DNA of 44,652 bases from an uncultured Clostridia bacterium. GTDB lineage: Bacteria; Bacillota; Clostridia; Christensenellales; UBA3700. Shown here in pieces: positions 1 through 44,652 of this stretch (its first letter is position 1; the number at the start of each line of letters is the position of its first letter). Where the stretch lies: positions 1 to 44,652 of the forward strand of contig CAMFVQ010000053.1 of assembly GCA_945992255.1 (NCBI GenBank), written 5' to 3'. The notes below the pieces were generated by a model. It ran no database searches and was not told the DNA's origin. It saw only the letters and a program-made list of their open reading frames with translations. Made by a program: the position numbers and the translations under genes.

Positions 1-85
1 TTCTCCACGCAAGAATTTATTACATAAATTAGGTTGCGTGTGACGCTCGCAGGCTCGCTATTCCGTCGCTTTGCTCCTTACGAAT
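1..85. repeat. 85-bp noncoding direct repeat, copy 1
   Basis: Bases 1-85 recur at 156-240 with one difference (G at 49, A at 204). Each copy holds an inverted repeat: CACGCAA (6-12) pairs with TTGCGTG (34-40), and AATTTA (14-19) pairs with TAAATT (25-30) inside it, giving a hairpin of about 13 bp with a small internal loop. No reading frame of note lies here. Copy 1 begins at the window edge, so the element may extend further left and may be one unit of a longer tandem array with a 155-bp period. Its function is unknown. Confidence 0.9.
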
Positions 86-100
86 CGGTCTCCCCTGCCA

Positions 101-127
101 GCACCAAGTTATTGGTGCTATTTTTTT
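101..127 (+). terminator. Intrinsic-terminator-like hairpin between the repeat copies
   Basis: GCACCAA (101-107) and TTGGTGC (112-118) form a perfect 7-bp stem with a 4-nt loop, followed on the plus strand by TA and seven T (121-127). It would stop transcription entering from the left on the plus strand. The transcript it serves is outside the window. Confidence 0.55.
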
Positions 128-155
128 GCAATTTTTTTCAACGACATCGACGCTA

Positions 156-240
156 TTCTCCACGCAAGAATTTATTACATAAATTAGGTTGCGTGTGACG
201 CTCACAGGCTCGCTATTCCGTCGCTTTGCTCCTTACGAAT
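156..240. repeat. 85-bp noncoding direct repeat, copy 2
   Basis: This is the second copy of the element at 1-85, offset by exactly 155 bp, with the same nested inverted repeat at 161-195. The 70 bp between the copies (86-155) are not repeated within the window. The spacing and size do not fit a CRISPR array. Together with the terminators at 101-127 and 301-329 it makes up the gene-free left edge of the window (1-327). Confidence 0.9.
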
Positions 241-300
241 TATTCTTTATTTATTCTACAACAAAACTGCTCAAAAATCAATAAGTACATCATTCTTTCC

Positions 301-329
301 AAAGAAAAACAAGCCTTTCGGCTTGTTTT
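301..329 (-). terminator. Terminator downstream of spoIVB
   Basis: Bases 306-315 and 320-329 form a perfect 10-bp stem around a TTTC loop. On the minus strand it starts inside the spoIVB stop codon (328-330) and is followed by a short T-rich tail. The A-rich and T-rich arms make it plausible in both directions. It marks the end of the long leftward run of genes. Confidence 0.75.
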
Positions 330-1521
330 ATGCACATTCGCTCAGCATCCAATCGGCATACAATCCATATCCTTTGGTTGGGTCATTGACAAACACGTGT
401 GTTACAGCCCCTACCAATCGACCATTTTGCAAAATCGGACTGCCGCTCATACCTTGCACAATTCCACCGCTGATATCCAAAAGCTCTTTATCAACCACTC
501 GTATCACCATACTTTTGTCATCTTTACTGCTCTGATGACAGGCCTTGATTATCTCAATATCATAGAGTTTTGGCTTAGCACCGGCGATTGTTGTATAAAT
601 TTTTGCTTTGCCAGCTCTTACTTCATCATGAGGAGCTACCGCAATTTTTGGCAAATTCATATTTTTAGCAACCTTACCATAAAGTCCATAGTCGTTATTT
701 TTGCTGACAGTTCCAAGGTTTTTGCTCAGATTGGCGAAATTGCCATTTAGTTCACCTGCACTGCCTCGTTGTCCTTTTTTTACAGACAGAATTTGAGCAT
801 CAAAGATTTCACCGCCATTTGCCACCACATTACCGCCTTGTCTATCTTTGATTGGGTGACCAAGGCAAGCAAACGTATTGGAGTTAGGCTCGACAAAAGT
901 CATTGTACCAATGCCAAGCACGCCATCTTGCAACACAAGCCCCAGTCTTTTAGAGCCATTCAAAGCATCGATGACAGGCACAACCGCAAATTTTCTAGTC
1001 ACTCCACCACGACATATTGTCAACTCCACCTTGTCGCCACTTTGGAGCAAAATACCCACAATATCGTTTTGGCACTTGACCTTTTTACCATCAATCGCTA
1101 CCAAAATATCTCCACTTGCAATATCGCAACCACCAAGCGGCTCTACCACACCTGCGTTGGTGACCACCGAGCATTTGTTTGTTATAACCAAACCATCGAC
1201 TTTGACATTGATTCCAATCGGAAAACCGCCCAACAAAACTTCCTTGCCACCGCTTGATTGTTTGATTGGAAAACCGCCCAACAAGCCAACATCGAATTCA
1301 TCTTTTTGGTCATATTCTTCTAGATTACAGCCAAGACAAGTCGTAAAATTTTGGCTGTCATTATTTACCACTACACAGCTGAAGTCTTGACAACTAGTCG
1401 TTTCAGCTCCCGCACAGCCCACAAAACCAATCGCAACGATCATCATAATTGCCAACAACCCAACTGATACAAAATACGATTTTAGTCCAATTTTCGAGCA
1501 AATTTTTGTATTTTTTGTCAT
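328..1521 (-). CDS. spoIVB: SpoIVB, sporulation signalling serine peptidase (S55)
   Basis: SpoIVB is made in the forespore and secreted into the intermembrane space, where it cleaves SpoIVFA and triggers pro-sigma-K processing. The 397-residue product has an N-terminal membrane segment (about 15-36), a PDZ domain (about 97-180) and a C-terminal S55 peptidase domain. The diagnostic GGIVQGMSGSPI motif sits near residues 352-363, with the catalytic serine about 359. The ATG follows AAGGAG. Two oddities are a 16-residue internal duplication of LLGGFPI (about 80-102) and a lipobox-like VGC at 34-36 followed by four more cysteines. It is the last gene of the recN side of the cluster. In many spore formers spo0A follows, but not here. 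A hairpin overlaps its ribosome site. The sigK gene near the right end encodes the end target of this pathway. Confidence 0.95.
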   Translation of the reverse strand: MTKNTKICSKIGLKSYFVSVGLLAIMMIVAIGFVGCAGAETTSCQDFSCVVVNNDSQNFTTCLGCNLEEYDQKDEFDVGLLGGFPIKQSSGGKEVLLGGFPIGINVKVDGLVITNKCSVVTNAGVVEPLGGCDIASGDILVAIDGKKVKCQNDIVGILLQSGDKVELTICRGGVTRKFAVVPVIDALNGSKRLGLVLQDGVLGIGTMTFVEPNSNTFACLGHPIKDRQGGNVVANGGEIFDAQILSVKKGQRGSAGELNGNFANLSKNLGTVSKNNDYGLYGKVAKNMNLPKIAVAPHDEVRAGKAKIYTTIAGAKPKLYDIEIIKACHQSSKDDKSMVIRVVDKELLDISGGIVQGMSGSPILQNGRLVGAVTHVFVNDPTKGYGLYADWMLSECA

Positions 1522-1531
1522 AAAAAATCTC

Positions 1532-1560
1532 CTTACTTTCTTAGTTTAAGAAAAAGCAAG
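1532..1560 (-). promoter_or_regulatory. Hairpin touching the spoIVB ribosome binding site
   Basis: In the recN-spoIVB gap a 7-bp stem TTTCTTA/TAAGAAA with a 3-nt loop extends past a 2-nt bulge by about five more pairs, and its 3' arm includes the first bases of the AAGGAG site of spoIVB. It could weaken read-through translation from recN mRNA. A weak sigma-G-like promoter (TGTATA, 18 bp, AAACTAA) overlaps the same stretch. Both are inferences from sequence only. Confidence 0.35.
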
Positions 1561-1586
1561 GAGAATATACATTCGTATGTGTTCCA

Positions 1587-3293
1587 TTACAAAGACTTTT
1601 TTAGCAAGGTTGCATTGTCTTTCATTTCCTTAGCGTGCATCAACGCGAACATACTATCATCACTGCCACCTACCAGTCGAGCAAGCTCTTGCAACAATTC
1701 ATCGCCCTCTAGCTTTCTAAGTCTTGTCTTAGTTTGTTCATCTTCCACATACTTGTCGATAAGATAGTGGCTGTCCGCCATAGAAGCAAGTTGTGGCAAG
1801 TGTGTGATTGCAAGCACTTGTTTTTCTTTGCTGATTTTGTACAATTTTTGAGCAACAACTTGTGCAATATGACCACTGATACCGGTATCGATTTCATCGA
1901 AAATCATGCAGTTTATGCCGTCTAGATCAGCAAAAGCTGACTTGACCGCCAACATAAATCTCGACAATTCACCACCTGAGATAATCTTAGACAACTCTCT
2001 GAGTGGTTGACCTGCGTTGGCAGAAAACATAAATATTGGATTGTCAAAGCCGTTGGCATTTGTCACTTTTAGAATGTCATCATCACTAATAGGCTCGCCA
2101 AAATTCGTATCAAATTTACAATTTTTCATACCCAAATGATTGAGTTCATCAATGATGATTTCGCCAAGATTTTTGGCAATTTCACGGCGTTTTTGACTGA
2201 GAATTTTAGAATTTTTGACAAGTTTTGAGCCAACTTTGACCTTTTCATCTTCGAGCAACTCTACTTGTTCTTCGCCCCCCAGATAAAACTCATATTCTTC
2301 GCTCAACTTGTCCCTATACTTCAAAATCTCTTGTATATCAGAGCCATATTTGCGTTTTAATGAACGAATTTTTGCAATTCTTTGCTCGATTCTATCATAT
2401 TCGGCTTGGTCAAACTCACAACTTTCCGCAAATTCTTCGAGCGAATAGCTGAGGTCTTTTAGCTCAGTTTGACAGCTGTCAATTCTCTCGATAAACTCTT
2501 CCAACTCTTCCATATTGTCATTGACACGGTTGAGTTCATTGATAGAAATCGCAAGCCTCTCCAACACGCTACCTTCTTCGCCACTTATAAGTTCGTGACA
2601 AGTGGCAAGTGCGGTCACCAATCGTTCCGAGTTGTTCATAATGTTGCGTTTGGCAACCAATTCTTCCTCTTCGCCCTCTTCAAGTGCGGCTTCATCTATC
2701 TCATCGAGTTGATATTTGACAAGGTCAATATTCTTGCTAAGCTCGCTCAAACTTCCATATTTTTTGAGTTTTGCGACTATTTCAGTATAATTTTTATACA
2801 ATTGTTGCTGAGTTTCTTTGATAGGCTCCAACTCTATTTTGCCAAAATTGTCCACAATTTCGAGATGTCTAGAATTATCAAGCATACTAGCACCCTCGTG
2901 TTGACCATAAATATCAACCATTGTTGAGGTAATCTCTTTGAGTATCGAAAGCGTGACTTTCATTCCGTTGATTGAGCAAGAATTTTTGCCTTCGAGCGTC
3001 ATACTACGCTTGATGACCAACTCATCATCATCGTTGTCAATATCAAAATTTTCGAGAACGGCTTTGGTACGAGGACTGTCAGAAATATCAAAAGTCGCCA
3101 AAACTGATGACATATTTTCGCCATGTCTTATGAGCGATTTGTCAGCACGTTTGCCTAGCACAAAGTTGATGCTGTCAATAATGATAGATTTACCAGCACC
3201 AGTTTCACCGCTGAAAATATTAAGCCCCTTCGAAAATTCGACTTTCAGATGAGCAATAATAGCAATATTGTTGATTGTAATATCTTTTAACAT
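1587..3293 (-). CDS. recN: RecN, SMC-like DNA repair ATPase
   Basis: RecN acts early in recombinational double-strand break repair, tethering DNA ends. The 568-residue protein has the Walker A box GETGAGKS at 29-36, long central coiled coils (about 150-370), the ABC signature ISGGELSRF and the Walker B stretch CMIFDEIDTGISG near the C-terminus, followed by a conserved H-loop region (AITHLPQLA). This is the normal length and architecture. It starts 5 bp after the argR stop with no good Shine-Dalgarno site at the usual distance, so it is probably translated by coupling to argR. The argR-recN pairing is a classic Firmicute arrangement. Confidence 0.97.
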   Translation of the reverse strand: MLKDITINNIAIIAHLKVEFSKGLNIFSGETGAGKSIIIDSINFVLGKRADKSLIRHGENMSSVLATFDISDSPRTKAVLENFDIDNDDDELVIKRSMTLEGKNSCSINGMKVTLSILKEITSTMVDIYGQHEGASMLDNSRHLEIVDNFGKIELEPIKETQQQLYKNYTEIVAKLKKYGSLSELSKNIDLVKYQLDEIDEAALEEGEEEELVAKRNIMNNSERLVTALATCHELISGEEGSVLERLAISINELNRVNDNMEELEEFIERIDSCQTELKDLSYSLEEFAESCEFDQAEYDRIEQRIAKIRSLKRKYGSDIQEILKYRDKLSEEYEFYLGGEEQVELLEDEKVKVGSKLVKNSKILSQKRREIAKNLGEIIIDELNHLGMKNCKFDTNFGEPISDDDILKVTNANGFDNPIFMFSANAGQPLRELSKIISGGELSRFMLAVKSAFADLDGINCMIFDEIDTGISGHIAQVVAQKLYKISKEKQVLAITHLPQLASMADSHYLIDKYVEDEQTKTRLRKLEGDELLQELARLVGGSDDSMFALMHAKEMKDNATLLKKSL

Positions 3294-3298
3294 AATGA

Positions 3299-3751
3299 TT
3301 AAAAACAGCTCTTAAGTTTGCTTACCACGACTTTTGCATCGTGATCTGTGTGAGTTGCAATAAAAATTGTATCATCACCTGCGATAGACCCCAAAATTTC
3401 TTCCATACCAAGATTGTCCACAAAAGCAGCCGCAGAATTTGCACCGCCATGCACAGTCTTGACAACTACCAAATTGCCAGCTTGTTGGATAGCCACCACG
3501 CTCTCACGGAAGATATTGACATACTTCGACAAGTCGCCATAAGTTGAAGCAATTCTCACCTGAGAATACTTATATTTTTTCTCTTTTCCTGCCACTTTCA
3601 CCAATTCCAGCTCTTTGATGTCACGAGAAGCGGTGGCTTGAGTCACATTGCAGCCTTTGTCAATCAAAATCTTGACAAGCTCTTCTTGGGTATCAATTTC
3701 CAAGTCGGCAATAATGCTCAAAATCAGCTCTTGTCTTTGTTTTTTTGTCAT
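3299..3751 (-). CDS. argR: ArgR, arginine-responsive transcription regulator
   Basis: ArgR is a hexameric repressor/activator of arginine biosynthesis and catabolism. The 150-residue product has an N-terminal winged helix (about 1-70, with TQATASRDIKEL as the recognition helix) and a C-terminal oligomerisation and arginine-binding domain with the GSIAGDDTI motif (about residue 121). The start follows GGGGAG. It begins 1 bp after the nadK stop, so nadK-argR-recN are one transcript. Some recN-linked ArgR paralogues may regulate other genes, and the sequence alone does not decide that. Confidence 0.95.
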   Translation of the reverse strand: MTKKQRQELILSIIADLEIDTQEELVKILIDKGCNVTQATASRDIKELELVKVAGKEKKYKYSQVRIASTYGDLSKYVNIFRESVVAIQQAGNLVVVKTVHGGANSAAAFVDNLGMEEILGSIAGDDTIFIATHTDHDAKVVVSKLKSCF

Positions 3752-3752
3752 T

Positions 3753-4583
3753 TTAATCTCCCCAGTTGCTCAGTTTGTGCAACAACTTTTGATAAAAATT
3801 GATATTGTTAAGTCGAATAAATTTTGCAGAAAATGCGTTTTTCTCTACATTTATTGTGGTATTTGTATGGAATTTTGCCACAATTTTGCCATCAACGACC
3901 AGTTTCATACCGCTAGTATTGGTGGTAGACAAGCTAATTTTGCTGTTGCCGTTGACAACCATAGGACAGCTGTGCAAAGTGTGCGGACATACCATATTGA
4001 TAAGCAAAGCATCGACATCAGGCGACAAGATAGGACCACCGCAAGACAACGAGTAAGCTGTCGAACCGGTAGGTGTCGAAACAAGCACGCCATCACCTCT
4101 GATTTTGTCGGTATAGGTGTCATCAATATCAATAGCCACCGTTACAATATGGCAGTTGTCGATACTCGATAGCAGCACTTCATTGAGCGAATAAAAGACC
4201 TTGCCGTCCACACTCACTTTGAGCATAAGACGGTCTTCAATATCATATTCGCCTGTCAAAATCCTATCCACAGAATTGTCAATTTGCGTTTTGTCAAGCT
4301 CGGTTAGGAATCCGATTTTGCCCATATTGACACCAAGGATTGGCTTGTTGTGAGTTGCACATTTGGACATAACAGACAGCATTGTGCCATCGCCGCCAAA
4401 AGCAACAAGTATATCGCACTCTCGCACGACTTTGCTCATTGTGTAAACGTTGTTAGGATAATACTCTTTTGCATTATCGCACACCAAATAACTAGCACCT
4501 TTTTTGTCCAAAGTGTCAGTAAATTGTTTGCAAACTTTGCAGTCAATATCTCTATTCAAGTTGGTATAAATTCCAAATTTCAT
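3753..4583 (-). CDS. nadK: NAD kinase
   Basis: NadK phosphorylates NAD to NADP in the cytoplasm. The 276-residue product has the GGDGT motif at 63-67 and the second substrate loop LVSTPTGSTAYSLSCGGP near 168-185, both typical of the family, and is close to the usual length. No Shine-Dalgarno sequence precedes the ATG. Instead a strong promoter ends 6 nt upstream (4590-4618), which suggests a leaderless transcript in addition to read-through from tlyA. It is followed directly by argR. The dxs-tlyA-nadK-argR-recN order is common in Clostridia. Confidence 0.96.
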   Translation of the reverse strand: MKFGIYTNLNRDIDCKVCKQFTDTLDKKGASYLVCDNAKEYYPNNVYTMSKVVRECDILVAFGGDGTMLSVMSKCATHNKPILGVNMGKIGFLTELDKTQIDNSVDRILTGEYDIEDRLMLKVSVDGKVFYSLNEVLLSSIDNCHIVTVAIDIDDTYTDKIRGDGVLVSTPTGSTAYSLSCGGPILSPDVDALLINMVCPHTLHSCPMVVNGNSKISLSTTNTSGMKLVVDGKIVAKFHTNTTINVEKNAFSAKFIRLNNINFYQKLLHKLSNWGD

Positions 4584-4589
4584 ACAAAT

Positions 4590-4618
4590 ATTATAGACTA
4601 AAATGTATAATTATTCAA
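4590..4618 (-). promoter_or_regulatory. Sigma-A promoter of nadK, leaderless spacing
   Basis: TTGAAT (4613-4618) and TATAAT (4590-4595) are separated by exactly 17 bp. The -35 box overlaps the end of tlyA. Only 6 nt separate the -10 box from the nadK ATG, so the predicted start site falls on or next to the A of the start codon. Confidence 0.6.
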
Positions 4619-5333
4619 TAGTTTTGTATAGGAATATCAAAAATTCTATATTTTTCTTTTCTTTAATTGGTGCAGTTGTTGTACCCAAAACATCAAATCC
4701 AAGGCTTTTCGCAAAGTTTTTGATGTCCTCCACCGCTTCTTCTCTTGCCTTTTTGTCGGTGACAATTCCAGTTTTGGACAAATATTTTTTACCCACCTCG
4801 AATTGTGGTTTGATCAACGCAATACATTTTCCGCCCACTTCCAACAGATTGTGAACAGTCGGCAAAATAAGCTTCAATGATATAAAAGACACGTCTACCG
4901 AACAAAACTTACACTTCTCGCCCAAATCTTGCCAAGTCAAAAATCTAGCATTTATTCTATCTTTTATCACGACTTTTGGGTTGTTTTTAAGCTCTTCATC
5001 GAAAGCACACTCGCCCACATCTACCGCAAAAACTTTCTTTGCTCCAGCTTGCAACATACAATCGGTAAATCCGCCATTGGAAGCTCCAATATCTGCACAA
5101 ACCAAGCCTTGTGGCAAATATCCAAAGTCATCGAAAGCCTTTTGCAGTTTGTCACCACCTAGAGAAGCAAAAGAAAAATTGGCAAGTATCTCTACATTGT
5201 CAACTTCACTTACATCGAAAGCGGCTTTTGTCACGACTTTGCCACCCACGCTGACCATATTTTCTTTGATCATTTGTTGGGCTTTGGTGCGAGAATAGCC
5301 CATATTTTCCACCAAAAACTTATCCAATCTCAT
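4611..5333 (-). CDS. tlyA: TlyA family rRNA 2'-O-methyltransferase
   Basis: This is a TlyA/hemolysin-A type protein of 240 residues. An N-terminal S4 RNA-binding domain (about 1-60, starting MRLDKFLVE) is followed by an FtsJ/RrmJ-like methyltransferase fold with the SAM motif ADIGASNGGFTD (about 79-90). Characterised TlyA proteins methylate 2'-hydroxyls of 16S and 23S rRNA; related proteins were long annotated as hemolysins. The substrate here is inferred. It overlaps the dxs stop by 4 bp (ATGA), so it is translationally coupled to it. The length is slightly below that of the B. subtilis homologue YqxC. Confidence 0.9.
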   Translation of the reverse strand: MRLDKFLVENMGYSRTKAQQMIKENMVSVGGKVVTKAAFDVSEVDNVEILANFSFASLGGDKLQKAFDDFGYLPQGLVCADIGASNGGFTDCMLQAGAKKVFAVDVGECAFDEELKNNPKVVIKDRINARFLTWQDLGEKCKFCSVDVSFISLKLILPTVHNLLEVGGKCIALIKPQFEVGKKYLSKTGIVTDKKAREEAVEDIKNFAKSLGFDVLGTTTAPIKEKKNIEFLIFLYKTIE

Positions 5334-7027
5334 AGCTTTTCCACGAAGGTAGCAATGCTTTGAGCATCTAGACCATGTTCTTTCAAAATCTCAGCAGTTG
5401 TGGCTTGAATATATGTATTATCCCCAAGATTTTTTGCAAAAAGTGCCACATTTTGATTGTTTTTGTTATAGTATTCTAGCACTGCCGACCACAATCCGCC
5501 ACAGCTTGCGTTGTCCTCTAACACAACGATTTTTGTATCTTTGATCTCATCGAGCATTTCGCTGTCAAGAGGCTTGACAAATCTAGCATTGATGACATTG
5601 ACATTGATATTTTTCTCTGCAAGCAACTTGCAAGCTGTCATAGCAATTTCGTTCATCAAAGCACCGCCAGCCAAAATTGTGACTTTGTTGTTTTGGTCAA
5701 AGCAAATTTTCTCGAATTTACCTATTTGGATAGGCTCATGCACAAGAAAATCATATTTTGATTCGCCTTTTGGGTATCTGATAGCCACAGGACAATCACA
5801 AAGAAGCGAAAAATCAAGCATATTTTCCAGTTCTACATAATCTTTAGGTTGCATAATGCAGATATTTGGCATACATCTAAGGAAAGACACATCATAAATT
5901 CCTTGATGAGTTTCGCCATCATTGCTCACAATGCCAGCCCTGTCAATGCACACAGTCACAGGCAAATTGTTCAAGCAAATATCGTGCAATAAGCTGTCGA
6001 ATGAGCGTTGCAAAAATGTCGAATACACAGCAAAATAAGGTCTTTTTCCGCCGAGTGCCAACCCTGAAGCCATAGTCATTGCGTGTGCTTCAGCAATGCC
6101 CACATCGACAAATCTATCCTTATGCTTTTGAGCAAAATCATTGAGTCCTACACCATCTTTCATAGCGGCAGTTATTGCCCAAATATCCTTGTTTTCATCA
6201 GCCATTTTGCACAATTTTTGTCCAAAAACGTTGGAGAAAGAGTTGCTAGATTGGCTTGTGCTGTATCCGTGATAACCTACTGGGTCGTCCTCAGCAGGTT
6301 TATATCCTCTGCCTTTTTGGGTAATTGCATGGATAATAACCGTTTGGTCAGAGTTTTTTGCGAACTCGAGAGCCTTGACAATCTCCTCGAAATTGTGTCC
6401 ATCAATGCTTCCATAATATTTTACACCAATGCGATTGAGAGAATTGTATTTGGTCAAATTGTCCAATCTAGACAAAAAATACGATGTATATGTTTCATTT
6501 TCAGAGATAGACATTTTGTTGTCATTGATGATAATAATTTGTTTGTTAGATCCAAAAGAAATATCATTTAGAGCCTCGCAAATAAGCCCTCCAGTCATAG
6601 CTCCATCACCCAGAATAGAAATGATTTGGCTATCTGTCAAAGCTCTGGCAAGTCCACACGCAACGGACAAAGAGGTAGATGCGTGACCTGTGTTGGCAAT
6701 ATCGAACTCGCTTTCTTGGAATTTTGGAAATCCTGACACGCCATCGCTTTGTCTGAGTCTGTTGAAGCCTTGCTTTCTGCCAGTCAAAATTTTGTGGGTA
6801 TAACATTGGTGTCCCACATCAAAAATCAATTTATCTTTTGGAAAATCGAACACATAGTGAAGTCCAACGACCAATTCTACCACTCCCAAATTGGAAGATA
6901 GATGACCGCCATTTTGAAGAACGGATCTAACAATGAGTTCTCTTATATCACTAGACAGCTCAGGTAGTTGGTTAATATTCAGTTTTTTGACATCACTTGA
7001 TGTACTAATTTTGTCTAAAATGCTCAT
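5330..7027 (-). CDS. dxs: 1-deoxy-D-xylulose-5-phosphate synthase
   Basis: DXS condenses pyruvate and glyceraldehyde 3-phosphate with thiamine diphosphate, the first step of the MEP isoprenoid pathway. The 565-residue protein carries the N-terminal TPP domain with GHQCYTHK (about 71) and GDGAMTGG (about 139), the transketolase pyrimidine domain with the DGETHQGIYD segment, RYPKGE, and a C-terminal transketolase domain. It is somewhat shorter than the usual 620 residues, mainly through shorter loops; no catalytic motif is missing. The ATG has an AAAGGA site and overlaps the upstream membrane-protein gene by 23 bp. The MEP enzymes ispG and dxr lie elsewhere in the window. Confidence 0.96.
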   Translation of the reverse strand: MSILDKISTSSDVKKLNINQLPELSSDIRELIVRSVLQNGGHLSSNLGVVELVVGLHYVFDFPKDKLIFDVGHQCYTHKILTGRKQGFNRLRQSDGVSGFPKFQESEFDIANTGHASTSLSVACGLARALTDSQIISILGDGAMTGGLICEALNDISFGSNKQIIIINDNKMSISENETYTSYFLSRLDNLTKYNSLNRIGVKYYGSIDGHNFEEIVKALEFAKNSDQTVIIHAITQKGRGYKPAEDDPVGYHGYSTSQSSNSFSNVFGQKLCKMADENKDIWAITAAMKDGVGLNDFAQKHKDRFVDVGIAEAHAMTMASGLALGGKRPYFAVYSTFLQRSFDSLLHDICLNNLPVTVCIDRAGIVSNDGETHQGIYDVSFLRCMPNICIMQPKDYVELENMLDFSLLCDCPVAIRYPKGESKYDFLVHEPIQIGKFEKICFDQNNKVTILAGGALMNEIAMTACKLLAEKNINVNVINARFVKPLDSEMLDEIKDTKIVVLEDNASCGGLWSAVLEYYNKNNQNVALFAKNLGDNTYIQATTAEILKEHGLDAQSIATFVEKL

Positions 7028-7583
7028 TTTTGTCCTTTTTCTTTGGTGTCAACCTTGATAAGAGCTTGGCAACCATCACTATGATTTGTTCGCTATTGTT
7101 GACTGAAATGCCTTTTACGGTAGCTTTTCCACCTACTGTCAAAGCGGTAACAATGCTTGATACAACTATTGTTGCGACCAATCCATTTAGCCCAATTTGA
7201 CTTAGTTTGATAGAGATATTTACACAACAACCGCCACTTAAAATGCCACACATATCACCCACGACATCGTTGCAAATATTGTTGACTTTCTCGTTGCTCT
7301 CTATCAGTTTTTGCACTATTTTACGCACTCTATGACAAGGCGCACAGCTCATTGCAATTTGCAGATTGCTAGAAGTCGCACTCACTCCTATAGAGTCGAA
7401 AATTATACTTACCAGTATCAAGAATGTCAAGATAAATATTTGTATAAATATATCTGATGACTTGGTAGCAATCTGAGATACCAGACCTACCACCACTGCG
7501 AGAAAAAATGTAAAAATGGTTACTTGAATTGTCCAAATCACATATTCTCTATTTTCTTGACCCAGCTTTTGATTTTTGCCCAT
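7005..7583 (-). CDS. CNNM/DUF21-like small membrane protein, no CBS domains
   Basis: The 192-residue product is not a confident family match. It shows hydrophobic segments at about 15-40, 44-66 and 127-150, and a C-terminal stretch (about 148-175, GGKATVKGISVNNSEQI) that resembles the end of the CNNM (DUF21) transmembrane domain of CorB/CorC-type magnesium and cobalt proteins. The cytoplasmic CBS pair and CorC domain of those proteins are absent. Cysteines are clustered near 80-120. No Shine-Dalgarno site is visible before the ATG. It sits between ispA and dxs and overlaps dxs by 23 bp, so it is part of that operon. A metal-transport or metal-sensing role is only a guess. Confidence 0.7.
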   Translation of the reverse strand: MGKNQKLGQENREYVIWTIQVTIFTFFLAVVVGLVSQIATKSSDIFIQIFILTFLILVSIIFDSIGVSATSSNLQIAMSCAPCHRVRKIVQKLIESNEKVNNICNDVVGDMCGILSGGCCVNISIKLSQIGLNGLVATIVVSSIVTALTVGGKATVKGISVNNSEQIIVMVAKLLSRLTPKKKDKNEHFRQN

Positions 7584-7630
7584 ACATTATTATACGAATA
7601 TATGGACTATATTATTTATATTATTCTATA

Positions 7631-8506
7631 TCAAGAAAGCCTTGCTGTCAAATATTTTGCAAATTCCACAAAACCTTTGGCTTTATTTCCATATTTTTTT
7701 ACACAATCTATAGAATCTTCATACAACTCTTGAATGGTTTTGCGAGTTTTTTCTTCCCCAACCCTACTTAGATAAGTATTTTTGTTCTGCTCATTATCTT
7801 TTCCAACAGTCTTACCCATAATCTCAGTTGTAGAATGTACATCAAGTATATCATCGACCAACTGAAAAATTATACCCATGTTTTCCGCATATCTTTCCAT
7901 ATCGGATACGACTTGCTCATCAGCTCCACACTTGATACAACTACCTACCAAAGCAGCCTTGATAAGACAGCTTGTTTTTAGGCTATTGAGTAGCCAAATA
8001 TCTTCCACGCTCAGTTGTTTGTCCGTGTTGAAAATATCCAGCACTTGTCCACCAATCATTCCGTTGATACCACTACATTTTGCCATATAACTGATAGCTT
8101 GGATATCGCATTTGTTGCTCACATTTTCCAGCATAGTTTCAAAGGCAAGATTGAGCAATCCATCACCTGCCAACACTCCCATAGCCTCTCCAAATTTTTT
8201 GTGAGTTGTAGGCTTGCCACGGCGAAGTTCATCGTTGTCCATACAAGGCAAGTCATCATGCACCAAAGAATAAGAATGTATCATCTCGATGCCAAGAGCC
8301 AAGCTATCCACGCTTGCCATATCCTTGCCACAAAATTCTGCTCCCATATATACAAGCATAGGTCTTATACGCTTACCGCCATCAACTATGCTATATTGAA
8401 CAGCTTGTCCAATCAAATCGACTTTGGTTGGTTGACTGGCAAAATATTCTTCCAACACGCCATTAAAATGTTCGGCATATTGTTTCATTTTTTCTTGTAT
8501 GCTCAT
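7631..8506 (-). CDS. ispA: Farnesyl/geranyl diphosphate synthase
   Basis: This polyprenyl diphosphate synthase makes short-chain isoprenyl diphosphates (C10-C15) for undecaprenol and quinone synthesis. The 291-residue protein has the first Asp-rich motif DDLPCMD at 84-90, RRGKPTTHKKFG just after it, and the second motif LVDDILD near 217-223. The residue arrangement of the first Asp motif is that of bacterial FPP synthases. The ATG overlaps the xseB stop by 4 bp. The xseA-xseB-ispA-dxs order is conserved in Firmicutes and supports the isoprenoid role. Confidence 0.94.
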   Translation of the reverse strand: MSIQEKMKQYAEHFNGVLEEYFASQPTKVDLIGQAVQYSIVDGGKRIRPMLVYMGAEFCGKDMASVDSLALGIEMIHSYSLVHDDLPCMDNDELRRGKPTTHKKFGEAMGVLAGDGLLNLAFETMLENVSNKCDIQAISYMAKCSGINGMIGGQVLDIFNTDKQLSVEDIWLLNSLKTSCLIKAALVGSCIKCGADEQVVSDMERYAENMGIIFQLVDDILDVHSTTEIMGKTVGKDNEQNKNTYLSRVGEEKTRKTIQELYEDSIDCVKKYGNKAKGFVEFAKYLTARLS

Positions 8507-8706
8507 ATTTTATCTCCAAAGTCCTCTTCTTTTCCATCTTTCAAAATGGTGAGCTTGCTTTGTGCTTTTTGTAAAAGTTCAGTGCAAGTTTTACTAAGTT
8601 CTACACCTTTTTCATACAACTCGATACACTCTTCTAGTGAAGTATTTTGTTTTTCAAGTTTTTCCACAATCTTATTCAATTCTTTCATTGCTTCATCGAA
8701 TTTCAT
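8503..8706 (-). CDS. xseB: Exodeoxyribonuclease VII small subunit
   Basis: The product is 67 residues and almost entirely helical, with the family pattern FDEAMKELNKIVEKLE followed by LEECIELYEKGVEL. XseB helices bind the XseA subunit to form exonuclease VII, a single-strand-specific nuclease that degrades DNA to oligonucleotides. It overlaps xseA and ispA by 4 bp each (ATGA), which indicates tight translational coupling. Confidence 0.95.
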   Translation of the reverse strand: MKFDEAMKELNKIVEKLEKQNTSLEECIELYEKGVELSKTCTELLQKAQSKLTILKDGKEEDFGDKI

Positions 8707-9881
8707 TTTTCTACCCCCACAACTTTTGTACTAATCACACCTTGATGAGATTTTAGTTCCAGCATATCCCCCACATTTACATTGTCGATATTGTCGAGGA
8801 CTTTTTCGCCAACACTGACAGCCCACAATCCTTTTTGCAGATAATGCACAGGATTGTTTTTGTCCAACAAGGCAAGTATTTTGGAAAATTCCATATTCTT
8901 TTGATAGATATTTTCTTTGTACAATCTATCAATATTTTGTTTTAAGTTGTCCAGTTTTACAGTGTTTTTGTTGATTTTGTCACCAAATGATGTCCTCATT
9001 CTTTGTTCGAGAAGCAAATATTTGCTACTACAAGTCGAGAGCATTATATTCAATTTTCCAAACAAACTCGACTGAATACTCGACAAATATTCTAGCATTG
9101 CCTCTTGCTCGAAAGCAATCACTTGACCTGCCGCTGTAGGTGTCGGACATCGCATATCTGCCACGAAGTCACACAGCGTAAAATCAGTTTCGTGTCCCAC
9201 CGCCGAGATAATTGGAGTCTTGGCATCATATATTGCATACACCAGTTCTTCGCTGTTGAATCCGTTTAGATCCTCTATCGAGCCACCACCACGAGCAATC
9301 ACAATGGCATCAAATCCCATTTTGTCGACTTCTTTCAAAGCAGCGATGACCTCTCTACTACAACTATCACCTTGCACTTTGACATCTTTTACAACGATAT
9401 CGACATAATTGTTGCGACCTCTTGCAGTTGTCACAATATCTCTGATGACAGCTCCACTAGCCGATGTTATCACACATACTCGCTTGCAAAATTTTGGAAT
9501 AGGCTTTTTGTGTGAAGCGTCAAAATATCCTTTTTCTGCCAACTTCTTTTTGAGTTGCTCGAACATCATTGCCAAATATCCGTTGCCGATTGGCTTGATA
9601 GTTGTAACATTGAAGTTGAGTTTTCCGCCTTTGACATAATAGTCAACACTGCCAGTAAGCAAAACAGACTCACCAACTTTTGGCTGGTAAGTCTTGCTCA
9701 CAAAAAAACAATTACAACTGAGCTGAGAGTTTTCATCTTTGATTGTAAAATAAGCGTGTGGTCCACTGACCTTATATTGCGAAACTTCACCGCACACCTG
9801 AACGTTGTGCAGCATTTCTTCCGCCAAAAATATGTTGTGAATGTAACTATTGAGAATAGTCACATTTATGATTTCACTCAT
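8703..9881 (-). CDS. xseA: Exodeoxyribonuclease VII large subunit
   Basis: XseA is the catalytic subunit of exonuclease VII. The 392-residue protein has an N-terminal OB fold (about 5-100), a central catalytic region with the conserved ITSASGAVIRDI (about 139-150), the IVIARGGGSIEDLNGFN motif (about 195-211) and SAVGHETDFTLCDFVAD (about 226-242), and a C-terminal coiled-coil region. Length is a little below average but complete. Its start overlaps the folD stop by 4 bp. Confidence 0.96.
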   Translation of the reverse strand: MSEIINVTILNSYIHNIFLAEEMLHNVQVCGEVSQYKVSGPHAYFTIKDENSQLSCNCFFVSKTYQPKVGESVLLTGSVDYYVKGGKLNFNVTTIKPIGNGYLAMMFEQLKKKLAEKGYFDASHKKPIPKFCKRVCVITSASGAVIRDIVTTARGRNNYVDIVVKDVKVQGDSCSREVIAALKEVDKMGFDAIVIARGGGSIEDLNGFNSEELVYAIYDAKTPIISAVGHETDFTLCDFVADMRCPTPTAAGQVIAFEQEAMLEYLSSIQSSLFGKLNIMLSTCSSKYLLLEQRMRTSFGDKINKNTVKLDNLKQNIDRLYKENIYQKNMEFSKILALLDKNNPVHYLQKGLWAVSVGEKVLDNIDNVNVGDMLELKSHQGVISTKVVGVEK

Positions 9882-10726
9882 CTTCCGATTTCTCTATCAA
9901 TTGCTGAAGTCAAAGTGTTGTACAAAAGCATTGATATTGTCATAGGTCCAACACCACCAGGCACTGGGGTGATGAAAGAAGTCTTTGGCTCGACATTCTC
10001 GAAGTCAACATCGCCACAAAGTTTGCCATCAACTCTGTTGATACCTACATCAATGACGATAGCCCCCTCTTTTACCATATCAGCGGTCACGAATTTTGGC
10101 TTCCCAATAGCCACAACAAGAATATCAGCTTGCTTGGTGATTTCCGCCATATTTGGTGTATGCGAATGGCATACTGTCACGGTACAATTGGCATTGAGAA
10201 GTAGCATTGCCATAGGCTTGCCCACGGTATTACTTCTACCGATTACCACTGCTCTTTTTCCATCGAGGTCCACACCTGTACTATGCAACAATTCCATCAC
10301 GCCGAGTGGTGTACAAGACACGGTACGAGGATTGCCCATAGACAACAATCCAAGATTGTTTGGAGAAAATCCATCTACATCTTTGCTGTCAGGAATGAGT
10401 GACAAAAGATATTTTTCATCATAACCCTTTGGCAAAGGAAGTTGGACAAGAATGCCGTCCACGGTATTGTCCTCAGCTAGAATTGCGATTTGTTTTGCGA
10501 TATTCTCTTGTGGTTCACCATCTTTGTAAGCATAAGAAAGTGACTTCATACCAACCTCTTCACAGCCCAAAATTTTGTTGCGAACATAGGTCTGAGAAGC
10601 TGGGTCCTCACCCACAATAATAACTGCCAAACATGGTTTTCTGCCAGTATTTTCAACGAATTTATCTACACCTTCAGCTATTTTTTTGCGTGTATTAGCT
10701 GACACTTCTTTTCCATAAATCAACAT
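9878..10726 (-). CDS. folD: FolD, methylene-THF dehydrogenase/cyclohydrolase
   Basis: FolD interconverts 5,10-methylene-THF, methenyl-THF and 10-formyl-THF with NADP. The 282-residue product has the substrate-site signature with YVRNKILGCEEVG (about 51-63), the catalytic-region motif DGILVQLPLPKG (about 95-106), the Rossmann segment VVIGRSNTVGKPMA (about 156-169) and the C-terminal PGGVGPMTISML. Length is standard. AAGGA precedes the ATG. It lies 3 bp after nusB and overlaps xseA by 4 bp. Confidence 0.97.
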   Translation of the reverse strand: MLIYGKEVSANTRKKIAEGVDKFVENTGRKPCLAVIIVGEDPASQTYVRNKILGCEEVGMKSLSYAYKDGEPQENIAKQIAILAEDNTVDGILVQLPLPKGYDEKYLLSLIPDSKDVDGFSPNNLGLLSMGNPRTVSCTPLGVMELLHSTGVDLDGKRAVVIGRSNTVGKPMAMLLLNANCTVTVCHSHTPNMAEITKQADILVVAIGKPKFVTADMVKEGAIVIDVGINRVDGKLCGDVDFENVEPKTSFITPVPGGVGPMTISMLLYNTLTSAIDREIGR

Positions 10727-10729
10727 AAT

Positions 10730-11140
10730 TTAATCCTTCTTAGTAAGTTGTTTGTACACACCAGAAAGCACGCCATTGACAAATATATGGCTCTTTTCGG
10801 TGGAATAAGTTTTGACAAGTTCCACAATTTCACTAATTGAAACACTAAGTGGAATATCATCAATATACTTCATCTCATAGATTGCTACCAAAAGTCCAGC
10901 CAAATCTGGCTTAAAAATTCTGTCAATCTTGAAGTTTTTTGCGTTCTCGGCAATCATCTCGACCAATTCATCATAATGTTCGCACACGCCGTTGACTACG
11001 TTGTTGAGGTATTCAACATCGCTGTCAGTCATCGAATCATCAGCCAACATAATAGCCTTAGTTTGTTCATCGATTTCTTTGCTGAACAAGTAGCCAAAAA
11101 CCAACTTATAGGCATCATCTCTTGCAATTCTTCTACTCAT
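10730..11140 (-). CDS. nusB: NusB antitermination factor
   Basis: NusB binds boxA RNA together with ribosomal protein S10 and supports rRNA transcription antitermination. The 136-residue all-helical product starts SRRIARDDAYKLVFGYLF, the typical N-terminal helix, and ends with the conserved EKSHIFVNGVLSGVYK stretch. A good AAGGAG site precedes the ATG. It follows asp23 across a 47-bp gap holding a small hairpin. Confidence 0.93.
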   Translation of the reverse strand: MSRRIARDDAYKLVFGYLFSKEIDEQTKAIMLADDSMTDSDVEYLNNVVNGVCEHYDELVEMIAENAKNFKIDRIFKPDLAGLLVAIYEMKYIDDIPLSVSISEIVELVKTYSTEKSHIFVNGVLSGVYKQLTKKD

Positions 11141-11160
11141 CTTATCTCCTTATATGTCAA

Positions 11161-11187
11161 AAGCCCCTACTGCTAGGGGTTTTTGAT
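11161..11187 (-). terminator. Short hairpin between asp23 and nusB
   Basis: CCCCTA (11164-11169) and TAGGGG (11174-11179) form a 6-bp stem with a 4-nt loop, extendable by A-T pairs. It lies just after the asp23 stop. On the minus strand only a four-T tail follows, so it is probably a partial terminator or processing hairpin that lowers expression of nusB and downstream genes relative to asp23. Confidence 0.45.
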
Positions 11188-11550
11188 CTAGTGCCTTGCG
11201 ACCACTCCAACTACCGTAACATTGATAGCTTTTACTTTGAAGTAAGTCGAATTTTCTATATCTGCTTTTATTTTTTCTTGTAGTTTGCAAATAACGTAAG
11301 GAATCTTGTGTCCATAATAAACATTGATAGAAATATCAATAGTCACCATATTATCTTTGTTGATTTTTACGTCAATAGCATTGTTTCTTTTGTTCTTACC
11401 ATAATCATAGAACATTGTTTTCAGTCCAGCCTCGAAGGACACCGAAGCCACACCATCTACTTGAGATGCACTGCTGCCAGCGATAGAACTGAGTACACCA
11501 AAATAGGTAGAAATGTCTTGTTGATTGGTATTGTCGATATTGTTTGCCAT
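11188..11550 (-). CDS. Asp23/Gls24 family envelope-stress protein
   Basis: This 120-residue member of the Asp23 (DUF322) family has the conserved V-E-V-D-G-V-A pattern (QVDGVASVSFEAG), the VTIDISINVYYGHKIPYV strand region and the C-terminal VNVTVVGV-like end. In Clostridia this gene typically lies between spoIIIAH and nusB, as here, and often carries the name amaP or yqhY-like. B. subtilis YqhY has been linked to control of acetyl-CoA carboxylase, but the role here is not known. The start at 11550 was chosen because GGAGGT lies 7 nt upstream; a longer frame to 11601 lacks a ribosome site. Confidence 0.9.
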   Translation of the reverse strand: MANNIDNTNQQDISTYFGVLSSIAGSSASQVDGVASVSFEAGLKTMFYDYGKNKRNNAIDVKINKDNMVTIDISINVYYGHKIPYVICKLQEKIKADIENSTYFKVKAINVTVVGVVARH

Positions 11551-11572
11551 AAACTTGACCTCCACAAAAACA

Positions 11573-11601
11573 ATTTTAGCATAATAATCAAGTTTTGACA
11601 A
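11573..11601 (-). promoter_or_regulatory. Sigma-A promoter of the asp23-nusB operon
   Basis: TTGTCA (11596-11601) and TAAAAT (11573-11578) are spaced 17 bp apart, upstream of the asp23 GGAGGT site. It lies directly after spoIIIAH and separates the sporulation operon from the vegetative genes that follow. Confidence 0.6.
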
Positions 11602-11627
11602 GTATAAAATAATTTATAATACTTATA

Positions 11628-12134
11628 TTATACTTTATATGGGATTACAACCACTTGAGATGGTGTATATTTTGTTTCATCGAGTATAACGCCCAAGATT
11701 TGTGCGACTTGCTCGCTTGTTAGCTCTGTTTGCTTGACAATAACATTGATATTGTTGGTACTCATTGTCACCACAGCGTCCTCGAACCCTTTTGCTTTGA
11801 TGAGATTTTCTACCACCAATTCACAATCAATATTGGTCAAAAGCTCCATTTTCTTTTCTTGAGCAGTTGTTTTTGCCTCTTCGCTTGCATTTGCCGAAGC
11901 AATGATAGCATCAAGATAACTGAACTCTTCTGCCCTAGAAGTTTCCCTATCCGAGCGGTAAGAACTAAAAAATGTTTCCACCGTTGGAGCATTTACATTG
12001 GTGTTTGGATTACCGAACTTGTTGGTAAGAACAAAGTTGAGTACTCCTGTCACCACCAACAAACATACCATACAACTGAGAATGATTACCTTAACTGCAT
12101 TCGCTGACAGCTTTTTTCTTTCACTTTTTGCCAT
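11628..12134 (-). CDS. spoIIIAH: SpoIIIAH, channel ring protein of the spore feeding tube
   Basis: SpoIIIAH spans the mother-cell membrane of the engulfed forespore and its outer domain zips to forespore SpoIIQ. The 168-residue product has one N-terminal membrane segment (about 14-36) and a C-terminal ring-building domain with FEDAVVTMSTNNINVIV and a final SQVVVIPYK. It is shorter than the B. subtilis protein (218 residues), mainly in the linker. The start at 12134 has GGAGG 5 nt upstream; an ATG at 12146 would overlap that site. The gene overlaps spoIIIAG by 14 bp. Confidence 0.93.
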   Translation of the reverse strand: MAKSERKKLSANAVKVIILSCMVCLLVVTGVLNFVLTNKFGNPNTNVNAPTVETFFSSYRSDRETSRAEEFSYLDAIIASANASEEAKTTAQEKKMELLTNIDCELVVENLIKAKGFEDAVVTMSTNNINVIVKQTELTSEQVAQILGVILDETKYTPSQVVVIPYKV

Positions 12135-12561
12135 AATAACCTCCATTATTGTTCGTTTTATATATTTTTATTTTGTTTCCGTCTACATTCACCAGTGTAC
12201 ATACCGCATCTACAATCCGCACCTTGACTTTTATATCATCTCCGCCATCTGCCACGACTACTACACCAGTTGCTACTTTGTCATCATCGAATGTTATCAG
12301 CACATCGCAGTTGCCCACGCCGTCGATATTTGACAAAACTTTTGCCACTTGCATACTCAGGTCATTGCCACCCGAATATTTATATTCTCGTGAGCTAGCC
12401 TTTTTATTTACATTGCCAGCAATAAAGTATATGAGAATGCCCACCAAAGCTATGACAAAAGCTACAATTATTTCAAAATGTTTGATATTTTTTATTTTTT
12501 CTATGATTTTTGGCTTTTTCTCATCGTTGTTGGGATTTATCAAGTCATTTTTATTGTCCAT
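12121..12561 (-). CDS. spoIIIAG: SpoIIIAG, shortened ring protein of the feeding tube
   Basis: SpoIIIAG forms a large ring in the space between mother cell and forespore. The product is only 146 residues (229 in B. subtilis). It has a membrane segment at about 30-50 and a ring-building domain: helix DLSMQVAKVLSNIDGVG (67-83), strand CDVLITF (85-91), then at once ATGVVVVADGGDD (97-109) and a final helix and strand. In the family a long insertion separates those two strands; here three or four residues replace it. ATG 12561 is chosen, with AAAGG at proper distance; a GTG two codons earlier is less likely. Identification rests on the GVVVVADG motif and operon position. Confidence 0.9.
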   Translation of the reverse strand: MDNKNDLINPNNDEKKPKIIEKIKNIKHFEIIVAFVIALVGILIYFIAGNVNKKASSREYKYSGGNDLSMQVAKVLSNIDGVGNCDVLITFDDDKVATGVVVVADGGDDIKVKVRIVDAVCTLVNVDGNKIKIYKTNNNGGYYGKK

Positions 12562-12620
12562 ACTCACCTTTATTCACTTTTTGCTTTCTACAATCTTTTT
12601 TACTATCGCTGTTACTATTT

Positions 12621-13079
12621 TCAGTTGCTATTTAGTTCAACATATTTTATTTCAATGCTTTTGCCAAGTTTATTCTTCACAATCTCTTGTGTTTTATCTT
12701 TTTCAATCATACCGCACTCATAACTCACAGTCACTGCCACCGCTTGCATTTTGGGCTTGTCATACTCGATCTTGACCGACTCAACCACTTGCCCTGCAGC
12801 TCTAAGTTCGGCTACCAATTCTTTTTCTTGATACTCAATATTATTTTCCCAAATTGCCGAATATGCCCCTTTGTCCATTTCTATATTGCTAGATTTTTGA
12901 TTAAAATCCACTTTTTTGTTGTTTTTTAGCATTTTTGGCAATGGATCTAAGATAACCAGCACAACAATGATGCCGAATATACCCTTGATATATTTGCCCA
13001 AATCCTTATCGTCAAGCAAAATATCCACCAACACTCCGACAGCCACAACGCCTACAATCGACAATATCCACCCACTCAA
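12621..13079 (-). CDS. spoIIIAF: SpoIIIAF, stage III sporulation membrane protein
   Basis: The 152-residue product has two N-terminal membrane segments (about 4-20 and 30-50) followed by a soluble domain related to the ring-building fold, with KIEYDKPKMQAVAVTVSYE. The C-terminal half resembles the secretin-ring type fold predicted for SpoIIIAF. The start is a TTG with AGGTGA upstream; the next in-frame ATG is far inside. A 59-bp gap separates it from spoIIIAG. A 286-bp gap, unusual for this operon, separates it from spoIIIAE. Confidence 0.9.
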   Translation of the reverse strand: MSGWILSIVGVVAVGVLVDILLDDKDLGKYIKGIFGIIVVLVILDPLPKMLKNNKKVDFNQKSSNIEMDKGAYSAIWENNIEYQEKELVAELRAAGQVVESVKIEYDKPKMQAVAVTVSYECGMIEKDKTQEIVKNKLGKSIEIKYVELNSN

Positions 13080-13365
13080 TTCTTCACCTATCCCAACACT
13101 TCTTCATCGCAAATATTCTTTATTCAAAGACTATCTTTGCCGAACAATAATTATTTGCTTAAACACGATTATTCATTTTCACTTGAACTATCCTTACCAA
13201 CATTGACATTTTTTGCACAGCGTTTTTTCAACGCAATTTTTTGCCAAAGACAAACCATATTTATTCGAGGAAAGACAATCTCCCAGCATTTATCTACTTT
13301 TGGAACACATATTTCATTGGCCTCCAAAATTCCATTTTTTTGTAAGAAAATTTGCTATCAACAAC
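13080..13365. other. 286-bp gene-free interval inside the spoIIIA operon
   Basis: Between spoIIIAE and spoIIIAF, which are normally adjacent, no convincing gene is seen. On the minus strand a GGAGG stands ahead of an ATG that opens only a seven-codon frame, and another frame is open for 61 codons but lacks a credible start. A small GCGTT/AACGC hairpin lies near 13220-13235. The stretch may be an untranslated spacer, the remains of a lost gene, or hold regulatory RNA. Confidence 0.6.
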
Positions 13366-14640
13366 CTATACCACCCCCAGATTGCACGCATAAATCACCA
13401 AAACGATTGTCATCAAGAACATAAATCCAACGCCCAAAATCACCGCAACAAGCATATTGATATTTTTACCTATCGAATACACGACTTTTGCAAGCGAGCT
13501 GTCAGATATTGGCTCGATGATACCCCCTGCAAGTTTCAGCCCCAACGAAAAAATGATGATATTTATCACCGGCACTGCAATAAAAGTCATCAAAATGATT
13601 ATACTCATCACTCCAATCGAGTTTTTAATCACCACAATGCTAGCCATCATCAAGTCAAATCCATCAGACAAATATCCACCCACGATAGGCACATAGCTTT
13701 GCAATGCAAACTTGGCAGTTTTGATAGAAATGGTATCAACTACACCACTTGTCAGACCTTGGAATGACAAAAATGTTATAAAAACACTGAACAAAGTCCC
13801 CATAACAACCTTAGCGGCTGAGGTAAAAAAACTTGTAAGTTTCTCGAGTTTTACCCCATGACTTAGATTGGAAATCATCGAAAAAATCAAAATTGTGACC
13901 ACGAGCGGCAACACCAAATTGACCACAATCATTGTGATTGATGTCGCCAAAGCGCCCATCATCGGCTTAAAAACCGCACTTGTTGACACACCGCCGAGCA
14001 GTGCAATAGTTGTCAGCAGGATAGGAAAAATAATCTCCATCAGCTCTTTCATTTTGAGCACAAGACGGCTTGTTTGACCGACCAGCACCACCGCACGGCT
14101 CATCACGACCACGATTATTGCGATATAACACACGAAATAAACAAGCTGTTTTGTGGGCGAAGAGAGAAAACCGCTTGTCAAATTGCTTAGCAAACTATAC
14201 AACACCGCTATGGCAATTATAGTGACGATTGTCGGCAAAATATCGAGAAAACACGACAAAAACAACTCGCTTATCATCTCCAAAAACCCAACGAATGTTA
14301 CCTCATATTCGCCTTTGGACAGCTTAGAAATGCTCTCTTTGACATTGGTTGGGAACTGTTGATTGTTATCCAAACTATCCAACCACTTTTGCAATTCGCT
14401 CATATCAATATCCGCCAAATTCTTGTCAAAATTTTCTTGAAGCTTGTCCATACAATCATTCTTATCACGACTTTCCGCATAACAAACATTGTACTGCTCG
14501 CATAGTTGTCCGCACGATATGCCCACTAATTTCTTGCCAAACAAGGTATATCTACCACACCAAAGCACCCCTACCAAGCTCACCAATATGCCTATCAAGA
14601 CCGCCACTATTATCATTTTTTGTCTTATTTTTCTACACAA
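13366..14640 (-). CDS. spoIIIAE: SpoIIIAE, polytopic sporulation membrane protein
   Basis: SpoIIIAE is the largest membrane subunit of the SpoIIIA complex and resembles a transporter-like permease of the YggT/export-apparatus type. The 424-residue product has an N-terminal signal-like segment (about 10-28), an extracytoplasmic stretch (about 30-130) and about eight membrane helices from residue 145 onward, with LPLVVTILIFSMISNLS and PIVGGYLSDGFD as conserved segments. The start is probably TTG 14640, since the RKIRQK residues before the hydrophobic segment make a proper signal region; ATG 14616 is an alternative. The gene overlaps spoIIIAD by 8 bp. Confidence 0.94.
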   Translation of the reverse strand: MCRKIRQKMIIVAVLIGILVSLVGVLWCGRYTLFGKKLVGISCGQLCEQYNVCYAESRDKNDCMDKLQENFDKNLADIDMSELQKWLDSLDNNQQFPTNVKESISKLSKGEYEVTFVGFLEMISELFLSCFLDILPTIVTIIAIAVLYSLLSNLTSGFLSSPTKQLVYFVCYIAIIVVVMSRAVVLVGQTSRLVLKMKELMEIIFPILLTTIALLGGVSTSAVFKPMMGALATSITMIVVNLVLPLVVTILIFSMISNLSHGVKLEKLTSFFTSAAKVVMGTLFSVFITFLSFQGLTSGVVDTISIKTAKFALQSYVPIVGGYLSDGFDLMMASIVVIKNSIGVMSIIILMTFIAVPVINIIIFSLGLKLAGGIIEPISDSSLAKVVYSIGKNINMLVAVILGVGFMFLMTIVLVIYACNLGVV

Positions 14641-15016
14641 GTTTCGCCACCAACTCTATCAAGGCTTTCACGATAGGCACAGCCATCAAAAATATAGCTA
14701 TTTTGCCTGCAAAAGCCAGTTTTTTGCCAATGCTAGCACACTCAAAATCATTGCAAATACTTACCGCAAATTCAGTCAAATAGCCCACTCCAACGATTTT
14801 TAGCAAACACGCAAACAAGGCATTGTCGATACCTGTCCTGTCCACAATCTCTTGAAAAGTAAGTATGACATCGCCCAAAGAATTGAGCGAGATAATCAGC
14901 ACAACTATCCCTGTCGCAATGCTAGCCAACATAGCAAAACTTGACTGAGAATTTTTGAGAACCACCACACAAATAGCTCCAACCAGAGCCACCCCAACCA
15001 CTCTTACAATATCCAT
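14633..15016 (-). CDS. spoIIIAD: SpoIIIAD, sporulation membrane protein
   Basis: The 127-residue protein has four predicted membrane helices, starts MDIVRVVGVALVGA and contains the family segment LLKIVGVGYLTEFAVSICND (about 87-106). It is the usual length. It works with SpoIIIAC, which it resembles in sequence, inside the forespore-mother cell channel. Its start overlaps the spoIIIAC stop by 1 bp. Confidence 0.95.
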   Translation of the reverse strand: MDIVRVVGVALVGAICVVVLKNSQSSFAMLASIATGIVVLIISLNSLGDVILTFQEIVDRTGIDNALFACLLKIVGVGYLTEFAVSICNDFECASIGKKLAFAGKIAIFLMAVPIVKALIELVAKLV

Positions 15017-15213
15017 TATCTTATTCTCAAAATATTCTGCAAGCTATCGAAAAGCCCACCAATCATATCAACAATCATCACCAGCACCACAATCAATCCG
15101 CCAAGTGTAACGAATGTTGCAATCTCATCTTTGTCGCTCTTTTTGAGAATGATATTGAGCATAGCAGTCACCAGCCCAATACCAGCAATTTTGAAAATTA
15201 TACTTATATCCAT
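15016..15213 (-). CDS. spoIIIAC: SpoIIIAC, small sporulation membrane protein
   Basis: The 65-residue product has two membrane helices separated by a short charged loop KKSDKDEIATF, as in all SpoIIIAC proteins. It overlaps spoIIIAD by 1 bp and lies 7 bp after spoIIIAB. It belongs to the SpoIIIA-SpoIIQ complex needed for sigma-G activity in the engulfed forespore. Confidence 0.95.
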   Translation of the reverse strand: MDISIIFKIAGIGLVTAMLNIILKKSDKDEIATFVTLGGLIVVLVMIVDMIGGLFDSLQNILRIR

Positions 15214-15220
15214 CGCCCAC

Positions 15221-15721
15221 CTACACCACCAAAATCATCACAACCAGCCCCAGAACAAAACCGAGTTTGTACCACAACATACCATTTGTTTTATATTCTT
15301 TTTCAGCCACCTGCTTCAAGTGTTCGACAAGTTGTGACTGATATTTCAAAATATCCACCTGCAAGTTATAATCCACCTTGCCAAGGCTGTCCAAAAACTC
15401 CCTAAGATGCTTCCGCTCCCTCTTTAAAAGTGGCGACTTGTCCACCAAATTATCCAACGCCTTGTTATCTTTAATTTGGCTTTTTAGATATTCATCATAT
15501 CCTTTCAAAAAATCTACGAATTGTCCGCTTTTGTCCATAACGAACTTTTCGATAATTTTGCTTTGTGGTAGTTTTAGATTCTTGATAGAATTGTTCAACA
15601 CGATACAGAACTCATTCCACTCATGCAAAAATTTTGCACGATTTTTATAACTCCTTGCTATCCCAATGCCAACCAAAGTACACGCCACCCACAGCAAACC
15701 GCCAATCCATATCCTAACCAC
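15221..15721 (-). CDS. spoIIIAB: SpoIIIAB, sporulation protein
   Basis: The 166-residue product has an N-terminal membrane segment (about 5-22), a helical central part with FLHEWNEFCIVLNNSIK, and a C-terminal membrane segment (about 146-166). Its structure in other species resembles a type II secretion system F-like fold. The start is GTG with AAGGAG 6 nt upstream. The gene follows the spoIIIAA stop directly. Confidence 0.92.
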   Translation of the reverse strand: MVRIWIGGLLWVACTLVGIGIARSYKNRAKFLHEWNEFCIVLNNSIKNLKLPQSKIIEKFVMDKSGQFVDFLKGYDEYLKSQIKDNKALDNLVDKSPLLKRERKHLREFLDSLGKVDYNLQVDILKYQSQLVEHLKQVAEKEYKTNGMLWYKLGFVLGLVVMILVV

Positions 15722-16573
15722 TCACATCTCCTTATCGAACACCTTGCCTATTTTGCCAATATCTTCAATCTCCACGAAGTATCGAAAGCATCTACAAAGT
15801 CTATCATATCTAGTATCTTTCACCAGCCTGTCCACGCTATCACAATGCACTGTCGAAATGACTTTTACACCGCATCGCACACAATCGACTATCGCATCAA
15901 TTTCTTCATCTCCAAATATCTCATCACTTGCTACGATGTCAGGTCGCATTGACCTTAGGAAATATTTATAAGCTATATTTTTCGGTATTCCGAGAGCAAT
16001 ATCAGTACACATTCCTATACAATTCTCATTGATATCCCCCACGCTCGATACCTCTTCTCTATCATCAAGTAGCAATACATTTTTACCACTGTCAGACAAC
16101 TTTTTCACCAAAAATCTCAGCAGTGTTGTCTTGCCCATACCGGGTGGTGAACATATCAATGTACTTCCAAAATCCCCCAAAATCTTGTCTAATTTGCTAC
16201 TAGAAAATACGATATTTTTGCCTATTCTAATGCAGATAGAAGATATATTTTTGACAGCGCAAAGCTTATCTTTTTCCACCACACCTTGCCCACATATTCC
16301 AATTCTTATCCCATCTTTTGTGCAAATATAGCCTTGTTTCATAGGCTCATCTTGGGCATAAATCGAGTGTTCACTTGCTGTCAAAATTATCCAATCTATC
16401 TCATCTTGGCTTGCAATATAAGCTTGTCCACCTCTCTCCAAAATCTTATATTTTCCGCTGATACTGTATATGATTGGCTTGTCCTTTCTTATTCTTATCT
16501 CACATATTTTGTCCATATTTTCGCACGACAAAATCTCATTAAAAATCCTACTTGGCAAAATCTTTTCAAGCAT
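15722..16573 (-). CDS. spoIIIAA: SpoIIIAA, secretion-type ATPase
   Basis: SpoIIIAA is the cytoplasmic ATPase thought to power the SpoIIIA channel, related to type II/IV secretion ATPases. The 283-residue product has the Walker A PPGMGKTT (about 142-149), LLLDDREEVSSV and the Walker B-like PDIVASDEIFG. A weak ribosome site (GTGGTG) precedes the ATG. It is the first gene of the operon; the promoter is expected to be sigma-E dependent. Only a doubtful match (CCATTTT, about 13 bp, TATAAACA) is seen about 60-90 bp upstream. Confidence 0.95.
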   Translation of the reverse strand: MLEKILPSRIFNEILSCENMDKICEIRIRKDKPIIYSISGKYKILERGGQAYIASQDEIDWIILTASEHSIYAQDEPMKQGYICTKDGIRIGICGQGVVEKDKLCAVKNISSICIRIGKNIVFSSSKLDKILGDFGSTLICSPPGMGKTTLLRFLVKKLSDSGKNVLLLDDREEVSSVGDINENCIGMCTDIALGIPKNIAYKYFLRSMRPDIVASDEIFGDEEIDAIVDCVRCGVKVISTVHCDSVDRLVKDTRYDRLCRCFRYFVEIEDIGKIGKVFDKEM

Positions 16574-16909
16574 AATTCACCACTTTTCCTACTTCAATAT
16601 ATTCACCAATTTTTTGTTTATAACAAGTTTATAAAAAATGGCGACACAGCCGCCGAAAATTGTACAAGAAAAGCTTTCTATCTCATATTAACTTTTTCAC
16701 TATATTCTATTTCATCAAAAAAATATATAATTTTTCACCAAAGACATTGTATTTCAAAATTTTTGCAAAAAAATACCAAGACAGCCACCTTGCAACCGCA
16801 TAATAGTTTTTTGTGTCATATTTTATGATTTATCCTATTCTATTTCAGCAACAAAAATAATGCTGAGTAAAAATTTTTACAACAATATACTTTTTTCTAA
16901 ATTTTTAGC
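16574..16909. other. Gene-free interval between efp and spoIIIAA
   Basis: No gene is seen in these 336 bp. Two hairpins with T tails on the minus strand stand out. GGCGGC/GTCGCC (16640-16654) is followed by ATTTTTT. A weaker CAAGG/TCTTG (about 16776-16791) is followed by TATTTTTTT. Both contain GGCTGT. They lie downstream of the efp terminator, so they may belong to a short independent RNA, or guard the sporulation operon against read-through. Confidence 0.5.
16632..16654 (-). terminator. Hairpin with T tail upstream of spoIIIAA
   Basis: GGCGGC and GTCGCC (16640-16654) pair with one G-U and a 3-nt loop and are followed on the minus strand by ATTTTTT. It has the form of an intrinsic terminator but no gene ends here. 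It probably isolates spoIIIAA from upstream transcription or ends a small RNA. Confidence 0.45.
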
Positions 16910-16936
16910 AAAAAAATACCGACCTTGCGGTCGGTA
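16910..16936 (-). terminator. Intrinsic terminator of the pepP-efp operon
   Basis: TACCGACC (16917-16924) and GGTCGGTA (16929-16936) form a perfect 8-bp stem with a TTGC loop, followed on the minus strand by about seven T. It lies 15 bp after the efp stop and is one of the strongest terminators in the window. Confidence 0.9.
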
Positions 16937-16950
16937 TATCATTTCGTAGA

Positions 16951-17517
16951 TTAAATTCTTGACATATAAGAACCAGTTCTTGTATCAACACGGATTGTAT
17001 CACCTTCGTTGACGAACAATGGAACTTGCAATTCATAACCTGTTTCCAAAGTTGCAGGTTTGGTAGCACCTTGAGTAGTGTTGCCCTTTACGCCTGGCTC
17101 GCAATGTGTGATAAGAAGTTCAACAAAGTTAGGAGCTTCTACTGAGAATGCGCTGCCGTTGTAGAAAGAAACGGTAACTTCACCATTTTCCATAACGAAT
17201 TGAAGTGCATCTTCAACTTGCTCTCTGTTGAGTGGAATCATATCGAAAGTCTCTTGATCCATGAAGTAGTACAAGTCACCATCAGCATAAGAATAAGTCA
17301 TTGGCTTACGCTCAATGTGTGCTGTTTGGAATTTTGCGGTTGGGTTGAAAGTCATTTCAACTACGCCACCTTCGATAACGTTACGAAGCTTTGTTCTTAC
17401 GAAAGCTGCACCTTTGCCCGGTTTAACGTGCAAAAAGTCAACAACTGTCACAACTTTTCCATCCATTTCAAAAGTTACGCCTTTACGAAAATCGCCTGCT
17501 AGAATAAAATCTGCCAT
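16951..17517 (-). CDS. efp: Elongation factor P
   Basis: EF-P binds stalled ribosomes between the P and E sites and speeds peptide bond formation at polyproline. The 188-residue product has three beta-barrel domains. The loop KPGKGAA carries Lys35, equivalent to the modified Lys32 of B. subtilis EF-P, and the C-terminal [18 protein letters not shown] signature is intact. The start at 17517 has GGAGG at proper distance; an upstream TTG would overlap it. It follows pepP by 14 bp, a conserved pair. Confidence 0.97.
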
Positions 17518-17531
17518 AAAATCCTCCAAGA

Positions 17532-18569
17532 TTATAGTATAATAAGTTTTTTATTTGATTTAGTCAAATCGGCAACTTTATCTTTGCCAACGACTACTAT
17601 ATCCTCAATTCTCACGCCAAATTGTCCATCAATATAGACACCTGGCTCGACCGACATCACCGAATTTTCAGCTACAATTCTGTCGAATTTTGGACTAAAA
17701 GTTTGTCCTTCGTGTATCTCTATGCCCAGTCCATGACCGAGACTGTGAGTAAATCTGTCGCCAAGTCCAACGCCTGTGAGATATTCTCTTGCCAAGCTGT
17801 CGCACTCATTGGCTCTCATACCAGCCTTGATGCCTCCAAGTGCCACCATTTGGGCTTGAAGCACATTTTCATAGACTTCGACTTGCTTGTCGGAAGGATT
17901 GCCCATCATCACCGTGCGAGTCATATCCGAACAATATCCATTGTATTTTGCGCCAAAATCCATCAGCACGAACTCGCCGTTTTGGAGCTTTTTGTCCGAC
18001 CTATGCGCATGTGGTACAGCCGAATTGCTTCCGAAAGCTACAATGCTGTCGAATGCCAATTCGCACCCTTCAGCCAATATCATATATTCCAGTCTGCTAG
18101 CAATATCTATCTCGCTCACGCCGACCTTAATATAATCCAAAATTGCCTCGAAACACTTATCTGTCACCGCTTGGGCTTTGACAATTTGTTCAATCTCCCA
18201 CTTCGATTTGACATTTCGCTCATCATCAATCACATCGGCAATATCCACCAAATCTTTGCCTTTGAGCAGTTCAAAGAGTTTCTTGTAAGTGTGATAATCA
18301 ATGTTGCTGTCCCAACCAACGACTTTTTGGCCTTTCACCAGCCTTGCAATATCCTCGAAATTTCCACACACAACTTGGAATTTATCAGACAGTTTTTGGC
18401 TAGCTTCGAGATAATATCTTGGGTCAGTGATGAAGAATTGTTCATCTTTTGTTGCAACGATTTGAGCATTGGACGAATGATAGCCCGAATAGTAGTAGAC
18501 ATTGTTTTGACTCAACACGACTACGCACTCGACATTCGATTTATTCAACAATGCTTTCAAGTCACCCAT
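17532..18569 (-). CDS. pepP: M24B aminopeptidase P-like Xaa-Pro peptidase
   Basis: The product of about 345 residues has an N-terminal creatinase-like domain (about 1-120) and a C-terminal pita-bread metallopeptidase domain. The metal ligands are visible: D in [15 protein letters not shown] (two aspartates), H in [14 protein letters not shown] in MSVEPGVYI and E in GVRIEDIVV. It removes N-terminal residues before proline, and co-occurrence with efp is common. No Shine-Dalgarno site is seen. Two in-frame ATGs (18575 and 18569) exist, and the second is preferred because the promoter's -10 box ends 8 nt before it. Confidence 0.93.
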
Positions 18570-18577
18570 ACGCATTT

Positions 18578-18606
18578 ATTTTAGCATAATTCCAGCTATA
18601 AGTAAA
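18578..18606 (-). promoter_or_regulatory. Promoter of pepP-efp, probably leaderless
   Basis: TTTACT (18601-18606) and TAAAAT (18578-18583) are 17 bp apart. The -10 box ends 2 nt before one ATG and 8 nt before the next in-frame ATG, so the transcript is predicted to start at or inside the first codons. The -35 box matches the consensus in four of six positions. Confidence 0.45.
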
Positions 18607-18648
18607 GAGCAAAAGTATTTTTTATGTAGAATAATGCACATTTTTTGC

Positions 18649-19521
18649 TCATTTTTGCAGTTTCTCATAATAATTTTTCATCATCAAAGCATCTCTAGTC
18701 TGAGTTCCTGCCGATTCGCACACGATATAAGGTGTCATCTTATATTCGCTGATGACTTCCATGAGTGGCTCGAATGGCGGACCATAAATCTCATCATCGA
18801 AAGTCAGGTGTCTAAGTTCCCCATTTTGAGTAAACTGAATTTTTGAAAAATGTATGTGCATATTTTTTGTTTTGTACTCACCAATGCTATCCACAAGCTT
18901 GTCAATCACTCGCCTATAATCATCTTTGGTGAAGAAAACTCCCATATCACGGCTGTTCAAATGCCCCCAATCTATGCAAGGAATGATAGTATCATCACCC
19001 ATTTTGCACATTGCGATAATCTCGTCAAGGTTGCCCAGTTGTGCCTTTTTGCCCATTGTTTCAGGACACAACAGCATATCGGCATAGCCCAGCTCTTCTT
19101 TGGTTTTCAAGACATTCTCGAAAGCATTAAGCAGCACTTTCATCGCCATATCCCTAGGATTTTTGAGCGGAGAGCCTGGATGAAAAACGCATCTACTGCC
19201 ACCTAGCCACCCCAAAGCCTTCATACTGTCAAAGATATATCTAAGATTGTTTTGTGCTTTTTCTTCTTCAAGTGTAGCAAGATTGATAAAATATGGTGCA
19301 TGCACTGATATTTCCAAGTTTTTTTCAGCAAAAGCTTGACCAATTTTGCGAGCGGTGTCCTCTTTGAGCATAACTCCTCGCCCAAAAGAATACTCGAAGC
19401 AGTCTAATCGGTTTTCAATCAACCACTCAGGCACTTGGATAGTATGAGATTTGCCAGCATTAGCAAAGTCTTGACAAGTTCCGCTAGGACCAATTTTGAT
19501 TGTGTTATTTTGATAGCGCAT
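18649..19521 (-). CDS. nfo: Endonuclease IV-like AP endonuclease
   Basis: The 290-residue product is a TIM-barrel protein of the AP endonuclease 2 family, which cuts DNA 5' to abasic sites in base excision repair. Likely zinc ligands are visible in SVHAPYFINL, CVFHPGSP, LCPETMG, CIDWGHLNSRD, MHIHFSK and the final glutamate in VCESAG. The start at 19521 is chosen, with AAGGA about 6 nt upstream; ATG 19530 is closer to that site and less likely. It overlaps the ribF end by about 17 bp and is the last gene of the infB operon. Its distance from classical Nfo proteins leaves a small chance of a related sugar isomerase fold, but the metal motifs argue for the nuclease. Confidence 0.88.
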   Translation of the reverse strand: MRYQNNTIKIGPSGTCQDFANAGKSHTIQVPEWLIENRLDCFEYSFGRGVMLKEDTARKIGQAFAEKNLEISVHAPYFINLATLEEEKAQNNLRYIFDSMKALGWLGGSRCVFHPGSPLKNPRDMAMKVLLNAFENVLKTKEELGYADMLLCPETMGKKAQLGNLDEIIAMCKMGDDTIIPCIDWGHLNSRDMGVFFTKDDYRRVIDKLVDSIGEYKTKNMHIHFSKIQFTQNGELRHLTFDDEIYGPPFEPLMEVISEYKMTPYIVCESAGTQTRDALMMKNYYEKLQK

Positions 19522-20422
19522 ATTCCACATCCTTTGCTATTTGTTGTGACAGCTCTTCCATACTATTGAATTTTTTTATATCTCTTATTTTCTCTAAAAA
19601 CTCAATGACGATTGTCTTACCATAAAGCTCTTGATTTAGTCCAATTATATGAGTTTCGATATTGTAAGTATTGTCGCCAAAAGTCGGATGATTGCCCACG
19701 TTTGTCACCGCTTTGAGCTTTACTCCATCGATGATTACATTAGTATTGTACACACCGCAAGGCAATTTTTCTTTCTTTTCATCATATTCGATATTGGCAG
19801 TTGCTCGCCCCATTTTGCTTCCATCACGCCTGCCGGGGCTTACCTTACCCATCACAAAATATGGCGTATTGAGCTGACTTGCGATTTGTGACAAATTGCC
19901 AGTTTGGACAAGTTTTCTTAGGTATCTAGAAGAAATTTTCGAGCCATCGGCAAGCAATTTCATCTTTTCGACAACCAGCTCTATACCATTATGATCGCAA
20001 AACTCTTTTAGCGTATTGATGTTTCCACTTGCCATTTTGCCATAAGTATAATCCGAGCCAACCACAATCGCCTTGATTGTTTTATCGGCAGTAAGATTTT
20101 CCAAAAATTTTGCAGGTTCTATGTCTGCAAAAGCCTTGTCAAACATAGCATTTACAACAAAATCAACTCCCAGTTGTCTAAGCCTAAATACTCTTTCTTC
20201 ATAGTTGAGTACTTGTTTGCTGTCATTGCCCAAAATCTCGAACGGATTGTTGACGAAAGTAAACACGCCACACTGACACTCATATTTGTGTGCCAACAGC
20301 TGAGCTTTGTGAATGAGTTGGATATGCCCAACGTGCAAACTATCAAAAAAGCCCAAACAAAGTGTGATTGCTTTATCTAGCGGTTTATCATATTCGATTT
20401 GTGTTATTTCTCGTCTTCCCAT
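19505..20422 (-). CDS. ribF: Bifunctional riboflavin kinase/FAD synthetase
   Basis: RibF phosphorylates riboflavin to FMN and adenylates FMN to FAD. The 305-residue product has the N-terminal nucleotidyltransferase with LGFFDSLHVGHIQLI (about 22-36) and VGSDYTYGKMASGN, and the C-terminal kinase with SPGRRDGSKMGRATANIEY (about 203-221) and VTNVGNHPTFGDN. It overlaps truB by 19 bp and has no clear ribosome site, so it is probably coupled to truB. No FMN riboswitch is seen upstream. In many Firmicutes rpsO and pnp follow; here nfo does. Confidence 0.95.
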   Translation of the reverse strand: MGRREITQIEYDKPLDKAITLCLGFFDSLHVGHIQLIHKAQLLAHKYECQCGVFTFVNNPFEILGNDSKQVLNYEERVFRLRQLGVDFVVNAMFDKAFADIEPAKFLENLTADKTIKAIVVGSDYTYGKMASGNINTLKEFCDHNGIELVVEKMKLLADGSKISSRYLRKLVQTGNLSQIASQLNTPYFVMGKVSPGRRDGSKMGRATANIEYDEKKEKLPCGVYNTNVIIDGVKLKAVTNVGNHPTFGDNTYNIETHIIGLNQELYGKTIVIEFLEKIRDIKKFNSMEELSQQIAKDVEYALSK

Positions 20423-21294
20423 AAATTTGTTATTGATTTTGTTATATCATTTTTTGTTTGTGCTATTGAAAATACTTTTCCATCGATAGTCAACACGCAC
20501 AAGTCTTGGATATTGTCGCCAATTTTGCAACCAACTCCGTTCACGACCTTTTTTTTCAGTTCTTCTGGCACTTCATAGATAGGCAAAATATCCTTCAAAA
20601 CTTCAAGTGTATCTATCACATTTTGGACAGGATTTGCCAAAAACTCATCTAGTGTAACAGCATTGTTGATATCAAAGTTGCCACTTTTGGATCGGATAAG
20701 ATAAGCCATATATCCCACCACGCCAAGGCTGTGAGCAATATCACGCACCAAGCTTCTTATATATGTTCCGCTCGAACACTCGATGTCAATATCTATGCTC
20801 TTACAAAGCTCGCCTTCGCACTCTTCACGCACAACTTTTAGGTCAAAAATCCTAACTTTTCGTGGCTCAATCTCTACTTGCACACCCTCTCTTGCCAAAG
20901 CATACGCGCGTTTTCCATTGATAGAAATCGCACTATAAGCAGGCGGAACTTGCAAAATATCTCCCCTAAAATTGTCCAAAGTCTTGACCACATCAGCATA
21001 TTTTGGAAGACTTGACTTGGCAATCACTTCTCCTTCGCTGTCCAATGTATCGGTTTCCACTCCGAACAAAATCCTTGCACGATAAGATTTTTTCTTTATT
21101 TGCATAACATCGAACAACCTTGCAGCCTTGCCCACTCCAAGTACTAGGACTCCACACGCAAGTGGGTCAAGTGTCCCCATATGACCGCACTTTACCTTGT
21201 AGCCAAGTGCTTTCGACAAAGCAATACGGCACTTTACGACCACATCACTTGAAGAAATTCCGCTAGGTTTGTTGACAGCAATAATTCCGTTCAT
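20404..21294 (-). CDS. truB: TruB, tRNA pseudouridine-55 synthase
   Basis: TruB makes pseudouridine 55 in the T loop of tRNAs. The 296-residue product begins with VNKPSGISSSDVV and has the catalytic motif GHMGTLDPLACGVL with Asp43, plus the conserved RAYALAREG and CSSGTYIRSLVRDI segments. The C-terminal region (about 240-296) is a PUA-like extension. The ATG overlaps the nrnA stop by 4 bp. Confidence 0.96.
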   Translation of the reverse strand: MNGIIAVNKPSGISSSDVVVKCRIALSKALGYKVKCGHMGTLDPLACGVLVLGVGKAARLFDVMQIKKKSYRARILFGVETDTLDSEGEVIAKSSLPKYADVVKTLDNFRGDILQVPPAYSAISINGKRAYALAREGVQVEIEPRKVRIFDLKVVREECEGELCKSIDIDIECSSGTYIRSLVRDIAHSLGVVGYMAYLIRSKSGNFDINNAVTLDEFLANPVQNVIDTLEVLKDILPIYEVPEELKKKVVNGVGCKIGDNIQDLCVLTIDGKVFSIAQTKNDITKSITNLWEDEK

Positions 21295-22250
21295 AGATTA
21301 TCTCTTGTAGCTTTGAGCAATTTGTCTTTGACATCTTCATAGAAACCATTGGCTCTACAACCTGCCGCACATTGATGACCGCCACCGCCGAACACACCTG
21401 CGATTGCAGCAGCATCGACGCAATCAGCTGTACGGATACTGATTTTGAAAGAATTTTCGTTCTTTGTATCGGTGATTGCTATTGCAACATCTACGCCATC
21501 AATATCTCTGATATTGTTGATAATTCCCTCGGTTTGGTCCTCACTAGTGCCTGTCGCTTCGAAGTCCTCTCTACAAAAATGTATTATACCTACTCGATTG
21601 TCCTCGAAAAATCTAGCCTTATCAAGCACACGATTTTTGAGCTTAAACTTGTTCATCGAGATAGATTTTAGATATTTTTCGCATATTTTGCTTGCTTCAA
21701 TGTTATATTGAATAAGTTTTGATGCCACGAGGTGAGTATTGGCAGACACATTGGAAAAAGAAAATCCTCCACTATCTGTCACCATACCGGTATACAAAAG
21801 TTTGGCAACGGTATCATCAAAACACTTTTGTTTGGTATCTAGCTCAGCTAGAATATCGTACATAATTTCGCAAGTTGAGCTAGCATCTCCACGCACAATA
21901 TTGATATTTGCATATCTTGTATTGGTCTTGTGGTGGTCAATATTGGCGGTTAATCTTGCTTTGTCGAACACACTCACGCATTCTCCAAGTCTGCCCAAGT
22001 CAGCACAATCACAAGCAATTACCATATCGAACTTTTCACAACTTCCAGTTTGATAATTGCCCGCTCCTGCCAAATCGCTCATCTCTTTTTTTATGTTAGA
22101 TTCGCAAAAAACTTGAACATTTTTGTTCAAGTTTTTAAGAGCGTTGTACAAAGCCAAGCTACTACCCAAAGTGTCGCCATCTGGGTTGATATGGCTTATT
22201 ATTGCAAGTGAAGATGCACTCAGCATTGATTTTACAAGTTTTTCAATCAT
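21291..22250 (-). CDS. nrnA: NrnA-type DHH phosphoesterase
   Basis: NrnA degrades very short oligoribonucleotides (nanoRNA) and often also dephosphorylates pAp. The 319-residue product has the DHH-domain motifs ISHINPDGDTLGS (about 18-30), CDCADLG and NIDHHKTN (about 108-115), and the DHHA1 domain with GGGGHQCAAGCR near 287-298. The rbfA-nrnA-truB-ribF order is the usual one in Firmicutes. It overlaps rbfA by 8 bp and truB by 4 bp. Confidence 0.94.
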   Translation of the reverse strand: MIEKLVKSMLSASSLAIISHINPDGDTLGSSLALYNALKNLNKNVQVFCESNIKKEMSDLAGAGNYQTGSCEKFDMVIACDCADLGRLGECVSVFDKARLTANIDHHKTNTRYANINIVRGDASSTCEIMYDILAELDTKQKCFDDTVAKLLYTGMVTDSGGFSFSNVSANTHLVASKLIQYNIEASKICEKYLKSISMNKFKLKNRVLDKARFFEDNRVGIIHFCREDFEATGTSEDQTEGIINNIRDIDGVDVAIAITDTKNENSFKISIRTADCVDAAAIAGVFGGGGHQCAAGCRANGFYEDVKDKLLKATRDNL

Positions 22251-22599
22251 TTTTTACTTCACCTTGTTTGATTTCTTCAATGATTTTGGCAATTTTCATA
22301 CCATAATTGATGCTGTCGTCAAGAATAAAACGCAACTCTGGCATAGCTCTGAGCTTAATCTTTGTCTTCAAACAAGATTTGATATATCCCTCAGCACTTT
22401 TCAAGCCTTCAATCACTTCTTTTTCCTTGCCGTCTGCCCCCATCACACTTACATAAACTTTTGCAAGTGTAAGATCAGGGTCGCAGTCAACTTTCAACAC
22501 GGTGATAAGTCCCACCACACGTGGATCTCTTATACCATTGGACATAACAATCGAAAGTTGTTTTTTGAGTTCCGAATTTGTTCTCTCTATTCTATTCAT
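22243..22599 (-). CDS. rbfA: RbfA, ribosome-binding factor A
   Basis: RbfA aids late maturation of the 30S subunit near the 5' helix of 16S rRNA. The 118-residue KH-like protein starts MNRIERTNSELKKQLS and has the conserved IRDPRVVGLITVLKVDCDPDLTLAKVYVSV and LRFILDDSINYG segments. AAAGGA precedes the ATG. It overlaps infB and nrnA by 8 bp each. Confidence 0.96.
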   Translation of the reverse strand: MNRIERTNSELKKQLSIVMSNGIRDPRVVGLITVLKVDCDPDLTLAKVYVSVMGADGKEKEVIEGLKSAEGYIKSCLKTKIKLRAMPELRFILDDSINYGMKIAKIIEEIKQGEVKND

Positions 22600-25123
22600 T
22601 TTCTATCCTTTCCATAATGTAGCTCTCAATGATATCGCCTACTTTGATATCATTGAATTTTTCAAGACCGATACCACACTCAAATCCGGCATTGACTTCT
22701 TTTACATCATCTTTTTCACGTTTGAGTGAAGACAAAGTGCCTTCAAATACAACAACGTTATCTCTAAGAAGTCTTGCTCCGCAGTTACGGCTAACTTTAC
22801 CATCGAGGATATAGCTACCGGCAACTGTACCATAGCTACTGATCTTGAATACGGCACGCACTTCAGCATGACCGATGAGAGTTTCTTTATATTTTGGTGT
22901 AAGCATACCTTTGAGTGCTTTGGTTACATCATCGATTGCATCATAGATAATGCTATAATTGCGGATATCAACACCACTTCTCTCTGCGAGTGCTTTTGCC
23001 TTGCTGTCAGGTCTTACATTGAAGCCAATGATGATAGCTCCAGTTGTTCCTGCAAGCATAACATCTGACTCGTTGACAGCACCAACACCACTATGCACAA
23101 CATGAATTTTGACATTTTCAGCCGCCATTTCATCGCTAAGTTTGAGCATAGATTGTTTGATAGCCTCAGCAGAACCTTGTACATCGGCTTTGATAATCAT
23201 AGCCAAAGACTTGATTTCATCGCTTGTAACATTCTTGAACATATCATCAAGTGTACGAGCATTGCTTGCCATTTGCATTTCATTTCTTTCTTTGTCAAGA
23301 CGCTCTTGTACAACTTGTTTTGCAAGTTTTTCATCAGCAACCGCAACGATTGATGCACCTGCATTTGGCACTTCTGAGAATCCTTGAACTTGCACTGCAA
23401 ATGATGGACCTGCCTCTTTTACTTGTTTGCCGGTATAGTCAGTCATAGCTCTGATTTTACCTATTGTTGTACCAGCCACTACATAATCTTTGACTTTGAG
23501 TGTACCATTTTGCACAAGCACGGTAGCCACTGGACCAATACCCTTGTCGAGTTTTGCCTCGATGATAGAACCGCTTGCCTTGCATTTTTTGTTGGCTTTT
23601 AGCTCCAACACTTCCGCAACAAGCAAAACGTTTTCGAGCAATTCTTGGACGCCTTGACCGAACTTAGCACTGATTGGGCAAACGATAATGTCACCGCCCC
23701 ATTCTTCTGGCACAAGGTCATATTGGGTAAGTTGTTGCAAGATTTTGTCATACTTGCCATCTGTTTTATCAATTTTGTTGACAGCCACGATGATAGAAAC
23801 GCCTGCGCTCTTAGCATGGTTGATAGCCTCTACTGTCTGTGGCATGATGCCGTCATCAGCCGCAACAACGATGATTGCAATATCAGTTACTTTTGCACCA
23901 CGCATACGCATTGCAGTGAAGGCTTCGTGTCCAGGAGTATCAAGGAAAGTGATTTTTCCGCCGTTCAAATCGATAGTGTAAGCACCGATATGTTGAGTGA
24001 TACCACCAGCCTCTTTTGCCACAACGTTTGTCTTACGGATATAGTCCAAAAGTGATGTTTTACCATGGTCTACGTGACCCATAATAGTAACGATTGGTGG
24101 GCGTTTTACAAGCTTTTCATCTTTGTTTTGTTCTACGATTGCTTCTTTGAGCTTGTCCTCTGCGGTAGCATCAACTTTGAGTTCGAGGGTGATACCATAA
24201 TCGATAGCAATCATTTCTGCCTCATCGAAAGTGAGTGAGCCGTTGATTGTAGCAACTTTGCCAAGGTCGAACAATTTCTTGACAATCTCAGTTGCAGACT
24301 TACCAATTTTTTCACTGAACACTTTGATTGGTACGATTTCAGAGTTGAGTACAGCATGCTCAATCTTGATGAATTGTGGGTTGGAGCTAGCATTTTTCTT
24401 AGCCTTTTTAACTTTTACATATCTTGCAGTTTCGCCATCATCCATCACTCTGTCATCGGTTGTATAGCCTTTTTTGAGCAAATCTCTCTTAGACATATTG
24501 CCCTTGTGAGATTCTTCATGCCCAAATTGTGTATTGTTTTTCTTCTTTTTGTCACCACGATTGTTGTTTTGTGTTGGCAACTCAACTGGCTCGACTCTTT
24601 GGAAACTTCCAAAGCCTGGTTTGTTGTTATTTTGATTGTTTCTAGGAGCTTGGCTTTGGTTGTTGTTCTTGTTTGGTCTAGGTTTTCTCTCTAGTTGAGA
24701 TAGGTCAAACTTGCCTTGATTAGGCTTGTTGTTGCGATAATCAGGCTTAATATCAGGGTTGACATAGGTTCTTGGAGCTTTTTCAGTTTTCTTCTCTGGA
24801 GCAGGTTGAGTTTTGATAGGCTCAGCAGGTTTTTCTTCTGCTTTTGGAGCTTCTTCTACCACAGGTGCAGCATCTGGAGCTACTTCCTCCACTACTTTCT
24901 CAACTTGAGCAGGTTGACTTTCGACAACTTCAGGTTGTGCCACCGTGGCTACCTCAGCACTTTCTCTGGATAGTTTGATATTGTTAATTTCGGCACGCAT
25001 ATTGGATATACGGCTCTTAATGTCAGCAATATCCACGACAAGTGGCTTGACATTAGTCGAAATAAACTTACCTATCTCCTTAACACTTTTTATTTGTTCG
25101 TTTTTGTTTTCAGTATTACTCAC
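22592..25123 (-). CDS. infB: Translation initiation factor IF-2
   Basis: IF-2 is the GTPase that delivers initiator tRNA to the 30S subunit. The roughly 843-residue product has a long N-terminal low-complexity region (about 50-250) rich in Pro, Glu, Ala, Lys and Asn, an IF-2 N domain (about 263-315), the G domain with GHVDHGKTSLL (349-359), DTPGHEAF and NKID, and C-terminal domains II to IV. GTG at 25123 is chosen because GGAGGT lies 6 nt upstream; a TTG one codon earlier is also possible. The disordered N-terminus is species-variable and normal for the family. Confidence 0.97.
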   Translation of the reverse strand: MSNTENKNEQIKSVKEIGKFISTNVKPLVVDIADIKSRISNMRAEINNIKLSRESAEVATVAQPEVVESQPAQVEKVVEEVAPDAAPVVEEAPKAEEKPAEPIKTQPAPEKKTEKAPRTYVNPDIKPDYRNNKPNQGKFDLSQLERKPRPNKNNNQSQAPRNNQNNNKPGFGSFQRVEPVELPTQNNNRGDKKKKNNTQFGHEESHKGNMSKRDLLKKGYTTDDRVMDDGETARYVKVKKAKKNASSNPQFIKIEHAVLNSEIVPIKVFSEKIGKSATEIVKKLFDLGKVATINGSLTFDEAEMIAIDYGITLELKVDATAEDKLKEAIVEQNKDEKLVKRPPIVTIMGHVDHGKTSLLDYIRKTNVVAKEAGGITQHIGAYTIDLNGGKITFLDTPGHEAFTAMRMRGAKVTDIAIIVVAADDGIMPQTVEAINHAKSAGVSIIVAVNKIDKTDGKYDKILQQLTQYDLVPEEWGGDIIVCPISAKFGQGVQELLENVLLVAEVLELKANKKCKASGSIIEAKLDKGIGPVATVLVQNGTLKVKDYVVAGTTIGKIRAMTDYTGKQVKEAGPSFAVQVQGFSEVPNAGASIVAVADEKLAKQVVQERLDKERNEMQMASNARTLDDMFKNVTSDEIKSLAMIIKADVQGSAEAIKQSMLKLSDEMAAENVKIHVVHSGVGAVNESDVMLAGTTGAIIIGFNVRPDSKAKALAERSGVDIRNYSIIYDAIDDVTKALKGMLTPKYKETLIGHAEVRAVFKISSYGTVAGSYILDGKVSRNCGARLLRDNVVVFEGTLSSLKREKDDVKEVNAGFECGIGLEKFNDIKVGDIIESYIMERIENE

Positions 25124-25142
25124 CAAAATACCTCCAAGTATC

Positions 25143-25457
25143 TTATTTTATAGTATTTAATATTGCTTTTGCCAAATTTTCATCACATACGGACAAAATT
25201 TTGACATTTGTACGAGCTAGCGAATTGTTGAGGTGTTCAGCAGGCAGCACCACAATCTCGACATTGTTTCTCTCGGCGTACAAGTTTACTTGTTTGAGAG
25301 AATTTTGTCCAATTTGTTCATCAATCAGTATGACAAATGGTGCTTTTTTTGCCTTTTTCAGCATATCCAGTCCCCATATCACATTGCCGCTTTTGACTGC
25401 AAAGCCAACATAGGTATCAACCTTGTTGATGATTGGAGAATTGCTCGATAAGGTCAT
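25143..25457 (-). CDS. ylxQ: YlxQ, L7Ae-type RNA-binding protein
   Basis: This 104-residue protein of the L7Ae/L30e family (KVDTYVGFAVKSGNVIWGLD, then APFVILIDEQIGQNS) is related to the kink-turn binders YbxF and YlxQ of B. subtilis. Its target is not known. ATG 25457 has AAGGAG 6 nt upstream; longer frames lack it. It overlaps ylxR by 41 bp. The nusA-ylxR-ylxQ-infB order is conserved across Firmicutes. Confidence 0.9.
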   Translation of the reverse strand: MTLSSNSPIINKVDTYVGFAVKSGNVIWGLDMLKKAKKAPFVILIDEQIGQNSLKQVNLYAERNNVEIVVLPAEHLNNSLARTNVKILSVCDENLAKAILNTIK

Positions 25458-25686
25458 TATAAACTCCTTGTTCAATTTCGCACTTGAATGCTCTATTCAA
25501 AGCCTTAGTCTTTGCACATTTTTGCAAACATACCAAGTCATTGCATATATAAGCTCCCCTACCTGCCATTTTGCCGGTATAGTCCAAGCAAATTTTTCCG
25601 TCATTGCTTTTGACTACACGCACTAGCAAATTTTTAGGTTTCATAGTCCTACAAACTATGCACATTCTTTCGGGAATTGCTTTCAT
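25417..25686 (-). CDS. ylxR: YlxR (RnpM), RNA-binding regulator
   Basis: The 89-residue product has the YlxR signature PERMCIVCRTMKPKNLLVRVV and GRGAYICND. In B. subtilis this protein has been reported to bind RNase P RNA and modulate RNase P, hence the name RnpM; that role here is inferred. It has the cysteine pair CIVC plus two more cysteines at CNDLVC. The ATG at 25686 overlaps the nusA stop (TAATG), with GAGGA upstream. Confidence 0.92.
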   Translation of the reverse strand: MKAIPERMCIVCRTMKPKNLLVRVVKSNDGKICLDYTGKMAGRGAYICNDLVCLQKCAKTKALNRAFKCEIEQGVYNDLIEQFSNHQQG

Positions 25687-25687
25687 A

Positions 25688-26770
25688 TTATTCTGCGTCC
25701 TCACGCATTGCTTCCTCTACTAGGTCTTGCACTGAGCTGTATGGTTTTACATCGATTTTCCAACCAGTAAGCTTGGCAGCAAGTCTAACATTTTGACCAG
25801 CTTTGCCGATTGCAAGAGATAGTTTGTCATCAGGAACGATTGCTCTTGCAGTCTTTTCATCTTCGTTGACTTGAACCATCATAACTCTAGCTGGGCTGAG
25901 CGCACGAGAGATATATTCTGGAGCATCTTGACACCAACCGATGACATCAATTTTTTCGCCATTGAGTTGTTGAACGATAGAATTGATACGCATACCTTTG
26001 TTACCAATACAGCTACCTACTGCATCGATAGAACTATCTTCAGCATATACAGCCATCTTCGTACGATAACCAGCTTCTCTTACGATATGCTTGATTGATA
26101 CAAGACCAGCTTTAATTTCTGGCACTTCCATTTCGAACAATCTCTTTACGAAGCCGATATTTGCACGAGATACAAGCACTTGTGTAGAACCACGGCTAGA
26201 GGTACGAGTTGTCTTGACATATACTTTGATAACATCACCGATAGCATATTTTTCGCCTTTGATTTGGTCAGCAGGCATCATCACGCCTTCGAGTTGAGAA
26301 CCTGTCATCTCTACATAAACAGTGTCATTCTCGATTCTTCTTACGATAGCGTTGAGGATTTCGCCCTCTTTGTCGTTCATCTCTTCGATAACCATGCTCT
26401 TGTGGTGGTCGTTCAATCTTTGGGTAATCACTTGTTTAGCAGTTTGAGCAGCAATACGGCTAAAATCTTTTGGAGTGATATCTTCCTTAATCAAATCTCC
26501 TACCTTGTATGTGCTTTTGATAGCTACAGCATCTTCGAGAGAAATTTCCTTTTCTGGATCTTCTACCACTTCTACAACTGTCTTGTAAGCATAAAAATTG
26601 ATAGAATTTTTGGCATCATTTAGTACAACGATGACATTGCGAGCTTCGCCACTTTCTCTCTTGTATGCAGAAGCAAGTCCTGCTTCAAGTGACTCAATGA
26701 AAGTCTCTCTGTCGATCTTCTTTTCTCTTTCCAAATCAGAAAGTGCAGCAAAGAAATCTTTGTTAATCAT
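25688..26770 (-). CDS. nusA: NusA transcription factor
   Basis: NusA binds RNA polymerase and modulates pausing, termination and antitermination. The 360-residue product has the N-terminal polymerase-binding domain (about 1-125), an S1 domain (about 133-200) and two KH domains (about 200-345), with SRANIGFVKRLFEMEVPEI and GSCIGNKGMRINSIVQQLNGEKID visible. It lacks the acidic C-terminal repeats of enterobacterial NusA, as usual in Firmicutes. AGGAGG precedes the ATG. It lies 9 bp after rimP. Confidence 0.97.
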   Translation of the reverse strand: MINKDFFAALSDLEREKKIDRETFIESLEAGLASAYKRESGEARNVIVVLNDAKNSINFYAYKTVVEVVEDPEKEISLEDAVAIKSTYKVGDLIKEDITPKDFSRIAAQTAKQVITQRLNDHHKSMVIEEMNDKEGEILNAIVRRIENDTVYVEMTGSQLEGVMMPADQIKGEKYAIGDVIKVYVKTTRTSSRGSTQVLVSRANIGFVKRLFEMEVPEIKAGLVSIKHIVREAGYRTKMAVYAEDSSIDAVGSCIGNKGMRINSIVQQLNGEKIDVIGWCQDAPEYISRALSPARVMMVQVNEDEKTARAIVPDDKLSLAIGKAGQNVRLAAKLTGWKIDVKPYSSVQDLVEEAMREDAE

Positions 26771-26779
26771 TTTATCCTC

Positions 26780-27238
26780 CTAGAATTTGATTGCAGTACG
26801 AATCACTGCAATATCTTTTATATTTAACTTAATTGTTTTTTTGTCTACTTCTACTTCAACATTTTCCCCATCATAGCTGAGGAGTACACCCTCGAACTTT
26901 TTGAGTTTGTCGATTGGTTTAAAGAGTGACACTTCGACTTCGTTGCCGATATTTTTCAAAAAGTCCCTCTCTTTTTTGTAAGGTCTGTCAAGTCCCGGAG
27001 AAGATACATTGAGATTGTAAGCAGCTCCATAGGTTGGATCAAGCTCATCGAGCGGTGCATCAATAGCTCTGTGGATAGTCTCACAATCATCGAGGTCAAC
27101 TCCACCTTCTTTGTCAATAAAAATAGTAAGAGTCATCACATCATACCACTTCTTGTATTCTACATCAACGACTTCCATACCATGCTCGTTGACAATCTTT
27201 TCAACGACTGGATAAACCATATCTACAACTTTTGACAT
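26780..27238 (-). CDS. rimP: RimP, 30S ribosome maturation factor
   Basis: RimP binds early 30S intermediates around S12. The 152-residue product has an N-terminal alpha-beta domain with VYPVVEKIVNEHGMEVVDVEYKK-like sequence, the DLDDCETIHRAIDAPLDELD stretch and NLNVSSPGLDRPYKKERDF, then an SH3-like C-terminal domain. The start at 27238 has AAGGAGG close upstream. A 73-bp leader with a strong hairpin lies between its own promoter and the gene. Confidence 0.95.
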   Translation of the reverse strand: MSKVVDMVYPVVEKIVNEHGMEVVDVEYKKWYDVMTLTIFIDKEGGVDLDDCETIHRAIDAPLDELDPTYGAAYNLNVSSPGLDRPYKKERDFLKNIGNEVEVSLFKPIDKLKKFEGVLLSYDGENVEVEVDKKTIKLNIKDIAVIRTAIKF

Positions 27239-27266
27239 ATTCCCTCCTTTTGACTTTTGTAAAACA

Positions 27267-27292
27267 TTAGCGACCGCTTTCGCAGTCGCTAA
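27267..27292 (-). promoter_or_regulatory. Leader hairpin of the rimP-nusA-infB operon
   Basis: In the rimP leader, TTAGCGAC and GTCGCTAA pair perfectly, continued by TGC/GCG with one G-U pair, around a GAAA tetraloop: 11 pairs in all. On the minus strand ATGTTTTAC follows, a short T tract. It may be an attenuator, an autoregulatory site for NusA or IF-2, or an mRNA-processing hairpin. A role as terminator for the gene before it is also possible. Confidence 0.55.
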
Positions 27293-27318
27293 GTAGTCAA
27301 TAACTATCTTGTAAATAT

Positions 27319-27347
27319 ATCTTAACACCAAATAAACAAAATTGCAA
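27319..27347 (-). promoter_or_regulatory. Sigma-A promoter of the rimP-nusA operon
   Basis: TTGCAA (27342-27347) and TAAGAT (27319-27324) are spaced 17 bp apart, in the gap after the truncated polC gene. The predicted start near 27312 gives a leader of about 75 nt that contains the hairpin at 27267-27292. The operon can therefore be expressed without read-through from ispG. Confidence 0.5.
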
Positions 27348-27389
27348 GTATTTGTGACAAAAATGTCTATATTTTTATATTTATTTTAC

Positions 27390-28919
27390 TTATTTAAGTT
27401 GTAGTTTGTTGGCCTCTTTGATAAACAGTCTTGCAGTTGCCTCTGCGTCGAAGTATGCACGGTGAGCATTGTTGAGTTCTATACCCAACTTTTTGCAAAG
27501 AAAACCTAAGTTGTATCTGCCAAAACCGGGGAATGCTTTTTGGGCAAGTTGGAGCGAATCGTACACCATATTATCAAAACTCATACCAAGGCTTTTACAT
27601 TCTCTTTTGACAAAACTAACATCGAATCCAGCATTGTGTGCAACGATTATACAACCCTTGCAATAGTCCATAAAATCAGGCAAACAATCTTCGATATATG
27701 GAGCGTCAGCCACATCTTTGTCATAGATATTGTTGATAGAACTTGCACCTGCAGGAATGAGCATTTTTGGGTCAACCATAGTGCTATAATAGCTGACAAT
27801 TTCGCCCTTTACAAGCTTGACAGCACCTATCTCGATTATGCGGTCACGCTCTGTGTCCAAACCTGTTGTTTCGAGGTCGAATACTACCACATCACGATTT
27901 TCGAGTAGCTCACAAGTTTCTTCCAAAAAGTCCATAAGATTGGAGTTGCCACTGCCGTGATATGGCATTGGATATGACTTATTTTTCTTCTTTTGGGCAT
28001 CATAAGATGCTTTCATATTGGCTTGCATTTCATCAAAATCTATCTTACAATAATCAACTTTTTCCGCAAAAAGACACAACCCTTTGCGATAATCATCTTC
28101 TTCGAGCTTACCTTCGACTACCAGATATTGATCATTTTCCACACAGTCAAGGCATGCTTTTTTCTTGCTCCTGGTGAACACCATTATGTCCATAGTTCCA
28201 GTGGTATCATCAAGCGTAAAAGTATAAAAAACATAGCCTTTTGTCTTGGAAACTCTGCGAGTAAAACCACTCACACAGCCGCATACGCATACACTATCTT
28301 TTGGCTTGTCGTACCTCGATATATACCTTGGTCGGCTATCTATTCCACTGCCTTTGAGAGCGTGTTGGGCTGATATGTTGACAATGCCTCTATCGATATA
28401 AACATCTTCTTGTTTTACCAAAATTTCTCGTGTATCTTGTTTGCCAATTTTGACAAGATTTATGGCTATTTTGTCGGCAACAAAGTTACGATTTAGATAA
28501 TCAGTCATCTTGTCCACAATGCCTGATTTTTGCATATAATCACATACACAATCAAAGCATGGAAGTGTGATTTTTACAGCATTTTTGGATATGTTTACAG
28601 CTATATTTTCTTCATCGATTTGACCTATGAGAGCCTTGTTGTTTTCCACAAAATAATTCTTGACAACTCGCTTGATAATATCTTCATCAAGAGTGCTTTT
28701 TACATAGCGAAAATGTACAGCAAAAGTATCTGGCATCAGCTCTCTACAATTCTTTTCGAGGTCTTCTCTGACGTCATCATTCCACACTTTGTAGTCAATA
28801 TCATAAGGCAAAACAATCACCATTTCGACGCTAAAATTTTCTCTGTCGAACACTACTTCTTTTATGCGGACAAATGGGAATTTATTGTCGGTTTTTTCGC
28901 TAAGTTTTTTCAAAAACAT
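27390..28919 (-). CDS. PolC-derived exonuclease: N-terminal, OB and DEDDh domains, no polymerase
   Basis: The 509-residue protein matches the first part of Gram-positive PolC. Residues 1-200 resemble its N-terminal domain. An OB fold lies at about 208-295 (VCVCGCVSGFT, then LVVEGKLEEDD). A DEDDh 3'-5' exonuclease lies at about 343-505 with all catalytic residues: D348, E350, D433, H486 and D491. A linker of about 30 residues joins OB and exonuclease where PolC has the first half of its PHP domain. The second PHP half, palm, fingers and beta-binding region are absent, and the gene ends with its own stop before a new promoter. It lies at the usual polC position between ispG and rimP, with GGAG before the ATG. 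It may proofread in trans for a DnaE polymerase, or do repair or RNA-end trimming. It is not simply a DnaQ gene, because the PolC N-terminal and OB domains remain. Confidence 0.85.
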   Translation of the reverse strand: MFLKKLSEKTDNKFPFVRIKEVVFDRENFSVEMVIVLPYDIDYKVWNDDVREDLEKNCRELMPDTFAVHFRYVKSTLDEDIIKRVVKNYFVENNKALIGQIDEENIAVNISKNAVKITLPCFDCVCDYMQKSGIVDKMTDYLNRNFVADKIAINLVKIGKQDTREILVKQEDVYIDRGIVNISAQHALKGSGIDSRPRYISRYDKPKDSVCVCGCVSGFTRRVSKTKGYVFYTFTLDDTTGTMDIMVFTRSKKKACLDCVENDQYLVVEGKLEEDDYRKGLCLFAEKVDYCKIDFDEMQANMKASYDAQKKKNKSYPMPYHGSGNSNLMDFLEETCELLENRDVVVFDLETTGLDTERDRIIEIGAVKLVKGEIVSYYSTMVDPKMLIPAGASSINNIYDKDVADAPYIEDCLPDFMDYCKGCIIVAHNAGFDVSFVKRECKSLGMSFDNMVYDSLQLAQKAFPGFGRYNLGFLCKKLGIELNNAHRAYFDAEATARLFIKEANKLQLK

Positions 28920-29012
28920 TGTTTTCTCCGTGTTTGAATTGCTGTTATTATTTAGAATTATTGTAATCTTTACAACGCTTTATTTAATTTGTATAAAATA
29001 TTATTACAATAT

Positions 29013-29042
29013 TATATATTGCAAAACATTTTTATTTGACAA
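29013..29042 (-). promoter_or_regulatory. Possible promoter of the PolC-derived exonuclease gene
   Basis: TTGTCA (29037-29042) lies 18 bp from TATATA (29013-29018), with an overlapping TATAAT at 29011-29016 (20 bp). It would give a leader of about 90 nt. The 129-bp gap is very AT-rich, so chance matches are easy. Confidence 0.35.
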
Positions 29043-29048
29043 CTATAC

Positions 29049-30083
29049 TCAAAATTCTTCGATGAGCTGTCTAAGTCTTGGCAAAATTTGTTCATTTTCG
29101 ATTGTTTCTACCACTTTTCCATTAACAATGAGTGCAGATTTGCCTACTCCGCCAGCCACACCAAAGTCACAACCTTTGGATTCGCCTATACCATTTACAA
29201 CACAGCCCATCACTGCAATTTTGATATTTTTTTGCACATTTTGGCATAGTTTTTCTACTTGTTCTGCAAGCTCTTTGACATTGATATTTGTGCGAGCGCA
29301 AGTTGGACAAGCAATGACTTCGGCGAATGGTTTGTTATATTTATCCACCGCTTTAAGAATTTCGATACCTGCATAGATTTCTTTGACAGGATCATCGGTG
29401 AGCGAAACACGGATTGTGTCGCCTATGCCGTCCACCAACAAACTACCTATACCCACGGCAGATTTGACAAGTCCACGAGTATATGTACCTGCTTCGGTAA
29501 CACCAATATGCAATGGATAATCGCATGCCTCGGCAAGCAATCTGTATGCCTTGATCATCTTGGTAACATTGGAAGATTTGGCAGATATGATAATGTCATC
29601 AAAGCCACAATCTTCAAGTAGTCGAACATGCTCTAAGGCACTCTCTTTCATAGCAATTTCTAGTGGCAAGTTCTCATATTTTTTGTCCAAAGAGCCACCA
29701 TTGACACCAATACGGATAGGAATTTGTCTTTCTTTGAGATAGTGAGCTAGGTATTTTACATTGTCTAAGTTGCCGATATTGCCCGGATTGATACGAATTT
29801 TGCTGATACCATTGTCGGCGGACATAACAGCCAAACGGTAGTCGAAATGAATATCCGCAACGAGCGGAATATGAATCTGCTCAACAATTGGCTTGATTGC
29901 CAAAGCACTTTCCTTGTCCGGAACTGACACTCTAACAAGCTCACAACCAGCTTTTTCTAGCTCCAAAATTTGTGCTACAGTGCCATCGATATCACGAGTT
30001 TTGGTGTTGGTCATAGATTGAACAACTACACTGCCATCACCAATATTAAGATTGCCAACTTTTACTATTTTTGTCATACTCAC
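29049..30083 (-). CDS. ispG: IspG (GcpE), HMBPP synthase
   Basis: IspG is the iron-sulfur enzyme that converts methylerythritol cyclodiphosphate to HMBPP, the sixth MEP step. The 344-residue product has the N-terminal TIM barrel with VQSMTNTKTRDI, and a C-terminal cluster domain with cysteines in CPTCARTNINV and MGCVVNGIGES. The dxr-rseP-ispG order is the classic one. The ATG overlaps the rseP stop by 4 bp and has GGGGTG ahead of it. Electrons are expected from flavodoxin or ferredoxin. Confidence 0.97.
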   Translation of the reverse strand: MSMTKIVKVGNLNIGDGSVVVQSMTNTKTRDIDGTVAQILELEKAGCELVRVSVPDKESALAIKPIVEQIHIPLVADIHFDYRLAVMSADNGISKIRINPGNIGNLDNVKYLAHYLKERQIPIRIGVNGGSLDKKYENLPLEIAMKESALEHVRLLEDCGFDDIIISAKSSNVTKMIKAYRLLAEACDYPLHIGVTEAGTYTRGLVKSAVGIGSLLVDGIGDTIRVSLTDDPVKEIYAGIEILKAVDKYNKPFAEVIACPTCARTNINVKELAEQVEKLCQNVQKNIKIAVMGCVVNGIGESKGCDFGVAGGVGKSALIVNGKVVETIENEQILPRLRQLIEEF

Positions 30084-31189
30084 CCCAAAAAATGTACCAA
30101 ATCAAGCGTTATGGTCAATGCGAGCAGCAGCAACAAGCCCACTGCGTGTATAACACCCTCGACTTTTCGATTGACTGGTTTGCCTGCTATCCATTCGATA
30201 AGGCAAAATACAACTTTTGCTCCGTCCAATGCAGGAAGTGGCAAGATGTTCATAAATGCAAGCGATATTGAGAAAATACCAAGACCATACACAATGGCAA
30301 AAAAGCCACCTGAAGTCAATGTCGCAAGCATTGATATTGCAGTAAATGTTCCACCCAAGGTGTCACCTATCTTTGCTCCACCTGTAAATATACTACCTAT
30401 CGCCCTAAGCGATACGGCAATTACATCTTTTCCGAACACGAAAGAATGTCCAATAGCTTGGAAAAACGGCAACTTGACAAGGTGAATTTTTTCTCCAGAT
30501 AGCTCGATACCCAAGCCTTTGTAAGAAGCATCAACTTCATTGCCATTCTCGTCCACGACAATCTTTTCGACCAATCCTTTCTTTACATTTAGGTCGATGA
30601 TTTCGCCATTGCGGTTGATTGTCACCACCATTTCATCTTTGCCTTTCAAAAGTGCGGCAAAATTGTCATTGAGTAATGCATAAGCATTCTTTCCATCGAT
30701 TTTCAAAATAATATCATCTGGCTGGAATTGTTGAACAATAGCAGTTTCGCCATCGGCTTTGAAGTCGTAAACTTTGCCAACCACACGATTGACTTCGCCA
30801 TATCCCATAAAGAAAATGCTCAAAAAAATGATAGCAAAAATATAGTTGAACAACACTCCACTGACCAAAACAATAATTCTTTGCCAAGGCTTCTTAGAGT
30901 TAAAGTCGCCCTCTTGCACTGCTTCTAAATCTTCGCCTGCGAACTGACAAAAACCGCCGAGTGGCAAAGCTCTGACTGAGAAAACTTCGCCTGTTTGTTT
31001 GTTGGTACGAGAAAAAATCTTTGGTCCAAAACCTATCGCAAACTCATTGATTTTGAATTTCAAAATTTTGCCTGCCGTATAATGTCCTAGCTCATGTACC
31101 ATTATCATTATCATCAAGCAAACGATAGCTCCCAAGAAGTAGCCTATATATTTCATCACTTCTACAATAGTTACGCCTAGTAAAAACAT
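30080..31189 (-). CDS. rseP: RseP-type site-2 protease
   Basis: This M50 intramembrane metalloprotease cleaves membrane-anchored regulators and remnant signal peptides (RasP in B. subtilis). The 369-residue product has the zinc motif HELGH at 32-36 in its first membrane helix, a PDZ domain (about 125-215), and the third ligand region MNILPLPALDGAKV near 315-328 in the last helices. Here the usual final Gly-Gly is Gly-Ala. ATG 31189 has AAGGAG upstream and overlaps the dxr stop (TGATG). It is not SpoIVFB, which would be the pro-sigma-K processing enzyme. Confidence 0.95.
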   Translation of the reverse strand: MFLLGVTIVEVMKYIGYFLGAIVCLMIMIMVHELGHYTAGKILKFKINEFAIGFGPKIFSRTNKQTGEVFSVRALPLGGFCQFAGEDLEAVQEGDFNSKKPWQRIIVLVSGVLFNYIFAIIFLSIFFMGYGEVNRVVGKVYDFKADGETAIVQQFQPDDIILKIDGKNAYALLNDNFAALLKGKDEMVVTINRNGEIIDLNVKKGLVEKIVVDENGNEVDASYKGLGIELSGEKIHLVKLPFFQAIGHSFVFGKDVIAVSLRAIGSIFTGGAKIGDTLGGTFTAISMLATLTSGGFFAIVYGLGIFSISLAFMNILPLPALDGAKVVFCLIEWIAGKPVNRKVEGVIHAVGLLLLLALTITLDLVHFLG

Positions 31190-32331
31190 CAATTCTCCTT
31201 AAGCTGCTCGCTAGTCCAATTCCTAGCCAAGCTGTCATAGTGTCGCACAATGTCCACGCTACTGACCGCTTCATCGCCGCCAAGCTCTGCCATTGCACGC
31301 TCTATATAATATGAAAAATCATAGAATTTTATTTTGTTTTGCAAATATAGCGGAACTAAAATCTCGTTGACAGCATTGAAAATAATTGGATAAACTCCGC
31401 CGAGTTTTGCACATTTTAGAGCCAATTTCAAGCAAGGGAATCTATCAAAATCAGGCTCGGTAAATGTAAGATTTAGTCCAGCAAAAGACAATGGCGAAAA
31501 ATCAAAATCGCCCCTATCAGGATACAAAAGTGCAAGCTGAATTGGCAACTTCATATCAGGATAGCTCATTTGTGCAATCACTGAGCCATCAGAATAGCTT
31601 ATCATACTATGCACAATACTTTGGGGATGAACAACTACCTTGATTTGATCGGCACTCACGCCAAATAGGTGCTTAGCTTCGATGATTTCCAGTCCCTTGT
31701 TGACCAAAGTTGCACTGTCTATGGTGACTTTGTTGCCCATATTCCAAGTAGGATGTTTGAGTGCATCTTGACTTTTGGCATTCTCTAACTGTTCTTTGGT
31801 AAAATCTCTGAACGCGCCTCCGCTTGCAGTCAACAATATAGATGAGATTTTCTTAGATTTGTCAAAGTCCAAGCATTGCCAAATAGCACTATGCTCGCTG
31901 TCAACAGGTAAAATCTTTACGCCTTTTGAACGGGCGAGTGGCATAACTATATCACCGCCAGCTACAAGCGTTTCTTTGTTGGCAAGTGCAATATCGTTGC
32001 CTGCATTGATTGCATTGATAGTTGGCTCTAGTCCGCTTATACCAACTAAGCTGTTGAGTACAATATCGCATTGGACAGAAGCTAGTCTGAGTATTCCCTC
32101 ATCACCGCTCCACACTTCTCTGCCAATTCTATCTGACAATTGTTGTGCTTTTTGCTCATATTTGACAGCAATATACTGAGGCTTGAACTCTTTGATTTGC
32201 TCATATAGTAAGTCGATATTTTTGTCGCAACAAAGTCCAAGCACTGAGAGCTTGTCTGAGTATTGTCTTATTACGTCTAGAGTTTGGGTACCAATAGATC
32301 CAGTACTGCCCAAAAGTATAATCTTCTTCAT
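31189..32331 (-). CDS. dxr: 1-deoxy-D-xylulose 5-phosphate reductoisomerase
   Basis: DXR converts DXP to MEP with NADPH, the second step of the MEP pathway. The 380-residue product has the Rossmann motif LLGSTGSIGTQTLDVI (about 5-20), the NKETLVAGG segment, PVDSEHSAIWQCL (about 140-152) and ATLVNKGLEIIEAKHLF. The start at 32331 is preceded by GTGGA; an earlier TTG is less likely. A 10-bp hairpin lies in the gap after cdsA. Confidence 0.97.
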   Translation of the reverse strand: MKKIILLGSTGSIGTQTLDVIRQYSDKLSVLGLCCDKNIDLLYEQIKEFKPQYIAVKYEQKAQQLSDRIGREVWSGDEGILRLASVQCDIVLNSLVGISGLEPTINAINAGNDIALANKETLVAGGDIVMPLARSKGVKILPVDSEHSAIWQCLDFDKSKKISSILLTASGGAFRDFTKEQLENAKSQDALKHPTWNMGNKVTIDSATLVNKGLEIIEAKHLFGVSADQIKVVVHPQSIVHSMISYSDGSVIAQMSYPDMKLPIQLALLYPDRGDFDFSPLSFAGLNLTFTEPDFDRFPCLKLALKCAKLGGVYPIIFNAVNEILVPLYLQNKIKFYDFSYYIERAMAELGGDEAVSSVDIVRHYDSLARNWTSEQLKEN

Positions 32332-32380
32332 GCTGTCCACTTCCACCAACAAGCATAGCCTGTTGTGTATATTTTTGCCT

Positions 32381-32403
32381 TTTTATCCATCGAATGGATA
32401 AAA
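32381..32403 (-). promoter_or_regulatory. Hairpin between cdsA and dxr
   Basis: TTTTATCCAT (32381-32390) and ATGGATAAAA (32394-32403) form a perfect 10-bp stem with a 3-nt loop. No T tract follows on the minus strand, so it is not a good terminator. It may be a processing site or a site that separates translation of cdsA and dxr. Confidence 0.45.
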
Positions 32404-32408
32404 GAATT

Positions 32409-33269
32409 TTAGTGCATAATTTCTACGATTGAGATAACAAAGTATACGATAGGAATCATAAACAAAATGCTGTCCAATCTATCCATCATACCGCCGTGCC
32501 CCGGGAAAATCTTACCAAAATCTTTGATTTCCGCCTTGCGTTTGATCCAACTTGCACCTAGGTCGCCTAGCTCACAAATAACACCGCCTACAAGACCTAC
32601 AACGCCGTATACAATAGCTGACTTGACTTTGCTATCTAGAAGTTGGAGCGAGCCGACATTCTTGAAAACTTCCATACAGCCTGTATAATCAAACAAGATA
32701 AACACAAGCATAGCTCCAAGTATACCGCCAAGTACACCGCCAACTGCTCCGCTGATTGTTTTCTTTGGGCTTATCTCTGGACAAAGTTTTGGTCCACGGA
32801 ATGTGATGCCAACAAAGTATGCCATAGTGTCGGTAAGCACTGGCACCAGAAGCATAAGCATGATTGCAAGCATGCCATATTCCGAATGATTGAGCAAAAA
32901 GAATGGCGCAAACATTGCAATCGGATAAATGAATATCATAAATGTCGAGAGCAAATCTTTTAGCTCATATTTGTGGCTGAAAGTAAATATGATGATAGCC
33001 ACCATTGTAGCAAAAGCTATGCTCATCAAAATGCCATTTTCTTTGAAAATGACAGTGAGTGGATAGGTCGCAAGCGCAATGACAAGCACTGCCCAGCCTA
33101 TTGGATTGTATCCGCTCTTTTTAAGTGCGGTATACATTTCCCAAGCACCCAAAAAGCATACCAAAATGCCGATTACGTCGGCAAAAGATGTATGTATTTG
33201 TCTAAGTCCTAACAAAGTGCCGAACACTATGCCCAGCAAAACTACCGCAGTAGCAATTCTTTTCCACAT
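32409..33269 (-). CDS. cdsA: CdsA, phosphatidate cytidylyltransferase
   Basis: CdsA makes CDP-diacylglycerol for phospholipid synthesis. The 286-residue integral membrane protein has about eight helices and ends with the signature DFGKIFPGHGGMMDRLDSIL (about 250-269), with SWIKRKAEIKDFGK just before it. The pathway neighbour uppS precedes it by 1 bp. GAGGTT lies 8 nt before the ATG. Confidence 0.96.
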   Translation of the reverse strand: MWKRIATAVVLLGIVFGTLLGLRQIHTSFADVIGILVCFLGAWEMYTALKKSGYNPIGWAVLVIALATYPLTVIFKENGILMSIAFATMVAIIIFTFSHKYELKDLLSTFMIFIYPIAMFAPFFLLNHSEYGMLAIMLMLLVPVLTDTMAYFVGITFRGPKLCPEISPKKTISGAVGGVLGGILGAMLVFILFDYTGCMEVFKNVGSLQLLDSKVKSAIVYGVVGLVGGVICELGDLGASWIKRKAEIKDFGKIFPGHGGMMDRLDSILFMIPIVYFVISIVEIMH

Positions 33270-33270
33270 A

Positions 33271-33975
33271 CTAGTCTAACCTCGCTATTTTTCCATATCG
33301 CCTATCTCGACGAGAATATTCCATAATTATGCTGTCCAAAACTTTGCGGTCAAAATCAGGCCAATATTCATCAACAAATATAAATTCGCTGTATGCACAT
33401 TGCCATATCAAAAAGTTGGACAAACGCTTTTCACCACCACTTCGCACGATGATGTCAGGGTCAGGCATACCAAAAGTGTACATGCAATCACTTAGCATAT
33501 CGCTGTCGATTTGACTAAGCCCCGATTGCAATATTTTGTTGACAGCTTGAACAATCTCTTGTCTGCCGCCATAGTTGAGTGCAATGTTGATTTGCATGCC
33601 CTTGTTGTCCTTAGATGAGCTGACTATCTCAGTCAAAACATCTCTTGTCTCATCTGGGAGCTGTGTCACATCACCCAAAATGCGTATGCGATAGCCTTTG
33701 TCTTTGTATTTGGCAAGTTCGTTGTCCGCAAACTTCTTTACCAAAGAAAACAATTCATCAATTTCTTCTTGGGGTCTTGCCCAATTTTCAGTCGAAAAAG
33801 CATAGAAAGTAACATACTCGATACCGAGCTTGTCACATTCTTCTATCATTGTTTTCATGGCTTTTACGCCTTCACGATGTCCCATTTTGCGTGGGAGCAA
33901 ACGTTGTTTTGCCCACCTACCATTGCCATCCATAATGAATGCAACATGACGTGGAATTTTGATATTTATACTCAT
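33271..33975 (-). CDS. uppS: Undecaprenyl diphosphate synthase
   Basis: UppS adds isopentenyl diphosphate to FPP in cis to make the C55 lipid carrier for peptidoglycan. The 234-residue product has HVAFIMDGNGRWAKQRLLPRKMGHREG (catalytic Asp and Arg at about 15-30), FAFSTENWARP-like YAFSTENWARP, and the C-terminal DPDIIVRSGGEKRLSNFLIWQ and EYWPDF. The ATG overlaps the stop of the small gene upstream by 4 bp, with only a weak GGGT before it, so coupling is likely. Confidence 0.97.
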   Translation of the reverse strand: MSINIKIPRHVAFIMDGNGRWAKQRLLPRKMGHREGVKAMKTMIEECDKLGIEYVTFYAFSTENWARPQEEIDELFSLVKKFADNELAKYKDKGYRIRILGDVTQLPDETRDVLTEIVSSSKDNKGMQINIALNYGGRQEIVQAVNKILQSGLSQIDSDMLSDCMYTFGMPDPDIIVRSGGEKRLSNFLIWQCAYSEFIFVDEYWPDFDRKVLDSIIMEYSRRDRRYGKIARLD

Positions 33976-34148
33976 TTTGTACCCAATTTGAAGTTGGCAA
34001 GCGTCAAAATCACTTTGTCATCTTGCTCTCTACAAGCAACAACAAGTTGACTGTCATATTCAGCCAACTTGTCGGTGTTGTTCCAAATAATTTCTACCGG
34101 CTTGTCGCCTAGTAGTTTGGTCGCTTGTTCTAGTGTCAATCCTAGCAT
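33972..34148 (-). CDS. 58-residue uncharacterised protein coupled to frr and uppS
   Basis: A 58-codon frame starts at ATG 34148, which overlaps the frr stop (ATGA), and its stop overlaps the uppS start (ATGA). It begins MLGLTLEQATKLLGDKPVEI and ends VILTLANFKLGTK. The predicted order is a helix, then two or three strands with a charged hairpin (CREQDDKVILT). It has no membrane segment and no cysteine pair. Small unnamed genes occur at this place in other Clostridia, as far as I recall, with a similar pattern of an initial helix and a VILT-like final strand. Its function is unknown. The overlaps at both ends are strong evidence that it is translated. Confidence 0.85.
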   Translation of the reverse strand: MLGLTLEQATKLLGDKPVEIIWNNTDKLAEYDSQLVVACREQDDKVILTLANFKLGTK

Positions 34149-34723
34149 CAAACGCTCATTACTTCTTGCTCTTTGTCCTTAGCAAGCTTGTCAACAAGGG
34201 CAATCTTTTCGCTCAATGCCTTGTCAACATCTTTCTCATAAATTGCAACTTCATCTTCTGTTACAATGTTGTCCTTTTTGAGTTTTTTGATACCATCATT
34301 GATATCACGACGAGCATTACGCATATTTACCTTGTAGTTCTCTGCAAAAGATTTGATTTGTTTTACAAGGTCTTTTCTTCTCTCTTGAGTAAGTTCTGGG
34401 AAAATAAGACGAATGCACTTGCCATCGTTGTTTGGAGTGATACCAATATTGGCAGCAATAATTGCCTTTTCTACATCTTTAAGCACGCTGCTATCCCACA
34501 CTGTAATCATCAACATTCTTGCTTCTGGAGTAGAAATGTTGCCAATTTGTTTGAGTGGTGTTTGGGTGCCATAATAATCTATCATTACTCTGTCAAGAAT
34601 ATGAGCGTTGGCTCTTCCAGCCTTCATATTCATAAATTCGTGCTTCAACGCATCCAAGCATTTGTCAAGCTTAGATTCAAACTCGTCGAATAGTTCTAGT
34701 ACTTCCATACTTTCGTAAGCCAT
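34148..34723 (-). CDS. frr: Ribosome recycling factor
   Basis: RRF, with EF-G, splits post-termination ribosomes. The 191-residue product has the three-helix bundle with the HEFMNMKAGRANAHILDRVMIDYYG segment and the C-terminal helix with LTQERRKDLVKQIKSFAENYKVNMRNARRD. AGGAG lies 7 nt before the ATG. It is the first gene of the frr-uppS-cdsA-dxr-rseP-ispG transcript, with its own promoter upstream. Confidence 0.97.
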   Translation of the reverse strand: MAYESMEVLELFDEFESKLDKCLDALKHEFMNMKAGRANAHILDRVMIDYYGTQTPLKQIGNISTPEARMLMITVWDSSVLKDVEKAIIAANIGITPNNDGKCIRLIFPELTQERRKDLVKQIKSFAENYKVNMRNARRDINDGIKKLKKDNIVTEDEVAIYEKDVDKALSEKIALVDKLAKDKEQEVMSV

Positions 34724-34751
34724 AAAAACTCTCCTAAAATTTTATATAATA

Positions 34752-34780
34752 AGTATACCAAATATAAAATTATTTTTCAA
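34752..34780 (-). promoter_or_regulatory. Sigma-A promoter of the frr operon
   Basis: TTGAAA (34775-34780) and TATACT (34752-34757) are spaced exactly 17 bp apart. The transcript would start near 34744, about 20 nt before the frr start codon, leaving room for the AGGAG site. It follows the pyrH terminator, so the two operons are separately controlled. Confidence 0.7.
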
Positions 34781-35015
34781 TATATATTTATAATATTGTT
34801 TGCAATTTATTCCTAAACCAAAATATGAGTTTCAACATTTTCAGCTTTTGCTCAATACTAATTCTTCTGTCTTGTAACCAAGATATGTCTATATTTGACA
34901 AAAAATAAAAAACAATAGCTCGCAAAAATCTACAACAATCATAAAAAATAGATAATTGTCGATTATAAATACTTAAAAATACTTCTCATTTATGATGATT
35001 TTTAGAATAATCAAC
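34781..35015. other. Gene-free AT-rich interval upstream of frr
   Basis: No gene or stable hairpin stands out in these 235 bp between the frr promoter and the pyrH terminator. Several weak promoter-like hexamers occur, as expected by chance in such AT-rich DNA. Confidence 0.6.
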
Positions 35016-35051
35016 AAAAAAACAAGCCCAAAAGTTCCCTTCGAGCTTGTT
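35016..35051 (-). terminator. Intrinsic terminator after pyrH
   Basis: AACAAGC (35021-35027) and GCTTGTT (35045-35051) pair perfectly, with further pairing inside, and are followed on the minus strand by about seven T. It ends the rpsB-tsf-pyrH transcript 36 bp after the pyrH stop. Confidence 0.85.
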
Positions 35052-35086
35052 GTGTTTTGTTCAAGATATTTTGTTTGGAAGTTCAA

Positions 35087-36722
<1,636 letters not shown>

Positions 36723-36741
36723 AATATTCTCCTTGTAAAAA

Positions 36742-37500
36742 TTATTCAGCTTGCTCTTCTACAGCTTCTTCAACTGCTACTTCTGCAACTTCATCATCTT
36801 CTTCTACAGAATAAGCAATTCCTTCGTTAGCTTCGATAACAGCGTTAGCCATAATGCTAGCAACAAGTTTGATAGCTCTGATAGCATCATCGTTGCCTGG
36901 GATAACATAATCAACTAGATCTGGGTCACAGTTGGTGTCAACAAGACCTACTACAGGAATGTTGAGTTTGCGAGCTTCTTGAACAGCGTTCTTTTCGTTG
37001 TTGATGTCAACTACGAACATAGCGCCTGGCAAAGAAGTCATGTTCTTGATACCGCCAAAGTCAGCTTCGAGTTCATCTCTGAGTTTCTTTAGACCAGCAA
37101 CTTCTTTCTTAGGAAGAAGTTCGAATTGTCCAATAGCTTCCATTTGGTTGATTTTGTTGAGTTTTTCGATACGAGTCTTGATTGTCTTGAAGTTGGTAAG
37201 TGTTCCACCTGGCCATCTGTGGTTCATATAGTACATACCACAACGAATTGCTTCGTCTTTGATAGCATCTTGAGCTTGTTTCTTTGTTCCAACAAACAAA
37301 ATTGTCTTTCCTTCTTTTGCAACATCTCTGATGAAAGCATAAGCTTTTTCTACTTGCTCTACTGAGATTTGAAGGTCAACGATATGAATATCGTTTCTTG
37401 AAGAATAGATGTACTTAGACATCTTTGGATTCCACTTCTTAGTTTGGTGACCGAAGTGTACGCCTGCCTCTAGAAGGCTTTTCATTGTTACTACTGCCAT
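36742..37500 (-). CDS. rpsB: 30S ribosomal protein S2
   Basis: The 252-residue product begins [27 protein letters not shown] and has the conserved [17 protein letters not shown] and [13 protein letters not shown] regions, with an acidic Glu-Val-Ala tail (about 230-252). AAGGAG precedes the ATG. It is preceded by a structured leader of about 100 nt and a strong promoter. Confidence 0.98.
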
Positions 37501-37539
37501 AATAAAATTCTCCTTGTTTTTTCCTCCCCAAAGCTTACA

Positions 37540-37575
37540 TACCGAACAACTTTTGGCAAAAGCAACCGCTCGATA
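37540..37575 (-). promoter_or_regulatory. Structured leader of rpsB mRNA
   Basis: In the leader, TATCGAGC pairs with GTTCGGTA (eight pairs, two of them G-U), and a second stem CTTTT/AAAAG closes around GCC inside. This is the kind of structure used for autoregulation by ribosomal proteins, so S2 binding is a reasonable guess. It does not match a leader family that I can name. Confidence 0.45.
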
Positions 37576-37603
37576 CTAGTCCTTAGGTGATTTTTCTTGT
37601 GAT

Positions 37604-37632
37604 AGTATACCACAATAAAATAGGCTTGGCAA
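37604..37632 (-). promoter_or_regulatory. Sigma-A promoter of rpsB-tsf-pyrH
   Basis: TTGCCA (37627-37632) and TATACT (37604-37609) are spaced 17 bp apart. Transcription would start near 37597, giving a leader of about 97 nt before rpsB. Confidence 0.7.
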
Positions 37633-37898
37633 GCAAAAAGTCGATATTTATATATAAATTGCTTTTTCTAAATTGCTATATTCTAGATTATATTCAGCAA
37701 GTATAAATTGCCAAAACAACCCAAAAATACGGCATTTGGAAGCTTAATTTGAATTTTGGGCGGTATTTTGAAAAATCTTGCACTGAGCAATGCTCCAAAA
37801 ATGTTTTCTGGAGTTTTCTACAACCGATTTTCAAAAAAATTCTTTGTAAAAAACAATCTTAAACTTAATTTTAACTTAAATTCTCTAAAAATTTGCAA
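37633..37898. other. Gene-free interval upstream of rpsB
   Basis: No gene is seen in these 266 bp. An 8-bp hairpin based on CTCC and GGAG lies near 37792-37815, without a T tract on the minus strand. The rest is low-complexity AT-rich sequence. Confidence 0.6.
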
Positions 37899-37926
37899 GA
37901 AAAAACCGACAACTTTCGCTGTCGGT
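37899..37926 (-). terminator. Intrinsic terminator after the DUF1292 gene
   Basis: ACCGAC (37905-37910) and GTCGGT (37921-37926) form the stem, extended by one pair toward the loop, and are followed on the minus strand by TTTTTTCTT. It starts 9 bp after the stop codon. Confidence 0.85.
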
Positions 37927-37934
37927 CAGTTTGA

Positions 37935-38306
37935 TTAGTCTTTGTCACAATCGCAGTCTTCACAACCACAATCGCAATCACCATCACATTCGCCCTCGCA
38001 ATCACAGTCTTCACAACCGCAATCACAACCATGCTCATATTCTTTTACGAACTCTGCATAAACCTTTTCGATAAGGTCTTCATCTTCTACTGGCACGAAA
38101 ATGTCGTTGCCCTCAGAATCGCTCTCAATCTTGAAAATAAACATTTCATCATCTTCGAGATCGCCAAGTTCTACTGGTTGAACAAAAATAAACCAATCAT
38201 CTTCATAGTCGATAGTTGCAAGGTGAACGAATTCTACCTCTTTGCCCTCATCGTCTACCAAAACGATATTTTCCATTTCTTCTGTATTGTCGATATCTTT
38301 AGCCAT
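37935..38306 (-). CDS. DUF1292 (YrzB-like) protein with cysteine-rich repeat tail
   Basis: The first 90 residues match the DUF1292/YrzB family, a small acidic protein found next to ruvX in Firmicutes, with ENIVLVDDEGKEVEF, FIFVQPVEL and FVPVEDEDLIEKVYAEF. Residues 94-123 form an added tail with 11 cysteines alternating with Asp, Glu and Gly. Its unit CDCGCEDCDC occurs twice (94-103 and 111-120). Such a tail could bind zinc, iron or copper, like a metallothionein. The function of YrzB itself is not established. The start has a full GGAGGTGA site, and the gene has its own near-consensus promoter and a terminator, so it is a separate transcription unit. Confidence 0.88.
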   Translation of the reverse strand: MAKDIDNTEEMENIVLVDDEGKEVEFVHLATIDYEDDWFIFVQPVELGDLEDDEMFIFKIESDSEGNDIFVPVEDEDLIEKVYAEFVKEYEHGCDCGCEDCDCEGECDGDCDCGCEDCDCDKD

Positions 38307-38328
38307 TATATCACCTCCATTTAGCTAG

Positions 38329-38357
38329 ATTTTATACCAATTGTTGCCAATTGTCAA
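38329..38357 (-). promoter_or_regulatory. Promoter with operator-like inverted repeat, DUF1292 gene
   Basis: TTGACA (38352-38357) and TAAAAT (38329-38334) are spaced 17 bp apart. The -35 box lies inside the imperfect palindrome TTGACAATTGGCAA, and a second CAATTGG follows between the boxes. A repressor or metal-sensing regulator could bind there; none is identified. Confidence 0.6.
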
Positions 38358-38389
38358 TACCCAAAAATTTTTTTACGCATTTTTGACAA

Positions 38390-38797
38390 TCAATGACTAT
38401 CAAGGTATGTTTGCAAAATGATTGTTGCGGCAATTTTGTCGATGACTTGTTTGCGTTTATCTCTTCTCACGCCTGCTTCAATAAGCATACGCTCGCCTGT
38501 CACGGTGGTCAATCTTTCATCTTGAAAATCGATTTTTGCACTTACTTTCTCCGACAAAAGTTGGGCAAATTCTCTTGCTTTGTCCACTCTCTCACCGCTC
38601 GTGCCGTCCATATTGATAGGAAGCCCCATCACCACAACTTCTACTCCAAAATCTTTGACAAGCTTGGCTATATAATCAATGTCGCTGTCCATATCCTTAC
38701 GCTTGTAAGTCTCCAATCCGTTGGCAATTATGCCCATAATGTCGCTGGTGGCGAGTCCTATTCTTACATCGCCTAGGTCAATACTCAAATGTTTCAT
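38390..38797 (-). CDS. ruvX: RuvX (YqgF), Holliday junction resolvase-like RNase
   Basis: The 135-residue RNase H-fold product has the catalytic segment SIDLGDVRIGLATSD (about 5-19), VVMGLPINMDGTSGERVDKAREF (about 55-77) and the C-terminal FQDERLTTVTGERML. Proteins of this family act in 16S rRNA maturation or Holliday junction processing. ruvX next to the DUF1292 gene is conserved in Firmicutes. AGGAG stands unusually close (2-4 nt) to the ATG. Confidence 0.95.
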   Translation of the reverse strand: MKHLSIDLGDVRIGLATSDIMGIIANGLETYKRKDMDSDIDYIAKLVKDFGVEVVVMGLPINMDGTSGERVDKAREFAQLLSEKVSAKIDFQDERLTTVTGERMLIEAGVRRDKRKQVIDKIAATIILQTYLDSH

Positions 38798-38807
38798 CTC
38801 TCTCCTA

Positions 38808-40454
38808 TTATGGTTGGATATTGTCGAAATATTCTACCATTTTGTCTAGTTTTTTGTATCTAAATATAAAATAATATATCAATGATATTACACCTACTGC
38901 CGCCCAAAAAATCAGTGATGACTGCCAAACTGCTATCTTCAACATTGACAGCGCAACGCCCAATATGACAATCACCATACCTTCCGCCATTCCGAGCATA
39001 GTAGGAATAAACGTTCCCATATTGTTCTTGGTAATTTCTTTGACATTCATCCATTTTAGATTTGGCTTTTTGGTATCTCTTAGCAATGCAAACGCATTGA
39101 GCGGTGTGCACGTGCCTATGAGTGCGATTGGGAAAAGTATTTTGTCATACCAAGCACCTGATGACACAAAGCAAAAGACTATTGCCGATACACATATTGC
39201 CAAAATGCTGCACAAGTCTGCAAGCAAAAGCTTTGATTTCATAATCGTGCGAGAGTCAATCGGCAAAGTTTTGAGCAACCCAAACTTGTCGCCCTCTCTT
39301 GATATGCCAATGATAGCAAGATAATTCATACCACATATCATATCACAATAGAAAAAGCTCATCGCCAGTTGGAACATAGCGGGATTGGTTACCCCTTCAT
39401 TATTTCCCTTTGTCATAAACTTGGCAAGGACAAGCAAAACCGGTACCATAAATATCATCATAAACGTTTGCATAGCTATCTTAGTATCACGCATAACGCA
39501 TTTGATTTCTCTATTCATCATGGCTACAAGTGGCTTATTTTGCTTGGTTTCCGCTTGATTTTTGGCTGTTTTGGTCATTCCTGTGCCTTCGTTCATAGAT
39601 GCCATAGTGGACCTAAAAAACAAAGTTGACAACCCCACTCCTACGCCAAAGCAAGCAAGAGTTATGCCAAAGAAAATGAAGAAGTTGGCAACAGCATTTT
39701 CGCCAATCATTGCCTTGGCAAGACAATGAGTTGGATAAGAAAACTTGCCTATTTTGGAGAAAAGTTGCACCATATTGTCCGTGACGAGCGAGCCGTCTTC
39801 ATCCTTTGGCATTGACGTCATCATTGGAATATAAATCAACAAAAGTAAGCCAACTGTCAACAACGTTGCAACAAGTGCCGCAAGCGTTGGATGCTTCCTA
39901 AGATAAGTCAAGATTTTCATTAGTGGAAATGCTAGTATGGATATCACAATCAAAGCCATAAGCGGTGTAAATATTACAGCAATCGGTACGAGCAAATAAT
40001 ACCCTGCACCTAGCGTCATTCCTGCCTTGTTCAAAGCTACTGCAATGACTATGAGTGAAGGAATGTTGATGACTGCCGACACCAGCATATTGCTGAAAAT
40101 GCTGACTATGAGCTTAGATATATAAATATGCGAATATCTGATAGGCATCGACGCCAAAATCTTGTTATCTTGGGAGAAAAACATAATTTGAAGATATCCT
40201 GCTGTACCCATAAATATGACTGCAACTTGCGCTGAAAACAAGATAATAGAGATAAAATCCGCCACCACTCCCATTTGAATTGCCATAGAAGTCGCCATAT
40301 AAATTGACGCTACCATCATAGCGATTGGCATCAAAAAGCATAGCCCCAATATGACAATCATCATGATGAATTTGCGTTTGTCTTTGGTCGACTCAAAGCG
40401 TGGTTTGAGATAGTAAGACATATTGAATTTGGTTAGTTTCCAAAATTTTTCCAT
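38808..40454 (-). CDS. ABC-2 type exporter, membrane subunit
   Basis: The 548-residue protein has about 12 predicted membrane helices in two blocks (about 30-285 and 335-540) joined by a cytoplasmic segment with TGMTKTAKNQAETKQNK. No ATPase domain is present. It lies 3 bp after an ABC ATPase gene, and the two should form one exporter. The substrate is unknown; similar large permeases are annotated as putative ABC exporters or bacitracin/lantibiotic-type transport proteins. The start has only a distant GGAG, so it is probably coupled to the ATPase gene. Confidence 0.85.
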   Translation of the reverse strand: MEKFWKLTKFNMSYYLKPRFESTKDKRKFIMMIVILGLCFLMPIAMMVASIYMATSMAIQMGVVADFISIILFSAQVAVIFMGTAGYLQIMFFSQDNKILASMPIRYSHIYISKLIVSIFSNMLVSAVINIPSLIVIAVALNKAGMTLGAGYYLLVPIAVIFTPLMALIVISILAFPLMKILTYLRKHPTLAALVATLLTVGLLLLIYIPMMTSMPKDEDGSLVTDNMVQLFSKIGKFSYPTHCLAKAMIGENAVANFFIFFGITLACFGVGVGLSTLFFRSTMASMNEGTGMTKTAKNQAETKQNKPLVAMMNREIKCVMRDTKIAMQTFMMIFMVPVLLVLAKFMTKGNNEGVTNPAMFQLAMSFFYCDMICGMNYLAIIGISREGDKFGLLKTLPIDSRTIMKSKLLLADLCSILAICVSAIVFCFVSSGAWYDKILFPIALIGTCTPLNAFALLRDTKKPNLKWMNVKEITKNNMGTFIPTMLGMAEGMVIVILGVALSMLKIAVWQSSLIFWAAVGVISLIYYFIFRYKKLDKMVEYFDNIQP

Positions 40455-40457
40455 AGG

Positions 40458-41204
40458 CTAATCAAACTCCGCTATATCTTTGGGTATGCCTGTCACACTC
40501 AAGAAAAAGTCTTCTAGCGATAGGTCGGAAGTGTTTTCGGTAAGTTTGTCCATATCAGACACTAGCAAAAGCTTGCCTTTGTCAATGATTGCTATGCGAT
40601 CACAAACTTTTTCTACAACTTCTAGCATGTGTGAAGAGAAAAACACACTGTTACCCTCTTGGCAATGCTCTTTCATCATTTCTTTTAGAATATGCGCAGA
40701 CTTTGGGTCAAGTCCTGTGAGTGGCTCATCCAATATCCACAATTTTGGTTTGTGAACCAATGCACCAATCACGCATATTTTTTGTTTCATACCGTGCGAA
40801 TATGAGCTGATTTGCTTGTCGTAAACATCTCCTAGCTCGAACTTTTCGAGCAAACTATCTACACGAGTTTTGCGGTCATTTGTCCTAACGTTGTACATAT
40901 CACACACAAAGTTGATATATTCTTTGGCAGTCAATTTGTCATAGACCATGTGGTCATCTGAAACATAACCGATATTTTGCTTATACTTGATAGGTTGGTC
41001 TTGAAGGCTGAATCCATCCAAACAAATACTGCCACTGCTGTATGGCAAAATGCCAGTCATACACTTGATTGTGGTAGATTTGCCGGCTCCATTTGGACCT
41101 AGAAAACCAAAAATTTCGCCCTCACCTACCGTAAAAGTGACATCTTGGACAGCAAAGTCGTCCGAATTGTTGTATTTTTTACTAAGATTGGTAACTTCTA
41201 ACAT
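40458..41204 (-). CDS. ABC transporter ATP-binding protein
   Basis: The 248-residue ATPase has Walker A GFLGPNGAGKSTTIK (about 32-46), the signature YSHGMKQK in place of LSGGQ (about 136-143), Walker B LWILDEP, and the switch histidine region. This SHGMKQ signature is typical of ATPases paired with ABC-2 exporters. ATG 41204 has AGGAGG 4 nt upstream. It starts 14 bp after rarA. Confidence 0.93.
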   Translation of the reverse strand: MLEVTNLSKKYNNSDDFAVQDVTFTVGEGEIFGFLGPNGAGKSTTIKCMTGILPYSSGSICLDGFSLQDQPIKYKQNIGYVSDDHMVYDKLTAKEYINFVCDMYNVRTNDRKTRVDSLLEKFELGDVYDKQISSYSHGMKQKICVIGALVHKPKLWILDEPLTGLDPKSAHILKEMMKEHCQEGNSVFFSSHMLEVVEKVCDRIAIIDKGKLLLVSDMDKLTENTSDLSLEDFFLSVTGIPKDIAEFD

Positions 41205-41218
41205 AACTCCTCCTATTA

Positions 41219-42520
41219 TCAATCTTTGTTTTCTTTGTTTTTCTTTTGAACTTTGGCTCTGAACATTCCCTTTTCTTTGCCGTTGTTAGATGGAATATAG
41301 AACTGCTCATCTTTTAGACTTGTTGGCAAATATTGTTGTTCTACCCAACCGCCAAAGTCATGCGGATATTTGTATCCCTCGACTTTTTCGAGTTTGTAGT
41401 TGGCATCACGCAAATAGTACGGAACGTCATCATCACTGCGATGAGCTACCACATCTTCGACAGCATATTTTGCCCTGACAACGCTGTTAGATTTTGGAGC
41501 TTCACATACATAAATTATGGCATTGTACATAGGTATTTTGCCCTCTGGTAGTCCAAGATTTTGGAATGCAACCATTGCGGAAGTTGCCACAACCAATGCC
41601 TGCGGATCAGCCATACCCACATCTTCTGAACTATGCACCACCAACCTACGCAAAATAAGCATTGGGTCACAACCTGCTTGAATAAGCCTTTCCGCCCAAT
41701 AAAGTGCAGCATCTGAGTCACTGCCTCTAAGCGACTTGCAAAATGCAGAAATCATATCATAGTACAAACTTTCATCTACACATAGCGCTTTCTTTTGGAT
41801 AGATTGGGAAGCTATGGTATCATCGACAACAATTTTGCCCTCAGCATTTGGCTTTGTGGACAAGCAAGCAAGCTCCAACGAATTGAGCGCTACTCTCACA
41901 TCACCATCACTTGCCCATACAAAATGCTCGATTGCCTTGTCTGTCACGGTCAAATCATAGTTGCCAAGACCATTTTTGGAGTCTTTGATAGCTCGCTCGA
42001 TAGCCAACTTTATATCATCATTGCTTAGTTTTTTAAATTCAAAAATCCTACACCTAGATACAATCGCTTTGGTCATACTTACGAATGGATTTTCGGTGGT
42101 CGAACCTATAAAAATAATATGTCCTTGCTCGATAGCGGCAAGCATACAATCTGATTGGGCTTTGTTCCACCTGTGGCACTCATCAAGTAGCAAATATGTC
42201 TTTTGTCCATACATTTGGAGCATATTTTTAGCTTCATCAATCACCTTTTTTGCATCAGCAATACCGCTCGATACTGCATTGAGTTTGACAAAACGGCAAT
42301 TGGTGGTGTTGGCAATAATGTTTGCAAGTGTAGTTTTGCCACAGCCCGGAGGTCCATAGAAAATACAACTGCCCAAAGTGTCAGTCATAATCGCCCTACG
42401 AAGTAGCGTATCTTTGCCCACAATATGCTTTTGTCCCACAAAGTCATCTAGACTGGTTGGTCGCATTCTCTCTGCAAGTGGAGCGCTTGTTGTGCTTACC
42501 ATATCAAATAAAGTTTCCAT
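41219..42520 (-). CDS. rarA: RarA (MgsA), replication-associated AAA ATPase
   Basis: RarA is a AAA+ ATPase of the clamp-loader class that acts at stalled forks. The 433-residue protein has RPTSLDDFVGQKHIV, Walker A GPPGCGKTTLA (about 56-66), Walker B LLLDECHRW, the sensor GSTTENP and the C-terminal MgsA domain with DPMLILRRLVVHSSEDVGMADP. No ribosome site precedes the ATG. A perfect-consensus promoter ends 8 nt upstream, so a leaderless mRNA is predicted. It is the first gene of the rarA-ABC-ruvX run. Confidence 0.96.
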   Translation of the reverse strand: METLFDMVSTTSAPLAERMRPTSLDDFVGQKHIVGKDTLLRRAIMTDTLGSCIFYGPPGCGKTTLANIIANTTNCRFVKLNAVSSGIADAKKVIDEAKNMLQMYGQKTYLLLDECHRWNKAQSDCMLAAIEQGHIIFIGSTTENPFVSMTKAIVSRCRIFEFKKLSNDDIKLAIERAIKDSKNGLGNYDLTVTDKAIEHFVWASDGDVRVALNSLELACLSTKPNAEGKIVVDDTIASQSIQKKALCVDESLYYDMISAFCKSLRGSDSDAALYWAERLIQAGCDPMLILRRLVVHSSEDVGMADPQALVVATSAMVAFQNLGLPEGKIPMYNAIIYVCEAPKSNSVVRAKYAVEDVVAHRSDDDVPYYLRDANYKLEKVEGYKYPHDFGGWVEQQYLPTSLKDEQFYIPSNNGKEKGMFRAKVQKKNKENKD

Positions 42521-42528
42521 ACATTATA

Positions 42529-42557
42529 ATTATATAATAACGAGTATATGTTGTCAA
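42529..42557 (-). promoter_or_regulatory. Perfect-consensus sigma-A promoter of rarA, leaderless spacing
   Basis: TTGACA (42552-42557) and TATAAT (42529-42534) are separated by exactly 17 bp, a full match to the consensus. Eight nt separate the -10 box from the rarA ATG, where transcription should start. The -35 box lies 3 bp from the T tract of the rnpB terminator. Confidence 0.75.
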
Positions 42558-42560
42558 TAA

Positions 42561-42585
42561 AATAAAAAACTCCACCGAAGTGGAG
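42561..42585 (-). terminator. Terminator of rnpB
   Basis: CTCCAC (42570-42575) and GTGGAG (42580-42585) form a stem with a CGAA loop (TTCG on the transcript), followed on the minus strand by six T and further T-rich sequence. It lies directly after the P1 helix of RNase P RNA. Confidence 0.9.
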
Positions 42586-42908
42586 CTGAGATAATCTATA
42601 AGCCGAGTTCTGTATTGGATGTTCATCTATCTAGACGTGTTGTTGCCAGCACGTTCGAGCGATTTTCTGACACGGCAGGCTACCGATATGTCATTTTCTC
42701 TTGCACCGAGTGGGGTTTACATGGCTCCCCTAGTCGCCTAAGGGACGGTGAGCTTTTACCTCGCCTTTCCACCCTTACCAACAATGTTGGCGGTTTATTT
42801 CTGTTGCACTTTCCTTCAAGTCACCTTGACTGGTAGTTAGCCAGCACTCTGCCTTGTGGTGCTCGGACTTTCCTCAAGCAATGCTTGCGAACATCTGGTT
42901 ATCTCAAC
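42586..42908 (-). ncRNA. rnpB: RNase P RNA, bacterial type A
   Basis: This is the catalytic RNA that matures tRNA 5' ends. The conserved core is clear on the minus strand: GAGGAAAGTCCGAGC (P3/P4 side), GGAAAGTGCAACAGAAATAA, ACCGCC, GGTAAGGGTGGAAAGG, AAACCCCACTCGGTGCAAG and the 3' segment ACAGAACTCGGCTTATAG. The ends pair to form P1 (GAGATAA with TTATCTC). The order of elements is that of the ancestral type A RNA, not the Bacillus type B. The length, about 323 nt, is on the short side. The promoter and terminator directly flank it. Confidence 0.96.
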
Positions 42909-42911
42909 TAG

Positions 42912-42940
42912 ATTGTAGCATTGTTTGATATATTTGTCAA
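42912..42940 (-). promoter_or_regulatory. Sigma-A promoter of rnpB
   Basis: TTGACA (42935-42940) and TACAAT (42912-42917) are spaced 17 bp apart. The predicted start site near 42905-42908 coincides with the 5' end of P1. Confidence 0.8.
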
Positions 42941-43087
42941 AAAAAATGATACAAAACGCTCTCAATTCTACTATTTTGCACAATTTTACATTTTGTGAAA
43001 ATATTTTGATAGGGCTTTGGCTAAAAACAACATACAAATATTGTTTTGATTGGAAATTCAGATATCAGTTTTCGGCAAGTTTTAGTT

Positions 43088-43789
43088 TTACAACTCGATA
43101 TTGCTCTCAACTAGATATTCTCTGAGTTTTAGCAATGCTTTGGTCTCTATCCGTGATACATAAGAACGTGATATTTTGAGTTTTTTGCCTATCTCTCGCT
43201 GAGTCAACGGCTCGTTGTCATCAAGTCCATATCTAAGTGCAATTATCTCGTATTCTCGATTATCCAACACTTTGCGAACAATCACACCTAGTTTTTCCTT
43301 GACAATTTCGCTCTCGACTTTGGCACTTACACTCTCTTCATCTACACAAAGTAGGTCAATGAGTGCCACTTCGTTGCCATCTTTGTCATAACTGACAGGC
43401 TCATAAAGCGACTTGTTGGCTTTTATCTTTTTGGTTGCTCTGAGCATCATCAAAATCTCGTTTTCGATACACCTTGCTGCATAAGTTGCCAACCTTGTAC
43501 CCTTGCCTGCCTTGTATGTATTGATAGCTTTGACCAATCCAATCGAGCCTACACTGAGTAATTCATCGTTGTCATTGTAGCTAGAATATTTCTTGGCAAC
43601 ATGTGCGATAAGTCGCATATTGTGTTTGACAAGCTCTTCTTTGGCCCTCTCATCACCTTGCCACATTTTTTCGAGTAGTTGCCTCTCGACATCTTCGGAC
43701 AACGGCTGAGCAAAGCTGTTGTTCTGTTTGACATAGCCTGTAAAAAAGAAAATATTGCTAAGTAGTGCAAAAATTGAACTGAGTACCAT
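43088..43789 (-). CDS. sigK: Sporulation sigma factor SigK (pro-sigma-K)
   Basis: Sigma-K is the late mother-cell sigma factor. The 233-residue product begins with a hydrophobic pro-sequence of about 18 residues; by alignment with B. subtilis, cleavage is expected before YVKQNNSF (about residue 19). Region 2 is clear (LLSVGSIGLVKAINTY and GTRLATYAARCIENEILM), as is region 4 (LTQREIGKKLKISRSYVSRIE). The frame is intact, with no skin-like element splitting the gene. AGGTGA stands before the ATG. It relies on proteolysis in the SpoIVB pathway, and spoIVB is at the left end of this window. Confidence 0.95.
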   Translation of the reverse strand: MVLSSIFALLSNIFFFTGYVKQNNSFAQPLSEDVERQLLEKMWQGDERAKEELVKHNMRLIAHVAKKYSSYNDNDELLSVGSIGLVKAINTYKAGKGTRLATYAARCIENEILMMLRATKKIKANKSLYEPVSYDKDGNEVALIDLLCVDEESVSAKVESEIVKEKLGVIVRKVLDNREYEIIALRYGLDDNEPLTQREIGKKLKISRSYVSRIETKALLKLREYLVESNIEL

Positions 43790-43825
43790 ATTTCACCTAA
43801 GATAGCTTATGTCGAAAAATGTAGA

Positions 43826-43855
43826 ATTATTATGATTTTGAAAATTCTATATTAT
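43826..43855 (-). promoter_or_regulatory. Possible sigma-E/sigma-K type promoter of sigK
   Basis: ATAATAT (43849-43855) and CATAATAAT (43826-43834) are spaced 14 bp apart, close to the sigma-E pattern known from Bacillus. The AT-rich context makes this tentative. The rest of the gap (43790-43955) shows nothing else clear. Confidence 0.3.
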
Positions 43856-43955
43856 TTTGACTTCAATTCGAGTCTATAAAAGATACAAAATGTACAATCT
43901 ATTGTGATAGCTGAAAAAACTGCATAAATTTGCTACAATTTTGCGAAAAATTGCA

Positions 43956-43983
43956 CAAAAAAGGATAGCAAAGCCACTATCCT
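43956..43983 (-). terminator. Intrinsic terminator of nrdR
   Basis: AGGATAG (43962-43968) and CTATCCT (43977-43983) form a perfect 7-bp stem with an 8-nt loop, followed on the minus strand by six T. It lies 14 bp after the nrdR stop. Confidence 0.88.
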
Positions 43984-43996
43984 AGAATATATATTG

Positions 43997-44467
43997 TTAT
44001 TGATTGTTCCTGTCTTTGTCTTTTAGAATTTGGTTGATTTCGCTCAGCCAACTGTTGATATCTTTGAATTGGCGATAAATTGCCGCAAAACGAACATATG
44101 CTACATCATCGATATCTTTCAAGCCTTCCATAACATACTCGCCGATTTGAGTTGAGGTCACTTCACCTTCGTGTTCGTTGTGAATTTTCATCTCAATATC
44201 CGATACAAGTTTGTCGATTTGGTCGATAGATACAGGGCGTTTTTCGCATGCTTTCACAATGCCATTCTTGACTTTTTGTGGCGAAAAAAGTTGTCTATAT
44301 CCAGTCTTTTTGATGACCATAATAGGTGTCGTTTCGATTGTTTCGTAAGTGGTAAATCTCTTTCCACAATGATTGCATTCTCTTCTTCGGCGAATAACAG
44401 TGGCATCTTCGTTGACTCTGCTGTCAACTACCTTGTCATCGTCCCAACCACAATATATGCACTTCAT
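43997..44467 (-). CDS. nrdR: NrdR, ribonucleotide reductase repressor
   Basis: NrdR is a zinc-ribbon and ATP-cone protein that represses ribonucleotide reductase genes when dATP is high. The 156-residue product begins MKCIYCGWDDDKVVDSR, with the second zinc pair CNHCGKRF (about 31-38), followed by the ATP-cone (about 47-140, VIKKTGYRQLFSPQKVKNGI). ATG 44467 has GGGAGGA upstream. It has its own promoter and terminator and forms a single-gene unit. Confidence 0.97.
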   Translation of the reverse strand: MKCIYCGWDDDKVVDSRVNEDATVIRRRRECNHCGKRFTTYETIETTPIMVIKKTGYRQLFSPQKVKNGIVKACEKRPVSIDQIDKLVSDIEMKIHNEHEGEVTSTQIGEYVMEGLKDIDDVAYVRFAAIYRQFKDINSWLSEINQILKDKDRNNQ

Positions 44468-44503
44468 ATTTCCTCCCAACACTACATTTGGTAGTTCAAT
44501 TTT

Positions 44504-44531
44504 ATTATACTACAAAATTGTGGTGTGTCAA
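44504..44531 (-). promoter_or_regulatory. Sigma-A promoter of nrdR
   Basis: TTGACA (44526-44531) and TATAAT (44504-44509) are spaced 16 bp apart. A small inverted repeat ACTAC/GTAGT (44481-44495) lies in the leader between the start site and the ribosome site; no NrdR box was recognised. Confidence 0.65.
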
Positions 44532-44579
44532 TAGAAAAATTTTGAAGGACGGTGTCAAGTATTTTAGGCATAAATTTTT

Positions 44580-44652
44580 TTATTTTTGCGATAAAAATGA
44601 TTTTAGCATTTGCAGCTCCTCTCCGACGACTCCACTTAGTGCAGGTATCGAG
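44580..44652 (-). CDS. Possible 3' end of an upstream gene (partial)
   Basis: On the minus strand a frame entering from the right edge stays open for 23 codons and ends in TAA at 44580-44582 (it ends LQMLKSFLSQK). The stretch at 44614-44652 is clearly richer in G and C than its surroundings. It may be the C-terminus of a protein that I cannot name, or part of a repeat element. Too short to decide. Confidence 0.3.
   Translation of the reverse strand, partial: SIPALSGVVGEELQMLKSFLSQK

Follow-up and report, generated by a model that had tools for sequence, protein, structure and literature searches.

A PolC remnant without its polymerase is retained as a putative DnaE1-replisome subunit in uncultured gut Clostridia

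In the window, a 44,652-nt stretch of DNA from an uncultured Clostridia bacterium, the gene at the polC position encodes only the N-terminal domain (NTD), the OB fold and the DEDDh exonuclease (Exo) of PolC. We propose that this short PolC is a PolC-derived, usually clamp-tethered subunit of the DnaE1 replisome, which would proofread in trans where its active site is intact, and give this reading, drawn from sequence, a probability of roughly one in two. The best reading of its history is that of an ancestrally trans-acting proofreader whose structural role can outlive catalysis.

Surveys of bacterial replication distinguish three systems, DnaE1 alone, PolC with DnaE1 and PolC with DnaE3, and raise the question of PolC's role in Clostridia alongside a DnaE1 that seems complete (PMC3919608, PMC12926913). 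The surveys of 2013 and 2026 describe DnaE1-only Clostridia and exonuclease-less PolC; neither they nor further searches of an open-access library yielded a PolC with NTD-OB-Exo alone. The short form was probably overlooked because the clade considered here consists almost entirely of metagenome bins, whereas complete genomes were the basis of the 2026 survey.

Results

The gene encodes the front half of PolC

The open reading frame begins with ATG and ends, as the sequence-only reading had noted, with its own stop, TAA (Table 1). Pfam detected an OB domain at residues 210-279 and an RNase_T domain at residues 345-499 (E 3.5e-37) and no PHP or polymerase domain in the 509-aa protein, and no polymerase core was matched inside the gene or nearby. 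The PHP domain split around Exo, a PolC trait, is absent according to both Pfam and alignment with full PolC, and the NCBI PolC model (TIGR01405 / NF001688) scored the protein at 187.7 bits against a curated cut-off of 873. In profile-profile comparison (hhalign) with full PolC in the same order, the NTD, OB and Exo matched with probabilities of 97.8%, 99.2% and 100%, respectively, and a mismatched pair used as negative control gave 0.3%. The three domains are homologous to the PolC parts and follow the same order along the protein. Pfam, hhalign and alignment thus agree on the domain composition that the sequence-only reading had given, including the loss of PHP and polymerase parts. The five catalytic residues that it named were also correct, and are invariant across a 58-sequence alignment.

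The structure prediction and PolC comparison that the same reading had suggested gave an AlphaFold model (from 58 relatives) with a mean pLDDT of 92.5, whose top Foldseek match was PolC 9qpc; the OB and Exo (residues 186-509) superpose on PolC residues 218-597. The exonuclease fold is near those of DinG and ExoX as well as that of PolC. When modelled alone (AF2), the NTD gave a pLDDT of 94.7 and two KH-II-like units, with the KH-II folds of uS3, Era and EngA as its best structural matches. Such units have already been published for the PolC NTD. The relation of this domain to tau domain V, known from the literature, did not surface in PDB structure searches. A linker does replace the first PHP half as had been claimed, but it measures about 45 residues rather than about 30.

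The gene order at the locus, ispG-[polC]-rimP-nusA-ylxR-L7Ae-infB-rbfA, is that of the usual polC place, in line with the conserved position claimed earlier. A separate rimP promoter had also been claimed, for which no sigma-70-like minus-strand site was found in the 151-nt gap before rimP. This gap holds a perfect 11-bp hairpin with a GAAA loop (27267-27292) in the rimP leader, the 157-nt leader having a z-score of -4.0; no Rfam family matched at the polC locus, this hairpin included. Elsewhere in the window, a class A RNase P RNA lies at 42583-42906 on the minus strand.

Table 1 Features of the short polC locus in the window
Feature	Position	Strand	Basis
Short PolC gene, NTD-OB-linker-DEDDh exonuclease, 509 aa + stop	27390..28919	-	ORF, Pfam, alignment, hhalign
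PolC-type NTD, residues 1-165, two KH-II-like subdomains	28425..28919	-	hhalign, AF2 model, KH-II structural matches
OB fold, residues about 182-293	28041..28376	-	Pfam PF01336, hhalign
OB-Exo linker, residues 296-342, in place of first PHP half	27894..28034	-	alignment with full PolC, same order
NSNLM, residues 325-329, degenerate copy of QxxLF clamp-binding-like motif	27933..27947	-	linkers of relatives
DEDDh 3'-5' exonuclease domain, residues 343-509; D348, E350, D433, H486, D491	27393..27893	-	Pfam, alignment, structure comparison
ispG, upstream neighbour, conserved	29049..30083	-	ORF list, loci of relatives
rimP, downstream neighbour, conserved; ATG at 27238, good Shine-Dalgarno	26780..27238	-	ORF list, loci of relatives
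nusA, conserved downstream	25688..26770	-	ORF list, loci of relatives

DnaE1 is the only C-family polymerase in the genome

The source genome (1.48 Mb, 62 contigs, about 98% complete) was searched for full PolC, DnaE1 and DnaE3 as had been suggested, and only one DnaE1 was present: a 1226-aa protein with an intact PHP active site, the sole C-family polymerase of the genome. PolC in full length and DnaE3 are absent. Replication must therefore rest on DnaE1, and the clade as a whole would now replicate with no other polymerase of this family. Of the two routes that the sequence-only reading had offered, the move to a DnaE-type enzyme agrees with this result, and the second PolC elsewhere was rejected for want of a match. 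A split polymerase gene elsewhere was likewise rejected, the C-family matches in the genome being DnaE1 and two small PHP proteins.

The PHP metal ligands of DnaE1 (HHDHEHCDH) are kept in every readable sequence, two misread frames being left out, so DnaE1 may proofread by itself. The clamp-motif region of the genome's own DnaE1 (L010:1509-5189) reads GQLTFGMLF, and relatives read GQMSLF; both clamp motifs of the window's species, in the short PolC linker and in DnaE1, are atypical. The only other RNase_T protein in the genome (L009:964-2061, 365 aa) has a DEDDh-like pattern by eye and adjoins an alanine racemase-like gene, directly downstream of it.

The short form is widespread in the order and probably arose once

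The same full-length form of ~510 aa was found in about 147 of the 297 genomes of the order (profile match E < 1e-100), and the diverged families f16, f19 and f32 (genus g84) gave profile matches at 1e-30 to 1e-78. Full PolC is present in 98 of the 297, and in families without it the short form is almost universal. Elsewhere in the order, and in the class as sampled, PolC has 1,350-1,500 aa; no short form was found in the class sample outside the order, where the exonuclease matches were full-length PolC. In the contig scan a single-sequence query gave no match, whereas an alignment query did. None of the five catalytic residues varies at the 30 loci examined; ispG flanks the gene there, as does rimP-nusA where detected in the flank. 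The short form also occurs in named public records, among them Candidatus Coproplasma avicola, C. stercoripullorum, a bin labelled 'uncultured Christensenella' and numerous gut MAGs from ruminants, rabbits and birds; in GTDB terms the order would probably be Christensenellales. Three candidate fusions were rejected: the long frames in L124 and L182 are merely open frames upstream, and L153 is a full PolC cut by the contig end.

In the DnaE1 tree (69 genomes) the short-form genomes lie on one side of a branch with SH-aLRT 100, and in the exonuclease tree on one side of a 99% branch. The simplest account would therefore be that the PHP and polymerase parts were lost once, in an ancestor, with the polarity of loss in these unrooted trees resting on the generality of full PolC in the sampled class and, according to the literature, elsewhere in Bacillota.

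A clamp-binding-like motif lies in the linker

In the relatives, the linker contains a conserved V-x-P-x-P-Y block followed, directly before the exonuclease, by a motif Q-x-x-[LMIF]-[FLY], such as QSNLF, QATLF, QGNLF, QLSLF or QTDIF. By a reading of the linker table, 51 of 52 active sequences from families other than f1 have this motif, always at the same fixed spot. A looser count over the whole linker gave 58 of 71, where shuffled linkers would give 12.6, with two of the 58 off the spot, and the stricter pattern Q..[LMI][FLY] occurred in 45 of 66 linkers, where the remainder of the proteins would predict about 0.02 per linker. Named public MAGs, taken as an independent set, have the motif as well.

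Bacterial clamp-binding peptides follow the consensus QL[S/D]LF or QxxLF (PMC12309361). Since the linker carries a motif of the QxxLF type, it is predicted to bind the sliding clamp. In full PolC a QxxLF stands at the C-terminal end, a part that the short form has lost, so that the linker motif is new in position. In f1, the window's own family, a Q-led motif occupies the spot in only 5 of 19 members (QQNIF, QGDLF, QTSMF and others), and the window reads NSNLM and its congener TLNLF. Because of this degeneration, the tether in the window's species may be weaker or rest on contacts of the NTD and OB.

The exonuclease has lost its active site in lineages of three families

The DEDDh residues are intact in 71 of 82 sequences examined. 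They are gone in all 11 sequences of f16, of f19 except genus g94, and of genus g84 in f32, where sets such as YRTDH, HNTKT and SMTRI replace DEDHD. Both f19 and f32 also contain active sister genera, so that at least three losses of the catalytic residues have to be assumed, and catalysis is dispensable in the lineages concerned. The PHP ligands kept in DnaE1 suggest that PHP proofreading may make the exonuclease expendable. According to the 2026 survey, inactivation in Pol III alpha subunits affects the PHP domain and not the DnaQ proofreader.

The dead-exonuclease proteins retain frames of 490-560 aa, the NTD/OB match and the same locus (ispG, usually rimP). Their linkers have Q-led hydrophobic peptides at the spot (QLSFA, QTTFV, QMSFV, QQSLI, QSSLY), on position by pattern in 5 of 11 and mostly still there by eye in the others. 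Because these lineages keep the protein, a structural role besides catalysis is indicated. The short PolC might even be mainly a structural factor, with the NTD, OB and clamp motif joining DnaE1, the clamp and its loader to one another and with an exonuclease of secondary, dispensable function. The persistence of frame, NTD/OB, neighbours and Q-led peptide after loss of the active site is what such a factor would leave; however, every other family keeps the five catalytic residues without variation, so exonuclease activity is under selection in most of the clade, and the motif is on position in fewer than half of the dead set. We regard this alternative as rather unlikely.

Separate DEDDh exonucleases of about 195-230 aa were seen in several genomes of the clade, both with a dead and with an active short PolC (L309, L310, L311, L314, L317), with that of L317 lying in a 434 aa frame. 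Some full-length PolCs of the same order also have a dead embedded exonuclease (L338-L346 and L348, from f10, f12 and one f31 genome); they keep the polymerase and the C-terminal clamp motif despite the lost DEDDh residues.

Discussion

We consider the gene to be what remained of polC when an ancestor lost, probably once, the PHP and polymerase parts, and its NTD-OB-Exo half would now serve the replisome as a subunit of its own. In most lineages the QxxLF in the linker replacing the N-terminal PHP half would tether the short PolC to the sliding clamp, the OB domain would bind single-stranded DNA near the primer end, the NTD would contact the clamp loader or DnaE1, and the exonuclease would remove DnaE1 misincorporations in trans, in addition to proofreading by DnaE1's own PHP domain. 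Architecture, conservation, distribution, locus, single origin, PolC absence, motif and active-site state are the sequence-based steps of this proposal, from which we infer complex formation with DnaE1, clamp binding, DNA binding by the OB and exonuclease activity.

A trans-acting proofreader had been suggested by the sequence-only reading. It is plausible and has a precedent in B. subtilis, where, within a stable ternary complex, the PolC exonuclease corrects errors of DnaE in trans (PMC5627055), but the dead-exonuclease sublineages and the intact PHP active site of DnaE1 do not fit it, so proofreading cannot be the whole story. A more specific version, in which the front half of the lost polymerase is a clamp-tethered subunit with a separable structural role, with the exonuclease inactivated three or more times and the scaffold kept, is offered tentatively.

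The short PolC could instead be a 3'-5' exonuclease of repair or recombination, no longer tied to the fork. DEDDh exonucleases have many repair roles, the fold resembles DinG and ExoX, and DnaE1 has its own PHP proofreader; nevertheless, the PolC NTD and OB are retained, the clamp-motif-like peptide is conserved and the gene still sits in the polC place beside rimP-nusA, which makes this alternative improbable. A decaying relic or assembly artefact, with which the degenerate motif in the window and the fast divergence (24-53% identity to relatives) would agree, is highly improbable, and the artefact is refuted, because the same architecture with invariant catalytic residues recurs in independent assemblies from more than 10 families, as opposed to an error near 27390, and because the short form is ancient and common at this locus in relatives without a full polC elsewhere.

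Compared with full PolC, the short PolC has the NTD, OB and DEDDh exonuclease in the same order and chromosomal place but lacks both PHP halves, the palm/fingers/HhH and the C-terminal clamp motif, carrying an internal clamp-like linker motif instead. Like the epsilon subunit (DnaQ) of E. coli Pol III, it would be a separate DEDDh proofreader beside DnaE1 with a clamp-binding peptide, predicted here, next to the exonuclease; the window's protein has the DEDDh active site, and the peptide is present in nearly all relatives outside f1 and degenerate in the window. Unlike DnaQ, it is derived from PolC with the PolC NTD and OB, its motif precedes the exonuclease rather than following it, and the DnaE1 PHP active site is intact. 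The B. subtilis case likewise has a PolC exonuclease serving another polymerase, but there it is part of a working PolC and here the sole remnant. Exonuclease-less PolC variants (PMC3919608) also exemplify PolC domain loss within Clostridia; they are the mirror image, having kept the polymerase and lost the exonuclease.

This clade of uncultured gut Clostridia, which dropped the PolC polymerase and kept only NTD-OB-Exo, is a natural experiment suggesting that the N-terminal half does part of PolC's work in bacteria with PolC and DnaE1. With its active, dead, motif-intact and motif-decayed members, it forms a test set for separating proofreading from scaffolding. Moreover, it suggests that a built-in proofreader may have turned into a free accessory subunit for another polymerase.
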